Shown here one piece after another: positions 1 through 64,000 of a stretch of DNA of 64,000 nt. Origin of the DNA: Geminicoccaceae bacterium. Its GTDB lineage: Bacteria; Pseudomonadota; Alphaproteobacteria; Geminicoccales; Geminicoccaceae. Position 1 is the stretch's first letter, and each line of letters opens with the position of its first letter. The DNA is taken from NCBI GenBank assembly GCA_028279345.1, contig JANQNY010000039.1, forward strand, positions 1-64,000, read 5' to 3'. The notes under the pieces were generated by a model that did no database searches, had not been told where the DNA came from, and saw nothing but the letters and a program-made list of their open reading frames with translations. The position numbers were made by a program, and so were the translations under genes.

Positions 1-372
1 CACGCCGCAATTTGACGACCACATCTTGGGTCAGGACCTGTCCGGGCCTTCAAGATATGGGGCATCAAGTATTCGATTGAGAGTTTTTCAACACAGTCGG
101 CCGATGACGGCCGAAGCAGCTGGCGCTCCGTGTGTCCGCTATCGGGAGACCAACGGTCGGCCCAGCTCCCTAGCGCTTGGTCTGCTTAAGGCCGATCTCG
201 CCAATCCCGATGTACGAGCCTCAGGCCTCGTCGTGAAGCGCTCGCGGCTCTCAGAAGGCACGTAGGATCGTCGGGCAAACTCGGGGAAGGGGGGCATTGC
301 GGAGAGGTCGGACGCAGCGACCCAGCGTCGGCGGCTGAGAGCGGACGCTTCGTCACCTTCAACGGAAGTTGC
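1..372. other. No supported gene (about 370 bp)
   Basis: Several short open frames exist on both strands, but none gives a recognisable protein, a convincing ribosome binding site or consistent codon use. I see no RNA gene, terminator or repeat here. Confidence 0.5.
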
Positions 373-378
373 TATAAT
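373..378 (+). promoter_or_regulatory. Consensus -10 hexamer TATAAT
   Basis: A perfect TATAAT followed by G lies at 373-378. It overlaps the ATG at 377, which argues that translation of the next gene begins at the following in-frame ATG (410). The -35 side is weak (TTCGTC at 349-354 with an 18-bp spacer). A perfect -10 is uncommon in such GC-rich DNA and suggests imported DNA, but function is untested. Confidence 0.35.
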
Positions 379-409
379 GTTTATGCTTTGCAACTTCGGG
401 AACGAGACC

Positions 410-979
410 ATGACACCCCACTTCCAACGCGAGCTCGACCGGCGTCGGCGCGAGAAGCTCAATCCGCCGGTGTGGGATGCCCGAAGTCGTCGGGCTCAGA
501 GATCCGAGCCGCAGAAGCGAGCACGCAACGTGGATCCGTTGCATGCCATCAGCGGCATCTCCGTCTGGCAGCGCAATGCCGCCGATCGCTTCCGCGCCGT
601 CGCCGAGGAGGCGCATCGATCGGTCGGTGGCTCGGAGCAGATCGTCATCTCGAGCGCCCGCGTCCGAGAGCCGCTGGATGGCCGCAAGGCGGACGAGTAC
701 GTGCGTGCCCTTGAGCATGTGAGGGCAGCGGGCGAGATGGCCTTCAATCGTTCCAGGGTCGCCCTCAAGGCCGACCCGTGGCTTAAGCCCGAAATCGTCA
801 AGCGCGTCGTACAACGCGTGGTGCTCGACTTTGAAAGCCTCTCAGCGGTTGCCCGAAGTATGGGCGTCCCGACCACCCATCACGCCAAGGCGGCCCATAT
901 GCGGGTCAAGGAGATCCTGCTGATCGGATTGGATGGTCTCGTGAAGTGGGACCAGAAAGATTGGCGCGGAAGTGAGTGA
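410..979 (+). CDS. Hypothetical protein with HTH-like C-terminus
   Basis: I do not recognise this 189-residue protein. The first 45 residues are very rich in Arg and charged residues. The middle is predicted helical. The C-terminal third (a segment reading ESLSAVARSMGV, then more helix) has the spacing of a helix-turn-helix, so DNA binding is plausible. I chose the ATG at 410 because GGGAACGAG lies just upstream and the earlier ATG at 377 overlaps a -10 hexamer. It stands alone, with more than 350 bp to the next gene, in a region that looks accessory. A phage or plasmid origin is possible but unproven; a small terminase-like or regulatory role cannot be told apart by eye. Confidence 0.5.
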   Translation: MTPHFQRELDRRRREKLNPPVWDARSRRAQRSEPQKRARNVDPLHAISGISVWQRNAADRFRAVAEEAHRSVGGSEQIVISSARVREPLDGRKADEYVRALEHVRAAGEMAFNRSRVALKADPWLKPEIVKRVVQRVVLDFESLSAVARSMGVPTTHHAKAAHMRVKEILLIGLDGLVKWDQKDWRGSE

Positions 980-1357
980 GTTCGAGCGCGGAAGTCCCAT
1001 GCCGGTCGGATTGACCCGCCACAGGTATCATGGGAAACGATGCACACTCGCGCGGGCGTGCGAAAGCTCGTAGGTGGTAGAACCGCAATCCGAACGCGCT
1101 CCAGCTAAGCGCACCGTCGGCTTTGCGCGAGTTCATCGCGCCGCTGGAGTACTTGGCGCCCAATCCCTTCGGCATCGACCATTGCTGTCGCAGTCAGTAT
1201 CTTCCTTTCTGCGCTCGCGCGCCGGGCCTCGCCTTGGCGGGGACGCTGCTGGCTATCGGGGGCCAGATGCGCTTCGGTCGGCGCGCGGCGCGCTTCCGAT
1301 CGTTCCCCCAACCACCCGATGCGCATCGTCGCGCGGCTCCAACCTGGGAGTGGCAGA
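980..1357. other. No supported gene (about 380 bp)
   Basis: Open frames run through this interval in more than one frame, but none shows a recognisable family or a good start. The last 15 bases contain GGGAGTGG, the ribosome binding site of the DUF2493 gene. I see no hairpin or repeat. Confidence 0.45.
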
Positions 1358-1687
1358 ATGCGGCTCATCTTCTGTGGCGGTAGGGATTTCACCGATCGAC
1401 CGGCCGTCGAGACGGCCATGACGCTGCTGCTGGACCGGTACGGCAGGTTCGTCGTCGTCCATGGCGCGGCGCGAGGGGCCGATACACTCTCAGCTGAGGT
1501 TGGTGCAGCTCTAGGCCTCGAGGTGGAAGCCCACCATGCGGACTGGGACCGCCACCGGCGCCGCGCTGGCCCACTGCGAAACAAGGCCATGCTCGAGAGC
1601 GGTGTGGAAAGGGTCGTCGCCTTCCCCGGGGGCACTGGCACCGCCAACATGGTGGGACAGGCGCGGAATGCAGGTGTCCCGGTTTGA
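1358..1687 (+). CDS. DUF2493 (SLOG-like) nucleotide-binding protein
   Basis: The 109-residue product begins MRLIFCGGRDFTD and continues with VVVHGAARGADTLSA and a late FPGGTGTANMV. This GGRDF...HGAARGAD...GGTGT pattern is that of the DUF2493/YspA-type SLOG proteins, small Rossmann-like domains thought to bind nucleotides or nucleotide-derived ligands. The reading frame opens 13 codons earlier, but the ATG at 1358 has GGGAGTGG at proper distance and begins exactly at the domain. DUF2493 genes are frequent on phages, plasmids and integrative elements, in keeping with the surroundings. The biological ligand is unknown. Confidence 0.8.
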   Translation: MRLIFCGGRDFTDRPAVETAMTLLLDRYGRFVVVHGAARGADTLSAEVGAALGLEVEAHHADWDRHRRRAGPLRNKAMLESGVERVVAFPGGTGTANMVGQARNAGVPV

Positions 1688-1822
1688 GTCCCAGCCACTC
1701 AGGCGAAGCCGCCAGGGTGGAAGCAGTAGGGCCACCCCGGACAATCCGAGCTGATCGAGCTGGCGCCGTAGTGCTGAGGCGCCTGCCGCGATCAGTAGGC
1801 TCAAGAGCTCGTCAGGCCGGAC

Positions 1823-1885
1823 AGGCGGTTCGTTGGCAGTCGCGTCAGCGAGCCACAGGCTGAGCGTGGCGGGGTCGTCTTCCAA
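1823..1885 (-). repeat. Copy 2 of 63-bp in-frame repeat segment
   Basis: This segment shares a 16-bp exact match (1870-1885 with 2089-2104) and an 11-bp exact match (1823-1833 with 2042-2052) with the other copy, with identical spacing. Both encode LEDDP...EPP on the minus strand. Confidence 0.6.
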
Positions 1886-2041
1886 ACCCTATCGGTCTTG
1901 CGCCGAGATCGAGGTTCGATTGAACCTGGCTCCGTCCCCAACATCCCTGTTGAGATCGTAGTGAAAGGTGCCGTCGCGCATCTCGCGCAAGGTGGCGATG
2001 ACATCCTTGGGTTCGCCGGCTTGCAGGACGCACGCGGAGAG

Positions 2042-2104
2042 AGGCGGTTCGTGGACGCCGGCGTCATCGAAATCTAGATTAAGTTCGACGGGGTCGTCTT
2101 CCAA
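2042..2104 (-). repeat. Copy 1 of 63-bp in-frame repeat segment
   Basis: This is the upstream copy, in the direction of translation, of the segment at 1823-1885. The 219-bp offset is a multiple of three, and differences between the copies are scattered, as expected of an old protein-coding repeat. Confidence 0.6.
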
Positions 2105-2399
2105 TGCCGTGTTGCCAACCTGCTCATCCGCAGGCCGCACCGCGGTTTCAGCGCTCCCTCCCCCGGGCTTCCACTACCGGACTAGGATCGCGCTGGAACC
2201 GGGCCCCGTCGCTAGCACCGGTGCGTTTACGGATAGAACGAGATCCTTACGGCCGGCGAGACCGAGGAGACGGCAGCGGCATTGGCACGTGCGGAGGTGG
2301 AGCTGCAGTGCGCGATCGTCGCCGAGGCCCGCGGCGGTCGCCAGGGGCGCAGTCCAATCCGGGGTCAACCTTGGCCGCCGATTGACACTGCAGGGCGTT

Positions 2400-2519
2400 A
2401 TGACGGCGACCGACCGGGCGCTGGATGTCGCCGAGCAAGCGTACGAGTTGGCCCGCCGATACCGCGAGGCGCAAGTGCCAGGACCGAACGGAGACGCTAA
2501 AGAGGAGGCGCGAGGATAG
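2400..2519 (+). CDS. Possible 39-residue helical protein
   Basis: An ATG at 2400 opens a short, strongly helical and charged peptide (it begins MTATDRALDVAEQAYELARR and ends in a Glu/Lys/Arg-rich tail). It stops 32 bp before a strong intrinsic terminator on the same strand, the main reason to take it seriously. The ribosome binding site (GCAGGGCG) is mediocre. A helical stretch in another frame just upstream (about 2250-2345) could mean this is the tail of a frameshifted longer gene. The function is unknown. Confidence 0.3.
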   Translation: MTATDRALDVAEQAYELARRYREAQVPGPNGDAKEEARG

Positions 2520-2551
2520 CGAGCACCGACACGGCTCAAGTCTGCCTACCC

Positions 2552-2584
2552 GCCCCGTGCCGTCAAAGACGCGCGGGGCTTTTT
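2552..2584 (+). terminator. Strong intrinsic terminator
   Basis: An outer stem GCCCCG/CGGGGC (2552-2557 with 2574-2579) encloses an inner CGTC-AAA-GACG hairpin and is followed directly by TTTTT (2580-2584). This is a textbook rho-independent terminator on the plus strand. It implies a plus-strand transcript ending here, perhaps the small ORF at 2400-2519 or a small RNA. Confidence 0.75.
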
Positions 2585-2737
2585 CCTTGCCGCGAGGCGC
2601 TGATGGGAGGGCCTGACCGTGCGCGGCCGTTCGCTGAAACTCGTCCCTAGCCGCGAACGCATGTGGGGCTACGTGTGGGGCTCGGACCAAGCAGCGCCGC
2701 AGACATCTTTCTAACACAATAGGTTGCGAGCATAGAA

Positions 2738-2825
2738 TGGCGGAGGGAACGGGATTCGAACCCGTGAGGGGTTGCCCCCAACACGCTTTCCAGGCGTGCG
2801 CCTTAAACCGCTCGGCCATCCCTCC
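2738..2825 (-). tRNA. tRNA-Ser (anticodon GGA)
   Basis: The minus strand gives a 7-bp acceptor stem (GGAGGGA with TCCCTCC), a D-arm GCCGAGCGG, an anticodon arm CACGC-CTGGAAA-GCGTG with anticodon GGA, a long variable arm as required for serine tRNAs, the T-arm GGGTTCGAATCCC and an encoded CCA at 2738-2740. It decodes UCC/UCU. Open frames across this locus are spurious. Confidence 0.95.
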
Positions 2826-2881
2826 GCGGCCGTGTTCTTCTAGTCGGGGCGCGCGAGCCAAGCAACCGACGGGAGAAGCGC

Positions 2882-3184
2882 TCAGCCGAAGCTGCGCTCG
2901 CGGCCCCCTGATCCCATCAGCAGCAGGAGGCCGCCCAAAGCACCGAAGACGAGCCAGCTCGGCAGCGCCGTCAGCCAGGCGATCGGTCCTACGAGCAGGC
3001 CGCGCCAGCCCATTGCCGCGGCAGTCGGACCGTCGAACCCAGAGCCGCCAAGACTGGTCCAGAGGTCCTGGACGCTGTAGAGGCTGTCGGCGCCGCCGAC
3101 CGTGAGCAGCAGCACCTGGGCGACGCCACAGGACGCCGCAACGAACAGCAACAACCCACCGAAGAAGCTCGAGAACCAGCGCAT
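2882..3184 (-). CDS. Small integral membrane protein
   Basis: This 100-residue protein has two or three hydrophobic stretches: residues about 5-27 (begins MRWFSSFFGGLLLFVAASCG), a middle stretch near 62-80 (GLLVGPIAWLTALPSWLVFG) and a Gly/Leu-rich end. No enzymatic motif is present and I do not recognise a named family. The start is supported by GTAGGGGC just upstream. Its ATG shares the CATG at 3182-3185 with the divergent glycosyltransferase, so the two genes have overlapping start codons. Whether the two proteins work together is unknown. Confidence 0.65.
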   Translation of the reverse strand: MRWFSSFFGGLLLFVAASCGVAQVLLLTVGGADSLYSVQDLWTSLGGSGFDGPTAAAMGWRGLLVGPIAWLTALPSWLVFGALGGLLLLMGSGGRERSFG

Positions 3185-4340
3185 GCGCCCCTACTCGCAA
3201 ACCGCGGCGGCAAGCGCAAGCGAGCGCGGGCAGCGTATCGCCATCGTCCTGCCGCCAAAGGAGCGCTTCGCCGCCGACCAGGCGGGTGCGGTGAGCCTCT
3301 GCGTGCGCGACGCGGCAAGGGCAAGCCGTCTCCGCGATCGGCTGCTGGTTCTTGGCCTTCCGGTCGCAACACCGTTCGAGGACGTCGCGTTCGAAGGCGT
3401 GACGCCGGGCATGTGGCGGCTCGCCGGCCGCAATCGTGGCTTCGGCCTCGCCGCGGCACGCCATCTCGCCCGCTCCGACATAGGGCTTGTGGAAGTTCAC
3501 AACCGTCCGCAGATGGCCCTGCTCCTGCGGAGGTTCAGCGGCAACCGCAAGGTGGCGCTCCACCTGCACAACGACCCCCTGAGCATGGCCGGCCTGCGCC
3601 TTGCCGAAGCGCGACGCCACGTGCTCGACCGTCTCGATGGGGTGATCTGCGTGAGCAGCTTCGTACGGAAGCGGTTTCTCGAGGACATCGACGATCCTCG
3701 AGGAAAGCTGAGGGTGCTCTACAACGGCATCGCCCGGACGCAGGTAGACGTCGACGCGAAGACCCCGACAATCCTCTTCGCGGGCCGCATGACACCGGAC
3801 AAAGGCGTCCAGCACCTGCTCGACGCGCTCGCGCAGCTCTTGCCGACGCGACCGGCGTGGCGGTGCGAGCTCCTAGGTGCAACGTGGTACGGCGGTACGC
3901 GCCAACCGTCGCCTTTCGAGCGCGAGATTGCGGCTCGCGTCGTGGCGCTCGAGTCGCAGGTCGAAGCGAAGGGCTTCGTTTCCAATGACGAGGTGCTGCA
4001 GGCCATGCGGCTGGCGAGCATCGTCGTCGTGCCGTCATTGATTCCAGAGGCGTTCAACCGGACCGCTGTGGAGGCTCTGGCGCAGAACTGCGCGGTCGTT
4101 GCTTACCCGCAGGGCGGGCTCAAGGAGGTGCTCGAGGGCCGCGGCGTTCTGGTCGAACCGTCGACGCCTGGGGCGCTAGCTCAAGCGCTCGCACCGCTCA
4201 TGGACGACGCTATCGCCCTGCGCTCGGTCCAGGAGCGTGCGACCACGAACTTCCCGTTCGACATCGGGCCGCTTGCGGAGCAGCAAGACGCGTGGCGTGA
4301 AGAGCTGATCGGTACGAGCGCTAGGTTCGAAATGGGCTGA
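3183..4340 (+). CDS. GT4-type glycosyltransferase
   Basis: This 385-residue protein has the two-domain GT-B pattern of family GT4. The C-terminal half opens with ILFAGRMTPDKGVQHLLDAL (about residue 200). Near residue 290 is the donor-binding EX7E motif (PEAFNRTAVEAL), followed by GGLKEVL. These retaining enzymes move a sugar from a nucleotide sugar to a lipid or polysaccharide acceptor, so cell-surface glycan synthesis is the likely role; donor and acceptor cannot be read from the sequence. I placed the start at 3183, where the domain begins; an upstream in-frame start would add 27 residues lying antisense to the membrane-protein gene. No strong ribosome binding site is visible, so the start is the least certain part. 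Confidence 0.8.
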   Translation: MRPYSQTAAASASERGQRIAIVLPPKERFAADQAGAVSLCVRDAARASRLRDRLLVLGLPVATPFEDVAFEGVTPGMWRLAGRNRGFGLAAARHLARSDIGLVEVHNRPQMALLLRRFSGNRKVALHLHNDPLSMAGLRLAEARRHVLDRLDGVICVSSFVRKRFLEDIDDPRGKLRVLYNGIARTQVDVDAKTPTILFAGRMTPDKGVQHLLDALAQLLPTRPAWRCELLGATWYGGTRQPSPFEREIAARVVALESQVEAKGFVSNDEVLQAMRLASIVVVPSLIPEAFNRTAVEALAQNCAVVAYPQGGLKEVLEGRGVLVEPSTPGALAQALAPLMDDAIALRSVQERATTNFPFDIGPLAEQQDAWREELIGTSARFEMG

Positions 4341-4551
4341 TCGACGCGTCACGCGCTCACGCGAAGCGCCGGGACAACGACGATGGCGTCAACTTGGCCT
4401 CACGGGTTCGCTCCTACAGACCCGCTCCCGCTCACTCTTGGCCCTGAAGCCGCAGTTCTGCCGGGCTGCATCGAAAACCACATCAAAGACGCGACGGCGC
4501 ACCCACACCGGACGGATGAAGGCAAGCGCTGCCTCGCGTCGTGACGGGACG

Positions 4552-5757
4552 CTACTGCGCCGGCGGGTCAGCCGCCTCGAACGTGAGCCAGCCACTCTGG
4601 GCTTCCCCCGCATCCGGTCTTCCACTCTCATTGGCACCGATGAAGAGCCGGTCGCCGTCCACCTTCAACGTACCAGCCCACCGGTCGCCGAGAACGATCT
4701 CACCATGCTTGAAGAGCACCAAGCGCGCCTCGCCAGGCTGGATTGCCTTGGCCGCCCAGTCGACCTCGATGCCCTGACCTCGGCGATAGGAGACGAGCAT
4801 GAGGTTGTTGAACACACCCGATCCGCCACCCCATTCTGACGTTTTGAGGACGTGGACGCCTTGCGCCGTCGTGCCGATCAGTTGGTAAGAGAAACTCTCG
4901 TTGTTGCCGGTCATCGACACGGTCGGCCAGGCGCCACCCGCGGTAGCCGGTTCGACTTTGAAGGCGCCGCCAAGGCTGTTGCTGTCTTGGGCGTCGGTAA
5001 GGTTGATGGCGACCACGGTGTCGCCGCTGTCGGCGAGCGACGTAGAGAGAGCCTCGATAATCTGCGGATGGACGAACGGCGCCCCTTCGAACCCGGGCTG
5101 GGCTCGTTGTGCGTGCGCTGTGCGGGCGAAAAAGCCAGCGAAACTAGGCGCAGATGCACCGCAGAGCCCGTTGCTAGCGATCACGGCGTCTAGCGCAGCC
5201 GGAACCGACAGCCCGGTTCCTGCAGCTTGAACGCGCACGGAGTCGCCGCGGTGACTGACGACGAGCGCGGTTCCGTCGTCGCTGAGTGCTGCCGAGAGTG
5301 TACCATCGCACGTCCAGTTCTGGCCGGCACCGGACACGGATACCGCGTAGGCGCCTCCGCCCTGATCGGTTGGGGAAAGCTGGAGATCGGCCCAGCTCGT
5401 GAAGTCACCGGACCAGCCCGCGAAGACGTCGTAGTCCCGATCCAGTTCACGCAGCCGCTGGACATAGGCTTCCGTCACACAGTCGCTTTGTGCGTCGCAG
5501 GCATTGCGCTGCCGCATCCACGCACGTTGGCTGTCACGGAGCGCAGATCGCGCGTCCCCGCTGAGGGACTTCCGCAGAGCCCCGTAGACCGAGCCGAGCT
5601 CCGTATCCATCAGGCCCAGGTCCGGGTCGTTGCAGATCTGTTTTTCGACGGCAGTGCTCGCCTTGGCGCAATCGAAGCTCTGCGCATAGACCGTCTCCGG
5701 CGCGGCCATAGCCGTGAGTGCGGTTGCTCCGAAAATGACAAGAATGGGTCTGTACAT
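4552..5757 (-). CDS. Secreted protein with LprI-type (DUF1311) domain
   Basis: The 401-residue precursor has a signal peptide (MYRPILVIFGATALTAMAA... to YAQS). A DUF1311/LprI domain at about residues 28-110 shows the typical pattern: FDCAKAST..EKQIC near the start, then LGSVYGALR, then QRAWMRQRNAC and DCV with paired cysteines. LprI-family domains include lysozyme inhibitors and many uncharacterised periplasmic proteins. The remaining 290 residues are beta-rich, unrecognised, and end in an acidic/Trp tail. The start at 5757 follows AGAGGAAC; the frame upstream of it is not coding-like. It is flanked by non-coding DNA and seems monocistronic. Lysozyme inhibition is a family-level guess, not a conclusion. 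Confidence 0.75.
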   Translation of the reverse strand: MYRPILVIFGATALTAMAAPETVYAQSFDCAKASTAVEKQICNDPDLGLMDTELGSVYGALRKSLSGDARSALRDSQRAWMRQRNACDAQSDCVTEAYVQRLRELDRDYDVFAGWSGDFTSWADLQLSPTDQGGGAYAVSVSGAGQNWTCDGTLSAALSDDGTALVVSHRGDSVRVQAAGTGLSVPAALDAVIASNGLCGASAPSFAGFFARTAHAQRAQPGFEGAPFVHPQIIEALSTSLADSGDTVVAINLTDAQDSNSLGGAFKVEPATAGGAWPTVSMTGNNESFSYQLIGTTAQGVHVLKTSEWGGGSGVFNNLMLVSYRRGQGIEVDWAAKAIQPGEARLVLFKHGEIVLGDRWAGTLKVDGDRLFIGANESGRPDAGEAQSGWLTFEAADPPAQ

Positions 5758-6352
5758 GGGGTTCCTCTCAACTACGAACGGCCCGAGATGAGGCATTTGC
5801 TCGGCATCGTCCGGGCGCGGGCGAGGAATGCGGCGATGGCCGACGCGGCGCAACGTGACGTTTTCACCCGAAGCTCCTGCTGCCGAGCTGCAGATTGACG
5901 TCGCGCATGGGCGTCTTGTGCGCGGCGGCCAATCCGGCATTCCCTGGCTAACCGATGCTCGACGTAGGTACCGCCGAAAACACCGGTGAGCGACTAGGGT
6001 TTGACGCGTTCCTGGCGCGGCATGAGGCGCGACGCGTCCGAGGTGCAGCTGGACCGGCGACCCCGTCGCTTGGCTGTGGAACTCCGAGAGCAGATATCAC
6101 CTAGGCTGAAGAAGTCGCTGAACGGAAACCCAGAGCGGCCATGTGCCGAAGAAGTGTGCAGAAGGATCGAAGGCCTCGGTCCGGCGCAAGGTTGGTCGCG
6201 CTCAACCGCGCGTCACGGTCGCCACCCAAATGGTGCTATCGGCCTTCCGCGCGACCGCCTCGACTGACTAACGATGGCGCCTGGCAACCGGCCTAGGAGC
6301 GGAAAACCGCGACGTCCACGCGCCAAGGCCGCGAGGAATCCGTTTCCGCCGC
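5758..6352. other. Intergenic, nothing recognised (about 600 bp)
   Basis: This gap lies between lepA and the LprI-domain gene. Short open frames occur on both strands, but none has a family resemblance or good start. I see no tRNA, terminator with a T-run, or repeat. It may contain the promoter of the LprI-domain gene. Confidence 0.5.
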
Positions 6353-8152
6353 TCAGCTCTCCATCTTGAGCGCAGCGAGGAAGGCCTCTTGGGGGATCTC
6401 CACCTTGCCGAACTGGCGCATGCGCTTCTTCCCCGCCTTCTGCTTCTCTAGGAGCTTGCGCTTTCTCGTGACGTCCCCGCCATAGCACTTGGCGAGCACG
6501 TCCTTGCGCATCGCCTTCACGGTCTCACGCGCGATGATGCGGCCGCCGATCGCTGCCTGGATCGCCACCTGGAACTGCTGGCGCGGGATCAGGTCCTTGA
6601 GCTTCTCGCAGAGCGCGCGGCCGCGTGCCTCGGCCATCGAGCGGTGGACCAGGAGCGCCAGGCTGTCGACCCGATCGCCGTTGATGAGAATGTCCATGCG
6701 CACCAGGTCCGACTGGTCGAAGCCGTCGAGCTGGTAGTCGAAGCTTGCATAGCCGCGGCTGATCGATTTGAGGCGGTCGTAGAAGTCGTAGACAACCTCG
6801 TTGAGCGGCAGGCGGTAGACCAGCATCGCCCGCTGGCCCACATAAGTGAGTTCGTGCTGCACGCCGCGCTTCTCGGTGCACAGCGCCAAGACCGCGCCCA
6901 GATAGTCGTCCGGAACGATGATCGTCGCCTTGATCCAGGGCTCCTCCAGGAACTCGATCTGGGTCGGATCGGGGAAGTCGGCAGGGTTGTGGAGCTCGAC
7001 CGTCTGGCCGTCCCGGCGGTGCAGCCGATAGACCACCGAGGGTGCCGTCAGCACGAGGTCGAGATCGAACTCGCGGTCGAGCCGCTCCTGGATCACCTCG
7101 AGATGCAAGAGCCCCAAGAAGCCGCAGCGGAAGCCGAAGCCGAGCGCTTGGCTGTTCTCCGGCTCGAACTCGAAGCTCGAATCGTTGAGCCGGAGCTTCC
7201 CCAGGGCATCGCGCAGCGTCGGGTAGTCGGCACCGTCGGCCGGAAACATGCCGCAGAAGACGACGGGCTGCGAGGGCCGGAAGCCCGGTAGCGGGGCCTC
7301 CGCGCGACGCCGGTCGTCGGTGATGGTGTCACCGACCTGGGCATCGATGATGTCCTTGATGCCCGCCGTGATGAAGCCGATCTCGCCCGGTCCCAAGCCA
7401 TCGATGACCAGGGGCTTGGGCGTGAACACGCCGACGCGCTCGACGGGATGCACAGCGCCTGTGCCCATGAAGCGAACGCGCATGCCCTTCTCGAGCCGGC
7501 CCTGCTTGACCCGCAGGAGCGTCATCACGCCGAGATAGGGGTCGTACCAGCTATCGACGACGAGCGCCTGGAGTGGCGCTTCAAGGTCACCCGCCGGCGC
7601 CGGGAGCCGCGAGACGATCGCCTCCAACACGTCGTCGACGCCTTGGCCCGTCTTGGCCGAGATCAGCAGCGCTTCGGCGGCATCAAGCCCTAGGATGTCC
7701 TCGATCTGCTCCTTCATCTGCTCCGGCTCCGCAGCCGGCAGGTCGATCTTGTTGAGCACGACGACGATCTCGTGGTCGGCATCGATCGCCTGGTACGCGT
7801 TGGCGAGCGTCTGCGCCTCGACACCCTGGGTCGCATCGACCAGCAGGAGTGAGCCCTCACACGCGCGCATCGAGCGGCTGACCTCGTAAGCGAAATCGAC
7901 ATGACCCGGCGTGTCGACGAGGTTGAAGACGTAGTCTTTGCCGTCCTTCGCTCGGTAGTTGAGGCGGACCGTCTGCGCCTTGATGGTGATGCCGCGCTCG
8001 CGCTCGATGTCCATGGAATCGAGGACCTGCCCGCGCATCTCACGGGCATCGAGCGCGCCACAGCGCTCGATGATGCGATCAGCCAACGTCGACTTGCCGT
8101 GGTCGATGTGCGCGACGATCGAGAAATTGCGCAGACGGGCGAGGTCGGTCAC
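6353..8152 (-). CDS. lepA: Elongation factor 4 (LepA)
   Basis: The 599-residue product has the translational GTPase G domain at its start: AHIDHGKST (G1), RGITI (switch I region), DTPGHVDF (G3) and NKIDLP (G4). The later domains and the C-terminal [19 protein letters not shown] tail are those of LepA/EF4, a ribosome-associated GTPase that promotes back-translocation or rescues stalled elongation. Length equals the family norm. It is the last gene of the rpmI-rplT-pheS-pheT-lepA run, 28 bp after pheT. Nothing is unusual in the sequence. Confidence 0.97.
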
Positions 8153-8180
8153 CCCGGATCCCTTGCTGAGTGGCGGAGCG

Positions 8181-10577
8181 CTATTGCCGAAGCTCGGCGC
8201 CGCAGGCCTGCCGCGCCGCTTCGGTCACGCGTCTTGCGACATCCTCGATGTCGGCGTCGCCGAGCGTCCGGTCAAGCGCTTGCATGCGCACGGCGACGGC
8301 GAGCGACCGCTTGCCCTCGGGCACGCCCTTCCCCGCATAGTCGTCGAACAGCGTGACGTCGCGGATCAGATCCGAAGCCTTGCCGACCGCAGCGAGCAAG
8401 TCGCCCGCCGGTGCCGTGGCGTCGACCAGAAACGCGAAGTCGCGATCGACCGGCTGGTAGGCCGACGCGCTGAGCGGCGGCCGGGCGCGGATCTTCGCGG
8501 GCTTCGGTTGCGGCAGCCAGTCGAGAAACAGCTCGAAGCCGACGACGCGACCCTTCCAGTCGAACAGCTTCGCCAGGCCCGGATGCAACTCACCGAAGGT
8601 CGCGACCACCTCGCGGCCGATCTTGAAGACACCCGAGCGACCGGGATGGAAATGCGCCGGCGCCGACGTCTCGAGCCGCAGCGACGCGAGGTTGACGCCG
8701 GTGGCTTCCAGCGCGGCCAACGCATCGCCCTTGGCGTCGAGCGCATCCGCGGGCCTGTCGGGCTCGCCCCAGCTCCGCGGAGTAGCGCTGCCGGCCCGAA
8801 CCGCCGCCGCTGCCCACGTCTGACCGCCTGCCTCGGCGGCCGTGAAGATCGCTGCCACTTCGAACAGGGCCGCGTCGTCGAGCGCCCGCGCCTGGTTGCG
8901 CCCGACGGCAGCCGCGAGCGATGGCAACAGCGAGGGTCGCATGGCGACGAGATCTGCGCTGATCGGATTGGCCACCCTTACTTGGGCGCCGCCGAAGGCC
9001 GCAGCTTCGGCCTCGCCGATGAAGCTGAAGGTCACCGTCTCTTCCAACCCGCGTGCGGCCAAGGCGCGACGCAGGCGCAGCCGGCGAAGTTGGGAGCTAT
9101 CGAGGATCGGTCGGCCAACTGCGCGCTCGCGCCGGACCGGTGTGGCCGGGATCGCATCGAAGCCGCGGATACGGGCAAGTTCCTCGACGAGGTCCGCCGC
9201 ACGCGTGCAGTCGTGCCGCCAGGTGGGCGTGCTGACCACGAACCGCCCCTCGCCTTCCGACGCCGTACCGAAGCCGAGATCACCAAGAATGCGCTCGACC
9301 TCGGCGTCGTCCAGCACGAGACCCGTAAGCCGCGTGAGCTCGCGCCTGTCGAAGGCGATCGTGCGACGGTTGTCGGGCACGCAGCCGGCCACGACGATGG
9401 AGCCCGCCTCACCGCCACAGAGCGTCTGGATCATGCGCGTCGCATAGTCTGCCGCGGGCAGGACGAAGCCGGGATCAACGCCACGCTCGAAGCGCTGCCG
9501 CGCATCGCTCTCGATGCCCAGCCGGCGGCCGGTCCGCGCCGTCCGGACCGGATCGAACAGCGCCATCTCGAGGAGCACGTTAGTGGTCGCTTCATCGCAG
9601 CCGGTGCTCGCGCCGCCCATGATCCCGGCAAGGCTGACAATGCCCGTATCGTCGCAGATGACGGCCATACCGGCGTCAAGCACGTACGTCTTGTCGTCGA
9701 GGCCCCGGAACGTTTCGCCGGCTTTCGCAAAACGCAAGTAGAGGTCACCGCGGACCTTGTCGGCATCGAAGACATGCAGCGGTCGGCACATGTCGAGCGT
9801 CGACCAGTTGGTGATGTCGACCAGCGCCGTGATCGGCCGCAAGCCAACCGCCTTGAGCCGCTCCTGCAGCCAAGCCGGGCTGGGCCCGTTCTGGACATCG
9901 CGCAGCTCGCGGAGGATAAAGAGTGGGCAGGCGTCGCGTGCCTCGTGCGGAAACCGGAGGTCAACGCCTCGCGACGTAGCGAACGCCGCCTCGACCGGAC
10001 GCGCGTCCGGCTCTTTCAGTGTCCCAAGCCCTGCAGCCGCGAGTTCGCGAGCAAGACCGTGGACGCCGAAGCCGTCGCCGCGGTTGGGCGTGACGGCAAC
10101 ATCGAAGACTGGACCTTCGAGGCTTAGAGCCTCAGCGGCCGGTGTCCCCACCCCGGGCTCGTCGCCCACATCGATGATGCCGTCGTGATCTTCGCCGATG
10201 CCGAGTTCGCGTGCCGAGCAAAGCATGCCCTGGCTCTCGACGCCGCGGATGGTTGAGCGCTTGAGCGGGGTGCCCGTCGATGGGATCACCGAGCCTTCAG
10301 GCGCAAAGATGCCCTTCATACCCAGCCGCACATTGGGCGCCCCGCAGATGACCTCGAAGGTCCCGTCCTTCGTGTCCACCGTGCAAAGGCTCAAGCGGTC
10401 GGCGTTGGGGTGCTGGCGTACGCCCGTCACGTGACCGACCGAGAAGCCGTCGAGATCGGCGCCGCGCGGCTCGATCCCTTCCAGCTCGAAGCCGATGGCC
10501 GTCAGCGTCCATCCGATCGTCTCCGCGTCGGCGTTGGTCTCCAGATGCTCACGGAGCCACGGCAGCGTGACCTTCAT
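8181..10577 (-). CDS. pheT: Phenylalanyl-tRNA synthetase beta subunit
   Basis: The 798-residue protein starts [14 protein letters not shown], followed by the EMAP-like tRNA-binding segment ([19 protein letters not shown]), the B3/B4 editing region, the B5 domain and a C-terminal anticodon-binding (FDX-ACB) domain. It pairs with PheS to charge tRNA-Phe. The ATG at 10577 overlaps the pheS TGA (ATGA), which implies translational coupling for equal subunit supply. The open frame continues far upstream inside pheS, but that part is a shadow. Length matches the family. Confidence 0.97.
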
Positions 10578-11644
10578 CGGGCGAGCCCGGCATAGGTCGT
10601 GGGCAGGTCGAGCGGCACGAAGCCGTAGTGTCGGAGCCAACGCAGGTCGGCTTCGAAGAACGTGCGGAGATCCGGGATGCCGTATTTGAGCATCGCCACC
10701 CGGTCGATGCCCATGCCGAAGGCGAAGCCCTGCCACACCGCTGGATCGAGGCCGACATTCTCCAGGACCGCGGGATGCACCATCCCGCAGCCGAGGATCT
10801 CGAGCCAATCGGAACCCTCGCCGATGACGAGCTCCCGCTTCGTACGCCTGCACCCGATGTCCACCTCCGCCGACGGCTCGGTGAAGGGGAAGAACGACGG
10901 CCGAAAGCGCAAGGGGACGCTGTCGCGCTCGAAGAACGCCGCGCAGAAATCCTCCAGGCAGCCCTTCAGGTGGCCCATGTGGGTGTGCTGGTCGATCAAG
11001 AGCCCCTCGACCTGATGGAACATCGGCGAGTGGGTCGCGTCGCTGTCGCAGCGATAGGTGCGGCCGGGCGCGATGATCCGGTGGGGCGGCGGACCTGCCA
11101 TCATGGTTCGGATCTGCACGGTCGAGGTGTGCGTCCGCAGGACCAGCTCCGGCTGCCCCTCGACGAAGAAGGTGTCGTGCATCTCCCGCGCCGGATGCTC
11201 CGGCGGAAAGTTCAACGCGGTGAAATTGTGGAAGTCGTCGTCGATATCGGGGCCTTCGGCGACCGCGAAGCCCATGTCGGCGAAGATCGCAATGATCTCC
11301 TCCGTCACCTGCGTCACGGGGTGCAACCGGCCCAGCGGCTGCGGGCGCGGTGGCAGCGTGACATCGATCCCCTCCGCCACGAGGCGACGCTCGAGGTCCG
11401 CCGCTTCGAGCGTCTGGCGGCGCTCGGCGAGCGCTGTTTCCAGCGCCTCCTTGACGACATTGGCCCGCTGGCCGAAGCCGCGCCGCTCCTCGGGCGGCAT
11501 GGAGCCGAGCGTCCTCATGACTTCGGTGAGGCGGCCCTTCTTGCCGAGTGCCTGCACGCGCACCTCGTCGAGCGTGCGCAAGTCTGCAGCACCCTCGACC
11601 GCCTCCAGCACGTCGTCACGCAGGGTTTCGAGCTGGTCACCCAT
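10574..11644 (-). CDS. pheS: Phenylalanyl-tRNA synthetase alpha subunit
   Basis: The 356-residue class II synthetase catalytic subunit has an N-terminal coiled coil, motif 2 region ([11 protein letters not shown], then [12 protein letters not shown]) and motif 3 near the end ([19 protein letters not shown]). It forms the alpha2-beta2 enzyme with PheT. It lies 32 bp after rplT and overlaps pheT by 4 nt. Length is normal. Confidence 0.97.
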
Positions 11645-11676
11645 GCCCGCTTCTCCGGCTCGACTGGGAAGGCCGT

Positions 11677-12036
11677 TCAGGCGGGGAGCGCTGCGTGCGC
11701 CGTCTTGAGGACCTCGTGAAAGCCCTGGGGATCACGAGCAGCGAGGTCGGCCAGCACCTTGCGGTCGAGCTCGAGCCCGGCCAGGTCCAGGCCGTGGATG
11801 AGCTTGCCGTAGGTGAGCCCATGCTCGCGCGCCGCCGCGTTGATGCGCTGGATCCAGAGCGCGCGGAACTCGCGCTTCCGCGTGCGCCGGTCGCGATAGG
11901 CATACTGCCAATCACGCTCGACGCGCTGCTTGGCGACGCGAATGGTGTTCTTGGCGCGCCCGCGGCTGCCCTTGGCAAGCTTCAGGACCTTCTTGTGCCG
12001 CGCATGCGAGGTCACACCCCGCTTGACCCGTGCCAT
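11677..12036 (-). CDS. rplT: 50S ribosomal protein L20
   Basis: This 119-residue basic protein begins [16 protein letters not shown] and contains [17 protein letters not shown], hallmarks of L20, an early 23S rRNA-binding assembly protein. It sits 26 bp after rpmI, the nearly universal pairing. In many bacteria L20 represses its own operon by binding the leader; I see no clear leader mimic here. infC, which often precedes rpmI, is not in this position. Confidence 0.97.
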
Positions 12037-12062
12037 CTCTCTCTACTCCGAATTCCTTGGCG

Positions 12063-12263
12063 TCAGCCGTAAGGCAGCATCTTCTTCACGAGCTCGGCGT
12101 CACCGGCCGCCACGAACGCCGGCTTGCGCCCCCGCACCTTCGCCGTCTTCGACTGACGGTCGGTTAGGTTGTGGCGGTGATACGCCCTGCGGCGCTTGAT
12201 CTTGCCGGTCGCCGTAAAGCTGAACCGCTTGGCGGCCGACCGCCGGGTCTTCATCTTGGACAT
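12063..12263 (-). CDS. rpmI: 50S ribosomal protein L35
   Basis: The 66-residue product begins MSKMKTRRSAAKRFSFTATG and has the family's HNLTDRQSKTAKVR segment. I chose the ATG at 12263; the frame is open further upstream but the extra sequence is not L35-like. It is the first gene of the rpmI-rplT-pheS-pheT-lepA cluster, and its promoter should lie in the 174-bp gap before it. Confidence 0.95.
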   Translation of the reverse strand: MSKMKTRRSAAKRFSFTATGKIKRRRAYHRHNLTDRQSKTAKVRGRKPAFVAAGDAELVKKMLPYG

Positions 12264-12403
12264 CACTGGCTCCGAGACGGAACGCGGCGCGGCGGAGCCG
12301 GTGAGGCCGCACGCTTCGCCACCCGCGCGTTCGAGCGAGCGAGGGATATAGCCGCGTCTCTTCCGCCCTGCAATGGGGCGACGGCCGCCCGCGCACGCCA
12401 CCT

Positions 12404-12427
12404 CCCCGCTTCGACCGAAGGGCGGGG
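12404..12427 (-). terminator. Perfect hairpin after panB, no U-tract
   Basis: On the minus strand a stem CCCCG/CGGGG carries an inner CTTCG-GT-CGAAG hairpin, 10 bp past the panB stop. There is no T-run, so it may be a rho-assisted terminator or a 3'-end stabiliser rather than a classical intrinsic terminator. Confidence 0.4.
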
Positions 12428-12437
12428 CGCACCGCGC

Positions 12438-13256
12438 TCAGGCACTCGGGGCATAGGTGTGCTCGTCGGCCGGGAAGTGACGCGCGCGCACCTCGCTGGC
12501 ATAGGCGGCGATCGCCGCTTCGGCGTGCTCCCCGAGGCGGCCATAGCGCTTGACGAACTTGGCGACGCGCGGCGTCAGCCCGAGCATGTCATCGATGACC
12601 AGAATCTGTCCGTCGCAGGCAGCCGACGCGCCAATGCCGATGGTCGGGATGGCGACGGCCTCAGTGATGCGTCGGGCCAACGGCTCGACCACGGCCTCCA
12701 GAACGATGGAAAAGGCCCCCGCATCTGCGACGGCCCGCGCGTCTGCCTCGATCCGCTCCCACTGTTCCCGCTCGCGGCCCTGCGCCCGGTAGCCGCCGAG
12801 CGTGTTCACCGCCTGGGGCGTGAGCCCGACATGCGCCATGACCGGGATGCCGCGGGCGACGAGAAACGCCACGGTCTCCGCCATGTGGTCGCCGCCCTCG
12901 AGCTTGACCGCCCCGCAGCCGGTCTCCGCCAGCACCCGCGCTGCACCCGTGAACGCGGCCTCGGGCCCCCCCTCGTAGCTGCCGAAGGGCAGGTCGACGA
13001 CGACGAGGGCCTGCTCGGAGCCGCGCATCACCGCTTGGCCGTGCAGGATCATTAGGTCGAGCGAGACCGGCAGAGTGGACGGGTAGCCGTGCACCACCAT
13101 GCCGACGGAATCGCCCACCAGGAGGAAGTCGCAGTGCGGGTCGGCGAGCGCTGCCGTCGAGGCCGCGTAGGCCGTGAGTGAGACGATCGGCTCGCCGCCC
13201 TTCCGGGCAGCGATGTCAGGTGCCGTCCGGCGCCTGATCGGTCCATGCTTCGACAA
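12438..13256 (-). CDS. panB: 3-methyl-2-oxobutanoate hydroxymethyltransferase
   Basis: This 272-residue TIM-barrel enzyme makes ketopantoate from 2-oxoisovalerate and methylene-tetrahydrofolate, the first committed step to pantothenate and CoA. Typical segments are [20 protein letters not shown] near the N-terminus, GAVKLEGG and MAHVGLTPQ in the middle and IGIGAS...[12 protein letters not shown] toward the end. No ATG fits; the TTG at 13256 has GGCGGAGA upstream and gives the normal length. PanE, the next enzyme, is encoded at 27557-28480, not adjacent. Confidence 0.93.
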
Positions 13257-13368
13257 GGCGTGTCTCCGCCATCCTTCCACACGGCAGCGGGCGCCGCGGC
13301 CGACTTGGTGAGGAACGGCTCCTACACCATTCTTCATGGACGAGCGAGGCGCTCCGAGAGGCTGGACC

Positions 13369-14247
13369 ATGGCGATGACGGCGAAGCGGTTGCGCATCGA
13401 TGGGCTCACCCTTCATGCGCGGCTTGCGGGCGACGGTCCGCCGATGGTCCTGCTGCATGGCTTTCCCGATTCGGGCGAGGTGTGGCGGCTCCAGGTCGAA
13501 GCGCTAGCCGCGTTGGGCCGCACGGTCATCGTCCCCGACCTTCGGGGCTGCGGGCTTTCCGACGCGCCAGCGGAGGTCCGGCGCTATCGCCTCGACCGCC
13601 TGGCGCAGGACGTCGTCGACATTGCCGATGACATCGCACCCGGGGCCTCCTTCGACCTCGTTGGCCATGACTGGGGTGCGGCGCTCGGCTGGCGGGTTTG
13701 CGCCGATCACGAGGCGCGCGTCCGCCGCTTCGCCGCCCTGTCGGTGGGCCATCCCGAGGCTTACCGCCGCGCTGGGGCCGAGCAGAAACGCAAGGGCTGG
13801 TATCTCTACCTCTTCCTCACGCCCTGGCTCGCCGAGACGTGCCTCCGAGCGCTGCGGTTTCGGCTGCTCACCAAGCACGCGCCTACGCCCGAGGATGCCG
13901 AGCGTTGGGTCCACGACCTGTCGCGGCCCGGCCGGCTCACCGCCGCGCTCAACTGGTACCGCGCCAACCTCACACGCGACGCCCTTCGCCATCGGCTTCC
14001 GGCGTTTCGCGTCCCGACACTCGGTCTCTACAGCACGGACGACGTCGCGCTTGCTGAGGATCAGATGAAGACCTCGGAGCACTACGTTCAGGCGCCCTGG
14101 CGCTATGCCCGCATGGATGGTGTAGGTCATTGGTTGCAGATCGAGGCCGCAGACGAGGTAAACCGCCGGTTGTCGGACTGGTTCGACAGCCCGCTCGACG
14201 AAAAGGCGCATCGACATGAACGCCGGGGTGGTCGCCAATCGGCGTAG
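13369..14247 (+). CDS. Epoxide-hydrolase-like alpha/beta hydrolase
   Basis: The 292-residue alpha/beta-hydrolase has the oxyanion-hole motif [10 protein letters not shown] (about residue 29), DLRGCGLSD, the nucleophile elbow [10 protein letters not shown] with an aspartate nucleophile (about residue 100), an acid at STDD (about 223) and a catalytic His in GVGHWLQIE (about 252). An Asp nucleophile in a GHDWG context is typical of soluble epoxide hydrolases and haloalkane or fluoroacetate dehalogenases rather than serine esterases. The start at 13369 follows GAGAGG. It is divergent from panB. The substrate is unknown. Confidence 0.85.
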
Positions 14248-14397
14248 TACTACTTCCAGCCACCAACCCGCGCGACCTGCATAGCGGGTGATGCTCTCGT
14301 TAAAGCCGGCCAACGATCTCTTCACCTCGACCGGCGATACTACGCATGCGGCTCGTTGCCGCCCCCTGGCGAAACCCTCGCTAATGGAGGTTGTTGT

Positions 14398-14946
14398 ATG
14401 CTGCCCATTCGTCTGCTCGAACCCTGCGCCGACCTTCTGGATCGATACGCGGCGGCGCTCAGGCACGGCTTCGAGCCGAGCCCACGACCCAACGCCGGCC
14501 TGTCGGAGCTCGAAGAGCTGGCTGAAGACCCACGCAGCTTCGTGCGGCGCCGGCTCGACCGGTCCACGCACTTCGGCGCGCGTTGGACCCAGTACCGATG
14601 GATCTTCGACGTCGAAGCCTGCGATTTCGTCGGCCGTGTCGTTCTTCGCGGCGATGCGCAGGGTAGCGCGCGGCGCAGCCTTCGGACGAGCCACGTCGAT
14701 GTCTTGATCGCCCCCTGGTGGCGGCGCCGCGGCTATGGGACGACGGCCCTGCACATGGCTCTGCGTGCGGTTCGCGCGAACCACCTGCCCGTGGTCCAGC
14801 TCGCCTGCCCCGCCAACGATGCAGCCGCCATCCGTATGATCGAGCATCAGCCCTATGCGTGGCGAACCGTCGAGACGGCGACGCGCGATCTGCAGCAGGC
14901 CCGGCTCGTCTACCGGCACAGGTTCGCGAACCGCAGCGCCGCCTGA
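14398..14946 (+). CDS. GNAT-type acetyltransferase
   Basis: This 182-residue protein ends in a GNAT-like module: a beta strand (HVDVLIAP), the acetyl-CoA pyrophosphate loop WRRRGYGTTAL (matching the R/Q-x-x-G-x-G/A pattern) and VVQLACPANDAAAIRMIE, the usual second half of motif A/B. It likely moves an acetyl group from acetyl-CoA to an amine on a small molecule or protein. The start at 14398 follows TGGAGG. The N-terminal half is charged and not recognised. The substrate cannot be inferred. Confidence 0.75.
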   Translation: MLPIRLLEPCADLLDRYAAALRHGFEPSPRPNAGLSELEELAEDPRSFVRRRLDRSTHFGARWTQYRWIFDVEACDFVGRVVLRGDAQGSARRSLRTSHVDVLIAPWWRRRGYGTTALHMALRAVRANHLPVVQLACPANDAAAIRMIEHQPYAWRTVETATRDLQQARLVYRHRFANRSAA

Positions 14947-14972
14947 GCAGCGGCCGGCCGCGCAGCCGCTCG

Positions 14973-15824
14973 TTAGATCCGATAGACCCGCTTGGCGTTC
15001 TCCACGAAGAACGCCCGGCGGTCTTCGGCTGACCAGCCGGCAACGGCGTGGTCGACCACCTCGACCCACCCTTCGTAGCCCATAGAAAGCCGAAGGACGG
15101 GCCAGTTGCTGCCGAAAAGGACGCGTCCGGGTCCGAAGGCGTCGAGGACGTGGTCGACATAGGGGCGCAGCTGGTCCTCCGTCCATGCCGCGTCCACCGC
15201 TACGTTGTCGACGCAAGAGACCTTGCAGACGACGTTGTCGAGTTCGGCGAGGTCGCCGATCCGCGTCGACCAGGGCTCGGTTAGGCCCGCTTCGATACCG
15301 GGCTTCCCCATGTGATCGAGCACGAACCGCACCTCCGGGCAGGCGCGGACGAGGTCGACCACGGGCTCGAGCTGATCGTGCGTGGCGCCGAGTTCGAAAT
15401 GCAGATCGAAGCGCGGCAACATTCGCACCGCCTCGCGGAAGCCGGCATCGCCGCAGAGTGCCACTGCGTCGCGGCCCTGGATCAGCCGGCGGACGCCGCG
15501 GACGAGACCGTGCGAAGCCAGCTTCTCCAGTTCCGAGCCAACAGCCGCGCCGAACTGCAGGGGCGCGTGTGCAACGATCGCCGCGATGCGGTCGTCAACT
15601 TCGGCGAGCTGCGCGAGCCACGACGCCTCCTTGAGGTAGAGCCCCTCGTCAACATCGGCCTCGACGACGACGATGGCATCGAGCGCCACCTCGCCGCGGT
15701 CGGTATCCAGGTCCTGCGGCATGAAGGGTCGGTCGATCGCCGGCGCACCCTTGTTCCAACTCAGGTGATTGATGCCGCCGTCCCAAAAATGGACGTGCGT
15801 GTCGACGATCGGGAATTCCGGCAT
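14973..15824 (-). CDS. L-fuconolactonase-type amidohydrolase
   Basis: The 283-residue TIM-barrel metal hydrolase starts FPIVDTHVHFWDGG, then has LSWNKGAPAIDRPF, VVVEADVDEG, LDHMGKPG and a late FGSNWPVL. This set matches the COG3618 amidohydrolases, whose best-known members open L-fucono-1,5-lactone or related sugar lactones. GGGGAG sits 8 bp before the ATG. The next genes on this strand, beyond an AT-rich island, are an aldose-dehydrogenase-like AKR and a semialdehyde dehydrogenase, which together suggest oxidative sugar catabolism. The exact lactone is not readable. Confidence 0.8.
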   Translation of the reverse strand: MPEFPIVDTHVHFWDGGINHLSWNKGAPAIDRPFMPQDLDTDRGEVALDAIVVVEADVDEGLYLKEASWLAQLAEVDDRIAAIVAHAPLQFGAAVGSELEKLASHGLVRGVRRLIQGRDAVALCGDAGFREAVRMLPRFDLHFELGATHDQLEPVVDLVRACPEVRFVLDHMGKPGIEAGLTEPWSTRIGDLAELDNVVCKVSCVDNVAVDAAWTEDQLRPYVDHVLDAFGPGRVLFGSNWPVLRLSMGYEGWVEVVDHAVAGWSAEDRRAFFVENAKRVYRI

Positions 15825-16175
15825 GGCTGCGCTCCCCAGCGGCGGCGCAAGGCGCCGCGGAACCTATGTCTACGGCTGAGCGATCGACTAGGCAAACGGA
15901 TGAGGATACGCAGGACCTGCGCCGCAGAGCGCTCTATGTACGAAGTATGTCAGATCACTCCAGGCAAAACTCGCTACGCGCTACCGCACACAGTCCATCG
16001 TACTCGGCGCGCCGTGTCGATAGCCTCGCGGTTTGGCTGTCCTCGTGACGTCGTTAGCGTGGGGTCGGACGGGGGGCCACCTGCGTGCCCAGGAGACCCA
16101 GTCGACAGGTCACTCCGGGGTAGGCGATAAAGAGGCGCCTTTTGGCGAACGCGCCAACGGATGCCGATCGGCAGG
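15825..16175. other. Junction region, no gene (350 bp)
   Basis: Composition changes from GC-rich to AT-rich near 16170. No ORF here is convincing. A GC-rich inverted repeat (GGCGCC, then TTTTGGCG and CGCCAA near 16133-16160) is visible, but I cannot assign it. This is the left flank of the island carrying the kinase-like gene. Confidence 0.4.
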
Positions 16176-17300
16176 TCAGTGCTGCTCTAAACAAAGATGA
16201 AATTTTCTGTCGAATAGATCTTCAAGTACAGCGAAAACTACAAGACTCCTTTGCTCGGCGAGAGATTTTTTTGCAACAAATGAGTAAGAACAAAGATACC
16301 TAAGCAGTAGAGAATTGTAGACCGTCTGAATCCCCAAGATTTGCTCCGCATTTGCTTCCATGCAAGATTCTCTGAAGAGCATGTCCGCAAGATTAATTCT
16401 AATTGCCTGGATCGATCTTGAAAGTTTGTCGGTTCCAAACAATTCAAACATATTAATGCGGCTATAGATTCTTCTAGCAATTGGCGCATACATGTCTGTA
16501 TCGGCTTCAAGCGCGGCAACAATAAGTGCGACCTCAAACTCTGCGAAGTCATTTAGCAGACAGCCTTCCTGCCGCATCATTTCAAAATCAATGATTATTG
16601 GAGACAACCGCTTGTTAACAATGACATTTTCACAGTGGAGATCACCATGGACCATACCGTGCGGCAATTCTGGTGTGGGCGCATATTCAATAAACTCATT
16701 ATATTGCCGGACCATTTCGGACAATCTTTTGCTTCCAATCTCCGAAAAACGAGATTCGTTATGGAAAAGATGCTCGAACTTGCAGTAATCTACGTCTTCT
16801 CCAAAAGCATGCAGGTCTTTCATAACAATACCAAATAATTCATCAATCAACTCGATCATTGTGTATTTATTTATACTTGAAAATGCTTCAAGCAAAGAAG
16901 TTGATGGTGTTCCTTTATTATGACCAGAAATGTAACGATAAGCAACTAAAGCAGATTTAGCCACGTTTTCTGAATAATACTTATCAATGCTTCCATCGAT
17001 AACGGTTTCCAATGGAGGTATGTATAGCGGTGGAATACGAGCAGATGCTCGATTGAAGTTACTTACTTCCTTGTTAATTGTCTTTTTTTCTCCGATTTTA
17101 ATAAAGTACGGATATACGTTTCTTGAATGCGCCAAAAGCTTTGTCGTTTTTGACATACCAATCTGAATAGTCTTAAACCTAAATTCGATACTGCTGCTTT
17201 CCATTTGATATCGACGGGCTATATGTCTGGAGAAATGCTGGATTAGTTCTACCTCGGCTTGCGAGAGGCGCCCATCATTCAAGTAAAACTCGCCACTCAT
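16176..17300 (-). CDS. APH/choline-kinase-like phosphotransferase (AT-rich)
   Basis: This 374-residue protein has a protein-kinase-like phosphotransferase fold pattern: a putative ATP-binding Lys in YFIKIGEKK (about residue 68), the catalytic loop HGMVHGDLHCENVIVN (about residue 218) and the metal-binding IIIDFEMM (about 236), followed by LNDFAEFEVAL. The His-Gly-Asp-x-His-x-x-Asn and Ile-Asp-Phe-Glu motifs are intact, so it is probably an active small-molecule or protein kinase. Codon use is AT-rich, with Ile, Lys and Asn far above its neighbours, a clear sign of transfer. The DFAxxE segment after the metal motif recalls kinase-like domains of bacterial conflict systems (TCAD9-type), but I cannot confirm that. 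Antibiotic phosphorylation is an alternative. Confidence 0.75.
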   Translation of the reverse strand: MSGEFYLNDGRLSQAEVELIQHFSRHIARRYQMESSSIEFRFKTIQIGMSKTTKLLAHSRNVYPYFIKIGEKKTINKEVSNFNRASARIPPLYIPPLETVIDGSIDKYYSENVAKSALVAYRYISGHNKGTPSTSLLEAFSSINKYTMIELIDELFGIVMKDLHAFGEDVDYCKFEHLFHNESRFSEIGSKRLSEMVRQYNEFIEYAPTPELPHGMVHGDLHCENVIVNKRLSPIIIDFEMMRQEGCLLNDFAEFEVALIVAALEADTDMYAPIARRIYSRINMFELFGTDKLSRSIQAIRINLADMLFRESCMEANAEQILGIQTVYNSLLLRYLCSYSFVAKKSLAEQRSLVVFAVLEDLFDRKFHLCLEQH

Positions 17301-17842
17301 GACGCCACTCCGTTGTTTCCGGTCAAATCTTATGCAAGCTGGGCGGCGATTTGCTAGCTCGAATCCAACGCTTAAGATCAGGGTTTCCGTAAGCTACCTA
17401 ACCAAGACATTACTATCTACATTGCGGCAACTTATTAAAACGTTGACGCTGCATTTTTCTCGCAATAATTTAATCATAATTGGTGCTTTCTTTTTCTTCT
17501 TTTGAAGAGGGTGTCAACTTCGCGCTTCACGCAAACTTTATTGATTAAGAACTTCTTTGCGAAATTCGTGATGATTTGTATGGGCGGCAGGAAGCTGCCC
17601 TGGATGGGGTTGGGGTGTGCCAACTTGGTCCCTGGATCGCTGCGCGGCCCGCTATTGCATCCCCGCTTCCCACCATCGTTCTTCTCCTCTCCACACACCT
17701 CGCGCCATCCACGGCGACGCGGCAAGGACACTGACAGGATATCTAGCACAGACCATTTTTGGCGCTGTTGCAACGCGCGCAACTTTCGGCTGCCAACAGA
17801 TGCCCTCTACGGATGCCAGGGACCTCGACTCGAACGATAACG
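17301..17842. other. AT-rich to GC-rich junction, no gene (540 bp)
   Basis: The first half is AT-rich and contains poly-pyrimidine and poly-T runs near 17490-17510. Composition becomes GC-rich from about 17580. Short frames exist but none looks coding. The promoter of the kinase gene must lie in its left part. The right part contains a sequence like an IS6-family inverted repeat. Confidence 0.4.
17761..17773 (+). repeat. Possible IS6-family terminal repeat remnant
   Basis: GGCGCTGTTGCAA matches the conserved end of IS6/IS26-type elements (GGCACTGTTGCAA) at 12 of 13 positions. It lies at the edge of the AT-rich island. No transposase gene and no opposite end were seen, so chance is a fair alternative. 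Confidence 0.25.
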
Positions 17843-18847
17843 CTAGCCCGGCACTGGCGCGTCAGCCCTCACCAGCCCGTCGCTCTTGAGATCAGCCCAC
17901 AGCGCCGCGGGAATTGGGGCTGCCAAGTGGGCGAGGTTGGCGCGGGTCTGTTCCGCTGTACGGGAGCCGGGGATGACACTGGCGACCGCCGCGTGCGCGA
18001 GCGGAAATTGGAGGGCCGCAGCCTCGAGCGCCACGCCGTCGGCGGCGCACACCTCCGCGAGGCGATCGCGCCGCGCAATCAGGTCAGAGGGCGCCTCCGC
18101 GTAGTTCCAGGTGTCGCCGCCGGCGAGCAGGCCCGAGTTACAGGGGCCACCGACGATGATCGACGTACCGCGCGCAACGCAGGCGGGCATCAGGTCGTCA
18201 AGTGCGTCCTGCTCCAAAAGCGTGTAGCGACCGGCCAAGAGGAAGCAGTCCCAGTCGGCCCGGTCGAGCGCCGCCATCAGCACCGCGGTCTCGTTGACGC
18301 CGATGCCGTAGGCGCCGATCAGCCCTTCGGCCTTGAGTGCCTGCAGCGCCCGCAACCCGCCGGTCATCACCACCTCGAAGTGGGCCGCGTGATTGGCGCC
18401 GTGCGTGCACTCGCCGATGTCGTGGAGGAACAGCATGTCCACGCGGTCGAGGCCAAGCCGGTGCAGGCTGTCCTCGAAGCTCCGCCGCACCGCGTCGTAG
18501 CCATAGTCGTAGATCGGACGGAAAGGCAGGGGATCGACCCATGGGCGCTTGGCTTTCGGCGCGTGGGCGTCCGGTATCAGAAGTCGGCCGACCTTGGTGG
18601 AGAGGACGTGGTCGTCGCGCGGCTGGCAGCGTAGGGCGTCCCCGGTCCGACGTTCGGCGCGGCCGAAGCCATAGAAAGGCGCCGTGTCAAAGTACCGGAC
18701 GCCACCATCCCAAGCGGCGTGGAACGCACCTGCGGCGGCCTCGTCGTTCACGGCCTCTAGATTACCGCCGATCGGCGCCGTACCGAGCCCGAGCGTCGTG
18801 ACCTCGACCTCGGTATGACCGAGCCGGCGCGTAGGCAGCGGCTCCAA
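17843..18847 (-). CDS. Aldo/keto reductase, aldose-dehydrogenase-like
   Basis: The 334-residue protein has the AKR signatures RRLGHTEVEVTTLGLGTAPIG (start), GVRYFDTAPFYGFGRAERR with catalytic Asp and Tyr, STKVGR with Lys, and FLHDIGE near residue 145. Long D-threo-aldose 1-dehydrogenase / L-fucose dehydrogenase and pyridoxal 4-dehydrogenase homologues share this layout. The likely reaction is NAD(P)-linked oxidation of an aldose to its lactone. No ATG fits: the TTG at 18847 lies 13 nt after the aldehyde dehydrogenase stop, with AGGAAGG overlapping that stop region. It is therefore cotranscribed with the dehydrogenase; the lactonase gene lies beyond the island on the same strand. Confidence 0.8.
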   Translation of the reverse strand: MEPLPTRRLGHTEVEVTTLGLGTAPIGGNLEAVNDEAAAGAFHAAWDGGVRYFDTAPFYGFGRAERRTGDALRCQPRDDHVLSTKVGRLLIPDAHAPKAKRPWVDPLPFRPIYDYGYDAVRRSFEDSLHRLGLDRVDMLFLHDIGECTHGANHAAHFEVVMTGGLRALQALKAEGLIGAYGIGVNETAVLMAALDRADWDCFLLAGRYTLLEQDALDDLMPACVARGTSIIVGGPCNSGLLAGGDTWNYAEAPSDLIARRDRLAEVCAADGVALEAAALQFPLAHAAVASVIPGSRTAEQTRANLAHLAAPIPAALWADLKSDGLVRADAPVPG

Positions 18848-18860
18848 GCGCGCGCCCTTC

Positions 18861-20345
18861 CTACCGATCAAGCCCGCCGATGCTGACGTATTTGATCTCG
18901 AGGAAGTCATCGAGGCCGTATTTGGAGCCTTCGCGGCCGAGGCCGCTCTCCTTGAAGCCGCCGAATGGGGCCACCTCGGTCGAGACGACGCCGTCATTGA
19001 CGCCGACGATGCCCACCTCAAGGGCTTCGGCGACGCGCAGCACGCGGCCGATGTCGCGGGCGTAGAAGTAGCCGGCGAGGCCCACGTCGCTGTCGTTGGC
19101 GAGCTGGATCGCCTCCTCCTCTGTGTCGAAACGGAAGAGCGGCGCCACGGGGCCGAAGGTCTCCTCGTGCGCGATGAGCATGTCGGGCGTGCAGCCCGCG
19201 AGCACGGTCGGCTCGAAGAACAGCGCGCCCGCCTTGTGGCGGTTGCCGCCCGTGACGACGCGGGCACCCTTGCCGGTCGCATCCTCGATGTGCTCCTCCA
19301 CCTTGTCGATTGCCGAGGGCTCGATCAGCGGGCCCACCTCGACGCCGCTCTCGGTGCCGTGGCCGACCTTGAGCTCGGCGACCTTCTTGGCGAACGCGTC
19401 GGCGAAGGCGTCGTGCACGCCCGCCTGCACGTAGAGCCGGTTCATGCAGACACAGGTCTGGCCCGCATTGCGGAACTTGGAGGCCACGGCACCCGTGGCC
19501 GCAGCCTCCAAATCGGCGTCGTCGAAGACGATGAAGGGCGCATGCCCGCCCAGCTCCATCGACACCTTCTTCACCGTGTCGGCGCACTGCTTCAAGAGCA
19601 CCTTGCCAACAGCCGTGGACCCGGTGAACGAAACCTTGCGCACCAGCTTCGAGGACGTGATCTCGCCGCCGATCGGCCCCGACGGGCCCGTCACCATGTT
19701 GATGACGCCCGCGGGGATGCCCGCGCGATCCGCAAGCTCAGCGCAGGCGAGTGCGGTGAGCGGCGTGAGGCCGGCCGGCTTGATCACCACGGTGCAGCCG
19801 ACGGCGAGCGCCGGCGCGCACTTCCTGGTGATCATCGCCATCGGGAAGTTCCAGGGCGTGATCATCCCGCAGACGCCGATCGGCTGTTTCAGCGCCAGAA
19901 TGCGCCGGGTCGGGAAGGGCGACGGGATGGTGTCGCCATAGACCCGCTTCGCCTCCTCAGCGTACCACTCGACGAAGGAGGCACCGTAGGTGACCTCACC
20001 CTTGGCTTCGGCGAGCGGCTTGCCTTGCTCGAGCGTCATGAGCATCGCCAGGTCGTCGGCATTCGCCATCAAGAGGTCGAACCAGCGGCGGAGGATCGCC
20101 GTGCGGTCCTTGGCGAGTGTCTTCGACCAGCTCTTGAAGGCACGGTCGGCGGCCTCGATGGCGCGGCGCGTCTCCGCGGCACCGAGCGAAGGCACGTCGC
20201 CCAGATGCTCGCCGTCCGCCGGATTGTGCACGGCAAACCGCTCGCCGCTGTCGGCCCCGATCCACGCGCCGTCGACGTAGCAGAGATCCTTCAAGAGCGA
20301 GGAATCGTTGAGCTTGTGGCGGGGATCCTTGAGCGCCGTCGCCAT
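18861..20345 (-). CDS. gabD: NAD(P)+ succinate-semialdehyde dehydrogenase family
   Basis: The 494-residue aldehyde dehydrogenase has PWNFPMAMITRK (cofactor region), VSFTGSTAVGK, the catalytic Glu in MELGGHAPFIVF, the catalytic Cys in GQTCVCMNRLYV and EETFGPVAPLFRF. It is closest in pattern to GabD succinate- or glutarate-semialdehyde dehydrogenases, but related enzymes oxidise 2,5-dioxopentanoate or lactaldehyde in sugar-acid pathways. The neighbouring AKR and lactonase make the latter possible. The start at 20345 follows AGAGGAGGC. The frame upstream of it is not coding-like. Confidence 0.85.
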   Translation of the reverse strand: MATALKDPRHKLNDSSLLKDLCYVDGAWIGADSGERFAVHNPADGEHLGDVPSLGAAETRRAIEAADRAFKSWSKTLAKDRTAILRRWFDLLMANADDLAMLMTLEQGKPLAEAKGEVTYGASFVEWYAEEAKRVYGDTIPSPFPTRRILALKQPIGVCGMITPWNFPMAMITRKCAPALAVGCTVVIKPAGLTPLTALACAELADRAGIPAGVINMVTGPSGPIGGEITSSKLVRKVSFTGSTAVGKVLLKQCADTVKKVSMELGGHAPFIVFDDADLEAAATGAVASKFRNAGQTCVCMNRLYVQAGVHDAFADAFAKKVAELKVGHGTESGVEVGPLIEPSAIDKVEEHIEDATGKGARVVTGGNRHKAGALFFEPTVLAGCTPDMLIAHEETFGPVAPLFRFDTEEEAIQLANDSDVGLAGYFYARDIGRVLRVAEALEVGIVGVNDGVVSTEVAPFGGFKESGLGREGSKYGLDDFLEIKYVSIGGLDR

Positions 20346-20402
20346 GGGGTGCCTCCTCTGTTCGCTTTGCAAAGACAAGCATAGCGCGACCCGCATTCCG
20401 GA

Positions 20403-21128
20403 TCACGCCCCGGTCGCGAACACCCGCTCCGCGAACGCGGGGTAGCTCGCGCGCAAGGGCGGCGCGACCTGCTCCTCGATGAGCGCCAGGGTCGCCGCGT
20501 CCGGCACCGACCAGGGGGTGGCGTCACGGTCCACGTCGAACGCGAAGCCGGTCGCCGCTCGGATCCGCGCCGCATCTTCCGAGGGCGCATACGCGACCAA
20601 GCGAAACCGCGCGCGTTCTTGGTCGAAGGCAAAGAGCGCCTTGCCCGTCAGGAGATGCGACGGGCCGCCAGGACGGTAGACGTCGGGCGGGCTCGTGCCC
20701 GGTGCGCTGACGAAGTCCACCCGCTCGACCAGGGTGCGCGGGCTGTGCTCCTCGCGATAGAGGATGACGCGCGGCACGACGAAATAGAGATAAGCCGAGC
20801 CGAAGGAGCCAGGGAACCGCTTGGTCAGGTGCGGATAGGTGCCGGTGCCGACGAGGTTGATATTTGCGGTCCCATCGATCTGAACGCCGCCCAAGAAGAA
20901 CACGTCGATGCGCCCCTGCCCGGCGAGGTCGAACAGCTCGCGCGAACCGTCCGTGAAACTGTTCTGGCGCCGATCGTGCAGCACCGTGACGCGTGTGCCG
21001 TGCCGGGCGCGGGCGAGGAATGCGGCACCGGCCGGCACCGGCGACGCGGCACCCACCGCCACGTGGCGCGCGGGACCGATGAGATCGGCGAGCGTGGCGA
21101 TGCGCTGGACCTCGGGCGTGACGCTCAA
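20403..21128 (-). CDS. Family I CoA-transferase, beta subunit
   Basis: The 241-residue protein has the beta-subunit pattern of glutaconate CoA-transferase and the related IpdAB ring-cleaving hydrolases: FFLGGVQIDGTANINLVGTG followed by PGSFGSAYLYF and the late ALFAFD. It pairs with the alpha subunit encoded just upstream, whose stop overlaps this start by 4 nt. I do not see the conserved catalytic Glu context clearly, and IpdB-like proteins lack it, so this may be a hydrolase of the IpdAB type rather than a true CoA-transferase. Its substrate would be an acyl-CoA. Confidence 0.75.
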   Translation of the reverse strand: MSVTPEVQRIATLADLIGPARHVAVGAASPVPAGAAFLARARHGTRVTVLHDRRQNSFTDGSRELFDLAGQGRIDVFFLGGVQIDGTANINLVGTGTYPHLTKRFPGSFGSAYLYFVVPRVILYREEHSPRTLVERVDFVSAPGTSPPDVYRPGGPSHLLTGKALFAFDQERARFRLVAYAPSEDAARIRAATGFAFDVDRDATPWSVPDAATLALIEEQVAPPLRASYPAFAERVFATGA

Positions 21129-21937
21129 GCGGGCACCGCCTCGCCGATGGTTTCGGCGAGCCAGGCCCGAAAGCCTCCTTCCGTCCGCGCAGCCCTGGCG
21201 TAGGCCCTGAGGGCCGCAACATCTGGCTCATAGTGCTCCGCAAGCCCAAGCGGCGCGGCACCACGGGGAGCCTCGGCGATCGCCTCGACATAGAGGCTCG
21301 ACAGCGCGCTGGCGGCCGTCGCCTCGCGCTCGAAGAACGAGCCTTCGACGACCCGCTCGACCGTCACGAGCGCGCGCTCGGCGGCGTGCGCCAGCGTCGC
21401 GAGCTCGCGCCGGCGGCCGATCCAGACATTGCCCTCCGCGTCGGCCGCGGGCGCGTGGAAGAGCGCCACGTCGAGCTTCACGGCGGGTACGAGCACCAGC
21501 GGGTCGCCGCCTTCGGCGAACGGGTTGTCGATCGAGCGGTAGTCGGGGCGATGGGCGAGGATGTCGGAGCCCAAGAGCCCACGCACCGGCAGAAACGGCA
21601 CGCCGCGCTCGGTGGCGGTCAGCGCTGCGTGCAGCGCCGGGCAGGTGCTGTCCTTCACGCGGATGCGCCCAGCCTCGACGGCGCGGTTGAAGCAGGGCGC
21701 AGGCCCCTGTTCACCGAGCGTGACCGCCGCGGTTTCGATCTCCGCGACACAGCCGGCACCTGTGAGCATGTCGGCGTGCAGATTCCCCTGCGGTAGGCAG
21801 AACAAGCGAAGGTCGCGAGCGCTGCGACGAACCAGTGCAAGCGTCGCTGCCATCGCCACGCCCGAATAGTCCGGCGGCACGCCGACGAGCGCGCCATCGG
21901 GGATCGCTTGTGCGATGCCCTCTAAGGTCGTCAGCAC
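21125..21937 (-). CDS. Family I CoA-transferase, alpha subunit
   Basis: This 270-residue partner of the downstream beta subunit has a GVPPDYSGVAMAATLALVRR N-terminal segment, LFCLPQGNLHADMLTGAGC and DVALFHAPAADAEGNVWIG, as in glutaconate/acetate CoA-transferase and IpdA-like alpha chains. The open frame begins further upstream (21970), but the GTG at 21937 has CAGGAGAAC at ideal spacing, so I prefer it. It is divergent from a CaiB/BaiF CoA-transferase, pointing to a locus for acyl-CoA metabolism. Confidence 0.75.
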   Translation of the reverse strand: MLTTLEGIAQAIPDGALVGVPPDYSGVAMAATLALVRRSARDLRLFCLPQGNLHADMLTGAGCVAEIETAAVTLGEQGPAPCFNRAVEAGRIRVKDSTCPALHAALTATERGVPFLPVRGLLGSDILAHRPDYRSIDNPFAEGGDPLVLVPAVKLDVALFHAPAADAEGNVWIGRRRELATLAHAAERALVTVERVVEGSFFEREATAASALSSLYVEAIAEAPRGAAPLGLAEHYEPDVAALRAYARAARTEGGFRAWLAETIGEAVPA

Positions 21938-22029
21938 GCTGTTCTCCTGAACGTGAAACGCCATCACCATCTGCGTGATACAAGACCGCCCCGGCGCGGC
22001 GCCAGGGATTCACGATTGGGGGAGGCAGT

Positions 22030-23235
22030 ATGCGGACCGGCTTCGGCGCGCTCGACGGGCTCAAGGTGATCGACCTGACACGCGTTCTGGGCGGACCTTA
22101 TTGCACGCAGACGCTGGCCGATCACGGCGCGCTGGTGATCAAGATCGAGCCGCCGCAGGGCGACGAGGTGCGCGATTGGGGCCCGCCCTTCGACGAAGCG
22201 GGCGACGCCTCCTACTTCCTGGGCATCAACCGCAACAAGCGCTCGCTCGGGCTCGATCTCGCCAGACCTGAGGGGCGCGACGTGCTGGTGCGGCTACTCG
22301 CCGATGCCGACGTGCTCTTGGAGAACTACAAGCCGGGCGCCATGGAGAAGTGGGGTCTCGGCTATCACGACGTGCTGGCGGAGAGGTTCCCGCGGCTCAT
22401 CCATGCGCGCATCTCGGGCTTCGGCAGCGACGGTCCCTATGGCGGCCTGCCGGGCTACGACGCGGTGGTCCAGGCGATGGCCGGTCATTTCAGCGTCAAC
22501 GGCGACCCCGCGTCGGGGCCGACCCGCATGGGCATCCCGCTCGTCGACATCGGCACCGGACTCTATACGGCACTCGCCATCTGCATGGCCGTCATCGAAC
22601 GCGAGCGGTCGGGGCGGGGACAGTATCTCGACATGACGCTCTACGACACGGCGGTAGCGCTCATGTTTCCGCACATCCCCAACTATGTCCTGTCTGGAAA
22701 GCTGCCGGGCCTCACCGGCAACGCGCATCCCAACATCTGCCCCTATGACAAGTTCACCACCGCCAATGGCGACATCTTCGTAGCGGTCGGCAACAATCGC
22801 AGCTTCGAGCGCTTCTGCGCCGTGATCGAGAAGCCTGAGCTCGCGGCCGATCCACGCTTCCTCACCAACGGCGACCGCCTCGCCAACAGGGCGGCCTTGA
22901 CCGGGATCCTCAGGGCGCGCCTCGCCCAGCTCGACGGCCACACGCTCTGCACGGCGCTCCTCGCCAAAGGCGTTCCCGCAGGGCCGGTCCAGAACACGGC
23001 CGAGGTCTGGGCTGACCCGCACACGCACCATCGCGGCATGGCCGTCGAAGAAGGGAGCTACCGGAACTTCGGCACGCCCATCAAATTCTCGCGCACGCCC
23101 GGCCGCATTGAGCGGACACCACCCCGGTTCGGCGCGCACAGCCGTGAGCTGCTGGCCGATGCCGGCCTCGGCGAGGACGAGATCGACGCGCTGATCGAAA
23201 CGGGCGTCGTGCTGGAGAAGCGACGGCGGGACTGA
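22030..23235 (+). CDS. CaiB/BaiF family III CoA-transferase
   Basis: The 401-residue protein begins with the family signature DGLKVIDLTRVLGGPYCTQ, then has KIEPPQGDEVRDWGPP, NRNKRSLGLDL, YKPGAMEKWGLGY and the catalytic Asp in GIPLVDIGTGLYTALA. Family III enzymes move CoA between carboxylic acids (formyl-CoA:oxalate, succinyl-CoA:mesaconate and similar pairs). GGGAGGCAG lies before the ATG. The substrate pair is not predictable by eye. Confidence 0.9.
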   Translation: MRTGFGALDGLKVIDLTRVLGGPYCTQTLADHGALVIKIEPPQGDEVRDWGPPFDEAGDASYFLGINRNKRSLGLDLARPEGRDVLVRLLADADVLLENYKPGAMEKWGLGYHDVLAERFPRLIHARISGFGSDGPYGGLPGYDAVVQAMAGHFSVNGDPASGPTRMGIPLVDIGTGLYTALAICMAVIERERSGRGQYLDMTLYDTAVALMFPHIPNYVLSGKLPGLTGNAHPNICPYDKFTTANGDIFVAVGNNRSFERFCAVIEKPELAADPRFLTNGDRLANRAALTGILRARLAQLDGHTLCTALLAKGVPAGPVQNTAEVWADPHTHHRGMAVEEGSYRNFGTPIKFSRTPGRIERTPPRFGAHSRELLADAGLGEDEIDALIETGVVLEKRRRD

Positions 23236-23260
23236 CGACCCAAGGCGCGGCGGCCCGTGG

Positions 23261-24235
23261 CTACTCGCTGGTGCGGCGCGGCCGGATCACGACGCGCAAC
23301 GGCTCGATCGTGGCCGTCTCGACAGCCACGCTGACGGACAGCGTCTCGTCTGCCGGCACCGCTGGCAGGAATCCGGCGATCGCGTCTGGCGGCGGCAGCT
23401 GCGCAAGCGCGGCTTCGAGCGCCGGCATCCCGCGAGGAACCCTCTCCCCTACCGAGAAGCTTCGCCACGGGCTCGCTGCGTAGCGCGCGCCTGAAGGGTC
23501 GACCGCGTGGACGCGCCAGACATAGGTTGCGGCCGCTCCGGGCAGCTCGAGCAACGTCGCCGAGACGTCTTCGAAGCGCTCGACCAGCCGACGCGGCCCC
23601 GCAGCATCGATGCGGGCGACGTCCAACAGCACCCGCGCGCCTGGTGGCTGCGGCGGCAACCTCCAGACGAGTGCCACCGTCCAACCGGCACCTCGTGGAA
23701 CGAGAAACGGCACGTCCATCATCGGCTGGGGTGCCGTAAGGTCGAGAGGTTGGGCGCCATCGGCAGCGATCCTGCGTAGCGCCCGCACGCGGTCGCGCGC
23801 CGCCGGCAGCGTGTCCTGGACCGCCGCGTTCCAGCTGGCGGCGAGCGCCGGATTGCGCGGCACGCCCTCGCCCGAGGCGTAGAGCAAAGCCAAGTTGAAG
23901 GCGGCACGCGCATGGCCGTGCGCGGCGGCGCGTCCGTACCACAAGGCGGCCGCCTCAAGATCAGGCGGCACCGCCCGTCCGGCATCGAGAAAGACCGCGA
24001 CGTTGAACTGGGCGGACGGATTGCCCGCCAGGGCTGCCTCCAGATACCAGCGATAGGCGCGCGCGGGATCTGCCGGCACCCCGTCGCCACCGTCATAGAC
24101 CAGCGCCAGGGCGAGTGCGGCTTGCGCATCGCCGGAACGTGCGCGCTGCTCCAACGCCCAGACGTCCAGCGCCGTGCCGGCCACAGGCAGCAGCGGCGCC
24201 AGTGCGGCGAACGCAGCTGCCGCCAGGGCCCTCAT
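23261..24235 (-). CDS. Periplasmic Sel1-like repeat protein
   Basis: The 324-residue precursor has an Ala-rich signal peptide (MRALAAAAFAALAPLLPVAG), then about three Sel1-like repeats (residues about 30-135) with the pattern GDAQAALALALVYDGGDGV, GNPSAQFNVAVFLDAG and GHARAAFNLALLYASGEGV. Sel1 repeats are TPR-like interaction modules. The C-terminal 170 residues look beta-rich, with a YVWRVHAVDPSG stretch like a fibronectin-type segment; that part is unrecognised. It overlaps the OmpA-like gene by 4 nt, so the two are probably made together in the envelope. Confidence 0.75.
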   Translation of the reverse strand: MRALAAAAFAALAPLLPVAGTALDVWALEQRARSGDAQAALALALVYDGGDGVPADPARAYRWYLEAALAGNPSAQFNVAVFLDAGRAVPPDLEAAALWYGRAAAHGHARAAFNLALLYASGEGVPRNPALAASWNAAVQDTLPAARDRVRALRRIAADGAQPLDLTAPQPMMDVPFLVPRGAGWTVALVWRLPPQPPGARVLLDVARIDAAGPRRLVERFEDVSATLLELPGAAATYVWRVHAVDPSGARYAASPWRSFSVGERVPRGMPALEAALAQLPPPDAIAGFLPAVPADETLSVSVAVETATIEPLRVVIRPRRTSE

Positions 24236-24666
24236 CGCATGGTGATCTGGACGATGCGGTTCTGCGGTTCGGGGGTCTGATCGGGGGTCGGCACCGCCAG
24301 CTCCGCCTCGCCGACGCCGACGACCTGCAGCTGCTCTGCACGGATGCCGCGCGCCTTCAGGCCCTCCACCACGGCGATCGCACGCTCGACCGACAGGGCG
24401 AGGTTGACGTCGGCGGGTCCCAGCGTATCGGCCTTGCCGCTCACGACGAAACGGATCCAGTTGCCCTCGCGAAATGCGCGGACCGCGAGGTCGAGTTTTG
24501 CCGCTTCGGCCGGGCTGATCCGCGTGCTGCCGGTGTCGAACAGTAGCGTGACGCCATCCTCGGCAGCGGCCGCTGCCCCGCCGCTCAAGCTGATCGCCAA
24601 AGCGGTGCCCAGTGCGAGGCGGCTTAGCCGCTCGATCTTTGCCTCAATCATGGCATGTCGCAGCAT
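24232..24666 (-). CDS. OmpA-family peptidoglycan-binding-like protein
   Basis: The 144-residue protein has an N-terminal signal sequence (LALGTALAISLSGGAAAA) followed directly by an OmpA-like domain: LLFDTGSTRISPAEAAKL, GKADTLGPADVNLALSVERA and the late PEPQNRIVQITM. Such domains bind peptidoglycan in the periplasm. GAGG lies 9 bp before the ATG at 24666. It is coupled to the Sel1-repeat gene by an ATGA overlap, suggesting a two-protein envelope unit. Confidence 0.85.
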   Translation of the reverse strand: MLRHAMIEAKIERLSRLALGTALAISLSGGAAAAAEDGVTLLFDTGSTRISPAEAAKLDLAVRAFREGNWIRFVVSGKADTLGPADVNLALSVERAIAVVEGLKARGIRAEQLQVVGVGEAELAVPTPDQTPEPQNRIVQITMR

Positions 24667-24838
24667 TGATGTGCCTCGTGGAGGTGCGGACTACATTCAA
24701 TGAGTGAGTGTCGGCGCGCGGGCGATCCGTTCACCGACGGCTCCGGTGGCGGCCTCCACGCAGGGCTCCCCTGCGAGGCTCGGCCTTGGCGACCCGTGAC
24801 CCGCTTTCTACGGTGCGGCAGGGTGCGAGGAGACAGGG

Positions 24839-25684
24839 ATGGACGCGGTATTCTGGCACGACGGCCGCTGGCACGAGGACCAACCGAAGGTGCTCGGTCC
24901 GATGGATCACGCCATGTGGATGAGCTCGTCCGTGTTCGACGGCGCCCGCATCTTCGACGGCTGCGGCCCCGACATCGACCGCCATTGCGAACGGCTCGTC
25001 GACAGCGCCCGGAAGATGCTGCTGCAGCCCAAGCTCGACGCCGAGGCTGTTCAGGGTCTGGTGGTCGACGCCTTCGCTCGGCTGCCGCCCAACAAGGCCT
25101 ACTACGTCCGGCCGATGTTTTTCGCCATGAGGGGCTTCGTGGCGCCCGATCCCGAGAGCACCGAGTTCCTCCTGGCGGTCTACGAGAGCCCGATGCCGAA
25201 GCCGGACGGCTTTTCTCTCAGCGTGGCGCCGTTCCGCAGACCGGCGCGCGACGCGGCGCCGATCGACGCCAAGGCCGGGTGCAACTACCCGAACGGGGCG
25301 CGCGCCCTTGCTTGGGCGCGTGAGCGGGGTTTCGACAATGCGGTCATTCTCGACGCGTGCGCCAATGTCGCCGAGCTGGCCACCGCCAATGTCTGGATCG
25401 TGAAAGATGGTGTCGCCATGACACCAGCGTGGAACGGCACCTTCCTGAACGGCATCACCAAGCAGCGCGTGACGAACTTGTTGATCGCCGACGGCATCGA
25501 CGTCCTCGAGACCACGCTCACCGTCGACGACTTCGCCGAAGCGGACGAGATCTTCTCGACCGGCAATTACGGCAAGGTGATGCCGGTCGTCCGCTTCGAG
25601 CAACGCGATCTGCAACCGGGCCCGATGTACCGCCGGGCGCGCGAACTCTACTTCGACTTTGCCGCGGGCCAGAAGCTCGGCTGA
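24839..25684 (+). CDS. Class IV aminotransferase (branched-chain type)
   Basis: The 281-residue PLP enzyme starts FWHDGRWHEDQP and has SSVFDGARIFDG, the PLP-lysine context PIDAKAGCNYPNGARALAWAR (lysine at about residue 145), AELATANVWIVKDG and a GITKQRVTNLL segment. This matches BCAT/D-amino-acid aminotransferase fold-type IV enzymes. The most likely role is reversible transamination of a branched-chain or similar amino acid with 2-oxoglutarate. AGGAGACAGGG precedes the ATG. It is 26 bp upstream of the quinone oxidoreductase gene. Confidence 0.85.
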   Translation: MDAVFWHDGRWHEDQPKVLGPMDHAMWMSSSVFDGARIFDGCGPDIDRHCERLVDSARKMLLQPKLDAEAVQGLVVDAFARLPPNKAYYVRPMFFAMRGFVAPDPESTEFLLAVYESPMPKPDGFSLSVAPFRRPARDAAPIDAKAGCNYPNGARALAWARERGFDNAVILDACANVAELATANVWIVKDGVAMTPAWNGTFLNGITKQRVTNLLIADGIDVLETTLTVDDFAEADEIFSTGNYGKVMPVVRFEQRDLQPGPMYRRARELYFDFAAGQKLG

Positions 25685-25710
25685 GACGAGCCGAACAGGG
25701 AGAGACAACG

Positions 25711-26685
25711 ATGGTGGTGGCGATCGTCCAAGAGACGCACGGCGGACCTGAGGTGCTCAAGCCGACGGAGGTAGAGATCGGTGCGCCCGGCGACGGCGAG
25801 GTGCGGGTCAGGCACACGGCGATCGGCCTAAACTTCATCGACTGCTATGTGCGTTCAGGGCTCTATCCGCTGCTCGAGCCGCCCGGCACCGTCGGCATGG
25901 AAGCCGCCGGCGTGGTGGAGAGTGCCGGTGCCGGTGTCCAAGGGTTCGCTGCGGGCGACCGCGTGGGCTACGTCTGGAACGTGCCCGGCGCCTACGTCGC
26001 CGAGCGCAACGTACCGGCCCGCTGGCTCGTCAAACTGCCCGCCGGCGTCGACGACCGGCAGGCCGCGGCGATGATGCTCAAGGGCATGACGGCCGAGTAC
26101 CTGCTGCACCGGATGACCCAGGCGCAAGCGGGAGACGCGCTCTTGGTCCATGCGGCGGCAGGCGGCGTCGGTCTGATCCTCACCGCGTGGGCCAAGGCCA
26201 AGGGCTGCCTCGTCATCGGCACCACGAGCACCGACGAGAAGGCGGCGCTCGCCAAGGCGCACGGCGCCGACCACGTCATCGTCACGAGCCGCGAGAGCAT
26301 CCCCGACCGCGTGGCCGAGATCACCAGCGGCGAGGGCTGCATCTACATCTACGACGGCATCGGCAAGGACACGTTCGAGGCGTCGCTCGCCAGCCTCAAA
26401 AAGCACGGCCACCTGGTTTCCTACGGCAACGCGTCGGGCTCGGTCCCGCCGGTCAATCTGCAGGCGCTGTCGCCCAAGTGCGCCCGGATCTCGCGACCAT
26501 CGCTGTTCCCTCACCTGGCGACGCGCACCGATCTCGACGAGGTCTCGGGGAACCTGCTCGCGGCCATGGCCGAGGGGGTGGTGAAGATCGACATCAACCA
26601 GACCTATCCGCTCGCCGAGGCGGCGCGCGCGCACGCCGAGCTCGAAGGACGCAAGACGACCGGGCAGAGCGTGCTCCTGCCTTAG
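25711..26685 (+). CDS. qor: NADPH:quinone oxidoreductase
   Basis: The 324-residue MDR-superfamily protein has the zinc-free quinone reductase signature: GLNFIDCYVRSGLYP, GMEAAGVVESAGAGV, the NADPH-binding VHAAAGGVGLILTAWAKAKG and the terminal AHAELEGRKTTGQSVL. It reduces quinones with NADPH in the cytoplasm. AGGGAGAGA lies 8 bp before the ATG. It probably shares an operon with the aminotransferase gene. Confidence 0.9.
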   Translation: MVVAIVQETHGGPEVLKPTEVEIGAPGDGEVRVRHTAIGLNFIDCYVRSGLYPLLEPPGTVGMEAAGVVESAGAGVQGFAAGDRVGYVWNVPGAYVAERNVPARWLVKLPAGVDDRQAAAMMLKGMTAEYLLHRMTQAQAGDALLVHAAAGGVGLILTAWAKAKGCLVIGTTSTDEKAALAKAHGADHVIVTSRESIPDRVAEITSGEGCIYIYDGIGKDTFEASLASLKKHGHLVSYGNASGSVPPVNLQALSPKCARISRPSLFPHLATRTDLDEVSGNLLAAMAEGVVKIDINQTYPLAEAARAHAELEGRKTTGQSVLLP

Positions 26686-26858
26686 CCGGGCCGGGAACGG
26701 GCGTTCAGCAACCGAAAATAGAAAGCTGCGCGGCACCCATTGCGGTCGGGTCGACCTTAGGCTAGTGTTACGAAGTTACGTTTTCCGCGGAGCGTCGAAG
26801 AAGTGGCCGAAGAGCCGCTCAGAGGCGTGTCTTGGTTTGAGATCAGGGAGCAATATCA

Positions 26859-27029
26859 ATGAATTCGGGCACCAGCACCGCTTGGCAGCGCACTGCACTT
26901 TTTCTGTTCGGCTCGCTGATGGCGCTCACCATTCTGGCGAGTACGGCTGCCGTTCAGAGCACCGGAACGTGGCAATCCGCGGGCGCACTCGATACGGGCG
27001 ACGCGCCGATGATCCGCATCATCGAGTAA
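26859..27029 (+). CDS. Small exported or membrane-anchored protein, 56 aa
   Basis: An ATG at 26859 with GGGAG 8 bp upstream opens a 56-residue product: a short polar start (MNSGTSTAWQR), a 20-residue hydrophobic core (ALFLFGSLMALTILASTAAV) and a polar, acidic tail ending MIRIIE. This is either a cleaved signal peptide with a tiny mature part or a single-pass anchor. No family is recognised. It precedes the yaiI-like gene by about 45 bp. Confidence 0.55.
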   Translation: MNSGTSTAWQRTALFLFGSLMALTILASTAAVQSTGTWQSAGALDTGDAPMIRIIE

Positions 27030-27075
27030 TCATCACCCCGTTCGTCCCCGCATCCCCATATGGGGTGCCGGCGCG

Positions 27076-27531
27076 GTGACGAAGGTGTTCGTCGACGCCG
27101 ACGCGTGTCCGGTCAAGGACGAGGTCTATCGCGTCACGGGCCGCCTAGGCATCCAGGTGGTCGTCGTCAGCAACGGTTGGCTACGCGTGCCTGACACGCC
27201 GCTGATCGAGCGTGTGACCGTGAGCGACGGTCTCGATCGCGCTGATGACTGGATTGCTGAACGCGCCGGGCCGGGCGATGTGGTGGTGACCACCGACGTG
27301 CCGCTCGCCCATCGCTGCGTCACCGCCGGCGCGCGGGTTCTGGCGCCGACGGGGCGTGCCTTCACCGAGCAATCCATCGGCAATGATCTTGCCACCCGCA
27401 ACCTCCTGACCGAACTGCGCGACACCGGCGAGATCCGCGGCGGAGGCCGCAGCTTCACCAAGCAGGACCGCTCCAAGTTCTTGCAGGCGCTCGACACCGC
27501 CCTGCAGCAGATCCGACGGACCGGACGCTAG
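27076..27531 (+). CDS. YaiI/YqxD (DUF188) family protein
   Basis: The 151-residue protein begins with GTG and has FVDADACPVKDEVYRV, VVVSNGWLRVP, GPGDVVVTTDVPLAHRC and FTEQSIGNDLATRNLL, all conserved in UPF0178/YaiI proteins. The Asp-rich pattern suggests a PIN-like nuclease fold, but no activity is firmly assigned to the family. Length is standard. It lies 25 bp before panE. Confidence 0.9.
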   Translation: MTKVFVDADACPVKDEVYRVTGRLGIQVVVVSNGWLRVPDTPLIERVTVSDGLDRADDWIAERAGPGDVVVTTDVPLAHRCVTAGARVLAPTGRAFTEQSIGNDLATRNLLTELRDTGEIRGGGRSFTKQDRSKFLQALDTALQQIRRTGR

Positions 27532-27556
27532 CCGCGGCTGCACGAGGTCGGCACCG

Positions 27557-28480
27557 ATGAGTGACACGAAGCTGAGCATTGCGGTCGTCGGCGCCGGTGG
27601 TGTCGGCGGCTATTTCGGTGCTTGTCTCGCCCGCGCCGGGCACGACGTCACCTTCATCGCCCGTGGCGATCATCTGGCAGCCATTCGGGCGGACGGCCTC
27701 CTCATCGAAGGCGCAGAAGCGCCCTTCCACGTGCGGACCGAGGCGACCGACGATCCGGCGACCGTCGGCCCTGTCGATCTCTTGCTGGTGTGCGTGAAGC
27801 TCTGGGACACCGAGGCAGCCGCCGCCGCCAGTCCACCGCTCGTGGGCCCCGAGACGAGCATCGCATCGCTCCAGAACGGCATCGATGCGGAGGCGATGCT
27901 CGCGCGCACGTTCGGCAGCGAGCGCGTCCTCGGCGGTGTCGCCGGCATCTCCGCCTGGATCAAGGCACCCGGCCGGATCGAGAAGCTCGGCGGATTTCAG
28001 CAAATCCGCATCGGCGAGCTCGGCGGCGGCCGATCGGAACGGCTGGAGCGCCTCGGCCGTCACCTCGACCAGCCGGGGATCGACCTGGTCATCGAAGACG
28101 ACATCACCGCGGCGATCTGGAACAAGTTCGTGTTTCTGACCGGCATCAGTGCGCTGACGGCGCTCACCCGCCGGCCGATCGGCGACGTCCGCACCGACCC
28201 GGACACGCGCGCCCTCCTCCAGCAGGTGGTGGGCGAGGCGCGAGCCCTGGGCCGCGCCCGCGGCGTTACCGTCAGGAGCGTGGACGAGACCATGGCCGCG
28301 ATCGACGGCCTGCCGCCCACCATGTTCGCGTCGATGGCCGGCGACCTGCTCGCGGGTCGACACCTCGAGCTTCCCTGGCTTTCGGGCCGCGTCGCGCAGC
28401 TCGGCGAACAGCACGGCATTCCCACCCCGGCCAACCACTTCGTCACCACCGCCCTAAAGCTGCACGCCGCTGGCACTTAA
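27557..28480 (+). CDS. panE: 2-dehydropantoate 2-reductase
   Basis: The 307-residue protein has the NADPH-binding AVVGAGGVGGYFGACLARAG, FIARGDHLAAIRADG, LLVCVKLWDTE, the conserved SLQNGIDAE and the catalytic Lys in WNKFVFLTGIS. It reduces ketopantoate to pantoate, the step after PanB. ApbA/PanE paralogues acting on other 2-oxoacids exist; the presence of panB in the same window favours pantothenate synthesis but the two are 14 kb apart. Confidence 0.85.
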   Translation: MSDTKLSIAVVGAGGVGGYFGACLARAGHDVTFIARGDHLAAIRADGLLIEGAEAPFHVRTEATDDPATVGPVDLLLVCVKLWDTEAAAAASPPLVGPETSIASLQNGIDAEAMLARTFGSERVLGGVAGISAWIKAPGRIEKLGGFQQIRIGELGGGRSERLERLGRHLDQPGIDLVIEDDITAAIWNKFVFLTGISALTALTRRPIGDVRTDPDTRALLQQVVGEARALGRARGVTVRSVDETMAAIDGLPPTMFASMAGDLLAGRHLELPWLSGRVAQLGEQHGIPTPANHFVTTALKLHAAGT

Positions 28481-28722
28481 CGCACCAGAGCACTCGAAAC
28501 ACGCGGGTTTGCCGCCAAGCCCTTTGACCACGTCCCGCCTGAGTGGGCCCCGATCGGGCGGATGACTGCTCGGAGCCCAAACTGACCTATGGGGCGACGC
28601 CGCAATCTGCGGTAACTCAGCGTAGAAATCGGAACTATCGACTGCGCAGAGCGGCAAATCTCAGCTTCTAAGGACGACCTTTTTCGCGCCTTTCAAACCA
28701 CCAAACCACCAGTTGGGCGCCC

Positions 28723-29127
28723 TCATCGCAGATGATAGGTTAACGCCCCAGCGATCACTAGCCGGACAGTATCCGAGCGCAGCTCGGATACATCTTGGAA
28801 GTGAATTCCGCGACTGCCTTCATAAATCAGGTCGGTCGAGAAGAGGTTGCGAAACTCCGCGATAATCGTCGTCTGGCAGTGGACGTATAGGGCAAAACCA
28901 CCTGATTTCGGGACACCCAGTCGGATCGTCGACCCAGACCGGGTTTCCGGCGTCAGATAAGCGGGCTGTCCCCATTTCAAGGTCTCCTCGAGAGGACCGA
29001 CGCCAGGTGTCTTGGCCGCGATCTCAAAGATCAGATCGCGCAAACCTAACAGCCCAAGGCGAGCCGTCTCGGGAAAGCAGGCATACGCCGCCTCGACACG
29101 CGAGTTTTGGAAAGACACTTGTACCAT
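28723..29127 (-). CDS. DUF1801 domain protein
   Basis: The 134-residue protein has the DUF1801 (YdhG-like) pattern: LRDLIFEIAAKTPGVGPLEETLKWGQPAYLTP, then SGFALYVHC-type strand and a late SELRSDTVRLVIAGALTYHLR. Function is unknown for the family; a small-molecule-binding role has been suggested. The start at 29127 is chosen because the domain begins soon after; no clear ribosome binding site is visible. Base composition is lower in GC than its neighbours. Confidence 0.7.
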   Translation of the reverse strand: MVQVSFQNSRVEAAYACFPETARLGLLGLRDLIFEIAAKTPGVGPLEETLKWGQPAYLTPETRSGSTIRLGVPKSGGFALYVHCQTTIIAEFRNLFSTDLIYEGSRGIHFQDVSELRSDTVRLVIAGALTYHLR

Positions 29128-29233
29128 TGTTGCAGAGCATATCCTTGATGGAATGTCGGCTCTGTCCGCAATGCGGCCATGATGCGGGACGGTACCGACG
29201 TCTGACGTCCGTCCGAGGCCGAACCGGCGAAGC

Positions 29234-29653
29234 TCAGCTCGGCGGCGGTCCGTCGGAAACACCCAAGCAGACGAGATGGCCGTCGGGGTCGCGAAGGTAG
29301 AGCTCGGTCATGCCGTACCACTGCTGCACCGGCCCTTTGACGATGTGATCTGCCGGCAAGCGGTCCGCGGCACCGTGCGGGTCGTAGCCGCGGAGGTACA
29401 AAGCTGACGTCGGCGCTGCTTCACCCTTTGCCATGACGCCCGGAAGGTCCGCTTCGAGCGATGCCCTGGTCTGCAGCATCAGCTCCGCGCCCTGCCAAGC
29501 GAGCATGACGAAGACCGCCGCATCGGCGCTGCCGTCCGTCCGCACCGCTCGATCGGCGTCGACCGCCATCTTGACCTCGAACCCGAGCAGATCGCGCCAG
29601 AACGTCAGCGCGCGATCCATGTCCGCGACCATCAGATTGGCCACGATCGACAT
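29234..29653 (-). CDS. VOC (glyoxalase/bleomycin-resistance) protein
   Basis: The 139-residue protein has the vicinal-oxygen-chelate pattern: SIVANLMVADMDRALTFWRD at the start, LLGFEV, AELMLQTRASL, and the C-terminal YLRDPDGHLVCLG. These folds bind a metal or hydrophobic ligand. Family members include glyoxalases, fosfomycin or bleomycin binders and dioxygenases; this one cannot be assigned further. Confidence 0.8.
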   Translation of the reverse strand: MSIVANLMVADMDRALTFWRDLLGFEVKMAVDADRAVRTDGSADAAVFVMLAWQGAELMLQTRASLEADLPGVMAKGEAAPTSALYLRGYDPHGAADRLPADHIVKGPVQQWYGMTELYLRDPDGHLVCLGVSDGPPPS

Positions 29654-29710
29654 CGCTACCCTCCCCCTCGTCTATGCTCCGATCACGATACAACGACGCC
29701 CTGTTCGCCC

Positions 29711-30520
29711 TCAATCCAAGTCGGCGAGGCCACCGTCGAACTCCTGGCTGCAGAACGTGCCGCCGTGAAACTGGTCACCGATCGGGTCCGGCGGCAGCTT
29801 CGCCTGCTCGGCCATGGCGAAGGCGACGTGGTCCTCGGCGTGGTGCTTCGGCCGGTAGCCGAGCGCGCGGGCATGGCTGTTGTCCCACCAGGCACGCTCG
29901 CAGTGCGACATGCCGTAAACGACGTCATCCACGATCGCGGGGTGGTCGAGGCCGATGCGGATGAGCTGCACCAAGTCCTCGGGATGCAGCCACATCGACA
30001 GCCGGCGGTGATCGGCCGGGCGATCGGCGACGTTGCCGATGCGGATGTTGAAGACGCGAACGCCGTACTTCCGGGCGTAGAGCGAGCCCAGCGCCTCGCC
30101 GAACACCTTGGAGACGCCATAGCGCGTGTCCGGCCGCGCCTGGACGTCATGGTCGATCCGGCCGTCGCGGCGATAGAAGCCAATGGCGTGATTGGACGAC
30201 GCGAAGATCACGCGCTTGACCCCCTTCGTCCGCGCCGCCTCGAACGTGTTATAGAGGCCCACGATGTTGGCCTCGTGGATCGCCTCCCATGGCCCTTCGA
30301 CCGAGTAGCCGCCCATGTGAATGAGGCCGTCGGCACCATCGAGCAGCGCGTCCACGGCTACGCGGTCGGCGAGGTCGACTGCCTGGAAGGTTTCATCGGC
30401 GGCAAGGTCCTCGGGCGGGCGGCGGCTGCTGAGCACGAGTTCGGGCCAGAGCCCCTTCAAGAGCGGCCGGATCTGCCGGCAAACCCCACCGGACGCGCCG
30501 GTCATCACCACCTTCTGCAA
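29711..30520 (-). CDS. udh: Uronate dehydrogenase-like SDR
   Basis: The 269-residue extended SDR enzyme aligns by eye with uronate dehydrogenase: VVMTGASGGVCRQI, LIHMGGYSVEGPWEAIHEAN, VIFASSNHAIGFYRRDGRID, the catalytic YGVSK (Tyr-x-x-x-Lys) and AWWDNSHARALGYRPK. Uronate dehydrogenase oxidises galacturonate or glucuronate with NAD to aldarolactones. No ATG fits; the TTG at 30520 has GGGAGG 7 bp upstream and gives the family's usual length (about 265). Related sugar epimerases are the main alternative. No aldarate pathway gene adjoins it. Confidence 0.8.
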   Translation of the reverse strand: MQKVVMTGASGGVCRQIRPLLKGLWPELVLSSRRPPEDLAADETFQAVDLADRVAVDALLDGADGLIHMGGYSVEGPWEAIHEANIVGLYNTFEAARTKGVKRVIFASSNHAIGFYRRDGRIDHDVQARPDTRYGVSKVFGEALGSLYARKYGVRVFNIRIGNVADRPADHRRLSMWLHPEDLVQLIRIGLDHPAIVDDVVYGMSHCERAWWDNSHARALGYRPKHHAEDHVAFAMAEQAKLPPDPIGDQFHGGTFCSQEFDGGLADLD

Positions 30521-30635
30521 CGCATCGCCTCCCAGACCGAGCATCGACCCTAGCAAGCTCACGAGCCCGCGACAGCTCTTTCGCCGCAGGCCAGCCATCG
30601 CCACGTCGCTACTGGTGCAAAGCCAGGGAGACGTC

Positions 30636-31241
30636 ATGCGCACGCTGATCTTCGCCGCTGCTCTCATCCTCACGGCGGGCGCCGCCACGGCGGAGGAAAC
30701 CGCCAAAGCCGTGTTTGCCGGCGGCTGTTTCTGGTGCGTCGAGAGCGATTTCGACAAGGTGCCCGGCGTGCTCGCGACGGTGTCGGGCTATACGGGCGGC
30801 CACGCCGACAACCCGACGTACAAGCAGGTGGTCGCGGGCAATACAGGCCACCGCGAAGCCGTCCAGATCACCTACGATCCGAACGTGGTGAGCTACGAGC
30901 GGCTTCTCGACGTCTTCTGGCACTCGGTCGATCCGACCGACGCCAGCGGTCAGTTCTGCGATCGCGGCTTCTCCTACACGACGGCGGTCTACATCGAGAA
31001 CAAGGAAGAGCGAACGCTTGCCGAGCAATCGAAGGCCGAAGCCGCGCAGACCCTCGACCAGCCCATCGTTACGCCGATCGAGCAAGCCGGCGCGTTCTGG
31101 CCGGCCGAGATCTACCACCAGGACTACTACCGCAAGAACCCGCGGCGCTATCAGTTCTACCGCTGGAGTTGTGGACGCGACGCCCGCATCCGTGATGTCT
31201 GGGGCGAACGCGCCTTCGCCGGCATCGAAGGGCACGGCTGA
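30636..31241 (+). CDS. msrA: Secreted peptide-methionine (S)-S-oxide reductase
   Basis: The 201-residue protein carries the MsrA active site GGCFWCVESDF (catalytic Cys near residue 30), GYTGGHADNPTYKQV, HREAVQITYDP and IYHQDYYRKNP. It begins with a signal peptide (MRTLIFAAALILTAGAATAEE), so it repairs oxidised methionine in periplasmic proteins rather than in the cytoplasm. CAGGGAG lies 6 bp before the ATG. Resolving Cys residues are present downstream (FCDRGFS and SCGRDA). No msrB is adjacent. Confidence 0.92.
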   Translation: MRTLIFAAALILTAGAATAEETAKAVFAGGCFWCVESDFDKVPGVLATVSGYTGGHADNPTYKQVVAGNTGHREAVQITYDPNVVSYERLLDVFWHSVDPTDASGQFCDRGFSYTTAVYIENKEERTLAEQSKAEAAQTLDQPIVTPIEQAGAFWPAEIYHQDYYRKNPRRYQFYRWSCGRDARIRDVWGERAFAGIEGHG

Positions 31242-31276
31242 CCGGGAACCTCCCGTCGCGCCAGCCCATGTCTGGC

Positions 31277-31888
31277 TCAGGTCTTGCTGACGAAGCTCTT
31301 GACCGCCTCCAGCTCGACGGCAGTCAGCTCGTGGCCGCCCGGGTGCATGAGAACGTCGACGGATGCACCCCGCGCGCGCAACGCTGCCACCAGTGCGTTG
31401 GTTGTCGGTGCCGGTGCAATCGGGTCCCGCTCACCGGCGGTAACGAGCAGCTCAGCCCCTTCGAGCGGCGTCAGCGGCGGCTCGAAGGGGATGAGCGGGT
31501 GCAGAAGCGCCAGCCGCCTAACGACGGACGGATGCTCGAACAGGAGGTTGGCGAGCAGGTTCGCGCCGTTCGAATAGCCGATGCCGATGGCATCCGTGAT
31601 GCCATGCTCCTTGAGCGCATTCGCAAGGAACACAGCGAAGGCATCGGTGCGCGCCTTGAGGTCCTCCATATCGTAGACGCCCATCGCCTTGCGCCTGAAG
31701 AACCGCGCCATGCCGTTCTCGTCGACATTGCCGGCGATGCTCAGGAGCATAGCACCTGGCGCCACCCGTCGGCCGAGCTCCAGAAACGAGCGGGCATCAT
31801 CTCCGGTGCCGTGCAGGAGGACGAGCGCCGGTTGCTCCGGGGCGCCCGCCTCCATCACGTAGCGATAGCCATAGCGCTCGCGCCACAT
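31277..31888 (-). CDS. MhqD-like carboxylesterase/phospholipase
   Basis: This 203-residue alpha/beta hydrolase has LVLLHGTGDDARSFL, the nucleophile elbow GIGYSNGANL (Ser) and the catalytic HPGGHELT (His), with an Asp in AGERDPIAP. The pattern matches small serine esterases such as MhqD of Bacillus, encoded with the ring-cleaving dioxygenase MhqO. Here too it follows a two-domain VOC dioxygenase, with a TGATG overlap, so the two are translated together. Confidence 0.85.
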   Translation of the reverse strand: MWRERYGYRYVMEAGAPEQPALVLLHGTGDDARSFLELGRRVAPGAMLLSIAGNVDENGMARFFRRKAMGVYDMEDLKARTDAFAVFLANALKEHGITDAIGIGYSNGANLLANLLFEHPSVVRRLALLHPLIPFEPPLTPLEGAELLVTAGERDPIAPAPTTNALVAALRARGASVDVLMHPGGHELTAVELEAVKSFVSKT

Positions 31889-32808
31889 CAGACGAGCTCC
31901 GGCAGGACGTGTTCGAGCCGGGCGCGCAGGTGCGCGTGCTGCTTGGGCAGCTTGAGCTCGCTTCCCAGCGTTTCCGCCGGCTCGTCGACGGTGAAGCCGG
32001 GCTCGTTGGTCGCGACCTCGAACAGCACACCGCCGGGGCTGCGGAAGTAGATCGCGTGGAAGTAGTCGCGATCGATCGGCGGCGTGACGGCGAAGCCGGC
32101 ATCGAGCAGGCGCTCGCGCACGGCGAGCTGGGCCGCCCGATCAGCGACCGCGAAGGCCACATGGTGTACGCTGCCGACGCCTTGGCTCGCCGGCGCATCG
32201 CTCGACGCGTTCAGATCGACGAAGCGCGCGGCGCTGCCGGCAGGCGCTGACAACCGCTCCAGCGAGCCTTCCCTGTCGGCCGCCTCATAGTCCATGAGCC
32301 CCGTCAAGAGCGCAGCGGTGGGTGCGACGTCACCCAGCTCGAGCGTTACGCCGTGAAACCCTCGGATCGCCACCCCGTCGAAGCCGGGGGCCGACCAGCC
32401 AGGCCGCTGGTCGTCGGGCGCCTCCACCAGCGCCAGGCCGAGACCGTCCGGGTCGACGAACCGGAGCAGCGGCGCATCGAACCGAACGCTCCGTTCGCTG
32501 GTAACGCCGGCACTCTCGAGGTGCTGCGCCCACCACTCGAGACTGCCAGCCGGCACCGCGAACTGGGTCTCGCTCACCTCCCCGACACCGCGGCGGCCCC
32601 TCGGCAGCTGCGCCCAGGGGAAGAAGGTCAACGCCGAACCCGGCCTGCCGATTTCGTCGCCGTAGTAGAGATGGTAGACGCTCGGATCGTCGAAGTTCAC
32701 GGTCTTCTTGACGAACCGCATCCCCAAGACATCGCGGTAGAAGGTGAGATTGGCCTGGGGTGGGCCGCTGATGGCCGTAACGTGGTGCAAACCTTGGACC
32801 TGGGTCAT
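31888..32808 (-). CDS. MhqO-like ring-cleaving dioxygenase
   Basis: The 306-residue protein has two VOC modules: residues 1-130 (GLHHVTAISGPPQANLTFYR, FVKKTVNFDDPSVYHLYYGD, RGRRGVGEVSETQFAV) and about 155-290 (GFHGVTLEL, GSVHHVAFAVADRAAQL, DRDYFHAIYFRSPGGVLFEV). This is the signature of the MhqA/MhqO hydroquinone- or quinone-linked dioxygenases, which cleave aromatic rings using Fe(II). AGGAG lies 8 bp before the ATG. With the esterase it probably detoxifies quinones. The substrate is inferred from the family only. Confidence 0.85.
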   Translation of the reverse strand: MTQVQGLHHVTAISGPPQANLTFYRDVLGMRFVKKTVNFDDPSVYHLYYGDEIGRPGSALTFFPWAQLPRGRRGVGEVSETQFAVPAGSLEWWAQHLESAGVTSERSVRFDAPLLRFVDPDGLGLALVEAPDDQRPGWSAPGFDGVAIRGFHGVTLELGDVAPTAALLTGLMDYEAADREGSLERLSAPAGSAARFVDLNASSDAPASQGVGSVHHVAFAVADRAAQLAVRERLLDAGFAVTPPIDRDYFHAIYFRSPGGVLFEVATNEPGFTVDEPAETLGSELKLPKQHAHLRARLEHVLPELV

Positions 32809-32913
32809 GAGACGAACTCCTGTTTCACCACTAGCTGCGATGTATGCGTGGGAAGAACAATCGTCGCCGACAGCAAGAGAGCGTTTCCGTGAACGATACA
32901 ATCGGCGGTCGCC

Positions 32914-33276
32914 ATGAGCCTGGTCATCTGGGTCGCGCTCGGCGGTGCCGTCGGGGCCTCGCTTCGCCACCTGCTTGCCATTGCGGCCGCGAGCCTCCTC
33001 GGACCAGCGTTCCCATTCGGCACACTTGCCTGCAACGTGCTGGGCTCAGCGGCAATCGGCTGGCTGGCGGTCACGCTGGAGCACGACATCGGCCGCGCCT
33101 TCTGGATGATCGGTGTGCTCGGCGGTTTCACCACGTTCTCCGCCTTCAGCCTGCAGACGCTCGAGCTGGCGCAACAGGGGCATATGGGCTTGGCGCTCCT
33201 CTACATCACCCTGTCGCTGACGCTCTGTCTCGTTGGCGTCGCTCTGGGCATGGCGTTGGGCCGCAATCTCGGATGA
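32914..33276 (+). CDS. crcB: Fluoride exporter CrcB/Fluc
   Basis: The 120-residue protein has four transmembrane helices and the Fluc motifs GGAVGASLRHLL, FPFGTLACNVLGS (pore Asn) and GVLGGFTTFSAFSLQTLEL (the Phe-box region). It forms a dual-topology dimeric channel that expels fluoride. It is a single full-length copy. I searched the 105 bp upstream for a fluoride riboswitch and found no convincing one. Confidence 0.93.
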   Translation: MSLVIWVALGGAVGASLRHLLAIAAASLLGPAFPFGTLACNVLGSAAIGWLAVTLEHDIGRAFWMIGVLGGFTTFSAFSLQTLELAQQGHMGLALLYITLSLTLCLVGVALGMALGRNLG

Positions 33277-33587
33277 GCGCGCGCGAGACCTTGGCTGCGC
33301 CTGCAGACCCGGGGTACGTGGCGGTGCGTCCCGTGCTGCTGGTGTTCGGCCGGCCGATGTGGCACCGATAGGTGTTGCCCCCGGCCGCGGGGGTGCCGGA
33401 GATGCCAACATTGTCGGCGTCCCGAGCTTGCCGAAAGTCGTCTGCGGGAACCGAGCATGGCCTGCCCAACCGACCAGCAAAGAGGATGAGCGCGTCGACC
33501 AGAGGTCGTGACGTATCGGCGACGAACCGGCGCGCGCGGCGGCCAGGGCCAGCAGCCGGCGCCACGTCGGCATCGCCGGCCGGTCAG
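33277..33587. other. Unassigned interval or N-terminal leader (310 bp)
   Basis: The frame of the downstream GGDEF-EAL gene is open through 33372-33587 from a GTG, but the encoded stretch is low-complexity, Arg/Ala/Ser-rich and unlike any domain. It may be untranslated leader or an N-terminal extension. No hairpin or repeat is obvious. Confidence 0.4.
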
Positions 33588-35357
33588 ATGGCCACCAGCC
33601 TATGCATGCCTCCGAACGTGTCGTTGACCGCGCTGCTGGCATGCCTGCCCGACGCGGCCGCGCTGACCGACGCCGGGGGTAGGCTGCTCAGCTTCAACGA
33701 CAAGTTCGCGCAAGCGACCCGCTCGCCGTCCGCAGACCTGGAAGGCCGGGACATCGCCGAGTTCCTGCATCTGCCGGAGCGCGGCGGCGCCATCGCCGCC
33801 GCTACCGCCCATTTGGCGCGTGCCGGAGCCGAGCCCTTGTCGGCGCAGGTCGTCTTGGGCCGACGCGGGCACGGCGGACGGCGCTGTCACCTGCACGTCG
33901 CGCGGCTCGACGACGGTGGCGTGACGCACATGCTGTTCGTCCTGCGGGACATCGTTCCGGAGCAGCGCCTGCAGCGACGCATCAATCGGGCGGCGCGCAC
34001 GGACGCGCTGACGGGCCTCTTGAACCGTGGTGCCTTCACCCACGAGATGGAGCTCGCCATCCGCAGCGCCCAGGAAGATGACCAGCGTCTCGGGCTGCTC
34101 TTCATCGACCTCGACGGGTTCAAGGCGATCAACGACAGCCATGGCCACGAGGTGGGTGACAGTACGCTGGTCGAGATCGCGCGGCGCTTCGCGCGTACCG
34201 TCCGCCGCGACGATCTGCTCGGTCGGTGGGGCGGCGACGAGTTCGCCTGCCTCGTCCACCTGCCGGCGGGCGACAAGGCCGTCCTCGAGGTCGCCGAGCG
34301 CCTGCTGGTGGAGGCGAGCCTCCCGCTGCCGCCACCGGTGGGCGTGGGCCTCGGCGCGTCGATCGGAATCGCCCGGATGCCCGACGACGCGAGCACTGCC
34401 GCGAGCTTTCTCGGCTGCGCCGATCAGGCGCTCTACGAGGCCAAGGCACGAAGCGGCCGGACATGGTGCGCATTTGCGCCCGCCATCGCCCAACGCTCCA
34501 AGGAACGCGCGCGACTGCAGCACGATCTGCGACGTGCGATCAACGCCGGCGAACTCCAGCTCTACTACCAGCCGATCGTCGATGCGGCGACCTTGGAGCC
34601 CTACTGTTTCGAGGCGCTGATCCGCTGGCTGCATCCCGAACGCGGGGTGCTGGCACCGGGCGCATTCCTCAGCCTGCTGACCACCTCCGGCGACAAGACC
34701 ATGCGTCTTTTGGAGGTGCAAATCGAACGCGCGTTCGCTGACGCGGACCGGCTCTTGCCGGCGGCATCGGAGATCGCCCTCAACGTCGACGCCCGGCTGA
34801 TCGGACGGACCGAGGCCTTCAGCCTGCTCGAGCCCTTGCAGTCGCGGCTCACGGCCGCGGGCGGCAACCTATGTGTCGAACTCACCGAAGTTGCCTTCGA
34901 CGAGCAGCCGCAGAAGCTGCAGAGCTTCATCCAAGATGTGCGCAAACACCGCATGCGGCTCGCGATCGACGACTTCGGTGTCGGTCAGGCGTCGTTGCTC
35001 CGGCTGCGCGACATCCGCTTCGACATCCTCAAGGTCGATCGGTCATTCATCCGCTCGATCGCGGTGAGCGCGCGGGATCGCACGATCAGCGCGCTGGCTG
35101 CCCAGGTCGCCGGCGAGCTTTCCGGCACCAGCGTCGCGGAGGGCGTGGAGACCGCGGCGCAGGTGGCGTGGGCGCGGCAGCTCGGCTACCACGCGCTCCA
35201 GGGCTTCCGGATCGCACGCCCGATGCCGGCGAGCGCCGTTCCCGAGTGGCGGGCACGCTGGGCGGCCGTCGAGCGCCGGCGGCTGCTCGAGGAGATGGCC
35301 GGACTAGGCGAAAATGGCCTGCGACCTTGGCATGCGACGTACCTTTCGGACAATTGA
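33588..35357 (+). CDS. PAS-GGDEF-EAL cyclic di-GMP protein
   Basis: This product of about 589 residues has a PAS-like sensor (residues about 8-125), a GGDEF diguanylate cyclase domain (about 130-300) with intact WGGDEFACLVH and an inhibitory I-site RRDD five residues before it, and an EAL phosphodiesterase domain (about 315-560) with CFEALIRW, LNVDARL, ELTEVAFDE, AIDDFGVG, LKVDRSFI and VAEGVET. All main catalytic motifs are intact in both enzymes, so it may make or degrade c-di-GMP depending on signals sensed by the PAS domain. No membrane segment is seen. The start is uncertain: in-frame options lie at 33372, 33486, 33588 and 33606. Confidence 0.85.
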   Translation: MATSLCMPPNVSLTALLACLPDAAALTDAGGRLLSFNDKFAQATRSPSADLEGRDIAEFLHLPERGGAIAAATAHLARAGAEPLSAQVVLGRRGHGGRRCHLHVARLDDGGVTHMLFVLRDIVPEQRLQRRINRAARTDALTGLLNRGAFTHEMELAIRSAQEDDQRLGLLFIDLDGFKAINDSHGHEVGDSTLVEIARRFARTVRRDDLLGRWGGDEFACLVHLPAGDKAVLEVAERLLVEASLPLPPPVGVGLGASIGIARMPDDASTAASFLGCADQALYEAKARSGRTWCAFAPAIAQRSKERARLQHDLRRAINAGELQLYYQPIVDAATLEPYCFEALIRWLHPERGVLAPGAFLSLLTTSGDKTMRLLEVQIERAFADADRLLPAASEIALNVDARLIGRTEAFSLLEPLQSRLTAAGGNLCVELTEVAFDEQPQKLQSFIQDVRKHRMRLAIDDFGVGQASLLRLRDIRFDILKVDRSFIRSIAVSARDRTISALAAQVAGELSGTSVAEGVETAAQVAWARQLGYHALQGFRIARPMPASAVPEWRARWAAVERRRLLEEMAGLGENGLRPWHATYLSDN

Positions 35358-35445
35358 TCTACGGTCATAACCGCCGAACAACGCATGCGCGTGCGGTCGG
35401 CCAGCGGCCGCGACGCTCGCTGGTCTGACGCCAAGGGAGGACACC

Positions 35446-36999
35446 ATGCCAATCGATCCGGGCTTGCTCGCGCAGCTGGCCGAGCGACGCGAAGCAGCCG
35501 AAGCCTCGGGCGGCCCGGCGCGCGCAGCGAAACGGCACGAGCAGGGGCTCCTCACCGCGCGTGAGCGATTGGACCAGCTCTTCGCGGCCCATACGTTCCA
35601 GGAGTTCGGGCTGCACGCGCAGCACCAGACCCAGAAGTTCGGGATGGCGGACAAGTTTCTGCCCACCGACGGCGTGATCACGGGCGTGGGCTATGTCGAA
35701 GGCCGCCCGGTGGCCGCCTTCAGCCAAGACTTCATGGTCGCCGGCGGCTCGCTCGGCAAGGTGCACGCGCAGAAGATCTGCACGCTGATGGACCACGCCG
35801 GCAAAGCCGGCATGCCGATCGTCGGCTACAACGACTCGGGCGGAGCGCGCATCCAGGACGGTGTCGAAAGCCTTTCCGGCTACGGCCAGGTGTTCAACCG
35901 CAACATCCTAATGTCGGGCGTCGTGCCGCAGATTGCCGTGATCAGCGGCCCCTGCGCCGGCGGTGCCGCCTATTCGCCGGCGCTGATGGACTTCCTCATC
36001 ATGACCCGGCGCGGCGCGCACATGTTCATCTGCGGGCCCGAGGTGATCCGCGCGGCGACCGGCCAAGTGACGACGATGGAGGAGATCGGCTCAGCGGAAG
36101 CTCATGCCCGCGTCTCCGGGAACATCCACTTCATCGCCGAGGACGACCAGCACGCCACCGCGATCGTGCGCGACCTGCTCTCCTATCTGCCGTCCAACAA
36201 CATGTCGGACCCGCCGCACATGTTGTCGGACGAGGTGACGCTGAAGGAAGATATCGAGCTCGACAACATCGTGCCCGGTGATCCGAAGCAGGCCTTCGAC
36301 GTCAAGGACGTTATTGCGCGAATTGCGGACGACGGGCGCTTCCTGGAAATCCAGGCCGAGTTCGCCGCCAACATCGTCGTCGGCTTCGGCCGCATTGACG
36401 GCGTCGTGGTCGGCTTTGTCGCCAACCAGCCGATGGTTAAGGCCGGCACCCTCGATATCGATTCGTCAGACAAGGGTGCGCGGTTCATCCGCTTCTGCAA
36501 CGTCTTCAACATCCCGATCGTCACGCTGGTCGACGTGCCGGGCTTCATGCCCGGCGTTGCCCAGGAAAAAGGCGGCATCATCCGGCACGGCGCCAAGATG
36601 CTGTTCGCCTACGGCGCCACGACCGTGCCGAAGATCACCGTGATCATGCGCAAGGCCTATGGCGGCGCCTTCATCGCCATGTGCTCGCGCGATGTCGGCG
36701 CTGACCTCGTCGTCGCCTGGCCCACGGCCGAGATCGCCGTGATGGGTGCCGAAGGCGCGACCAACATTCTCTACCGGGAAGAGATCGAAAAAGCAGAGAA
36801 CAAAGCCGAGCGGCGCGCCGAGCTGGTCGCCGAGTACCGCGCTGCCTTCGCGTCTCCCTACATGTCGGCGGGCCTGACCTTCGTCCACGACGTCATCGAA
36901 CCACGGCGGACGAAGGCGTGCGTTTCGCTGGCGCTGCGCACGCTCTTGTCCAAACGGGACAGCCGTCCGCCCAAGAAGCACGGCAACATACCGCTTTAG
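35446..36999 (+). CDS. mmdA: Methylmalonyl-CoA decarboxylase/propionyl-CoA carboxylase carboxyltransferase
   Basis: The 517-residue carboxyltransferase has the family segments RHEQGLLTARERLDQLF, YNDSGGARIQDGVESLSGYG, ISGPCAGGAAYSPALMDF, DVPGFMPGVAQEKGGIIRHG and RKAYGGAFIAM. The same fold occurs in propionyl-CoA carboxylase beta (PccB) and in the sodium-pumping methylmalonyl-CoA decarboxylase alpha subunit. The following three genes encode an OadG-type gamma subunit, a biotin carrier and an OadB-type pump, which favours the decarboxylase. It would transfer CO2 from methylmalonyl-CoA (or a similar CoA ester) to biotin. Confidence 0.88.
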   Translation: MPIDPGLLAQLAERREAAEASGGPARAAKRHEQGLLTARERLDQLFAAHTFQEFGLHAQHQTQKFGMADKFLPTDGVITGVGYVEGRPVAAFSQDFMVAGGSLGKVHAQKICTLMDHAGKAGMPIVGYNDSGGARIQDGVESLSGYGQVFNRNILMSGVVPQIAVISGPCAGGAAYSPALMDFLIMTRRGAHMFICGPEVIRAATGQVTTMEEIGSAEAHARVSGNIHFIAEDDQHATAIVRDLLSYLPSNNMSDPPHMLSDEVTLKEDIELDNIVPGDPKQAFDVKDVIARIADDGRFLEIQAEFAANIVVGFGRIDGVVVGFVANQPMVKAGTLDIDSSDKGARFIRFCNVFNIPIVTLVDVPGFMPGVAQEKGGIIRHGAKMLFAYGATTVPKITVIMRKAYGGAFIAMCSRDVGADLVVAWPTAEIAVMGAEGATNILYREEIEKAENKAERRAELVAEYRAAFASPYMSAGLTFVHDVIEPRRTKACVSLALRTLLSKRDSRPPKKHGNIPL

Positions 37000-37023
37000 G
37001 CGCGCGCGGCTGGGAGAACTCAC

Positions 37024-37407
37024 TTGCTCGATGATGTCGTCATCCTGCTGCAGGGCTTCGGCCTGGTCATGGGTGTGCTGGCGGCGCTGTGGCTCGTCTC
37101 GGCGCTGCTCGGTCGTGCGCTCACAGCGCAGAAGTCCGCAGCGTCCAAACCCGCGCCTGCCGCGCCGGCGATCGACGCCCCCGGCGTGCCGCCGGCGCAT
37201 CTCGCAGCCATTACGGCAGCACTTGCCGCCGTCACCGGTGGAGGCGCCCGTATCGTGCGCGTCCGGATCCCGGCCCACGGCATCCCCGGCTGGATCGGCA
37301 GTGCCCATACCAACCACGCCGTAGGGCGCCGGATGGCCACCACCTGGCGCACGCCTTCACCCGCCCGCACCTCGACCGCTACCGGCTCCCGAGAGGACGC
37401 TCAGTGA
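37024..37407 (+). CDS. OadG-family gamma subunit of sodium-pumping decarboxylase
   Basis: The 127-residue protein begins with TTG (GGGAG upstream) and has one N-terminal membrane helix (LLQGFGLVMGVLAALWLVSALLG, given here in parts: LLQGFGLVMGV and LAALWLVSALL), a Pro/Ala linker, and the OadG-like end PPAHLAAITAALAAV...ARIVRVRIP...GR. In known enzymes the gamma subunit anchors the complex in the membrane and aids its assembly. Its stop overlaps the next start (TGATG). The tail after residue 105 is longer than usual and of low complexity. Confidence 0.75.
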   Translation: MLDDVVILLQGFGLVMGVLAALWLVSALLGRALTAQKSAASKPAPAAPAIDAPGVPPAHLAAITAALAAVTGGGARIVRVRIPAHGIPGWIGSAHTNHAVGRRMATTWRTPSPARTSTATGSREDAQ

Positions 37408-37802
37408 TGCTTCGACAGTTCAAAATCACCGTCGACGGCAAGGCCTATCAGGTCTCCGTCGAAGAAACGACGGCCGGCGCGGCGCCGGTCGCTTCGGTGC
37501 CAGTGGCACCGGCGCCGGCCGCTTCCGCCCCGGCGCCGGCACCGACACCCGCTGCGGCGCCGGCCGCAGCAGCACCCGCTGCCACAGGCGCGGGCGATGT
37601 CGCGAGCCCGCTCGCCGGCACGGTCGTCGAGGTCCACGTCAAGGCGGGCGATTCGGTGAGCGCCGGACAGACGGTGGTGACGCTCGAGGCGATGAAGATG
37701 AACACGCCCGTTTCGGCGCCCTCGGCCGGCACCGTGCAGAGCGTCGCCGTTCAGGCCGGCAACGCCGTCGCTGAAGGCCAGGTCCTCTTGAGCATCGGCT
37801 GA
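37407..37802 (+). CDS. Biotin carrier protein of decarboxylase complex
   Basis: The 131-residue protein has a short N-terminal beta segment (MLRQFKITVDGKAYQVSVEE), a long Ala/Pro linker (residues about 25-62) and a biotinyl domain (about 63-131) with the biotinylation site EAMKMN and the SPLAGTVVEVHVKAGDSV start. The linker lets the biotin swing between the carboxyltransferase and the membrane pump. It is coupled to the gamma subunit by a TGATG overlap and lies 24 bp before the pump gene. Confidence 0.9.
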   Translation: MLRQFKITVDGKAYQVSVEETTAGAAPVASVPVAPAPAASAPAPAPTPAAAPAAAAPAATGAGDVASPLAGTVVEVHVKAGDSVSAGQTVVTLEAMKMNTPVSAPSAGTVQSVAVQAGNAVAEGQVLLSIG

Positions 37803-37826
37803 GGCCGGCGAGAAAAAGGCACGTCC

Positions 37827-38963
37827 ATGGAAGCGCTCCTCGAGCTTTTCGCCCTCACCGGCTTCGACGACGTCACCTGGCGCATGATGGTCATGTGGGT
37901 GGTCGTGGGCGGCCTGCTCTACCTCGCCGTCGCCAAGAACTTCGAGCCGCTACTCCTGGTGCCGATCGCCTTCGGCGCGCTGCTCGCCAACCTGCCGACG
38001 GCGGGCATCATCAACGAGCCGCACAACGGGGAGCCGGGCGGCCTCTTCTACTACATCCAGCAAGGCATCCACCTGGAGATCTTTCCGCCGCTGATTTTCT
38101 TGGGCGTCGGCGCGCTGACCGATTTCGGTCCGGTCATCGCCAACCCGCGGATGTTCCTCTTAGGAGCGGCTGCGCAGTTCGGCGTCTTTGCGACCTTCAT
38201 CGGCGCCATCCTGATCGGCTTCACGGACATGGAGGCGGCGGCGATCGGCATCATCGGCGGCGCCGACGGACCGACCTCCATCTTCCTGGCGAACGCCTTG
38301 GCCCCGGAGCTCCTGGCGCCCATTGCCGTTGCTGCCTACTCGTATATGGCGCTCGTGCCGCTGCTGCAGCCGCCGATCATGCGGGCGCTCACCACCGAGC
38401 ACGAGCGGAAGATCCGCATGACCTCGTTGCGCCAGGTCTCGAAGCTCGAGAAGCTCGTCTTCGCCCTCACCGTCACCCTGCTGGTGATCCTGCTGGTGCC
38501 GGCCGCGTCGCCGCTGATCTTCATGCTCATGCTGGGGAACTTCCTCAGAGAGTGCGGGGTTACCGAGCGCCTCAGCAAGGCCGCGCAGAACGAGGTCATC
38601 AACGCCGTGACGATCTTCCTCGGCACGTCCGTGGGCGTCACCATGACGGGCGAGCGGTTCTTGACGGCCGAGACCCTCAAGATCTTAGCGCTGGGCGTGG
38701 TTGCCTTCGGCATCTCGACCGCGGCGGGCGTCTTGATGGCGAAAACCATGAACCTCTTCGGACGCGAGAAGATCAACCCGCTCATCGGCTCGGCCGGCGT
38801 GTCGGCGGTGCCGATGGCGGCCCGCGTCTCGCAGGTCGAGGGCCAGCGCGCCGACCCGTCGAACTTCCTCTTGATGCACGCCATGGGCCCGAACGTCGCC
38901 GGCGTGATCGGGACGGCGGTCGTCGCCGGCTACTTCATCGCCGTCCTCGGCGGCGCCGGCTGA
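37827..38963 (+). CDS. Sodium-translocating decarboxylase beta subunit (OadB/MmdB type)
   Basis: The 378-residue polytopic membrane protein matches OadB/MmdB/Gcd[23 protein letters not shown], the conserved [14 protein letters not shown] (with the Asp essential for sodium transport), [15 protein letters not shown] and [15 protein letters not shown]. It removes CO2 from carboxybiotin and couples this to sodium export. This completes a four-gene enzyme. Its 3' end overlaps a convergent TfoX-domain gene by 29 bp. Confidence 0.93.
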
Positions 38964-39306
38964 CGCCCGCCGTCGCGGCGCGCTTCGCGGCCGCCACGGC
39001 GAGGTCGGCAAAGGCGAGCCAGCGCTCGGGCTCCGCCGCACGGTCGATCGGCACGCACCAATAGGACATGCGCGCCGGTCGGCCTTTCTTCTCGTAGACG
39101 AACGGGCTGCCGCCTGCGTCGCGAAAGGCCGGCTCGCTCTCGGCGTCGACCTTGAAGTAGAGCTGCCCGTCGGCGATCAGCGCGATCATGCGGTCGTCGA
39201 GAAAAAGCCCGTGGCCGCCGAACATCGCCCGCGCACGCACAGGCCCCAGGGGTTGCAGCGCGGCGACCAGGCGATCGACCTCCGTCTCGGGCTTGATGCG
39301 GCTCAT
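38935..39306 (-). CDS. TfoX N-terminal domain protein
   Basis: The 123-residue protein has the TfoX_N pattern: [25 protein letters not shown] (given in parts: [15 protein letters not shown] and [15 protein letters not shown]), [18 protein letters not shown] and a basic Arg-rich tail. Proteobacterial TfoX regulates competence, but most stand-alone N-terminal-domain proteins are uncharacterised. It is convergent with, and overlaps the end of, the decarboxylase beta gene. Confidence 0.85.
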
Positions 39307-39353
39307 CGGACGCCCCAGCTACCGCACACGCCATTGGCAGGGGAGCTGCACCC

Positions 39354-40004
39354 ATGACCCAAATGCGCATCGACATCGTGTCGGACGTCGTCTGTCCCTG
39401 GTGCGTCATCGGCTTCAAGCGGCTCGAGCAGGCCTTGGCGCAGCTCGATGCCGAGCTCGTGGTCGCCGTCCTCTGGCACCCCTTCGAGCTCAATCCGGAG
39501 ATGCCGCCGGGCGGCCAGGATCTCCGCGAGCATGTCGCCCAGAAGTACGGCGCCTCCGACGAGCAGAGCGCTGTCGCCCGCACGCGGCTCACAGCCCTCG
39601 CGGCCGATCTGGGCGTCGACTTCCGCTATGATGACCAGTCCCGCATCTACAACACGTTCAAGGCGCACCAACTGCTCCACTGGGCGTTGCGATCGGGCCG
39701 TCAGGCGCCGCTGAAGTTCGCCCTGTTCGACGCGTACTTCACCCGGCAGGAGGCTGTCGACGAAGACGACGTCCTGGTGGCGGCCGCCGAGCGCGCCGGG
39801 CTCGACGCGGACGAAGCGCGCGCGCTGCTCGCGGATGGGCGCTTCGCCGAAGACGTCCGCAACGAGGAGCGCTTCTGGGTCGAAAAGGGCATTGCGGGCG
39901 TACCGGCGTTCGTCATCGACGGTCGCTACCTCGTTTCCGGCGCTCAGGAGCCGGCCGTGCTCGTCGACGTCATCGAGCGCGCCGTGCGCGAGCCTGCGGC
40001 CTAG
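39354..40004 (+). CDS. FrnE-like DsbA-family oxidoreductase
   Basis: The 216-residue protein has a thioredoxin-fold active site near its start (DIVSDVVCPWCVIG, CPWC), an inserted helical domain and the C-terminal EKGIAGVPAFVIDGRYLVSGAQ with the cis-Pro. It lacks a signal peptide, so it acts in the cytoplasm, like FrnE polyketide or stress-related disulfide enzymes and 2-hydroxychromene isomerase relatives. GGGGAG precedes the ATG. Confidence 0.9.
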   Translation: MTQMRIDIVSDVVCPWCVIGFKRLEQALAQLDAELVVAVLWHPFELNPEMPPGGQDLREHVAQKYGASDEQSAVARTRLTALAADLGVDFRYDDQSRIYNTFKAHQLLHWALRSGRQAPLKFALFDAYFTRQEAVDEDDVLVAAAERAGLDADEARALLADGRFAEDVRNEERFWVEKGIAGVPAFVIDGRYLVSGAQEPAVLVDVIERAVREPAA

Positions 40005-40235
40005 CGTTTTCGCTCATCGCGCCGGCACGTAGGCCGCGTCGGTGACGTCGTTTCCGGCGCCTCGAGAGCTGCGCGCTTCGATGGCGGTCCGCCAGAACCT
40101 GGAGGGTGCGGGCCTTGGCTCTTCCAAGGCGCCGGCAGGTTCGAGCCCATTCGCGGGCGTTGCCCTAATGAACGCTGACGGGTCCCCTGTCGCCGCCCTG
40201 GGCGGCGTTGTGCAGCAAAAGGAGGAGGAGTGACG

Positions 40236-40856
40236 ATGCCGACGCTCTACACCATGCCTGGAACCTGTTCGCTCGCGCCCAACATCGCCGTGGCCTGGCT
40301 GGATGCGCCCGTCACGGTCGAGAACTTGGCCTATGGTGACCACAAGAAGGACGCGTACCTGGCCATCAACCCAAAGGGGCAGGTGCCGGCGCTGCGCTTC
40401 GAGGACGGGGATGTCCTGACCGAGGCCGCCGCCATCCTCGCCTGGCTAGGCGCGACCCACGGCACGGCCGACTTCGCCCGTGACACGGTGCTCGGCCGCA
40501 AGGAGGCCGAGGCTCTCTCCTACATGACGTCGGAGGTCCATGCCGACTACGCGCCGCATTTTGCGGTCCAAGCCTATGCCGATAGCGAAAGCGCTCAAGC
40601 GGAGGTCAAGCGGCACGCCTACGAAATGCTGAACAACCACTACCGGCGCCTCGACGACACCCTCGGCGCGGCGGGCGACTTCTACCTAGGCGAGCGCAGC
40701 TTCGCTGATCCGTATCTCTACGTCCTGACCCGCTGGATCGATCAGACACCCCTCTCCCTCGACGACTTTCCGGCGCTCGCCGCCTTTCGCAAGCGCATGC
40801 AGGCCGATCCGGCCGTCCAGCAAGCGCTCGCTCGCCAGAATATGGAGCCACTCTGA
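40236..40856 (+). CDS. Glutathione S-transferase
   Basis: The 206-residue protein has the N-terminal thioredoxin-like half (LYTMPGTCSLAPNIAVAWLD, NPKGQVPALRFEDG, LTEAAAILAWL) and an all-helical C-terminal half (FYLGERSFADPYLYVLTRWI) of beta-class bacterial GSTs, including the Cys of the GTCSLAP motif. It conjugates or binds glutathione with electrophiles. The ATG at 40236 follows GGAGGAGGAG; a GTG two codons earlier is less well placed. Confidence 0.9.
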   Translation: MPTLYTMPGTCSLAPNIAVAWLDAPVTVENLAYGDHKKDAYLAINPKGQVPALRFEDGDVLTEAAAILAWLGATHGTADFARDTVLGRKEAEALSYMTSEVHADYAPHFAVQAYADSESAQAEVKRHAYEMLNNHYRRLDDTLGAAGDFYLGERSFADPYLYVLTRWIDQTPLSLDDFPALAAFRKRMQADPAVQQALARQNMEPL

Positions 40857-40965
40857 GCTACCGGTCCGGGGGCGCAAGCCGGTCTGGTGTCGTGCGCCGG
40901 CCTCCCGCTGACACTGGTGGGAGGACGCCAAACGCTGCCCGCGAACCGGGGCAGTACCGGGCACG

Positions 40966-42420
40966 CTAGTCGCGGTGACCGACCTCGACGGCGGGAGCGC
41001 TGACGTCCAGCACCTTGCCCGGATTCAGCAGGTCATGAGGATCGAGCGCCCGTTTGATTCTGCGCATCAGATCGAGTTCCACATCGCTCTTGTAGCGTGT
41101 GTTCTCGTCGCGACGCAGGCGGCCGAGCCCGTGCTCGGCGCTGATCGAGCCGCCGTGCGCGACGACCAGGTCGTGGACGATGCGGTTGACGCGTCCCGTC
41201 TCCGCGCGAAAGGCCGCGCCATCCCAGTCATCGGGTTGCAGCGGGTTGTAGTGCAGATTGCCGTCGCCAACATGGCCGAACGTGATGAGCCGGATGCCCG
41301 GATAGGCGTCGCGCAAGGCCGCATCGGCAGCCTCGACGAAAGGCGCGATCTCCGAGATCGGCACGGCCACGTCGTGCTTGATGCCCACGCCCGTCCGACG
41401 CTGCGCCTCGGCCTGCTCCTCACGGGCCCGCCAGAGCTGACGACGCTGGTCAAGCGAGCTGGCGATGACGGCATCGCTCACGAGCCCCTGTTCCAGGCCA
41501 TCAGCGAGCGCCGTCTCGAGCGGCTCGAGGAGCGCGCCGGGCGCGCCCTGGCCGGCGATGTCGACCAGAACCGCCCAGGGCGCCGGCTGCGGCAGCGGAT
41601 CGTCGAGCCCATCGATCGCGGCCTGCGCAATCTCGAAGCAGGACCGGCTCATCAACTCGAAGGCGGTAAGCTGCTCGCCGAACGTCGCCCGGAGCCGGCC
41701 GAGCAGCGTCACCGCGGCGGCCGGCGATGGTACCGCCGTCAGGGCAGTCTGCACGTCGGTGAGTTCAGCGACGAGGCGCAAGACCGCGGCCGTGATGATC
41801 CCGAGTGTGCCCTCGGCGCCGATGAACAGGTCCTTGAGCGCGTAGCCGGTGTTGTCCTTGCGGAGCCCGCGAAGCCCGTCCCAGACGCGACCGTCGGCCA
41901 GGACGACCTCGAGGCCGAGGCACAGCGCGCGGGCATTGCCGTAGCGCAGCACCTGCGTGCCGCCGGCGTTGGTGGCCAGGTTGCCGCCGATCTGACAGCT
42001 CCCTTCGGCGGCGAGACTCAATGGGAAGAAGCGCCCGTGCCGCGCCGCCTCCTCCTGGATCGTCTGCAGCACCACGCCGGCCTCGACGGTGATCGTGTCG
42101 TTGTCGAGGTCGACGGCGCGAATGCGGTTCAGGCGGCCCGTGGACAGGACGATCTCGCGGCCGTGCTCATGCGGCTGGCCGCCGCCGGTGAGGCCGGTAT
42201 TGCCGCCCTGGGGCACGAGCGGGACACGGGCCTCGGCGCAAAGCCGCACGACTTCAGCGACCCTGGCCGTCGTATCCGGGCGCGCCACAAGCGGCGTCAC
42301 CCCGTGCCAGTCGTCCCGCCACGACGTGCAGTAGGGCTCGAGGTCGCTCGGCTCGCTGAGCCAGCCACCCTCGCCCAGCGCCGCCTTCACGCGATCGAGA
42401 AAGCCCTCGGGGAGCGTCAC
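40966..42420 (-). CDS. FAD-linked D-2-hydroxyacid dehydrogenase
   Basis: The 484-residue flavoprotein has a PCMH/VAO-type FAD domain: VPLVPQGGNTGLTGGGQP, NRIRAVDLDNDTITVEAGV, CQIGGNLATNAGGTQVLRYG and KDLFIGAEGTLGIITAA. The C-terminal part carries the metal-binding FGHVGDGNLHYN and EHGLG motifs. This combination is that of D-2-hydroxyglutarate, D-lactate and glycolate oxidase-like dehydrogenases that pass electrons to the respiratory chain. The exact hydroxyacid is not known. Confidence 0.9.
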   Translation of the reverse strand: MTLPEGFLDRVKAALGEGGWLSEPSDLEPYCTSWRDDWHGVTPLVARPDTTARVAEVVRLCAEARVPLVPQGGNTGLTGGGQPHEHGREIVLSTGRLNRIRAVDLDNDTITVEAGVVLQTIQEEAARHGRFFPLSLAAEGSCQIGGNLATNAGGTQVLRYGNARALCLGLEVVLADGRVWDGLRGLRKDNTGYALKDLFIGAEGTLGIITAAVLRLVAELTDVQTALTAVPSPAAAVTLLGRLRATFGEQLTAFELMSRSCFEIAQAAIDGLDDPLPQPAPWAVLVDIAGQGAPGALLEPLETALADGLEQGLVSDAVIASSLDQRRQLWRAREEQAEAQRRTGVGIKHDVAVPISEIAPFVEAADAALRDAYPGIRLITFGHVGDGNLHYNPLQPDDWDGAAFRAETGRVNRIVHDLVVAHGGSISAEHGLGRLRRDENTRYKSDVELDLMRRIKRALDPHDLLNPGKVLDVSAPAVEVGHRD

Positions 42421-42721
42421 GAGGCCGTCAGGCCCGGGCGGGCGGCACTGCTGGGTGTATCTCTGTTGATCGGCATCGGTACGTTTGGGATCGCTGTTGG
42501 ATACCAGAGCGTAGCCGGCGAAGCCCGATGGCGCGAGGACGCGCGGTTCATGGCTGGTGCCCCCACGAGCATGAACCCATTGCTCGGGGCGCTAGCAGGT
42601 TTGTCGTCCGGGCACTTCAGCGCTGACTGAGCAACGCTCTGCGGCCCCCTGCGGTCCTCCACCTGGCAAGCTCGTTGGAGACTGCCGATAGGAAGACCGA
42701 AACCAACCCCACCAAGACCCG
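42421..42721. other. Intergenic, nothing recognised (300 bp)
   Basis: This gap is between the upstream side of the FAD dehydrogenase gene and the end of the PfpI-like gene. No gene, RNA, hairpin with T-run or repeat was seen; it should hold the promoter of the FAD dehydrogenase gene. Confidence 0.5.
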
Positions 42722-43330
42722 CTACACTAGACCATGTAATTCGGCGAAGGGATCCCAACTGCTGTCTTCGTGCCAGCTGTACTCGCACCATCTGGCGACC
42801 TTCTGAGCCGTTTCTCTACCATGCATGAGCGCAATGGCGCCAAGAGTCATGTCCATGCCCGCTGACACACCAGAAGAGGTGAGGAATGGCCCATCTTCCG
42901 ACCATCTCGCCTTGCGTTGCCACAACACGTTCGGGCCCTGCTCCATGACCCACGCAAAAGCGGCTTTGTTCGTGGTCGCCACGCGTCCGTCCAGAACGCC
43001 AGTTTTTGCAAGCAAAGCACTGCCTGTGCAAACGCTCAGTGTGTATTCGGCCTTTCCAGAAGTTTCCCTTATCCACTCGAGAAGTCCTGCGTTGCCGACT
43101 TCGCGGCGCGTGCCCGAGCCTCCGGGAACAAACAAGATATCGTAGTCGCTACCCTCATCAATCGCCTTGTCCGGCTGCGCCGACAAACGCTGACCGCTTG
43201 CAACCGCCCCTCTCCTCTCGGCCACGAGTTCGACGTGGAACTCGCCTTCAAGTAGGCCGAACATTTCCATCGGGCCAAAGACGTCGAGTAGTTCGAAGCC
43301 TGGGAAAACAAGTGCACCGATTGTGCGCAT
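42722..43330 (-). CDS. DJ-1/PfpI family protein (isonitrile hydratase-like)
   Basis: The 202-residue protein has the family core: GALVFPGFELLDVFGPMEMF, DILFVPGGSGTRREVG, the nucleophile elbow SVCTGSALLAKTGVLDG (Cys) and GPFLTSSGVSAGMDMTLGAI. Members with this layout include isonitrile hydratase and AraC-linked amidotransferase-like proteins; no DNA-binding domain is attached here. Base composition is less GC-rich than the neighbours. Confidence 0.85.
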   Translation of the reverse strand: MRTIGALVFPGFELLDVFGPMEMFGLLEGEFHVELVAERRGAVASGQRLSAQPDKAIDEGSDYDILFVPGGSGTRREVGNAGLLEWIRETSGKAEYTLSVCTGSALLAKTGVLDGRVATTNKAAFAWVMEQGPNVLWQRKARWSEDGPFLTSSGVSAGMDMTLGAIALMHGRETAQKVARWCEYSWHEDSSWDPFAELHGLV

Positions 43331-43504
43331 GACGTCATTCCACTTCGCACAGCTCGCATCTCGCTACGGAGGGGACCTGCGTCTACGGCCACGGTCGCAA
43401 CGCTCCTGTCCGCCATAGCGCTCCGGATCACGGAAGCCAGTCCATACCGGCGCGAAGGTCGGCGTATCGGCGGCATGTTGAGAGCACGAAGGCTCGAAGG
43501 CTCA

Positions 43505-44440
43505 CTAGTAGCCCCGGCCACGGTCGACGAGACCGATGATCGGTCGACCCTCGCGAAAGGCTCGAATGTTGGCGGCGGCGACTGCGGCGGCGCTCACCAT
43601 GTCGGTCGGTCCGGCGACATGCGGAAAGACCTGGATTCGCGGATGCGCCCAGAAAGGATGGTCCGGCGGCAGCGGTTCGTCGTGAAACACGTCCAGGACG
43701 GCCTCACCGAGCTGGCCCGCGTCGAGCGCGGCGAGCAGATCAGCGTCCACCACGTGGCCGCCGCGCGCAACGTTGACGAGGGCGGCACCGGGCTTGAGCG
43801 CGCTGAGGAGGCGCCCATCGACAATGCCGCGGGTCGCCGGCGTCAGCGGCAACAGGTTCACGAGGATGTCCGTCTGCGCGAGCATTGCGCGCAAGCCTTC
43901 GTGGCCAGCGAAGGTGCGCACGCCGTCGATGGGGCGCGGCGCTCGGCTCCAGGCGAGCCGCTCGAAGCCCAGATGCGCGAGCAGCGCCAGAGATGCGCGC
44001 GCCAGCTCGCCCGTGCCCAGGAACGCCACCGCGCGCGCGTGGGCTGGCACCATCGCCGCCTCGTCCCAGCGGCGGGCATTCTGCGCGCGGCGGTAGTGCG
44101 GGTGATTGCGATGCAACGCCAAGACATGGGCGGCCACCGCTTCGGCCATGGTTTGGCTCATGGTCGGGTCGATGAGCCGCGCGAGCGGAACATCTAGCGG
44201 CAGCGCCGCGTTCGAAACGATCTTCTCGACGCCGGCCCAGAGTGACTGCACGAAACGCAGCGCTGCAAAGGGCGCAAGCTGCTCCGGTCGCGGGTTGGCG
44301 ACGATCGCCACGTCGAAGCGCGCGGGGTCCGTCACCCCGTTGGCCGGCACCAGTTCCTCCGCCGGGATCGTCGCCCGCAACGCGGCGAGCCAAGCGCTCT
44401 CCTCCGCCTGGTCGAGACTGGTGACGAGCACGATGCCCAC
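43505..44440 (-). CDS. ghrA: Glyoxylate/hydroxypyruvate reductase A-like dehydrogenase
   Basis: The 311-residue D-2-hydroxyacid dehydrogenase has FVQSLWAGVEKIV, HVLALHRNHPHYRRAQNARRW, the NAD(P)-binding VAFLGTGELARAS, LVNLLPLTPATRGIVDG, NVARGGHVVDADLL (Arg) and FHDEPLPPDHPFW (Glu), ending with the catalytic His in VFPHVAGPT. This matches GhrA, which reduces glyoxylate and hydroxypyruvate with NADPH. Confidence 0.88.
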   Translation of the reverse strand: MGIVLVTSLDQAEESAWLAALRATIPAEELVPANGVTDPARFDVAIVANPRPEQLAPFAALRFVQSLWAGVEKIVSNAALPLDVPLARLIDPTMSQTMAEAVAAHVLALHRNHPHYRRAQNARRWDEAAMVPAHARAVAFLGTGELARASLALLAHLGFERLAWSRAPRPIDGVRTFAGHEGLRAMLAQTDILVNLLPLTPATRGIVDGRLLSALKPGAALVNVARGGHVVDADLLAALDAGQLGEAVLDVFHDEPLPPDHPFWAHPRIQVFPHVAGPTDMVSAAAVAAANIRAFREGRPIIGLVDRGRGY

Positions 44441-44891
44441 GGCTCAGACGCAGCCATCGACGAAGCGCACCAACGATGGTCCGAGCGGTCGGGTGGCCGA
44501 CGGCCGACCCTCGACGGGTTCTGACGTCATATGGCGAACCCCGCTGTGTAGGTAAGAAGGAACACCTCGTTCATGACTTTTCCACAGCACAGACGAGTAG
44601 CCTGGGGTTTCTCGTCGGTCCCGGCAACCTGCTGTGGATCAGGCCTAGGTACACAACGGCCCTTCGACACTTGCTTACTTCCACCGGTCTGGTTATGTGC
44701 CCAGGATAACGAATACGGTGAGCGACGATCGAGCCGTCCAGGGAGCGCACGTGAAGATGAATCCACCACCATTGCAAGAGGATGCCGAGTGCGGCTGATA
44801 CAGCCACAACGCGCGCATTCATGAAAACCACAACAATTCGGTCGGCGGGTCGGTTCGACCGAAAACGTTTCGATAGGGGAGTTGCCGTACG
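44441..44891. other. Regulatory gap before the symporter block (450 bp)
   Basis: No gene is supported. A 9-bp perfect inverted repeat, TCCACAGCA (44581-44589) and TGCTGTGGA (44630-44638), may be a regulator site. The end of the gap leads to the DUF4212 gene, so the promoter of the symporter block should be here. Confidence 0.4.
44581..44638. promoter_or_regulatory. 9-bp inverted repeat upstream of symporter genes
   Basis: TCCACAGCA at 44581-44589 and its exact reverse complement at 44630-44638 are separated by 40 bp, about four helical turns. This could be a looping operator pair or chance. It lies about 250 bp before the DUF4212 gene. Confidence 0.25.
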
Positions 44892-45149
44892 ATGGAAGAG
44901 AGCGCAGGCGAAGCCTACTGGCGCGCCAACGTCAACTTAGTTCGCGTGTTGCTTGTCATCTGGGCGTTGGTGTCGTTCGGATGCGGCATCCTGTTTAGGC
45001 CGTTGTTGTCCGGCATTCCAGTTGGCGGGACCGATCTGGGCTTCTGGTTTGCCCAGCAGGGCTCAATCATCACGTTCATCGTGCTGATCTTCTTTTACGC
45101 TTGGCGGATGAACCAGCTCGATCGCCACTTCGGCGTCGACGAGGAGTGA
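44892..45149 (+). CDS. DUF4212 sodium:solute symporter small subunit
   Basis: The 85-residue protein has two membrane helices (LVRVLLVIWALVSFGCGILF and SIITFIVLIFFYAWRMNQLD) and the typical AYWRANVNLVRVLL start. DUF4212 proteins are almost always encoded directly before a VC_2705-type symporter, as here (10-bp gap), and are taken to be its small subunit. Confidence 0.92.
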   Translation: MEESAGEAYWRANVNLVRVLLVIWALVSFGCGILFRPLLSGIPVGGTDLGFWFAQQGSIITFIVLIFFYAWRMNQLDRHFGVDEE

Positions 45150-45159
45150 GGCGCTAGCG

Positions 45160-46941
45160 ATGGACCAGCAAACCCTGATCTACATTGTCGTCGGCGCGTC
45201 CTTCGCGCTCTACATCGGCATCGCGATCTGGTCGAAGGCAGGCTCGACCGGTGAGTTCTATGCGGCTGGCCGCGGCGTGCATCCGGTCACCAACGGTATG
45301 GCGACGGCGGCCGACTGGATGTCGGCAGCGTCGTTCATCTCGATGGCCGGCCTCATCGCCTTCGTCGGCTACGACAACTCCAGCTTCCTGATGGGCTGGA
45401 CGGGAGGCTACGTCCTTCTGGCCATGCTGCTTGCACCCTATCTGCGCAAGTTCGGCAAGTTCACTGTCCCCGAGTTCATCGGCGACCGCTTCTACTCGCA
45501 GACCGCGCGGATGGTCGCCGTGCTCTGCCTCATCGTCATGTCGGTGACCTACGTTATCGGCCAGATGACGGGCGTCGGCGTGACCTTCGCCAGGTTCCTC
45601 GAGGTGCCGAGCGAGGTGGGCCTCTTTATCGGTACGGGCATCGTCTTCATCTACGCCGTTCTCGGTGGGATGAAGGGGATCACCTACACCCAGGTCGCGC
45701 AGTACTGCGTGCTCATCACCGCCTACACCATCCCGGCGGTCTTTATCTCGATGGAGCTGACGGGCATGGCGGTGCCGCCGCTCGGGCTCTTCTCGGACCA
45801 TACGGGCACGGCTATCCCGCTGTTGGTCACGCTCGATCAGGTCATCACTGATCTTGGCTTCAACTCCTACACGGGGCACCACACGAACACGCTGAACATG
45901 GTGCTGTTCACGCTATCATTGATGATCGGCACCGCTGGCTTGCCGCACGTGATCATCCGCTTCTTCACGGTGCCGCGCGTGGCCGACGCCCGCTGGTCCG
46001 CCGGCTGGGCGCTTGTGTTCATCGCGCTGCTCTACCTCACCGCGCCGGCAGTTGGCGCGATGGCACGCCTCAACCTCATGGATACCGTGCAGACCGGCCC
46101 CGTCGGTAGTCCGGACGGAAACCTTCTCTATGCCGATCGGCCGGACTGGATGTCGACCTGGGAAGTCACTGGTCTTCTCAAGTACGAGGACAAGAACAAC
46201 GACGGCCGCATCCAGTTCTACAACGATGCGAACGAGGAGTTCCAGAACGAGGCGAGCCAGTTCGAGGTGCCGTGGGCGGGCAATGAGCTCACCGTGAACC
46301 GCGACATCCTCGTGCTGGCCAATCCGGAGATCGCGCAGCTACCGGCCTGGGTCGTGGCCGTGGTTGCCGCGGGCGGTCTCGCTGCGGCGCTCTCGACCGC
46401 CGCGGGCTTGCTGCTGGCGATCAGCTCGGCGATCTCGCACGACGTCATCAAGGGTGCGATCAACCCGCGGATCTCCGAACGAGGCGAGCTCTGGGCCGCG
46501 CGCATCTCGATGGCGGGCGCGATTGCTCTGGCGGCGTATCTGGGGCTCAACCCCCCGGGCTTCGCTGCCCAGACGGTGGCACTGGCCTTCGGCATCGCCG
46601 CTGCGTCGATCTTCCCTGCGCTCATGATGGGCATCTTCATGAAGCGGATAAACGACAAGGGCGCGATCGCGGGTATGCTCACGGGCCTCCTGTTCACGGT
46701 GATCTACATCTTCATCTACAAGGGCTGGTTCTTCCTGCCGGGCACGAACTGGCTGCCCGACACAGCCGACAACTGGGTCTTCGGCATCTCGCCGCTGTCG
46801 ATCGGCTCGGTGGGTGCTGCGCTTAACTTCGCGGTGGCGATCATGGTCTCGAACGCCACCGAAGCACCGCCGAAGGAGATCCAGGATCTCGTCGACAGCG
46901 TGCGCGTCCCGCGCGGAGCGAGTGCCGCCACGGAGCATTGA
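45160..46941 (+). CDS. VC_2705-type sodium:solute (acetate-like) symporter
   Basis: The 593-residue SSS-family transporter has about 13 membrane helices, with EFYAAGRGVHPVTNGMATAADWMSAASF near the N-terminus (shown in parts: FYAAGRGVHPVTNGMATAA, then DWMSAASF), GTAGLPHVIIRFFTV and AAALSTAAGLLLAISSAISHD. An unusual soluble loop (about residues 305-380, containing a KYEDKNNDGRIQFYND calcium-loop-like segment) splits the core. It is the large subunit paired with DUF4212 and probably imports a small carboxylate such as acetate with sodium. A strong terminator follows. Confidence 0.92.
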   Translation: MDQQTLIYIVVGASFALYIGIAIWSKAGSTGEFYAAGRGVHPVTNGMATAADWMSAASFISMAGLIAFVGYDNSSFLMGWTGGYVLLAMLLAPYLRKFGKFTVPEFIGDRFYSQTARMVAVLCLIVMSVTYVIGQMTGVGVTFARFLEVPSEVGLFIGTGIVFIYAVLGGMKGITYTQVAQYCVLITAYTIPAVFISMELTGMAVPPLGLFSDHTGTAIPLLVTLDQVITDLGFNSYTGHHTNTLNMVLFTLSLMIGTAGLPHVIIRFFTVPRVADARWSAGWALVFIALLYLTAPAVGAMARLNLMDTVQTGPVGSPDGNLLYADRPDWMSTWEVTGLLKYEDKNNDGRIQFYNDANEEFQNEASQFEVPWAGNELTVNRDILVLANPEIAQLPAWVVAVVAAGGLAAALSTAAGLLLAISSAISHDVIKGAINPRISERGELWAARISMAGAIALAAYLGLNPPGFAAQTVALAFGIAAASIFPALMMGIFMKRINDKGAIAGMLTGLLFTVIYIFIYKGWFFLPGTNWLPDTADNWVFGISPLSIGSVGAALNFAVAIMVSNATEAPPKEIQDLVDSVRVPRGASAATEH

Positions 46942-46969
46942 CACGCTGCCTTTCGGATGACCTAAGCCG

Positions 46970-47004
46970 GGGCCTCACCTGCAAGGGTGAGGCCCTTTCT
47001 TTTT
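46970..47004 (+). terminator. Strong intrinsic terminator after symporter
   Basis: A perfect 10-bp stem, GGGCCTCACC (46970-46979) with GGTGAGGCCC (46986-46995), and a 6-nt loop are followed by TTTCTTTTT. It separates the transport pair from the CBS-DUF294 gene, which begins 21 bp later, so part of the transcription is expected to stop here. Confidence 0.85.
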
Positions 47005-47025
47005 CGTCGGTCCGGAGGTCCGCCC

Positions 47026-48876
47026 ATGGACCAACAACGCGACCTGCTTCGGCGCTTTTTTGCGCAGCACCACCCTTTCGACCTGCTCCCCGGAGCCGTG
47101 GCCGACCACCTGGTCGAGCACACCTCGGAGTTCACCATCGAGGGTGGGCGCTCGATCCACGAGGAGGGCATCGAGCTCGATTACCTGTTTGTCGTGCGCC
47201 ACGGCGCCGTCGACGTGCTGAGCCCCGAGGGGGTTGTCGTCGAACACCGTTCCGTAGGTGAAGGCGTCGGCGCCAGGGCCATCATCCGCGGCGAGGTAAC
47301 CACCAGCCGCGCGGTCGCGCATCGTCCGTCGACACTGCTACGAATCCCGCGGACGCTGTTTCGCGACCTCGTCTACGAGCACAGCGACTTTGCCGCGTTC
47401 TACGAGCGGCTCAAAGCCGTGGGCACGCGGCAACCGGCGGCACTGGGGCTCGAACCCGGCGAGGCGGTGATCACGAGCCCGCTGCACGAGGTCATGACAA
47501 CCAACCCCGTGGCGGTGACACCGGACACCTCGGTGCGCGACGCGGCCTTGCGAATGCGCGACCACAACATCTCGTGCGTGCTGGTCGAGGTCGACCGGCA
47601 ACTCGTCGGCATCGTCACGACCAAGGACCTTGCTCGGCGCGTGCTCGCCGAAGGTCTCGGCGCGGACCTCCCGGTGAGCAGCATCATGACCGCGGAGCCC
47701 GCAGCACTCGGGCCACAGACCTTGCTGTTCGACGCCATGCTGCTGATGAGCGAGCACAATATCGGCCATTTGCCGGTGGTCGAGCGCGGCCGCGTGCTCG
47801 GCATCGTCAGCCGCACGAACATGATCCGCCGCCAGTCGATCTCGAGCGTGTTCATGATCGGCGACATCGCCAAGCGCGAGCATCCCGAGGAGCTCGCCGA
47901 AGTGATCGCGCAGCTGCCGCAGCTGCTGGCCCAGCTCGTCGGCGCCGGCGTGACGCCGCGGCGCGTCGGTCAGATCATCACGAGCGTCGCTGACGCCTTG
48001 ACTCGCCGGCTCCTACAGCTTGCGGAAGCGCGACATGGCCCACCGCCGCTCCCCTATCTCTGGCTCGCCTGCGGCTCGCAAGGCCGGCAGGAGCAGACCG
48101 GCGTATCCGATCAAGACAACTGCCTAATCCTGCATGACGACTACGATGAGGCCGCGCACGGGCCCTACTTCGAGCAGCTGGCCCACTTCGTCTCAGATGG
48201 CCTCGACGCGTGCGGCTATTACTACTGTCCTGGCGAGATGATGGCGACCAATGAGAAATGGCGCAAACCGCTCCGCGTCTGGCGGAACTATTTCCAGGGC
48301 TGGATCAGGAAGCCCGACCCGATGGCGCAGATGCTCTCGAGTGTGATGTTCGATTTGCGCGGAATCGCCGGCGACTTGTCCCTGCACGATGGACTTCATC
48401 GCGAGACGCTCGACGTCGCAAGCAAGAACAGCATCTTTCGCGCGCACATGATTGCCAACTCGCTCGGGCACCAGCCACCCCTGGGGCTGCTCCGAGGCTT
48501 CGCGTTGATCCGTTCGGGCGAACACAAGAACACCGTCGATCTCAAGCTCAACGGGGTGGTGCCGATCGTGGATCTGGCCCGCGTCTACGCGCTCGACGCC
48601 GGTATCGAGGAGGTGAACACGCGTGACCGGATCGTCGCCGCACGTGAAATGCAAACGCTCAGCGAATCGGGCGCGCATGACCTCATCGACGCCTACGACA
48701 CGATCGCCCGCGTGCGCCTGGAGCACCAGGCACGACAGATCCGCCGCGGCGAGAAGCCCGACAACTTCCTGGCGCCGTCGAAGCTGTCGGCACTCGAGCG
48801 TGGGCACCTCAAGGACGCCTTCGGCGTCGTGAAGGCGCTACAATCCGCCCTCGGTCACGGCCGCAGCGCATCGTGA
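47026..48876 (+). CDS. cNMP-binding, CBS and DUF294 nucleotidyltransferase-like protein
   Basis: The 616-residue protein has a cyclic-nucleotide-binding-like domain (residues about 10-125), a CBS pair (about 150-275: VMTTNPVAVTPDTSVRDAAL and IMTAEPAALGPQTLLFDAML), a DUF294 nucleotidyltransferase-like domain (about 315-460, with LACGSQGRQEQTGVSDQDN, the GS..R.E....D.D pattern) and a substrate-binding DUF294_C helical end. The catalytic-type residues are intact. CBS pairs usually sense adenylates. ATG at 47026 follows CGGAGG. These proteins commonly travel with the symporter and the exonuclease gene; they are thought to regulate transport, but their substrate is unknown. Confidence 0.88.
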   Translation: MDQQRDLLRRFFAQHHPFDLLPGAVADHLVEHTSEFTIEGGRSIHEEGIELDYLFVVRHGAVDVLSPEGVVVEHRSVGEGVGARAIIRGEVTTSRAVAHRPSTLLRIPRTLFRDLVYEHSDFAAFYERLKAVGTRQPAALGLEPGEAVITSPLHEVMTTNPVAVTPDTSVRDAALRMRDHNISCVLVEVDRQLVGIVTTKDLARRVLAEGLGADLPVSSIMTAEPAALGPQTLLFDAMLLMSEHNIGHLPVVERGRVLGIVSRTNMIRRQSISSVFMIGDIAKREHPEELAEVIAQLPQLLAQLVGAGVTPRRVGQIITSVADALTRRLLQLAEARHGPPPLPYLWLACGSQGRQEQTGVSDQDNCLILHDDYDEAAHGPYFEQLAHFVSDGLDACGYYYCPGEMMATNEKWRKPLRVWRNYFQGWIRKPDPMAQMLSSVMFDLRGIAGDLSLHDGLHRETLDVASKNSIFRAHMIANSLGHQPPLGLLRGFALIRSGEHKNTVDLKLNGVVPIVDLARVYALDAGIEEVNTRDRIVAAREMQTLSESGAHDLIDAYDTIARVRLEHQARQIRRGEKPDNFLAPSKLSALERGHLKDAFGVVKALQSALGHGRSAS

Positions 48877-48888
48877 TGAGCTGACGAG

Positions 48889-49410
48889 ATGAGCGCGTTT
48901 CTGCTGATTGGCACGATCGTTTCCGGCCTGGGCTCCGCTGGCGTCGTGATGCTGCTCTTTCGGCTGTTCGGGCGACGTGCACCTCGTTGGCTCCTGCCGA
49001 CGGTCGCCGGAATCGTCATGCTGACCATGCACATTGCTCTCGAGCAGTCGTGGTTTCGCCGTCTGGAGGCCCAGCTCACCGACCGGGTCGTGGTGGTGGA
49101 AACGTTCGAGCAAGCCAGGTGGTGGCAGCCGTGGACGCTGATCCAACCGCAGATCGTCCGGTTCAGCGCGATCGACCGCGAGAGCGTCGAGCCCATGGAC
49201 GCGAACCTCGTGCGGGCGGAGCTTTGGCTCGTTGATCGCCGCCAAGGCTCGATGCGCGTCATGCAGCTTTACGACTGCGAGACCCCACGCAGGGTCGACT
49301 GGGTCGACGCGCAGGAGGCAACCGCCCTCCCTCCCGCCGAAGCCTGGACGAGCGTGCCCGCCGACGATGCCATCCGGCGTGTCGCCTGTCGGTTGCGTGG
49401 TGACGGGTGA
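48889..49410 (+). CDS. Conserved-looking small membrane protein
   Basis: The 173-residue protein has two N-terminal hydrophobic helices (FLLIGTIVSGLGSAGVVMLL and LLPTVAGIVMLTMHIAL) and a soluble, Trp-rich domain (FEQARWWQPWTLIQPQIVRF) with two cysteines. I recognise no family. It starts 12 bp after the CBS-DUF294 gene, so it is very likely in the same operon. Confidence 0.65.
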   Translation: MSAFLLIGTIVSGLGSAGVVMLLFRLFGRRAPRWLLPTVAGIVMLTMHIALEQSWFRRLEAQLTDRVVVVETFEQARWWQPWTLIQPQIVRFSAIDRESVEPMDANLVRAELWLVDRRQGSMRVMQLYDCETPRRVDWVDAQEATALPPAEAWTSVPADDAIRRVACRLRGDG

Positions 49411-49614
49411 ATTCTCGGATCGAATGCCACGCACGCTTCCACGCGCAGGCGTCCGGTGGCGTCGCGCGAGAGAAAGCGTACGTGCGTAGGCGCAGTTTAT
49501 TCCTGCGCCGGAACGGGTCTAGAACAGTCCACCTTTCGCTCGCAGACAGTCAGCATTTTTCGCGTTAGAGATGACGCAACAACATCTGTCGATGATGCGA
49601 GCAGGGAGGTTCGC

Positions 49615-49995
49615 ATGGGCTCGCAGACGGTGCTCGTCGTCGACGACGACCCCACGATGCGGCTTTGCTTGGCGCGGATGCTTCGCGCCAAAGGCTATGA
49701 CGTCGCTATCGCTGCCGATGCGCCGTCGGCGCTGGGGCTCGTGCGCAAAGAGCCACCGGCGGCGATCGTGCTCGACGTGGTCCTGGAGGGCTTCGACGGC
49801 CTGAGGCTGTGCGCGCACCTCAGAGAGTCATCCGCCGATGCGGGCCCCAAGATCGTGATGGTAAGCGCGCGTTCGAGCGCCGACGACATCGACAGGGGAC
49901 TCGCCGCCGGCGCCGATGTCTACCTGCCGAAGCCGTTCGCGATGCACACCTTGATGGATCGACTAGGCAACCTTCTTGCGGATGGACGAGCCTGA
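49615..49995 (+). CDS. Stand-alone response regulator receiver protein
   Basis: The 126-residue CheY-like protein has VLVVDDDPTMRLCLARML (acidic pocket), the phosphoacceptor Asp in IVLDVVLEGFDG (about residue 54), MVSARSS (Ser/Thr) and the conserved Lys in VYLPKPFAM (about 104). It has no output domain. The start at 49615 follows GGGAGG. It ends 5 bp before the kinase-like/exonuclease fusion gene, with which it must be cotranscribed. Confidence 0.92.
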   Translation: MGSQTVLVVDDDPTMRLCLARMLRAKGYDVAIAADAPSALGLVRKEPPAAIVLDVVLEGFDGLRLCAHLRESSADAGPKIVMVSARSSADDIDRGLAAGADVYLPKPFAMHTLMDRLGNLLADGRA

Positions 49996-50000
49996 GCACG

Positions 50001-52130
50001 GTGGAACGTTGGAATCTCAGGCTCAGGGTCTTTTTGTTCTTCGCGCTGATCGGTGGCGGCACCATCGCCGCCCTTGTCGGCGCATTCGCCTTGGCCTTGC
50101 ACCGGCTGGGCGGCGAGGCGGTGCCCACGCTGGTGCTGGCGTTCGGCGCCGCCGGCTTCGCCATCGTCGGTCTGGCCCTTTGGGTCTGGCTCCAATTCGA
50201 CGAGCATCTTGCCAAGCCGATCCTCGCGATCGGCCACGACATCCGCGCGGTCGTTCACGGCGGCGCGCACAAGGCAACAGACCCGAGCAGGGCGCGCTAT
50301 CTGGGCTTCCTCGCACCTGCGGTCGCCGAGGCCACGACCGAGCTCGCGGCGGCCCGTGCCGCGACCGAAAGCCGGATCATGGAAGCGACCGCCGAAGCCG
50401 AGGGGCAGCGGGCGCGCCTAGAAACCGTGCTCCGGGACCTGCAGGAAGGAGTGCTGATCTGCAACCTGGACCACGAGATCCTGCTCTACAACCAACGCGC
50501 GGTCGAGGTTCTACAGGATGCGGGTGTCGTCGGGCTCGGCCGACCGTTGTTCGGGCTGGTCGCCGGCGAACCGTTCCGGTTCGTGCTGGATCGGCTGCAA
50601 CGCCGCTTCCACGAGGCGCGCTTCAGTGACCATCCGGATGGGCTAACTGCCCTCGCTACGACGGCCTCGCGCGCCGGCGGCCAAACGCTGAAGGCGCGGG
50701 TCGCCTTGATGCTTGACGGCGATGGAGCGGCGCCGGTCGGCTACGTCGTTGCCTTCGACGACGTCACCGAAGAGATCGAGGCAGGGACGCAGCGTCAGGC
50801 GGCGTTGCATCGGGCCGCTTCCCAGCTCCGCCGCCGCATCGCCAACCTGGCGAGCCTCGCGGAGGTCGCGCTCGCCCACGCGTCTCCTGACGAGCGCGGC
50901 GACCTCGCGGAGACGCTGGAGCGGGAACGCGACGCGCTCGGGCAAGACCTCGACACGCTCGACGAGCTTCGCCACGACGCGCTCGCCAACCCATGGCCGG
51001 CGACGCCCATCTACGTCCCTACCCTGATCGCCATCCTCAGCGATCGCATCGTCGACAAGTGCGCCGTCAACACCGAGAGTCTCCCCCCCGACGTCTGGGT
51101 GCGTTGCGACGGTGCGACGATGATCGGCGCGCTCGCGCACGTGATCGAGCGCTTGGCGCACAGCCGAAGGACCAAGCAGGTCGACGTCGACATGCGGGCA
51201 ACCGCCGGTCGTGTGCTCATCGACTTCGTGTGGAACGGTCAGCCGCCGGCGGAAGCCGAACTCGCGTCCTGGCAGAACGAGACCCTCGGTCCCGGCTTCG
51301 GCCATCTGACCCCTCAGGAGGTCCTGGATCGCCACCGGGCGGAGATCTGGTGCGTCGTGCGCGGCCACGGTCAGGTTGCGCTCAGGCTGCCGCTGCCGCG
51401 CAGCGCGCCAGCCGGACGCAAACCCCGCAAGATCGCCGCGCAGACGTCGGCGCGACCCGAGTTCTACGATTTCGACCTGTTCGGCCGACGCGAGCGGACA
51501 GCCTTCGCCGAAGCGCCGCTCAAAGACCTGACCTATGTCGTGTTCGACACCGAAACCACGGGCCTAGAGCCACATCGCGACGACGAGATCGTGCAGATCG
51601 GCGGCGTCCGCATCGTCAACAACCGGATCTTGCGCAGCGAGGCCTTCGATCGCCTCGTGCACCCCGGCCGCCGCATCCCGCCCGCATCCACGCGCATCCA
51701 CGGTATCACGGACGAGCACGTAGCACTCGCGGAGCCGCTTCTGCCGTCGATCGCCCGGTTCCACGCCTATGCTGGTGGCGCGGTACTGGTCGCGCACAAC
51801 GCCGCCTTCGACATGAGCTTTCTCACCAAGCACCGCCGCGAGCTGGAGGTTGCTTTCACTCAACCCGTCCTCGACACGGTCCTCCTAGCGGCGCACGTGT
51901 TCGGTGCCGACGAGATGCTCACCCTCGATGCGCTTGCCGACCGCTTCGGCGTCGAGCTGCCGAACCAGGAACGCCACACGGCCCTGGGGGACGCTCTCGC
52001 GACCGCCGAGGTCTTCTTGAAGCTGGTGGCCTTGCTGGAAGCCGAAGACACGCGGACACTCGGCGACGCACTGCAGGTCTCGGAACGACAAGTGGCGCTG
52101 CGCCGCCGCCAGGAGGCCTACCAAGCCTGA
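50001..52130 (+). CDS. PAS/degenerate histidine-kinase-like protein fused to DnaQ exonuclease
   Basis: The 709-residue protein has two membrane helices (residues about 8-60), a HAMP-like/coiled linker, a PAS-like domain (about 145-260), a helical and ATPase-like region where I find neither the phosphoacceptor HELR nor the DxGxG box of real histidine kinases, and a C-terminal DnaQ-type 3'-5' exonuclease (about 510-690). The exonuclease motifs are complete: FDTETTG (ExoI), HNAAFDMSFL (ExoII) and HTALGDALAT (ExoIII, His and Asp). The GTG start at 50001 lies 5 bp after the response regulator. A membrane-tethered exonuclease under sensor control is implied. DnaQ-like genes with this symporter cluster are known; the partner response regulator and kinase-like region are notable. 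Confidence 0.85.
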   Translation: MERWNLRLRVFLFFALIGGGTIAALVGAFALALHRLGGEAVPTLVLAFGAAGFAIVGLALWVWLQFDEHLAKPILAIGHDIRAVVHGGAHKATDPSRARYLGFLAPAVAEATTELAAARAATESRIMEATAEAEGQRARLETVLRDLQEGVLICNLDHEILLYNQRAVEVLQDAGVVGLGRPLFGLVAGEPFRFVLDRLQRRFHEARFSDHPDGLTALATTASRAGGQTLKARVALMLDGDGAAPVGYVVAFDDVTEEIEAGTQRQAALHRAASQLRRRIANLASLAEVALAHASPDERGDLAETLERERDALGQDLDTLDELRHDALANPWPATPIYVPTLIAILSDRIVDKCAVNTESLPPDVWVRCDGATMIGALAHVIERLAHSRRTKQVDVDMRATAGRVLIDFVWNGQPPAEAELASWQNETLGPGFGHLTPQEVLDRHRAEIWCVVRGHGQVALRLPLPRSAPAGRKPRKIAAQTSARPEFYDFDLFGRRERTAFAEAPLKDLTYVVFDTETTGLEPHRDDEIVQIGGVRIVNNRILRSEAFDRLVHPGRRIPPASTRIHGITDEHVALAEPLLPSIARFHAYAGGAVLVAHNAAFDMSFLTKHRRELEVAFTQPVLDTVLLAAHVFGADEMLTLDALADRFGVELPNQERHTALGDALATAEVFLKLVALLEAEDTRTLGDALQVSERQVALRRRQEAYQA

Positions 52131-52208
52131 GCGTGGCAGCAGTTGTCGTCACGGCGCCGTCACCCGGCGCTCCTACGGTTGCGCCAAGCGCTTTTCGCGG
52201 AGAACCCC

Positions 52209-53030
52209 ATGCCCACACCCCCGCTCGTCGTGGGCGCCGCCTTCGACTTGGCGAGCCTCGTAGCGCACCGGGAGTGGCTGCTCGAACGTCAACGCGATAT
52301 CGAGTTGCAGCACTTCATCAGCCCGGCGGTGTTGTGCGGCGACTGGCGGCCGGAGGCCGCCCGGGTCCGGGAAGCGCTAGCGGGCTGGACGGGGCGCCTC
52401 GGCCTGCACGGTCCGTTCGTCGGCTTTGCGCTCGACGCCGCCGATCCCGACGTGGGCGCCGTGGTTCGGCGTCGGCTCGATCAGGCGCTCGATGTGGCAG
52501 CGGAGCTGGCCGCCAGCCAGCTCGTCGTCCACAGCCCGTTCCGCACCTGGGACCACCACAACCTCGATGCGATCGACGGCGCCAGGGCCACCCTCGTCAG
52601 CCGCGTGCACGCGAACCTCGAGGCAGCCGTCGGGCGCGCCGAGACCCTCGGGGTCGAGATCGTGATCGAGAACATCGAGGACATGGATCCGACAGCGCGC
52701 GTCGATCTCGCGCGCTCTTTTGGCTCGCCCGCAGTACGGGTCTCGCTCGACACCGGGCATGCCAACTACGCCCATCACGCCACCGGCGCACCACCCGTAG
52801 ACTTTCACGTTCGCGCCGCCGGCGACTGGCTCGCGCACGTCCACCTGCAGGACAGCGATGGCTACGCCGACCGACATTGGCCACCTGGTGAAGGCAACAT
52901 CCCATGGCACGCTGTTTTCGGCGCGCTCGCGGTCCTCGATCGCCCGCCGCGGCTGATCCTCGAGCTCAAGGACCACGAACAAGTGCGCGGCGCGGCCGCC
53001 TGGCTCGAGAGCCAGAGGCTCGCGAGCTGA
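52209..53030 (+). CDS. TIM-barrel sugar phosphate isomerase/epimerase-like protein
   Basis: The 273-residue protein has the AP-endonuclease-2-like barrel pattern: GRLGLHGPFVGFAL, ASQLVVHSPF, GVEIVIENIEDMDP, VRVSLDTGHANYAHH and LAHVHLQDSDG, with metal-ligating Glu, Asp and His residues at expected strand ends. This family covers xylose-isomerase-like epimerases, dehydratases and endonuclease IV. GCGGAG lies before the ATG. Its substrate is unknown. Confidence 0.8.
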   Translation: MPTPPLVVGAAFDLASLVAHREWLLERQRDIELQHFISPAVLCGDWRPEAARVREALAGWTGRLGLHGPFVGFALDAADPDVGAVVRRRLDQALDVAAELAASQLVVHSPFRTWDHHNLDAIDGARATLVSRVHANLEAAVGRAETLGVEIVIENIEDMDPTARVDLARSFGSPAVRVSLDTGHANYAHHATGAPPVDFHVRAAGDWLAHVHLQDSDGYADRHWPPGEGNIPWHAVFGALAVLDRPPRLILELKDHEQVRGAAAWLESQRLAS

Positions 53031-53074
53031 CTGCCGACATTCACCAGGAGCCACGGCGGCGCTAGCTTGCCCGG

Positions 53075-53977
53075 ATGATCGTCGCAGCACGCCGTCGGGC
53101 GCTGTTCATCACCAACCCGCGGGCGCGTGGCGGCGGAGCCCGATCGGACCCCCTCATCGAGCGGCTGAGCGAAGGCGGCCTCGACGTCGTGCCGGCGAGC
53201 TACGCCCAGCGTGCCGACGTTCCGGCGGACATCATCCGCCGGCGGGATGAGATCGACTGCGTCGTCGTCGCCGGCGGCGACGGTACGGTGAATGCGGCGG
53301 CCAGCGGCTTAATGGCGACGGGTCTCCCGCTGGGCATCCTGCCATTCGGCACCGCCAACGACCTGGCCAGAACGCTCGCCATCCCGGTCGATGTGGAGCG
53401 TGCGATTGGCGTGATCACCGCGGGCAAGGTCGCCAGCATCGACGTCGGCAGCGTCAATCAGCTGCCCTTCTTCAACGTCGCCAGCATCGGCCTGAGCGCC
53501 CAGCTCGCGCAAACCATCACCCAGAGAGAAAAGCGCCGCTTCGGTCGTCTCAGCTACGCCGTGGCGGCTGCGCGCGTGCTGGCGACGGCGCGGCCGTTCT
53601 CGGCGCGGATCACCAACCAGGGCGTCACGACCGACGCCCGTGCGCTGCAGATCGCGGTCGGCAACGGGCGCTACTATGGCGGTGGCAACGTCGTGGAAGA
53701 AACCGCGCGGATCGACGACGGGACGCTCGACCTCTACGCGCTCGAGACCACCAACGTGCTCCGCCTCGCCTTGATGCTGCCGGCCTTTCGCGCGGGAACG
53801 CACGGCGCGTGGCAGGAGGTGCGTACCCAGCGCTGCGTCGCGTTCGTGGTCGACACGCGCCGCCCGCGTGACGTCAGCGTCGATGGCGACGTCCTGACGA
53901 CCACACCGGCCCACTTCCAAGTCCATCCCCGCGCCGTGCGGGTCTACGCTCCGACAGGTGACGGCGACGACGCTTGA
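53075..53977 (+). CDS. Diacylglycerol kinase-family lipid kinase
   Basis: The 300-residue protein has the DAGK/YegS signature: FITNPRARGG near the start, VVVAGGDGTVNAAASGLM (nucleotide-binding), GILPFGTANDLART and the C-terminal DGDVLTTTPAHFQVHP. It transfers phosphate from ATP to diacylglycerol or another lipid. It overlaps the next transporter gene by 20 bp if that gene starts at its GTG. Confidence 0.9.
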   Translation: MIVAARRRALFITNPRARGGGARSDPLIERLSEGGLDVVPASYAQRADVPADIIRRRDEIDCVVVAGGDGTVNAAASGLMATGLPLGILPFGTANDLARTLAIPVDVERAIGVITAGKVASIDVGSVNQLPFFNVASIGLSAQLAQTITQREKRRFGRLSYAVAAARVLATARPFSARITNQGVTTDARALQIAVGNGRYYGGGNVVEETARIDDGTLDLYALETTNVLRLALMLPAFRAGTHGAWQEVRTQRCVAFVVDTRRPRDVSVDGDVLTTTPAHFQVHPRAVRVYAPTGDGDDA

Positions 53978-54458
53978 TGCGCACCTGGCCAAACGCTACG
54001 AGCCCGCGTTGGTGCTCGCTTGCTTGGAGATCGTCTTGGATTTCGGAGTGGCCGGGGGCCTCGCGGGAGGGCTCCTCATCGGCACGGGCGCTGGCCTGCT
54101 GCTCATCGGCAATGGTCGCATCGCCGGCGCATCGGGCATCGTCCGCGACTTTCTCGGGTTCGCCTTCGATGGTGCTTGGCTCGAGCGGGCAGTGTTCCTG
54201 GCAGGCCTGATCCTGGCGCCCCTCGCCTACGCCTCGATCGCTGGCGCACCGATGCTGGAGGCGCCATTCTCTGCGCCAGTGATGGCGCTGGGCGGACTGC
54301 TGGTTGGGGTCGGCGTCGCCTACGCGAATGGCTGCACCAGCGGCCACGGCGTCTGCGGGCTCTCGCGGTTCTCGACCCGCTCGCTAGCGGCGACGGTCAC
54401 TTTCATGGCGACCGCCGCTGCAACCGTGTTCTTGGTGCGCCATGTCGTCGGAGCCTGA
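53958..54458 (+). CDS. YeeE/YedE sulfur transporter, half 1
   Basis: The 166-residue protein has four or five membrane helices and the YeeE/YedE motif GGLLIGTGAGLLLIGNGRIAG plus the cysteine-containing NGCTSGHGVCGLSRFSTRS. It is the N-terminal half of a two-part YeeE-like channel for thiosulfate or related sulfur species. The GTG start at 53958 overlaps the kinase gene; a TTG at 54036 with GGAG upstream is an alternative start that would give the usual short N-terminus. Confidence 0.85.
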   Translation: MTATTLDAHLAKRYEPALVLACLEIVLDFGVAGGLAGGLLIGTGAGLLLIGNGRIAGASGIVRDFLGFAFDGAWLERAVFLAGLILAPLAYASIAGAPMLEAPFSAPVMALGGLLVGVGVAYANGCTSGHGVCGLSRFSTRSLAATVTFMATAAATVFLVRHVVGA

Positions 54459-54461
54459 GCC

Positions 54462-54887
54462 ATGCGCCTCTTGGTGAGCGCCTTGGCCGGCGCGCTCTTC
54501 GGCATCGGCCTGCTCATCTCGGGCATGGCCGACCCTTCGATCGTGCTCGGCTTCTTCGACGTCGCCGGCACCTGGAACCCACAATTGGCCTTCGTCATCG
54601 GTGGCGCCTTGGCGGTCATGGTTCCGGCATGGCGTCTCGCCCGAATGCGCCGTGAGGCCTGGACGGGCGGGCCCCTGCCCGGCCCTGCCTCCACCATCAT
54701 CGACACGAAGCTGCTCGGCGGCTCCGCGCTCTTCGGCGTCGGCTGGGGCCTCTCGGGCCTCTGTCCAGCGCCATCGTTGGTGGCGCTCGGCTTCGGCGGC
54801 GCGCCCTTCTGGGCGTTCGCCGCCGCCATGTGTGTAGGCCTGCTGTTGCCCCGGCTCATCGCTTCCCGGCGCAGCGCGACCGCCTAG
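54462..54887 (+). CDS. YeeE/YedE sulfur transporter, half 2 (DUF6691 type)
   Basis: The 141-residue protein has four helices and the partner motif SGMADPSIVLGFFDVAGTWNP, later GWGLSGLCPAPSLVALGFG with the conserved Cys. Such halves are encoded next to half 1 (3-bp gap here) and form the transporter together. The sulfur substrate is inferred from the family. Confidence 0.87.
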   Translation: MRLLVSALAGALFGIGLLISGMADPSIVLGFFDVAGTWNPQLAFVIGGALAVMVPAWRLARMRREAWTGGPLPGPASTIIDTKLLGGSALFGVGWGLSGLCPAPSLVALGFGGAPFWAFAAAMCVGLLLPRLIASRRSATA

Positions 54888-54954
54888 CGGCACCGACACG
54901 CGCACTCAGTAGCTAAGAGCTTGCTGATCGGGCCGCTCAGTGACGACTCCAACA

Positions 54955-56022
54955 TCAACGCCTTAGGACGCTCCGCGGCCCCAGCGGGTGCTCGGCGTGC
55001 GGATAGGGCGGATGGTGATGGTGGTCGTGACCCTCACCATGATGGTGGTGATGATGGTCGTGGTCGTGGGTCACGCGGCACGCGCCCGTGCAGAAGTCGT
55101 CGCACTTCGGGCAGTCGGCCACGTTTGAGCCAGGTGCCGCAGCCCCCTGGCCCTCCACATGGTGATGATGGCTCGCCTGCGGCGCGCCCACCTCCTGTTC
55201 GAAGCCGAGCACCTGCGTGCGGTACTTGCACATCGAGCAGTTCATCAGGTTCTGCCCTTCGAGGATCTCGCGCACGCGCTCCTCGAAGGTGTCGATCACC
55301 AGCGGGTGGTCGTTCAGATAGTCCGCCTTGACGAAACGGGTCTCCGGATGGGCGGCAGCGACGCGGTCGGTGAACCCATAGATCCGGTCGATCAGGATGC
55401 CGGTGAAGAGGAAGTATGGAAAGACAACGACGCGGCGATAGCGGAGGCGCGCCACATGCTCCAGGCAGGGCTCGACCAGCGGGAAGGTCACCCCCGAATA
55501 GCCGACCGCGCACCAGCCGAACCCCATCCCTTCCCACAAGAGCCGTGCGATCTTGGCGACGTTGGCGTTCGCGTCGGGATCGGACGCACCCCGGCCGATC
55601 ACGACAAGGCAGGTCTCGTGGTTGGGCACCGGCCCGTCCGTAGCGTCAGCGCGGTCTAGAGCCGCCTGCACGCGCTCGGCCGCGGCCCTGACCATCTTCG
55701 GATCGATGCCCAGGTCGCGGCCGTAGTCGACCCGAAGCCCATGCTCGCGCTGGTAGGTGTTGAGGACGGACGGAATGTCGTTCTTGGCGTGACTCGCGGC
55801 GAACAGCATCCCCGGCACGGCCAGGATCCGCTCCACGCCTTGCTCTCGGAGCGTATCGAGGCCCACTCGGATGACCGGATTGGCGAACTCCAGATAGCCG
55901 TGCGCCACCGGCCAGTCGGGGAACCGCGCGCGCAGCGTCTCGGCGACGACGGCGAACTCGTCCACGGCCGCCTGCGAGCGCGACCCGTGCCCGCACACCA
56001 TGACGCCGATCGGTGGGGTCAT
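54955..56022 (-). CDS. cbiX: Sirohydrochlorin cobaltochelatase CbiX, His- and Cys-rich
   Basis: The 355-residue protein has the chelatase repeat PIGVMVCGHGSRSQAAVDEF at the start and LVVIGRGASDPDANANV in the second half, as in the long CbiX form. Near residue 260 is the MxCxxC motif MNCSMCKYRTQ, an iron-sulfur centre in characterised CbiX proteins. A CPKCDDFCTGAC cluster and a His-rich tail (blocks of 4-6 His) follow. It inserts cobalt into sirohydrochlorin for cobalamin. GGAGG lies just before the ATG at 56022. No other cobalamin gene is nearby and I see no cobalamin riboswitch. Confidence 0.9.
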   Translation of the reverse strand: MTPPIGVMVCGHGSRSQAAVDEFAVVAETLRARFPDWPVAHGYLEFANPVIRVGLDTLREQGVERILAVPGMLFAASHAKNDIPSVLNTYQREHGLRVDYGRDLGIDPKMVRAAAERVQAALDRADATDGPVPNHETCLVVIGRGASDPDANANVAKIARLLWEGMGFGWCAVGYSGVTFPLVEPCLEHVARLRYRRVVVFPYFLFTGILIDRIYGFTDRVAAAHPETRFVKADYLNDHPLVIDTFEERVREILEGQNLMNCSMCKYRTQVLGFEQEVGAPQASHHHHVEGQGAAAPGSNVADCPKCDDFCTGACRVTHDHDHHHHHHGEGHDHHHHPPYPHAEHPLGPRSVLRR

Positions 56023-56095
56023 CTGGTCCTCCTGAAGGTTTCGAGCACAGCCTGCCGATCGCAGTGCCGCGCGCAAGCGCCGCGACAGCGCAGGC

Positions 56096-56512
56096 TCAGA
56101 GCGCCTTGGTGCTCGGATCGTAAGCGACGAGTTCGACCGCGTTGCCCTCAGGGTCGGTGGTGAAGACGCCGCGCCAGCCGATCCAGTCGAACACCTCCAC
56201 GCGATAGTCGAGCCCCTGGGACTCGTACCAGCGCATCACCGCGTCCTGTTCGTCGAAAGGCAAGCTGAGCGCGAGGTGATGGAGCGCGGACACCCCTGCC
56301 AGCGCAGACCCTTCCGCTGGGAACAGCGCCAGCACCGCCGTGTGACCGCCGTAGCTCTCGCCGAGGCGGAAGAACACGATCCCGCGCTCCGCGCGTTCGG
56401 CCAGCACCTCGAGGCCGATGACGTCGCGGTAGAACGTGGTCATCTGGTCCACATCACGGCAGCGAATGGCGATCTCGCCGAGCGCGCGGACCTGGAAACC
56501 GCGCTCAGCCAC
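56096..56512 (-). CDS. VOC (glyoxalase-fold) protein
   Basis: The 138-residue protein has RALGEIAIRCRDVDQMTTFY, FRLGESYGGHTAVLALF, VSALHHLALSLPFDEQDAV and FTTDPEGNAVELVAYD, the two-beta-alpha-beta VOC repeat with likely metal ligands. I chose the GTG at 56512 because the domain starts just after and GGTGGG precedes it. The ligand is unknown. It marks the left flank of the DUF4062 island. Confidence 0.75.
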   Translation of the reverse strand: MAERGFQVRALGEIAIRCRDVDQMTTFYRDVIGLEVLAERAERGIVFFRLGESYGGHTAVLALFPAEGSALAGVSALHHLALSLPFDEQDAVMRWYESQGLDYRVEVFDWIGWRGVFTTDPEGNAVELVAYDPSTKAL

Positions 56513-56735
56513 GGAACCCACCAGAGACCGCGGCTCCGGCCCCAAACTCCGGCACCATGGCACCTCCCAAGCATTGATAGGCTAGTCAGATCGGATCCGC
56601 CGCCGAAACTACGAAACGAATCGCTCGGCGGTTGTTGCCGCGGTTGAGCTAACGCTCCTACTAGGTTTACCCTTGCGCAACTTTGCCTGAAACTAAGACA
56701 ACCACAAGCTCGACCACACGGAATAGCCACAGAAT

Positions 56736-58964
56736 ATGCCTCCCGATCGTAAGCACAGAAAGCTCTTAAAGATTTTTCTAGCCTCACCAGGCGATCTTCA
56801 AGACGAACGAAAGATCGCACGACGAATTGTCGTCGAAGAAAACACTAATCATGCCAACGTACTTGGCTACCATATCGAACTGGTCGGCTGGGAAGAGACT
56901 GTCGCGCAATTCCGTCGTGCACAAGAGGTCATAAATAGAGACTTAGATCAATGTGATTTCTTTGTTGGCCTTATGTGGAAGCGCTGGGGAACCCCGCCCG
57001 GACCAGTAGGTCACCCTTACACGTCAGGTTTTGAGGAGGAGTACACACGTTCTGTTGAGCGACACCATAGAACAGGTGCGCCGGAGATAGCTCTACTATT
57101 CAAACAGGTGAGCGCAGATCAGCTTGCCGACCAGGGCCCTGAACTTAAGCGTGTTCAGAGCTTCAAGGAAAAAATTAAAAATGAAAAGACGGCTTTGTTT
57201 CAGGAATTTGGTGATCTGACGGAATTTGACCAACGTTTTCGCACCATCGCATCCTTTTTTTTGCACCAAGAATATGCGAGTGATTTGTTAAAAATCAACA
57301 AAGCTGACGAGCCCGTTGCCCTTTCATACTCCGAGGCGCAGTCGCTTGATCAAGCTCCTACCGATGGAATTTTTGATGAGTCAGTACGCGTTCTTGTGAA
57401 TAACGAAATTCTTGCGCGCCCGAAGATCGACGAATTAGCACCATCTGCAGCGGCGCGCTTTCGGCTTCTTGGCCATACGATCATCAGAGCCGGAAATGAT
57501 GATTCTTCGCTGGGAGTTCACGATGCCAATCTCATCTTTCGCGATTTCCGTCAGCGCGCGCTGTCGGAACGCGAAGTGCGCGGACTTATTAATGCTGCGC
57601 TTGAGAAGCTCACTAGCGAAATCGCCCCGCTGTGGCATTGGCTGAGCGAAACTCGTTCGTCTCCATCGATGGAGTTGGCACTTCGCACGCTATATGGAGG
57701 AGACCGCGTTCAAGCGAACGCTTTTCGGGCGCTCTCCCTGCTCGGTCTCTGCCTGAAAGACCTGACACACACGCTAAAGCGAGAGGCTTTCTTGAGCGTG
57801 TGGTTCTCGGTCGACTCTCCGGATCAGGTCAAGATCGCCGCCCTTTCGTTCCTTGCGACGTCCGGTTCCGACGACAATCTCTCTGCGATTGAGCCCTCAC
57901 TAGATAGTGCAGCTGCTAATGTCGCCGCCGCGGCCGTGAGGGCAAAAGCTCAGATTCTATTGAAACGAAGTAGCGCGGATGCTCTGCGGTTCATTTCCGA
58001 ATGGGAGGACGTCGATATTGGGAACGCCCTAGCTGAAAAATTGATGCGCAATCCACTGGCCATTCCCACGGACGCGCCTAAACTGTGCCTCGAAAACAAA
58101 TCACGGCGGCTTCAGCAGCTTGTCACCGAGGAGTTGCAGCGACGTAACGCGCTCACCCAAGAGGATGCCAGGCAGCTTTGCGCCAGCGACAATGCAGACG
58201 CAAGGCTGTCCGGCGTACTTGCGCTCCGGGAGACGACGGGGGCATTAGCCTTTGCCGACGCTCGCGATACGATTCTTAGAACGCGTTCATCGCTGCTTTC
58301 ACCGTTTTTTGGCCTCCTCGCTCCGCCTCCCGATCGGGCCGCGTCTGACGCATTCGGTATATTCAAGAAAGAAGTACTGCTCGAAAAATCGTTTGACGAA
58401 CTTCTTCATTTACGCAATTCAGCTGGCCCAAGCGATATTGAGGAGATATTAACTTTTTATGAAAAATTTTTTCAGAAGAAGCGCGACAAAATTCATTGCC
58501 ATTTGCGCAATAAATTTTGTGATTTCTTCTCTGAAAACAAGAAGAACGATAATGGAGATTCGGTTATTACCGATGACAAGAAGATCGCTTCGGCAAGAAA
58601 ACAACTATGCGAAGGAATGATCCAAATTGTTTGCAGATATGGTGACTTGAGAGAACTCTCTCTTGTTCGCTGGGCGATCGACGAAAAAGACATAGGCTAC
58701 CATGCGGCAATGATGAATTTCCTAGGACGCTACGGCGAGTGGCAGGACGTGCGCAGAATTATTTCTGTAGCGGATAGCCAGAAACCGAGCGGATTAAGCC
58801 TTCTTTCAATTGTAGACACCGATCGTGAAGACGCTGCCGCAGCGCAAGCAATACTGAAGATTGGAGCGGATCGTATAGCAGATGTGCTTTGCGCCGATCC
58901 ACCTTCTGGCATTAAAAAAAACCTTCATTCATATGACCAAGAAGGTTTTTTGCGGATTAGATAA
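56736..58964 (+). CDS. DUF4062 protein with helical (HEAT-like) C-terminus
   Basis: The 742-residue protein opens with a DUF4062 domain (about residues 8-165): KIFLASPGDLQDERKIARRI, GWEETVAQFRRAQEVINRDL and CDFFVGLMWKRWG. DUF4062 is a TIR/flavodoxin-like domain found at the N-termini of bacterial STAND and other conflict proteins. From about residue 270 on, the sequence is a long series of helices with HEAT/armadillo-like spacing (VKIAALSFLATSGSDDNLSAI and ADARLSGVLALRETTGA are examples). No NACHT P-loop is seen. The frame stops at 58962-58964, 40 bp after an A8 run; a further repeat-like segment continues in another frame to 59193. Codon use is AT-rich. A defence or signalling role is inference. 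Confidence 0.75.
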   Translation: MPPDRKHRKLLKIFLASPGDLQDERKIARRIVVEENTNHANVLGYHIELVGWEETVAQFRRAQEVINRDLDQCDFFVGLMWKRWGTPPGPVGHPYTSGFEEEYTRSVERHHRTGAPEIALLFKQVSADQLADQGPELKRVQSFKEKIKNEKTALFQEFGDLTEFDQRFRTIASFFLHQEYASDLLKINKADEPVALSYSEAQSLDQAPTDGIFDESVRVLVNNEILARPKIDELAPSAAARFRLLGHTIIRAGNDDSSLGVHDANLIFRDFRQRALSEREVRGLINAALEKLTSEIAPLWHWLSETRSSPSMELALRTLYGGDRVQANAFRALSLLGLCLKDLTHTLKREAFLSVWFSVDSPDQVKIAALSFLATSGSDDNLSAIEPSLDSAAANVAAAAVRAKAQILLKRSSADALRFISEWEDVDIGNALAEKLMRNPLAIPTDAPKLCLENKSRRLQQLVTEELQRRNALTQEDARQLCASDNADARLSGVLALRETTGALAFADARDTILRTRSSLLSPFFGLLAPPPDRAASDAFGIFKKEVLLEKSFDELLHLRNSAGPSDIEEILTFYEKFFQKKRDKIHCHLRNKFCDFFSENKKNDNGDSVITDDKKIASARKQLCEGMIQIVCRYGDLRELSLVRWAIDEKDIGYHAAMMNFLGRYGEWQDVRRIISVADSQKPSGLSLLSIVDTDREDAAAAQAILKIGADRIADVLCADPPSGIKKNLHSYDQEGFLRIR

Positions 58965-59193
58965 CGATCAAATCATTAGATTATTATTTGATTCTTCAGA
59001 TTCGGTGAGGAAAATTGTAGCGCTGAGAGCAGTGCACGGTCTGCAAAAAAAACGCATTACCGAGCTAATGTCTTTGTACCTAGCGTCAGAACAAAGACGT
59101 TACTATAATGCAGTATTTTGGCTTGATCTTGGCATCTCTCTTCCCTCAAAGCATGCTCGCGAAGTAGCTCTGCGAGAAATAAATACACTTTGA
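58933..59193 (+). CDS. Out-of-frame C-terminal continuation of DUF4062 protein
   Basis: This frame encodes 86 residues with the same AT-rich composition and HEAT-like pattern as the upstream gene (NDQIIRLLFDSSDSVRKIVA and QKKRITELMSLYLASEQ). Loss of one base in the A8 run (58914-58921) or the T6 run (58946-58951) would join it to the upstream frame. It could instead be translated from the ATG at 58933, inside the end of the upstream gene. Which applies, or whether it is a broken gene, is open. Confidence 0.5.
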   Translation: MTKKVFCGLDNDQIIRLLFDSSDSVRKIVALRAVHGLQKKRITELMSLYLASEQRRYYNAVFWLDLGISLPSKHAREVALREINTL

Positions 59194-59287
59194 ATACCAA
59201 ACGCAAGATTTTGTTCTGTGATGAATTCCACTCAATGCTTCTTTAGTATTCTAATGGATCGATTTAACGCCATAACCGCTGCGAGAT

Positions 59288-61549
59288 TCAATTCTCAGCC
59301 TGCGCATCTTTTCCGATGCCAGCCACGACCTCCGCAAACCCACCCTCCCTCGGGAAGCCTTGGGGAGCGTTGCGGCCGACGCTGGCGCGCGCACCTTGCC
59401 AGGGAGCAAGGTCCTTCTCGAAGCGGCGCCGGCTCCCGGAGGGCCAGGAGAGGCCCTGCTCGACATCAAAGCTCAGGATGCCTTCGAGCGTGCCGTCGCG
59501 GTAGCGCTGCAGGATGACGCCCTTGCCGCGGCCCATCTCCGGAAGCTCCGCGGCCTTGAAGATCAAGAGCTTCCGGTTGGTGCCGAGCACGGCGACGCTG
59601 TCGCCCGAGAGCTTCGAGACGGCCTCGAGCCGGTCCTTGCCGCTGACGTTGACCACCTGCTTGCCGGCGCGGGTCTGGGCGGTGATCTGCGCCTCGGGGG
59701 CAATGAAACCACGACCGGAGCGCGTCGCCACCACGAGCTTGCCCTTGGGGTCATGCACGAGGACGGCGACGAGCCTGGTCTGCGGGTCGAGATCGACGAA
59801 TAGGTTCAGGGGCTCACCCAGACCGCGCCCACCCGGCAGCTTGTCGATCGGCAGAAGATGGCAGCGTCCGTCGTCCCTGAGGATCAAGAGCTTGTCGCTC
59901 GACTGCGCGGGGATCAGGAAGCGCGGTCCGTCACCTTCCTTGAAGCGCAGCTCGCCCGGGTCGCCGACGCTCCCCTTGATGACCCGGAGCCAACCTTCCT
60001 CCGAGCAGACCACCGTCACCGGCTGTCGCTCCACCGGCACCTCGGCATCGAGGTCCACGGGCTCCGGCGGCGCGTCGATCCGCGTCCGCCGCGGGTCCTC
60101 GCCGAAGCGCTTGCGCATCGCCTTGACCTCATCGGCGAGGCGCCGCCGGCGCTTGCGCTCGCTTCCGAGCAGAGCCTCGAGCTCCGCCTGCTCCTTCAAC
60201 AGCCGATCGCGCTCGCCCTTGAGCTCCATCTCCTCGAGCTTCCTGAGCTGGCGCAGGCGTAGGTTGAGGATCGCCTCGGCCTGCCGCTCCGTGAGATCGA
60301 AGTGGGCGATGAGCACCGGCTTGGGCTCGTCATTGTCGCGGATGATCCGGATGACCGTATCGATGTCGAGGAAGGCCTTGAGGTAGCCTTCGAGGATCTC
60401 GAGCCGATCGGCGATCTTGCCCAGCCGGTACTCCGAGCGGCGGACGAGCACCTGCATGCGGTGCTCGAGAAAGGCCTCGAGCGCCTGCTTCAGGCTCATC
60501 ACCCGAGGCACGCCCTGGGCGTCGAGTACGTTGAGGTTCAAGGACGCGCGGGTCTCCAGCTCGGTGAGCCGGAAGAGTTGCTCCATCATAAGCTCGGCCG
60601 GCACCGAGCGCGCGCGCGGCACAAGCACGAGACGCACGTCCTCTGCGCTTTCGTCGCGAACATCGGCGAGCAAAGTGAGCTTCTTCGCCTGCAGGAGCTC
60701 CGCTATCCGCTCGACCAGCCGCGCCTTGGGCACCTGATAGGGGATTTGGTCGACGACCACCTGGTACTGGCCGTAGCCCTGGTCTTCCTTCGTCCAGCGC
60801 CCCCGCACCCGAAAGCTGCCACGTCCGGTACGGTAGGCCTCCTCGACGGCGTGTCGCTCCTCGACCAGCGCGCCGCCGGTCGGGAAGTCGGGGCCATGAA
60901 CGCACGCCAGCACGCGCGCGTCGTCGACCTTGGGGTCATCGAGCAGCAGCAAGAGCGCGTCCGCGAGCTCACCTACATGATGCGGTGGAATGCTCGTCGC
61001 CATGCCGACGGCAATGCCCGCCGCACCATTGGCGAGCAGGTTCGGGAAGGCAGCCGGCAGGACGACAGGCTCCGCGTCGCTGCCGTCGTAGTTGGCGCGG
61101 AAGTCGACGGTGTCCTCGTCGAGGCCGTCCAAGAGCGCCATGGCTACGGCCGTGAGCCGGCTTTCAGTGTAGCGCATCGCCGCGGCGTTATCGCCGTCGA
61201 CATTGCCGAAATTGCCTTGCCCGTCGACCAGCGGGTAGCGCTGGCTGAAGTCCTGGGCCAAGCGCACCAGCGCCTCGTAGACCGCCGCGTCCCCGTGCGG
61301 GTGGAACTTGCCGATGACGTCGCCGACGACTCGCGCGCACTTCTTGTAGGCGCCGTCGGCGTTGAGCCGCAGCTCGCGCATGGCGTAGAGCAGACGCCGT
61401 TGCACGGGCTTGAGCCCGTCGCGGACGTCGGGCAGTGACCGGGACGTGATGGTCGAGAGCGCGTAGGCGAGATAGCGCCGGCTCAGCGCATCGCGGAGGT
61501 CGATCGGCAGGACCTCGTCGTCACGCTCGGCCTCAGGTCTCGACGCCAC
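59288..61549 (-). CDS. parC: DNA topoisomerase IV subunit A
   Basis: The 753-residue protein begins with GTG and has [20 protein letters not shown], the helix [13 protein letters not shown] (quinolone-determining region), the catalytic Tyr in [12 protein letters not shown] and the C-terminal beta-propeller blades (for example [18 protein letters not shown]). It is a subunit of the decatenating topoisomerase. I call it ParC rather than GyrA from its short length and weak GyrA-box. Its start overlaps recO by 17 bp. The position equal to E. coli ParC Ser80 is Ala here. Confidence 0.92.
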
Positions 61550-62279
61550 GGTGGCGCATCTCCTCCGCGAGCTGGGCCAGCCGCTCGCGCGCGGCGGGCG
61601 CTGCCCGATCGATCAGATGATAGAGTTGCCTCTCCAGGAAGTGGCCCGTCAAGCGCAACCCGCGCGCGAAGTCCTCGGCATCGGGCTCGCCATCATCCAC
61701 CAAGCAGGCGGGCAGCGGCAAGAGCCGCTCCTCGAACTCGGGGGCGGCACCTCGCGCCACCGCGCGGCCGGTCCGCGGCGAGACGAAGGCAAGGCCCTCG
61801 ATAGCACCGGTGAGGGCACAGCGATCGAGCGCCAGCGCAAAGCCGGTCTCGGCGAGGAGCAGCACCTCGAAGCGCAGATAGGTGCGCTGCCATGCGTCGC
61901 CGCCGGCGAGCGTCCGGAGCAGCCGCAGGAGACCAGCGTAGAGCGTCCCTTGGGCTTCACGCTCCGCCGTCGTCGTCTCCACCAGCGCGAGCGCCGACTG
62001 CATGGCTTTCAAGCGCTCGGCGTCATCGAGCAGGCGCGCCGCCAGCAGCTCCTCAGGCTCGGCACGGAAGCGGCCGAGCTGGTCCGCGAGCCGCGCCTGC
62101 CAGTGGAGCTGCAGGCGATTGCCCGGCTCGAACAGCGCGCGGCCGGCGCTGCCTGCGCCGCCGGGCACCCACCCCGCGTGCCGGCCGTGCTCGAAGGTGA
62201 AGCAGGAGACCCAGAGTGCCGTCTCCTGATAGCGCCGGCGGGCGAGCACGATGCCCTCGTCATCCCAGGCGATGGTCAA
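61533..62279 (-). CDS. recO: DNA repair protein RecO
   Basis: The 248-residue protein has the RecO OB-fold start ([31 protein letters not shown]) and a helical C-terminus with [19 protein letters not shown], where only part of the usual zinc-binding Cys set is present. It loads RecA in the RecFOR pathway. Its TTG start overlaps the era stop (TTGA); the order rnc-era-recO is typical of proteobacteria. Confidence 0.92.
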
Positions 62280-63187
62280 GGCGATTTGGGGAACTCGAGC
62301 CCCATCTCGTGGTAGCGCTCCGGGTCGTCGGCCCAGCCCTCGCGCACCTTGACGAAGAGAAAGAGATGCACGCGGCAGCCGAGCAGCTCCTCCAGCTCCT
62401 TGCGCGCGGCCTCGCCCACCGCCTTGATCATCTGCCCACCCGCACCGAGCACGATCGACTTCTGGCTGCCGCGCCGGACGTAGACGGTCTGGTCGATGCG
62501 CACTTCCGAGCCATCGGGCGCAACCGTGTAGGCCTCGGTCTCGACGGTAAGGCTGTAGGGTAGCTCCTGGTGGAGCTGGCGGAACAGGTGCTCACGGGTA
62601 ACCTCGGCGGCGAGCGCCCGGTCGGTGAGATCGGAAAGCTGGTCCTCGGGAAAGAGCCAAGGTCCCTCGGGCACGCGGTTCGGCAGGGCGGCCAGGAGTT
62701 CGCCACAACCGTCCCCGGTCTCAGCCGAAACGAGAAACGTGGCCTCGAAGGCGATCACCGCATTGGCCTGCTCGATCAGCGGCAGCAGCACGGGCGGCCG
62801 CACGAGGTCGATCTTGTTGATGACCAAGAGACGCCGCCGCTGGACGGTCGCCAGGCGTTCGAAGACGAGCCGCGTGTGCCGATCGATACCGCGCTTTGCG
62901 TCGACCAGCACGAGCACGAGGTCACTGTCCTCGCCGCCTTTTAGGGCGGCGTCGACCATCGCGCGTTCGAGGCGCTTCTCCGGATCGAAGATGCCGGGCG
63001 TGTCGACGAAGACCAGCTGGCTCGTGCCTTCCACGGTGATGCCGAGCACGCGTCGACGCGTCGTCTGCACCTTGGGTGACACGATCGACACCTTGGTGCC
63101 CACGAGGCGGTTCAGGAGCGTCGACTTGCCGACATTGGGCGCACCCAAGAGCGCCACGAAGCCACAGCGGGTGGCCGCGTCGCTCAT
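62276..63187 (-). CDS. era: GTPase Era
   Basis: The 303-residue protein has GAPNVGKSTLLNRLVGTKVS (P-loop), the family's SPKVQTTRRRVLGI, DTPGIF, NKIDLV and the C-terminal KH domain with QKSIVLGAGGQMIKAVGEAA. It binds 16S rRNA in 30S assembly. Its ATG overlaps the rnc stop (ATGA). The frame open upstream of 63187 is a shadow of rnc. Confidence 0.97.
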   Translation of the reverse strand: MSDAATRCGFVALLGAPNVGKSTLLNRLVGTKVSIVSPKVQTTRRRVLGITVEGTSQLVFVDTPGIFDPEKRLERAMVDAALKGGEDSDLVLVLVDAKRGIDRHTRLVFERLATVQRRRLLVINKIDLVRPPVLLPLIEQANAVIAFEATFLVSAETGDGCGELLAALPNRVPEGPWLFPEDQLSDLTDRALAAEVTREHLFRQLHQELPYSLTVETEAYTVAPDGSEVRIDQTVYVRRGSQKSIVLGAGGQMIKAVGEAARKELEELLGCRVHLFLFVKVREGWADDPERYHEMGLEFPKSP

Positions 63188-63876
63188 CGGTCGTCGGCCT
63201 GGACGCGTTCGAGCAGACGCGTCGCTGCGGCCTGCTCGGCAGCCCGCTTGGAGCGCCCCTCGGCGCGGGCCGGGCGGTGTCGCTCCACCCGCACCTCGAC
63301 GACGAAGCACGGCGCGTGCGGGGGGCCGGTGCGCTCCAGCTCGCGATAGGAGGGAAGGCCGAGGCCCAGGCCCTGGCTCCATTCCTGCAGCGCGGCCTTG
63401 GGTTCGTGCGGCGCCAACCGCGCGCTCTCGATGCGGGAAGCCCAAAACCGTTCCACCAGGGCGGCTGCCGCAGCGAAGCCGCCGTCCTGAAAGACGGCAG
63501 CGAGCACGGCCTCGACGGCATCGGCGAGGATCGCAGGCGTAATCTCGACCGGGCTCTCCGGCTCGCCCGTGCCGACCACGAGATGTGCTTCCAGCTGCCA
63601 CTCTGCGGCAACATCGGCGAGCGCCTCCTTGCGCACCAGGGTCGTGAAGCGCCGATTGAGACCGCCCTCAGGGGCGTCGGGGAACCGCTCCAACAGCAGC
63701 GCGGCGACGGCTAGACCCAAGACGCGATCGCCCAGAAACTCGAGGCGCTCATTGTCCCCGCCGCAGCGCTCGCTGGCGCTGCTGTGGACAAGGGCGCGGG
63801 CGAGCAGAGCACGATCCTCGAACCGATAGCCGATCCGCTCCTCGAGTGCTCGATCATGGTCAGCCGTGCCCGTCAC
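63184..63876 (-). CDS. rnc: Ribonuclease III
   Basis: The 230-residue enzyme has the signature NERLEFLGDRVLGL, catalytic Asp/Glu in ADAVEAVLAAVFQDGG and a C-terminal double-stranded-RNA-binding domain (PKAALQEWSQGLGLGLPSY through RSKRAAEQAAATRLLE). It processes rRNA precursors and regulatory double-stranded RNA. The start is GTG at 63876 with GGAGG and GGGGGC upstream. It follows lepB by 16 bp. Confidence 0.96.
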   Translation of the reverse strand: MTGTADHDRALEERIGYRFEDRALLARALVHSSASERCGGDNERLEFLGDRVLGLAVAALLLERFPDAPEGGLNRRFTTLVRKEALADVAAEWQLEAHLVVGTGEPESPVEITPAILADAVEAVLAAVFQDGGFAAAAALVERFWASRIESARLAPHEPKAALQEWSQGLGLGLPSYRELERTGPPHAPCFVVEVRVERHRPARAEGRSKRAAEQAAATRLLERVQADDR

Positions 63877-63892
63877 GCCCCCAAGCCTCCGA

Positions 63893-64000
63893 TCAGCCGA
63901 TGCCGTCGAGCAGGCGGCCGTAGCGAATCGCGAACGGCCATTTCCACGGCTGCCACAGCGCCGCCGAGCCGTCGGTCGAAAAGAAGATGATCTCCGCGCG
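63893..64000 (-). CDS. lepB: Signal peptidase I, C-terminal fragment at window edge
   Basis: Only the last 35 codons are in the window. They read RAEIIFFSTDGSAALWQPWK, then WPFAIRYGRLL and an end at IG, matching the C-terminus of LepB in alphaproteobacteria. The lepB-rnc-era order is widely conserved. The protease removes signal peptides at the inner membrane. Confidence 0.85.
   Translation of the reverse strand, partial: RAEIIFFSTDGSAALWQPWKWPFAIRYGRLLDGIG

Follow-up and report, generated by a model that had tools for sequence, protein, structure and literature searches.

Locus and gene organisation

An AT-rich island without assigned strand, positions 56580–59287, is located downstream of the recO-parC pair in the window (the whole 64,000-nucleotide stretch of DNA that was analysed). 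Its sole gene encodes a DUF4062 protein and has a VOC gene on one side and parC on the other. The features of the locus are the following:

56580–59287, no strand: AT-rich island with the DUF4062 gene as its sole gene, inserted downstream of recO-parC
56736–58964, plus strand: open reading frame of 742 amino acids, containing the DUF4062 TIR-like domain and most of the HEAT-like solenoid
56760–57290, plus strand: TIR-like (DUF4062) domain, residues about 9–185, from PF13271, AlphaFold2 topology and structural matches
57039–57041, plus strand: codon of Glu102, the third Glu of SGFEEE, presumed catalytic
57378–58913, plus strand: in-frame part of the HEAT/ARM-like alpha solenoid (AlphaFold2 helices 215–739)
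57456–57566, plus strand: family-specific conserved block RFRLL...GNDD..LG.HDANLIFR, residues 241–277, where the helical domain begins
58914–58921, plus strand: A8 run, the site where the reading frame is lost; frame 0 stops at 58964 and the homology goes on in the +1 frame
58909–59193, plus strand: +1-frame segment coding for the carboxy-terminal solenoid cap, with the YYNxxxWLDLGxS motif

Measured in 150-bp steps, the GC content of the island varies from 0.34 to 0.61 across the gene, against 0.67–0.70 in the flanks. The gene as a whole has a GC content of 0.50 and a GC3 of 0.49, compared with 0.67–0.72 and 0.85–0.87 for its neighbours, which bears out an earlier sequence-only reading of it as a lone, transferred-looking gene. 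The DUF4062 gene is horizontally acquired. The recO-parC adjacency is kept across the family Geminicoccaceae, but none of the relatives has a match to the VOC gene, which makes the stretch downstream of parC a variable one. No flanking repeats were found at the island edges in the window, and no defence gene adjoins the DUF4062 gene at this locus. The helical half of the protein is absent from every other sampled genome of the order, in which other DUF4062 matches occur in one genome only, in proteins of other architecture.

A second AT-rich island (GC 0.40) is present at positions 15900–17600 of the window. It also contains one gene (16176–17300, minus strand, 374 amino acids), with Pfam matches to TCAD9 (Ternary complex associated domain 9, E-value 3.4e-20) and to APH phosphotransferase (E-value 1.5e-6). 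This is another lone transferred gene, possibly related to conflict.

Amino-terminal domain

The amino-terminal domain, correctly named by the sequence-only reading, matches PF13271 (DUF4062) over residues 12–104 with an E-value of 5.7e-9 and 36.5 bits, for a cut-off of 24.7; a second search gave 40.6 bits. In the AlphaFold2 model it contains five parallel beta-strands (residues 9–16, 45–51, 75–80, 117–123 and 154–158), connected in the beta-alpha-beta manner of the TIR/NDT type. When aligned with VIA-align, the domain matches the RPS4/RRS1 TIR domain with a Z-score of 11.8 over 137 residues, DNPH1, of the nucleoside hydrolase/deoxyribosyltransferase group, with 11.6 and AbTir with 11.1, while the model of the Sneathiella homologue matches the L6 TIR domain with 10.8. 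Small GTPases follow at about 10, so the assignment of a TIR-like fold also rests on the Pfam match; unrelated Rossmann-like structures are only about 1–2 Z units below the TIR structures.

The catalytic glutamate of TIR NADases sits at the start of the helix that follows the third strand. In the AlphaFold2 model Glu102 is found at the start of helix 99–113, after the third strand, and it is invariant in 17 of 17 aligned DUF4062 domains from several phyla; it is likely to be the catalytic glutamate. Mapped by this invariance, Glu102, whose counterpart in the Sneathiella homologue is E97, would be the equivalent of residue E97 of the Swarozyc protein KpSwz (UniParc UPI001927123B), which provides defence by abortive infection, needs E97 and senses the phage portal through an HTH/winged auxiliary domain (PMC13174449). 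The same 2026 preprint describes DUF4062 as a TIR-like NADase (PMC13174449), a result that has overtaken any view of the domain as unusual and unknown. By this likeness, the DUF4062 domain encoded in the window is a putative TIR-like NADase.

Helical domain and absence of an NTPase

AlphaFold2 was applied to the window protein (pLDDT 75) and to the intact homologue from Sneathiella (pLDDT 78). Both models begin with the five-stranded beta-alpha-beta domain and continue with helices only, and the HEAT-like helical region proposed before is seen in both as an all-alpha solenoid. Its arrangement is uncertain, with pTM values of 0.48–0.55 and an alignment of only seven sequences. Foldseek matches of the helical part are to PP2A-A, karyopherins and beta-catenin, and its profile matches engineered HEAT chains (alphaRep) with an E-value of 6e-6. 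When the single protein sequence was used to search solved structures, only weak armadillo matches were obtained (APC, E-value 0.13).

In the family-specific block of residues 241–277, in the first part of the helical domain, residues R, R, L, G, N, D, G, H and D are common to all seven members compared. The window and Sneathiella proteins share 59% identity over the TIR-like half and 31% over the solenoid. The DUF4062 half, the amino-terminal cap (GNDD..G.HD.N) and the carboxy-terminal cap (YYN..WLDLG) are conserved, while the linker and mid-solenoid vary. This pattern is compatible with, but no proof of, a fixed effector joined to a diversifying receptor. DSR2 combines a SIR2 NADase with HEAT repeats and is switched on by the tail tube protein of a phage (PMC11263360); by analogy, it is plausible that the repeats of the window protein sense an invader.

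In the window protein, no NTPase family, NACHT and NB-ARC included, is matched in Pfam at E-values up to 10, and a Walker A motif is absent from it and from four intact homologues, in agreement with the sequence-only reading. The accompanying statement that a STAND NTPase is usual in DUF4062 proteins fits the human proteins (PMC13174449) but is too general, as KpSwz has an HTH/winged domain instead and several bacterial DUF4062 proteins are short, with 289–543 amino acids.

Homologues and their genomic neighbours

Homologues with the same helical half were found in Sneathiella (806 amino acids; locus L009, 9386–11806), a Caulobacterales metagenome-assembled genome (821), Seohaeicola (818; locus L010, 9377–11833) and genome G732 (820). 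Further members are present in genome G580, in genome G508, where the gene is cut by the contig end, and on the Asticcacaulis plasmid pASEM-1; the family is rare and scattered over the Pseudomonadota, with a patchy distribution and members in roughly 1% or less of the searched genomes. Weak profile matches with E-values of 1e-3 to 1e-5 (loci L008, L042–L044, L047 and L048) were taken for generic matches to helical repeats and excluded from the family. No homologue of the window protein was found in the phage and viral collections.

Comparison of the neighbours in other genomes, which had been proposed as a check, revealed mobile and defence contexts. A Cas1 gene (8032–9156) is located 146 nucleotides upstream of the homologue in locus L011, AbiD upstream of that in L019, and a type I restriction R subunit and YgjP adjoin that in L021. 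The homologue in L010 is near an integrase next to tRNA-Cys, L009 also contains an integrase, and the homologue of L004 is carried by plasmid pASEM-1. No conserved partner gene was found beside the homologues.

Some other features of these and related loci were observed. Among the listed open reading frames of the 21.7-kb locus L011, no other cas gene was seen by eye. In G580 (L019), the DUF4062 gene is bracketed by a 270-bp direct repeat with 98% identity (7726–7995 and 11720–11989); a metallo-beta-lactamase-like open reading frame is truncated in the left copy and full in the right one. The repeat may be a trace of the way in which the island was inserted. In locus L022 (1513–4011, 8029–9345), from genome G018, a relative of the window genome, a DUF4062-TPR gene is located between a TIR/NB-ARC/TPR gene and a gene for a TIR and FGE-sulfatase protein. 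On a Chryseobacterium plasmid (L051), a DUF4062 gene directly follows a type I restriction set and precedes a nucleotidyltransferase and an S-4TM pore-forming effector.

Frame break in the window gene

The 742-residue open reading frame is confirmed, but the break at the A8 run had been overlooked, and the full coding region, including the +1-frame tail, is 56736–59193. The homologues extend further, by a conserved carboxy-terminal segment of about 90 residues. In the +1 frame of the window, a profile match covers 58909–59178 with an E-value of 1.3e-24, and the tail is 42% identical to the carboxy-terminus of the Sneathiella protein over 91 residues. All homologues that reach the gene end finish with YY(N/D)xxxWLD(L/M)GxS. 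The window gene is frame-broken, because the conserved segment is present but in the +1 frame. The 90-codon tail is open in its own frame, as are only 0.2% of composition shuffles. In Sneathiella, the nearest homologue, an A7 run occupies the same place, in frame.

A canonical −1 ribosomal frameshift was considered, as A AAA AAC is present, and rejected, since the tail lies in the +1 frame. Because a −1 slip gives the wrong frame, a switch would require transcriptional slippage or variation of the tract. In its assembled form the window copy most likely does not function or is turned off; only an error of assembly, or slippage that puts the tail back in frame, would change this.

A slightly less than even chance is given to the window copy being a decaying pseudogene, in which the break at A8 would be a real inactivating mutation, fixed as the gene became costly or no longer useful. 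The break removes the conserved cap, and the promoter signal of the window gene is not above chance. Other members are disrupted too: the Asticcacaulis member by an IS5 element and the G580 member by loss of frame exactly at a G10 homopolymer (L019, around 9173), while the Cupriavidus member is a fragment. Decay is opposed by the presence of a single lesion, which, together with a tail that is still open and similar to that of Sneathiella, means that any loss of function would be recent; moreover, the lesion may itself be an assembly artefact.

That the break is such an error, of assembly or sequencing in the homopolymer, and the gene intact, is possible but on balance unlikely. The contig comes from a draft genome of 87 contigs, and the break coincides exactly with the A8 run, where the Sneathiella gene has its in-frame A7. 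However, a second A8 and a T8 within the same gene leave the frame unbroken. Short-read assemblers normally cope with A8 runs, which also counts against an error.

It is distinctly improbable that the homopolymer is a slippage switch, turning the gene on and off by tract length or yielding the full-length protein through transcriptional slippage. In its favour, the frame is lost precisely in a homopolymer in two members (A8 for the window, G10 for G580), and being silenced at times would be fitting for a toxic effector. Nevertheless, these tracts differ in position and base, and runs of at least eight are not rare by chance, arising in 11–28% of composition shuffles of these genes.

Proposed function

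The window gene is probably a horizontally acquired, single-gene, NTPase-free abortive-infection NADase, consisting of a TIR-like effector and a HEAT/ARM solenoid sensor. For the intact members of the family, depletion of NAD+ upon sensing of a phage component is the most likely function. In the mechanism proposed, the solenoid would keep the TIR-like domains inactive within an oligomer, and its variable surface would bind a phage structural or assembly protein as the trigger. This binding would free the TIR-like domains to change their arrangement and to hydrolyse NAD+, so that the infected cell would be halted without any need for an NTPase. The defence role suggested by the sequence-only reading is supported by the NADase and anti-phage activity of KpSwz (PMC13174449), by the defence and mobile neighbours of the homologues and by their patchy distribution, but not by the window locus itself, which is without defence neighbours and carries a frame-broken copy.

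It is quite unlikely that the TIR-like domain is instead a maker of a signalling nucleotide, a pseudo-enzyme or a scaffold, the protein being a sensor that feeds another effector. Canonical TIR domains can make a signalling nucleotide or act as pseudo-enzymes or scaffolds, as outlined in the introduction of the preprint, and NWD1, NWD2 and NPHP3 displayed no NADase activity there (PMC13174449). In the present family, however, the presumed catalytic glutamate is invariant and the homologues are without a conserved partner gene for such an effector. That the protein has a housekeeping function and takes no part in defence, as the housekeeping genes beside it in the window might suggest, is very improbable given its atypical composition, its absence elsewhere in the sampled order, bar the DUF4062-only matches in one genome, and the mobile and defence contexts of its homologues.

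A more far-reaching interpretation of the abortive-infection NADase is that the family forms a distinct NTPase-free lineage of DUF4062 NADases, in which a two-capped HEAT solenoid replaces the portal-binding domain of Swarozyc and senses another phage component, like DSR2, and in which homopolymer slippage in the sensor toggles the toxic effector. Taken as a whole this is quite doubtful. If the family does act as an abortive-infection NADase, with or without such a switch, it would add a second sensor type for the newly recognised DUF4062 NADases, and it would be a case of convergence, SIR2 (in DSR2) and TIR-like NADases each being fused to a long HEAT solenoid with no NTPase. The conserved caps and the variable middle of the solenoid would provide a testable map of where regulation and target recognition are to be expected, and intact natural homologues exist for testing.

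Comparison with known systems

Like KpSwz of the Swarozyc system (PMC13174449), the window family is encoded by a single gene and has an amino-terminal DUF4062 domain with a predicted TIR-like alpha/beta fold and an invariant glutamate, without an NTPase. The auxiliary part is different: it is predicted to be a HEAT/ARM solenoid of about 550–600 residues, where KpSwz has its HTH/winged portal-binding domain. On the predicted fold of this part, the window family is not Swarozyc proper.

The general layout recalls DSR2 (PMC11263360): after the NADase domain, which is putative in the window family, comes a long helical region, here predicted to be of HEAT type, with a carboxy-terminal cap, again in a single gene without an NTPase. 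The effector of the window family is TIR-like, while that of DSR2 is SIR2, and SIR2 is not matched in the window protein in Pfam at E-values up to 10; the window family is not DSR2. No sequence similarity to the helical part of DSR2 was found in the PDB profile search. DSR2 chains are also absent from the Foldseek and VIA-align matches shown, which for a helical solenoid says little.

In PADLOC, the phage defence candidate PDC-S60 matches the amino-terminal 180 or so residues of all five members scanned, with E-values of 1e-18 to 2e-33. The match stops at position 166–187 of the 906 of the profile; the remainder of PDC-S60 is accordingly a different domain. The DUF4062 domain is also common to TEP1, which is an NADase, and to other human proteins (PMC13174449), but those carry a NACHT ATPase and several of them also WD40 repeats, neither of which is present in the window family. 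Finally, SpbK and other canonical TIR anti-phage proteins have a TIR-fold NADase and act by abortive infection, as proposed here for the window family; they belong to the canonical TIR families of Pfam, from which DUF4062 is a separate family.
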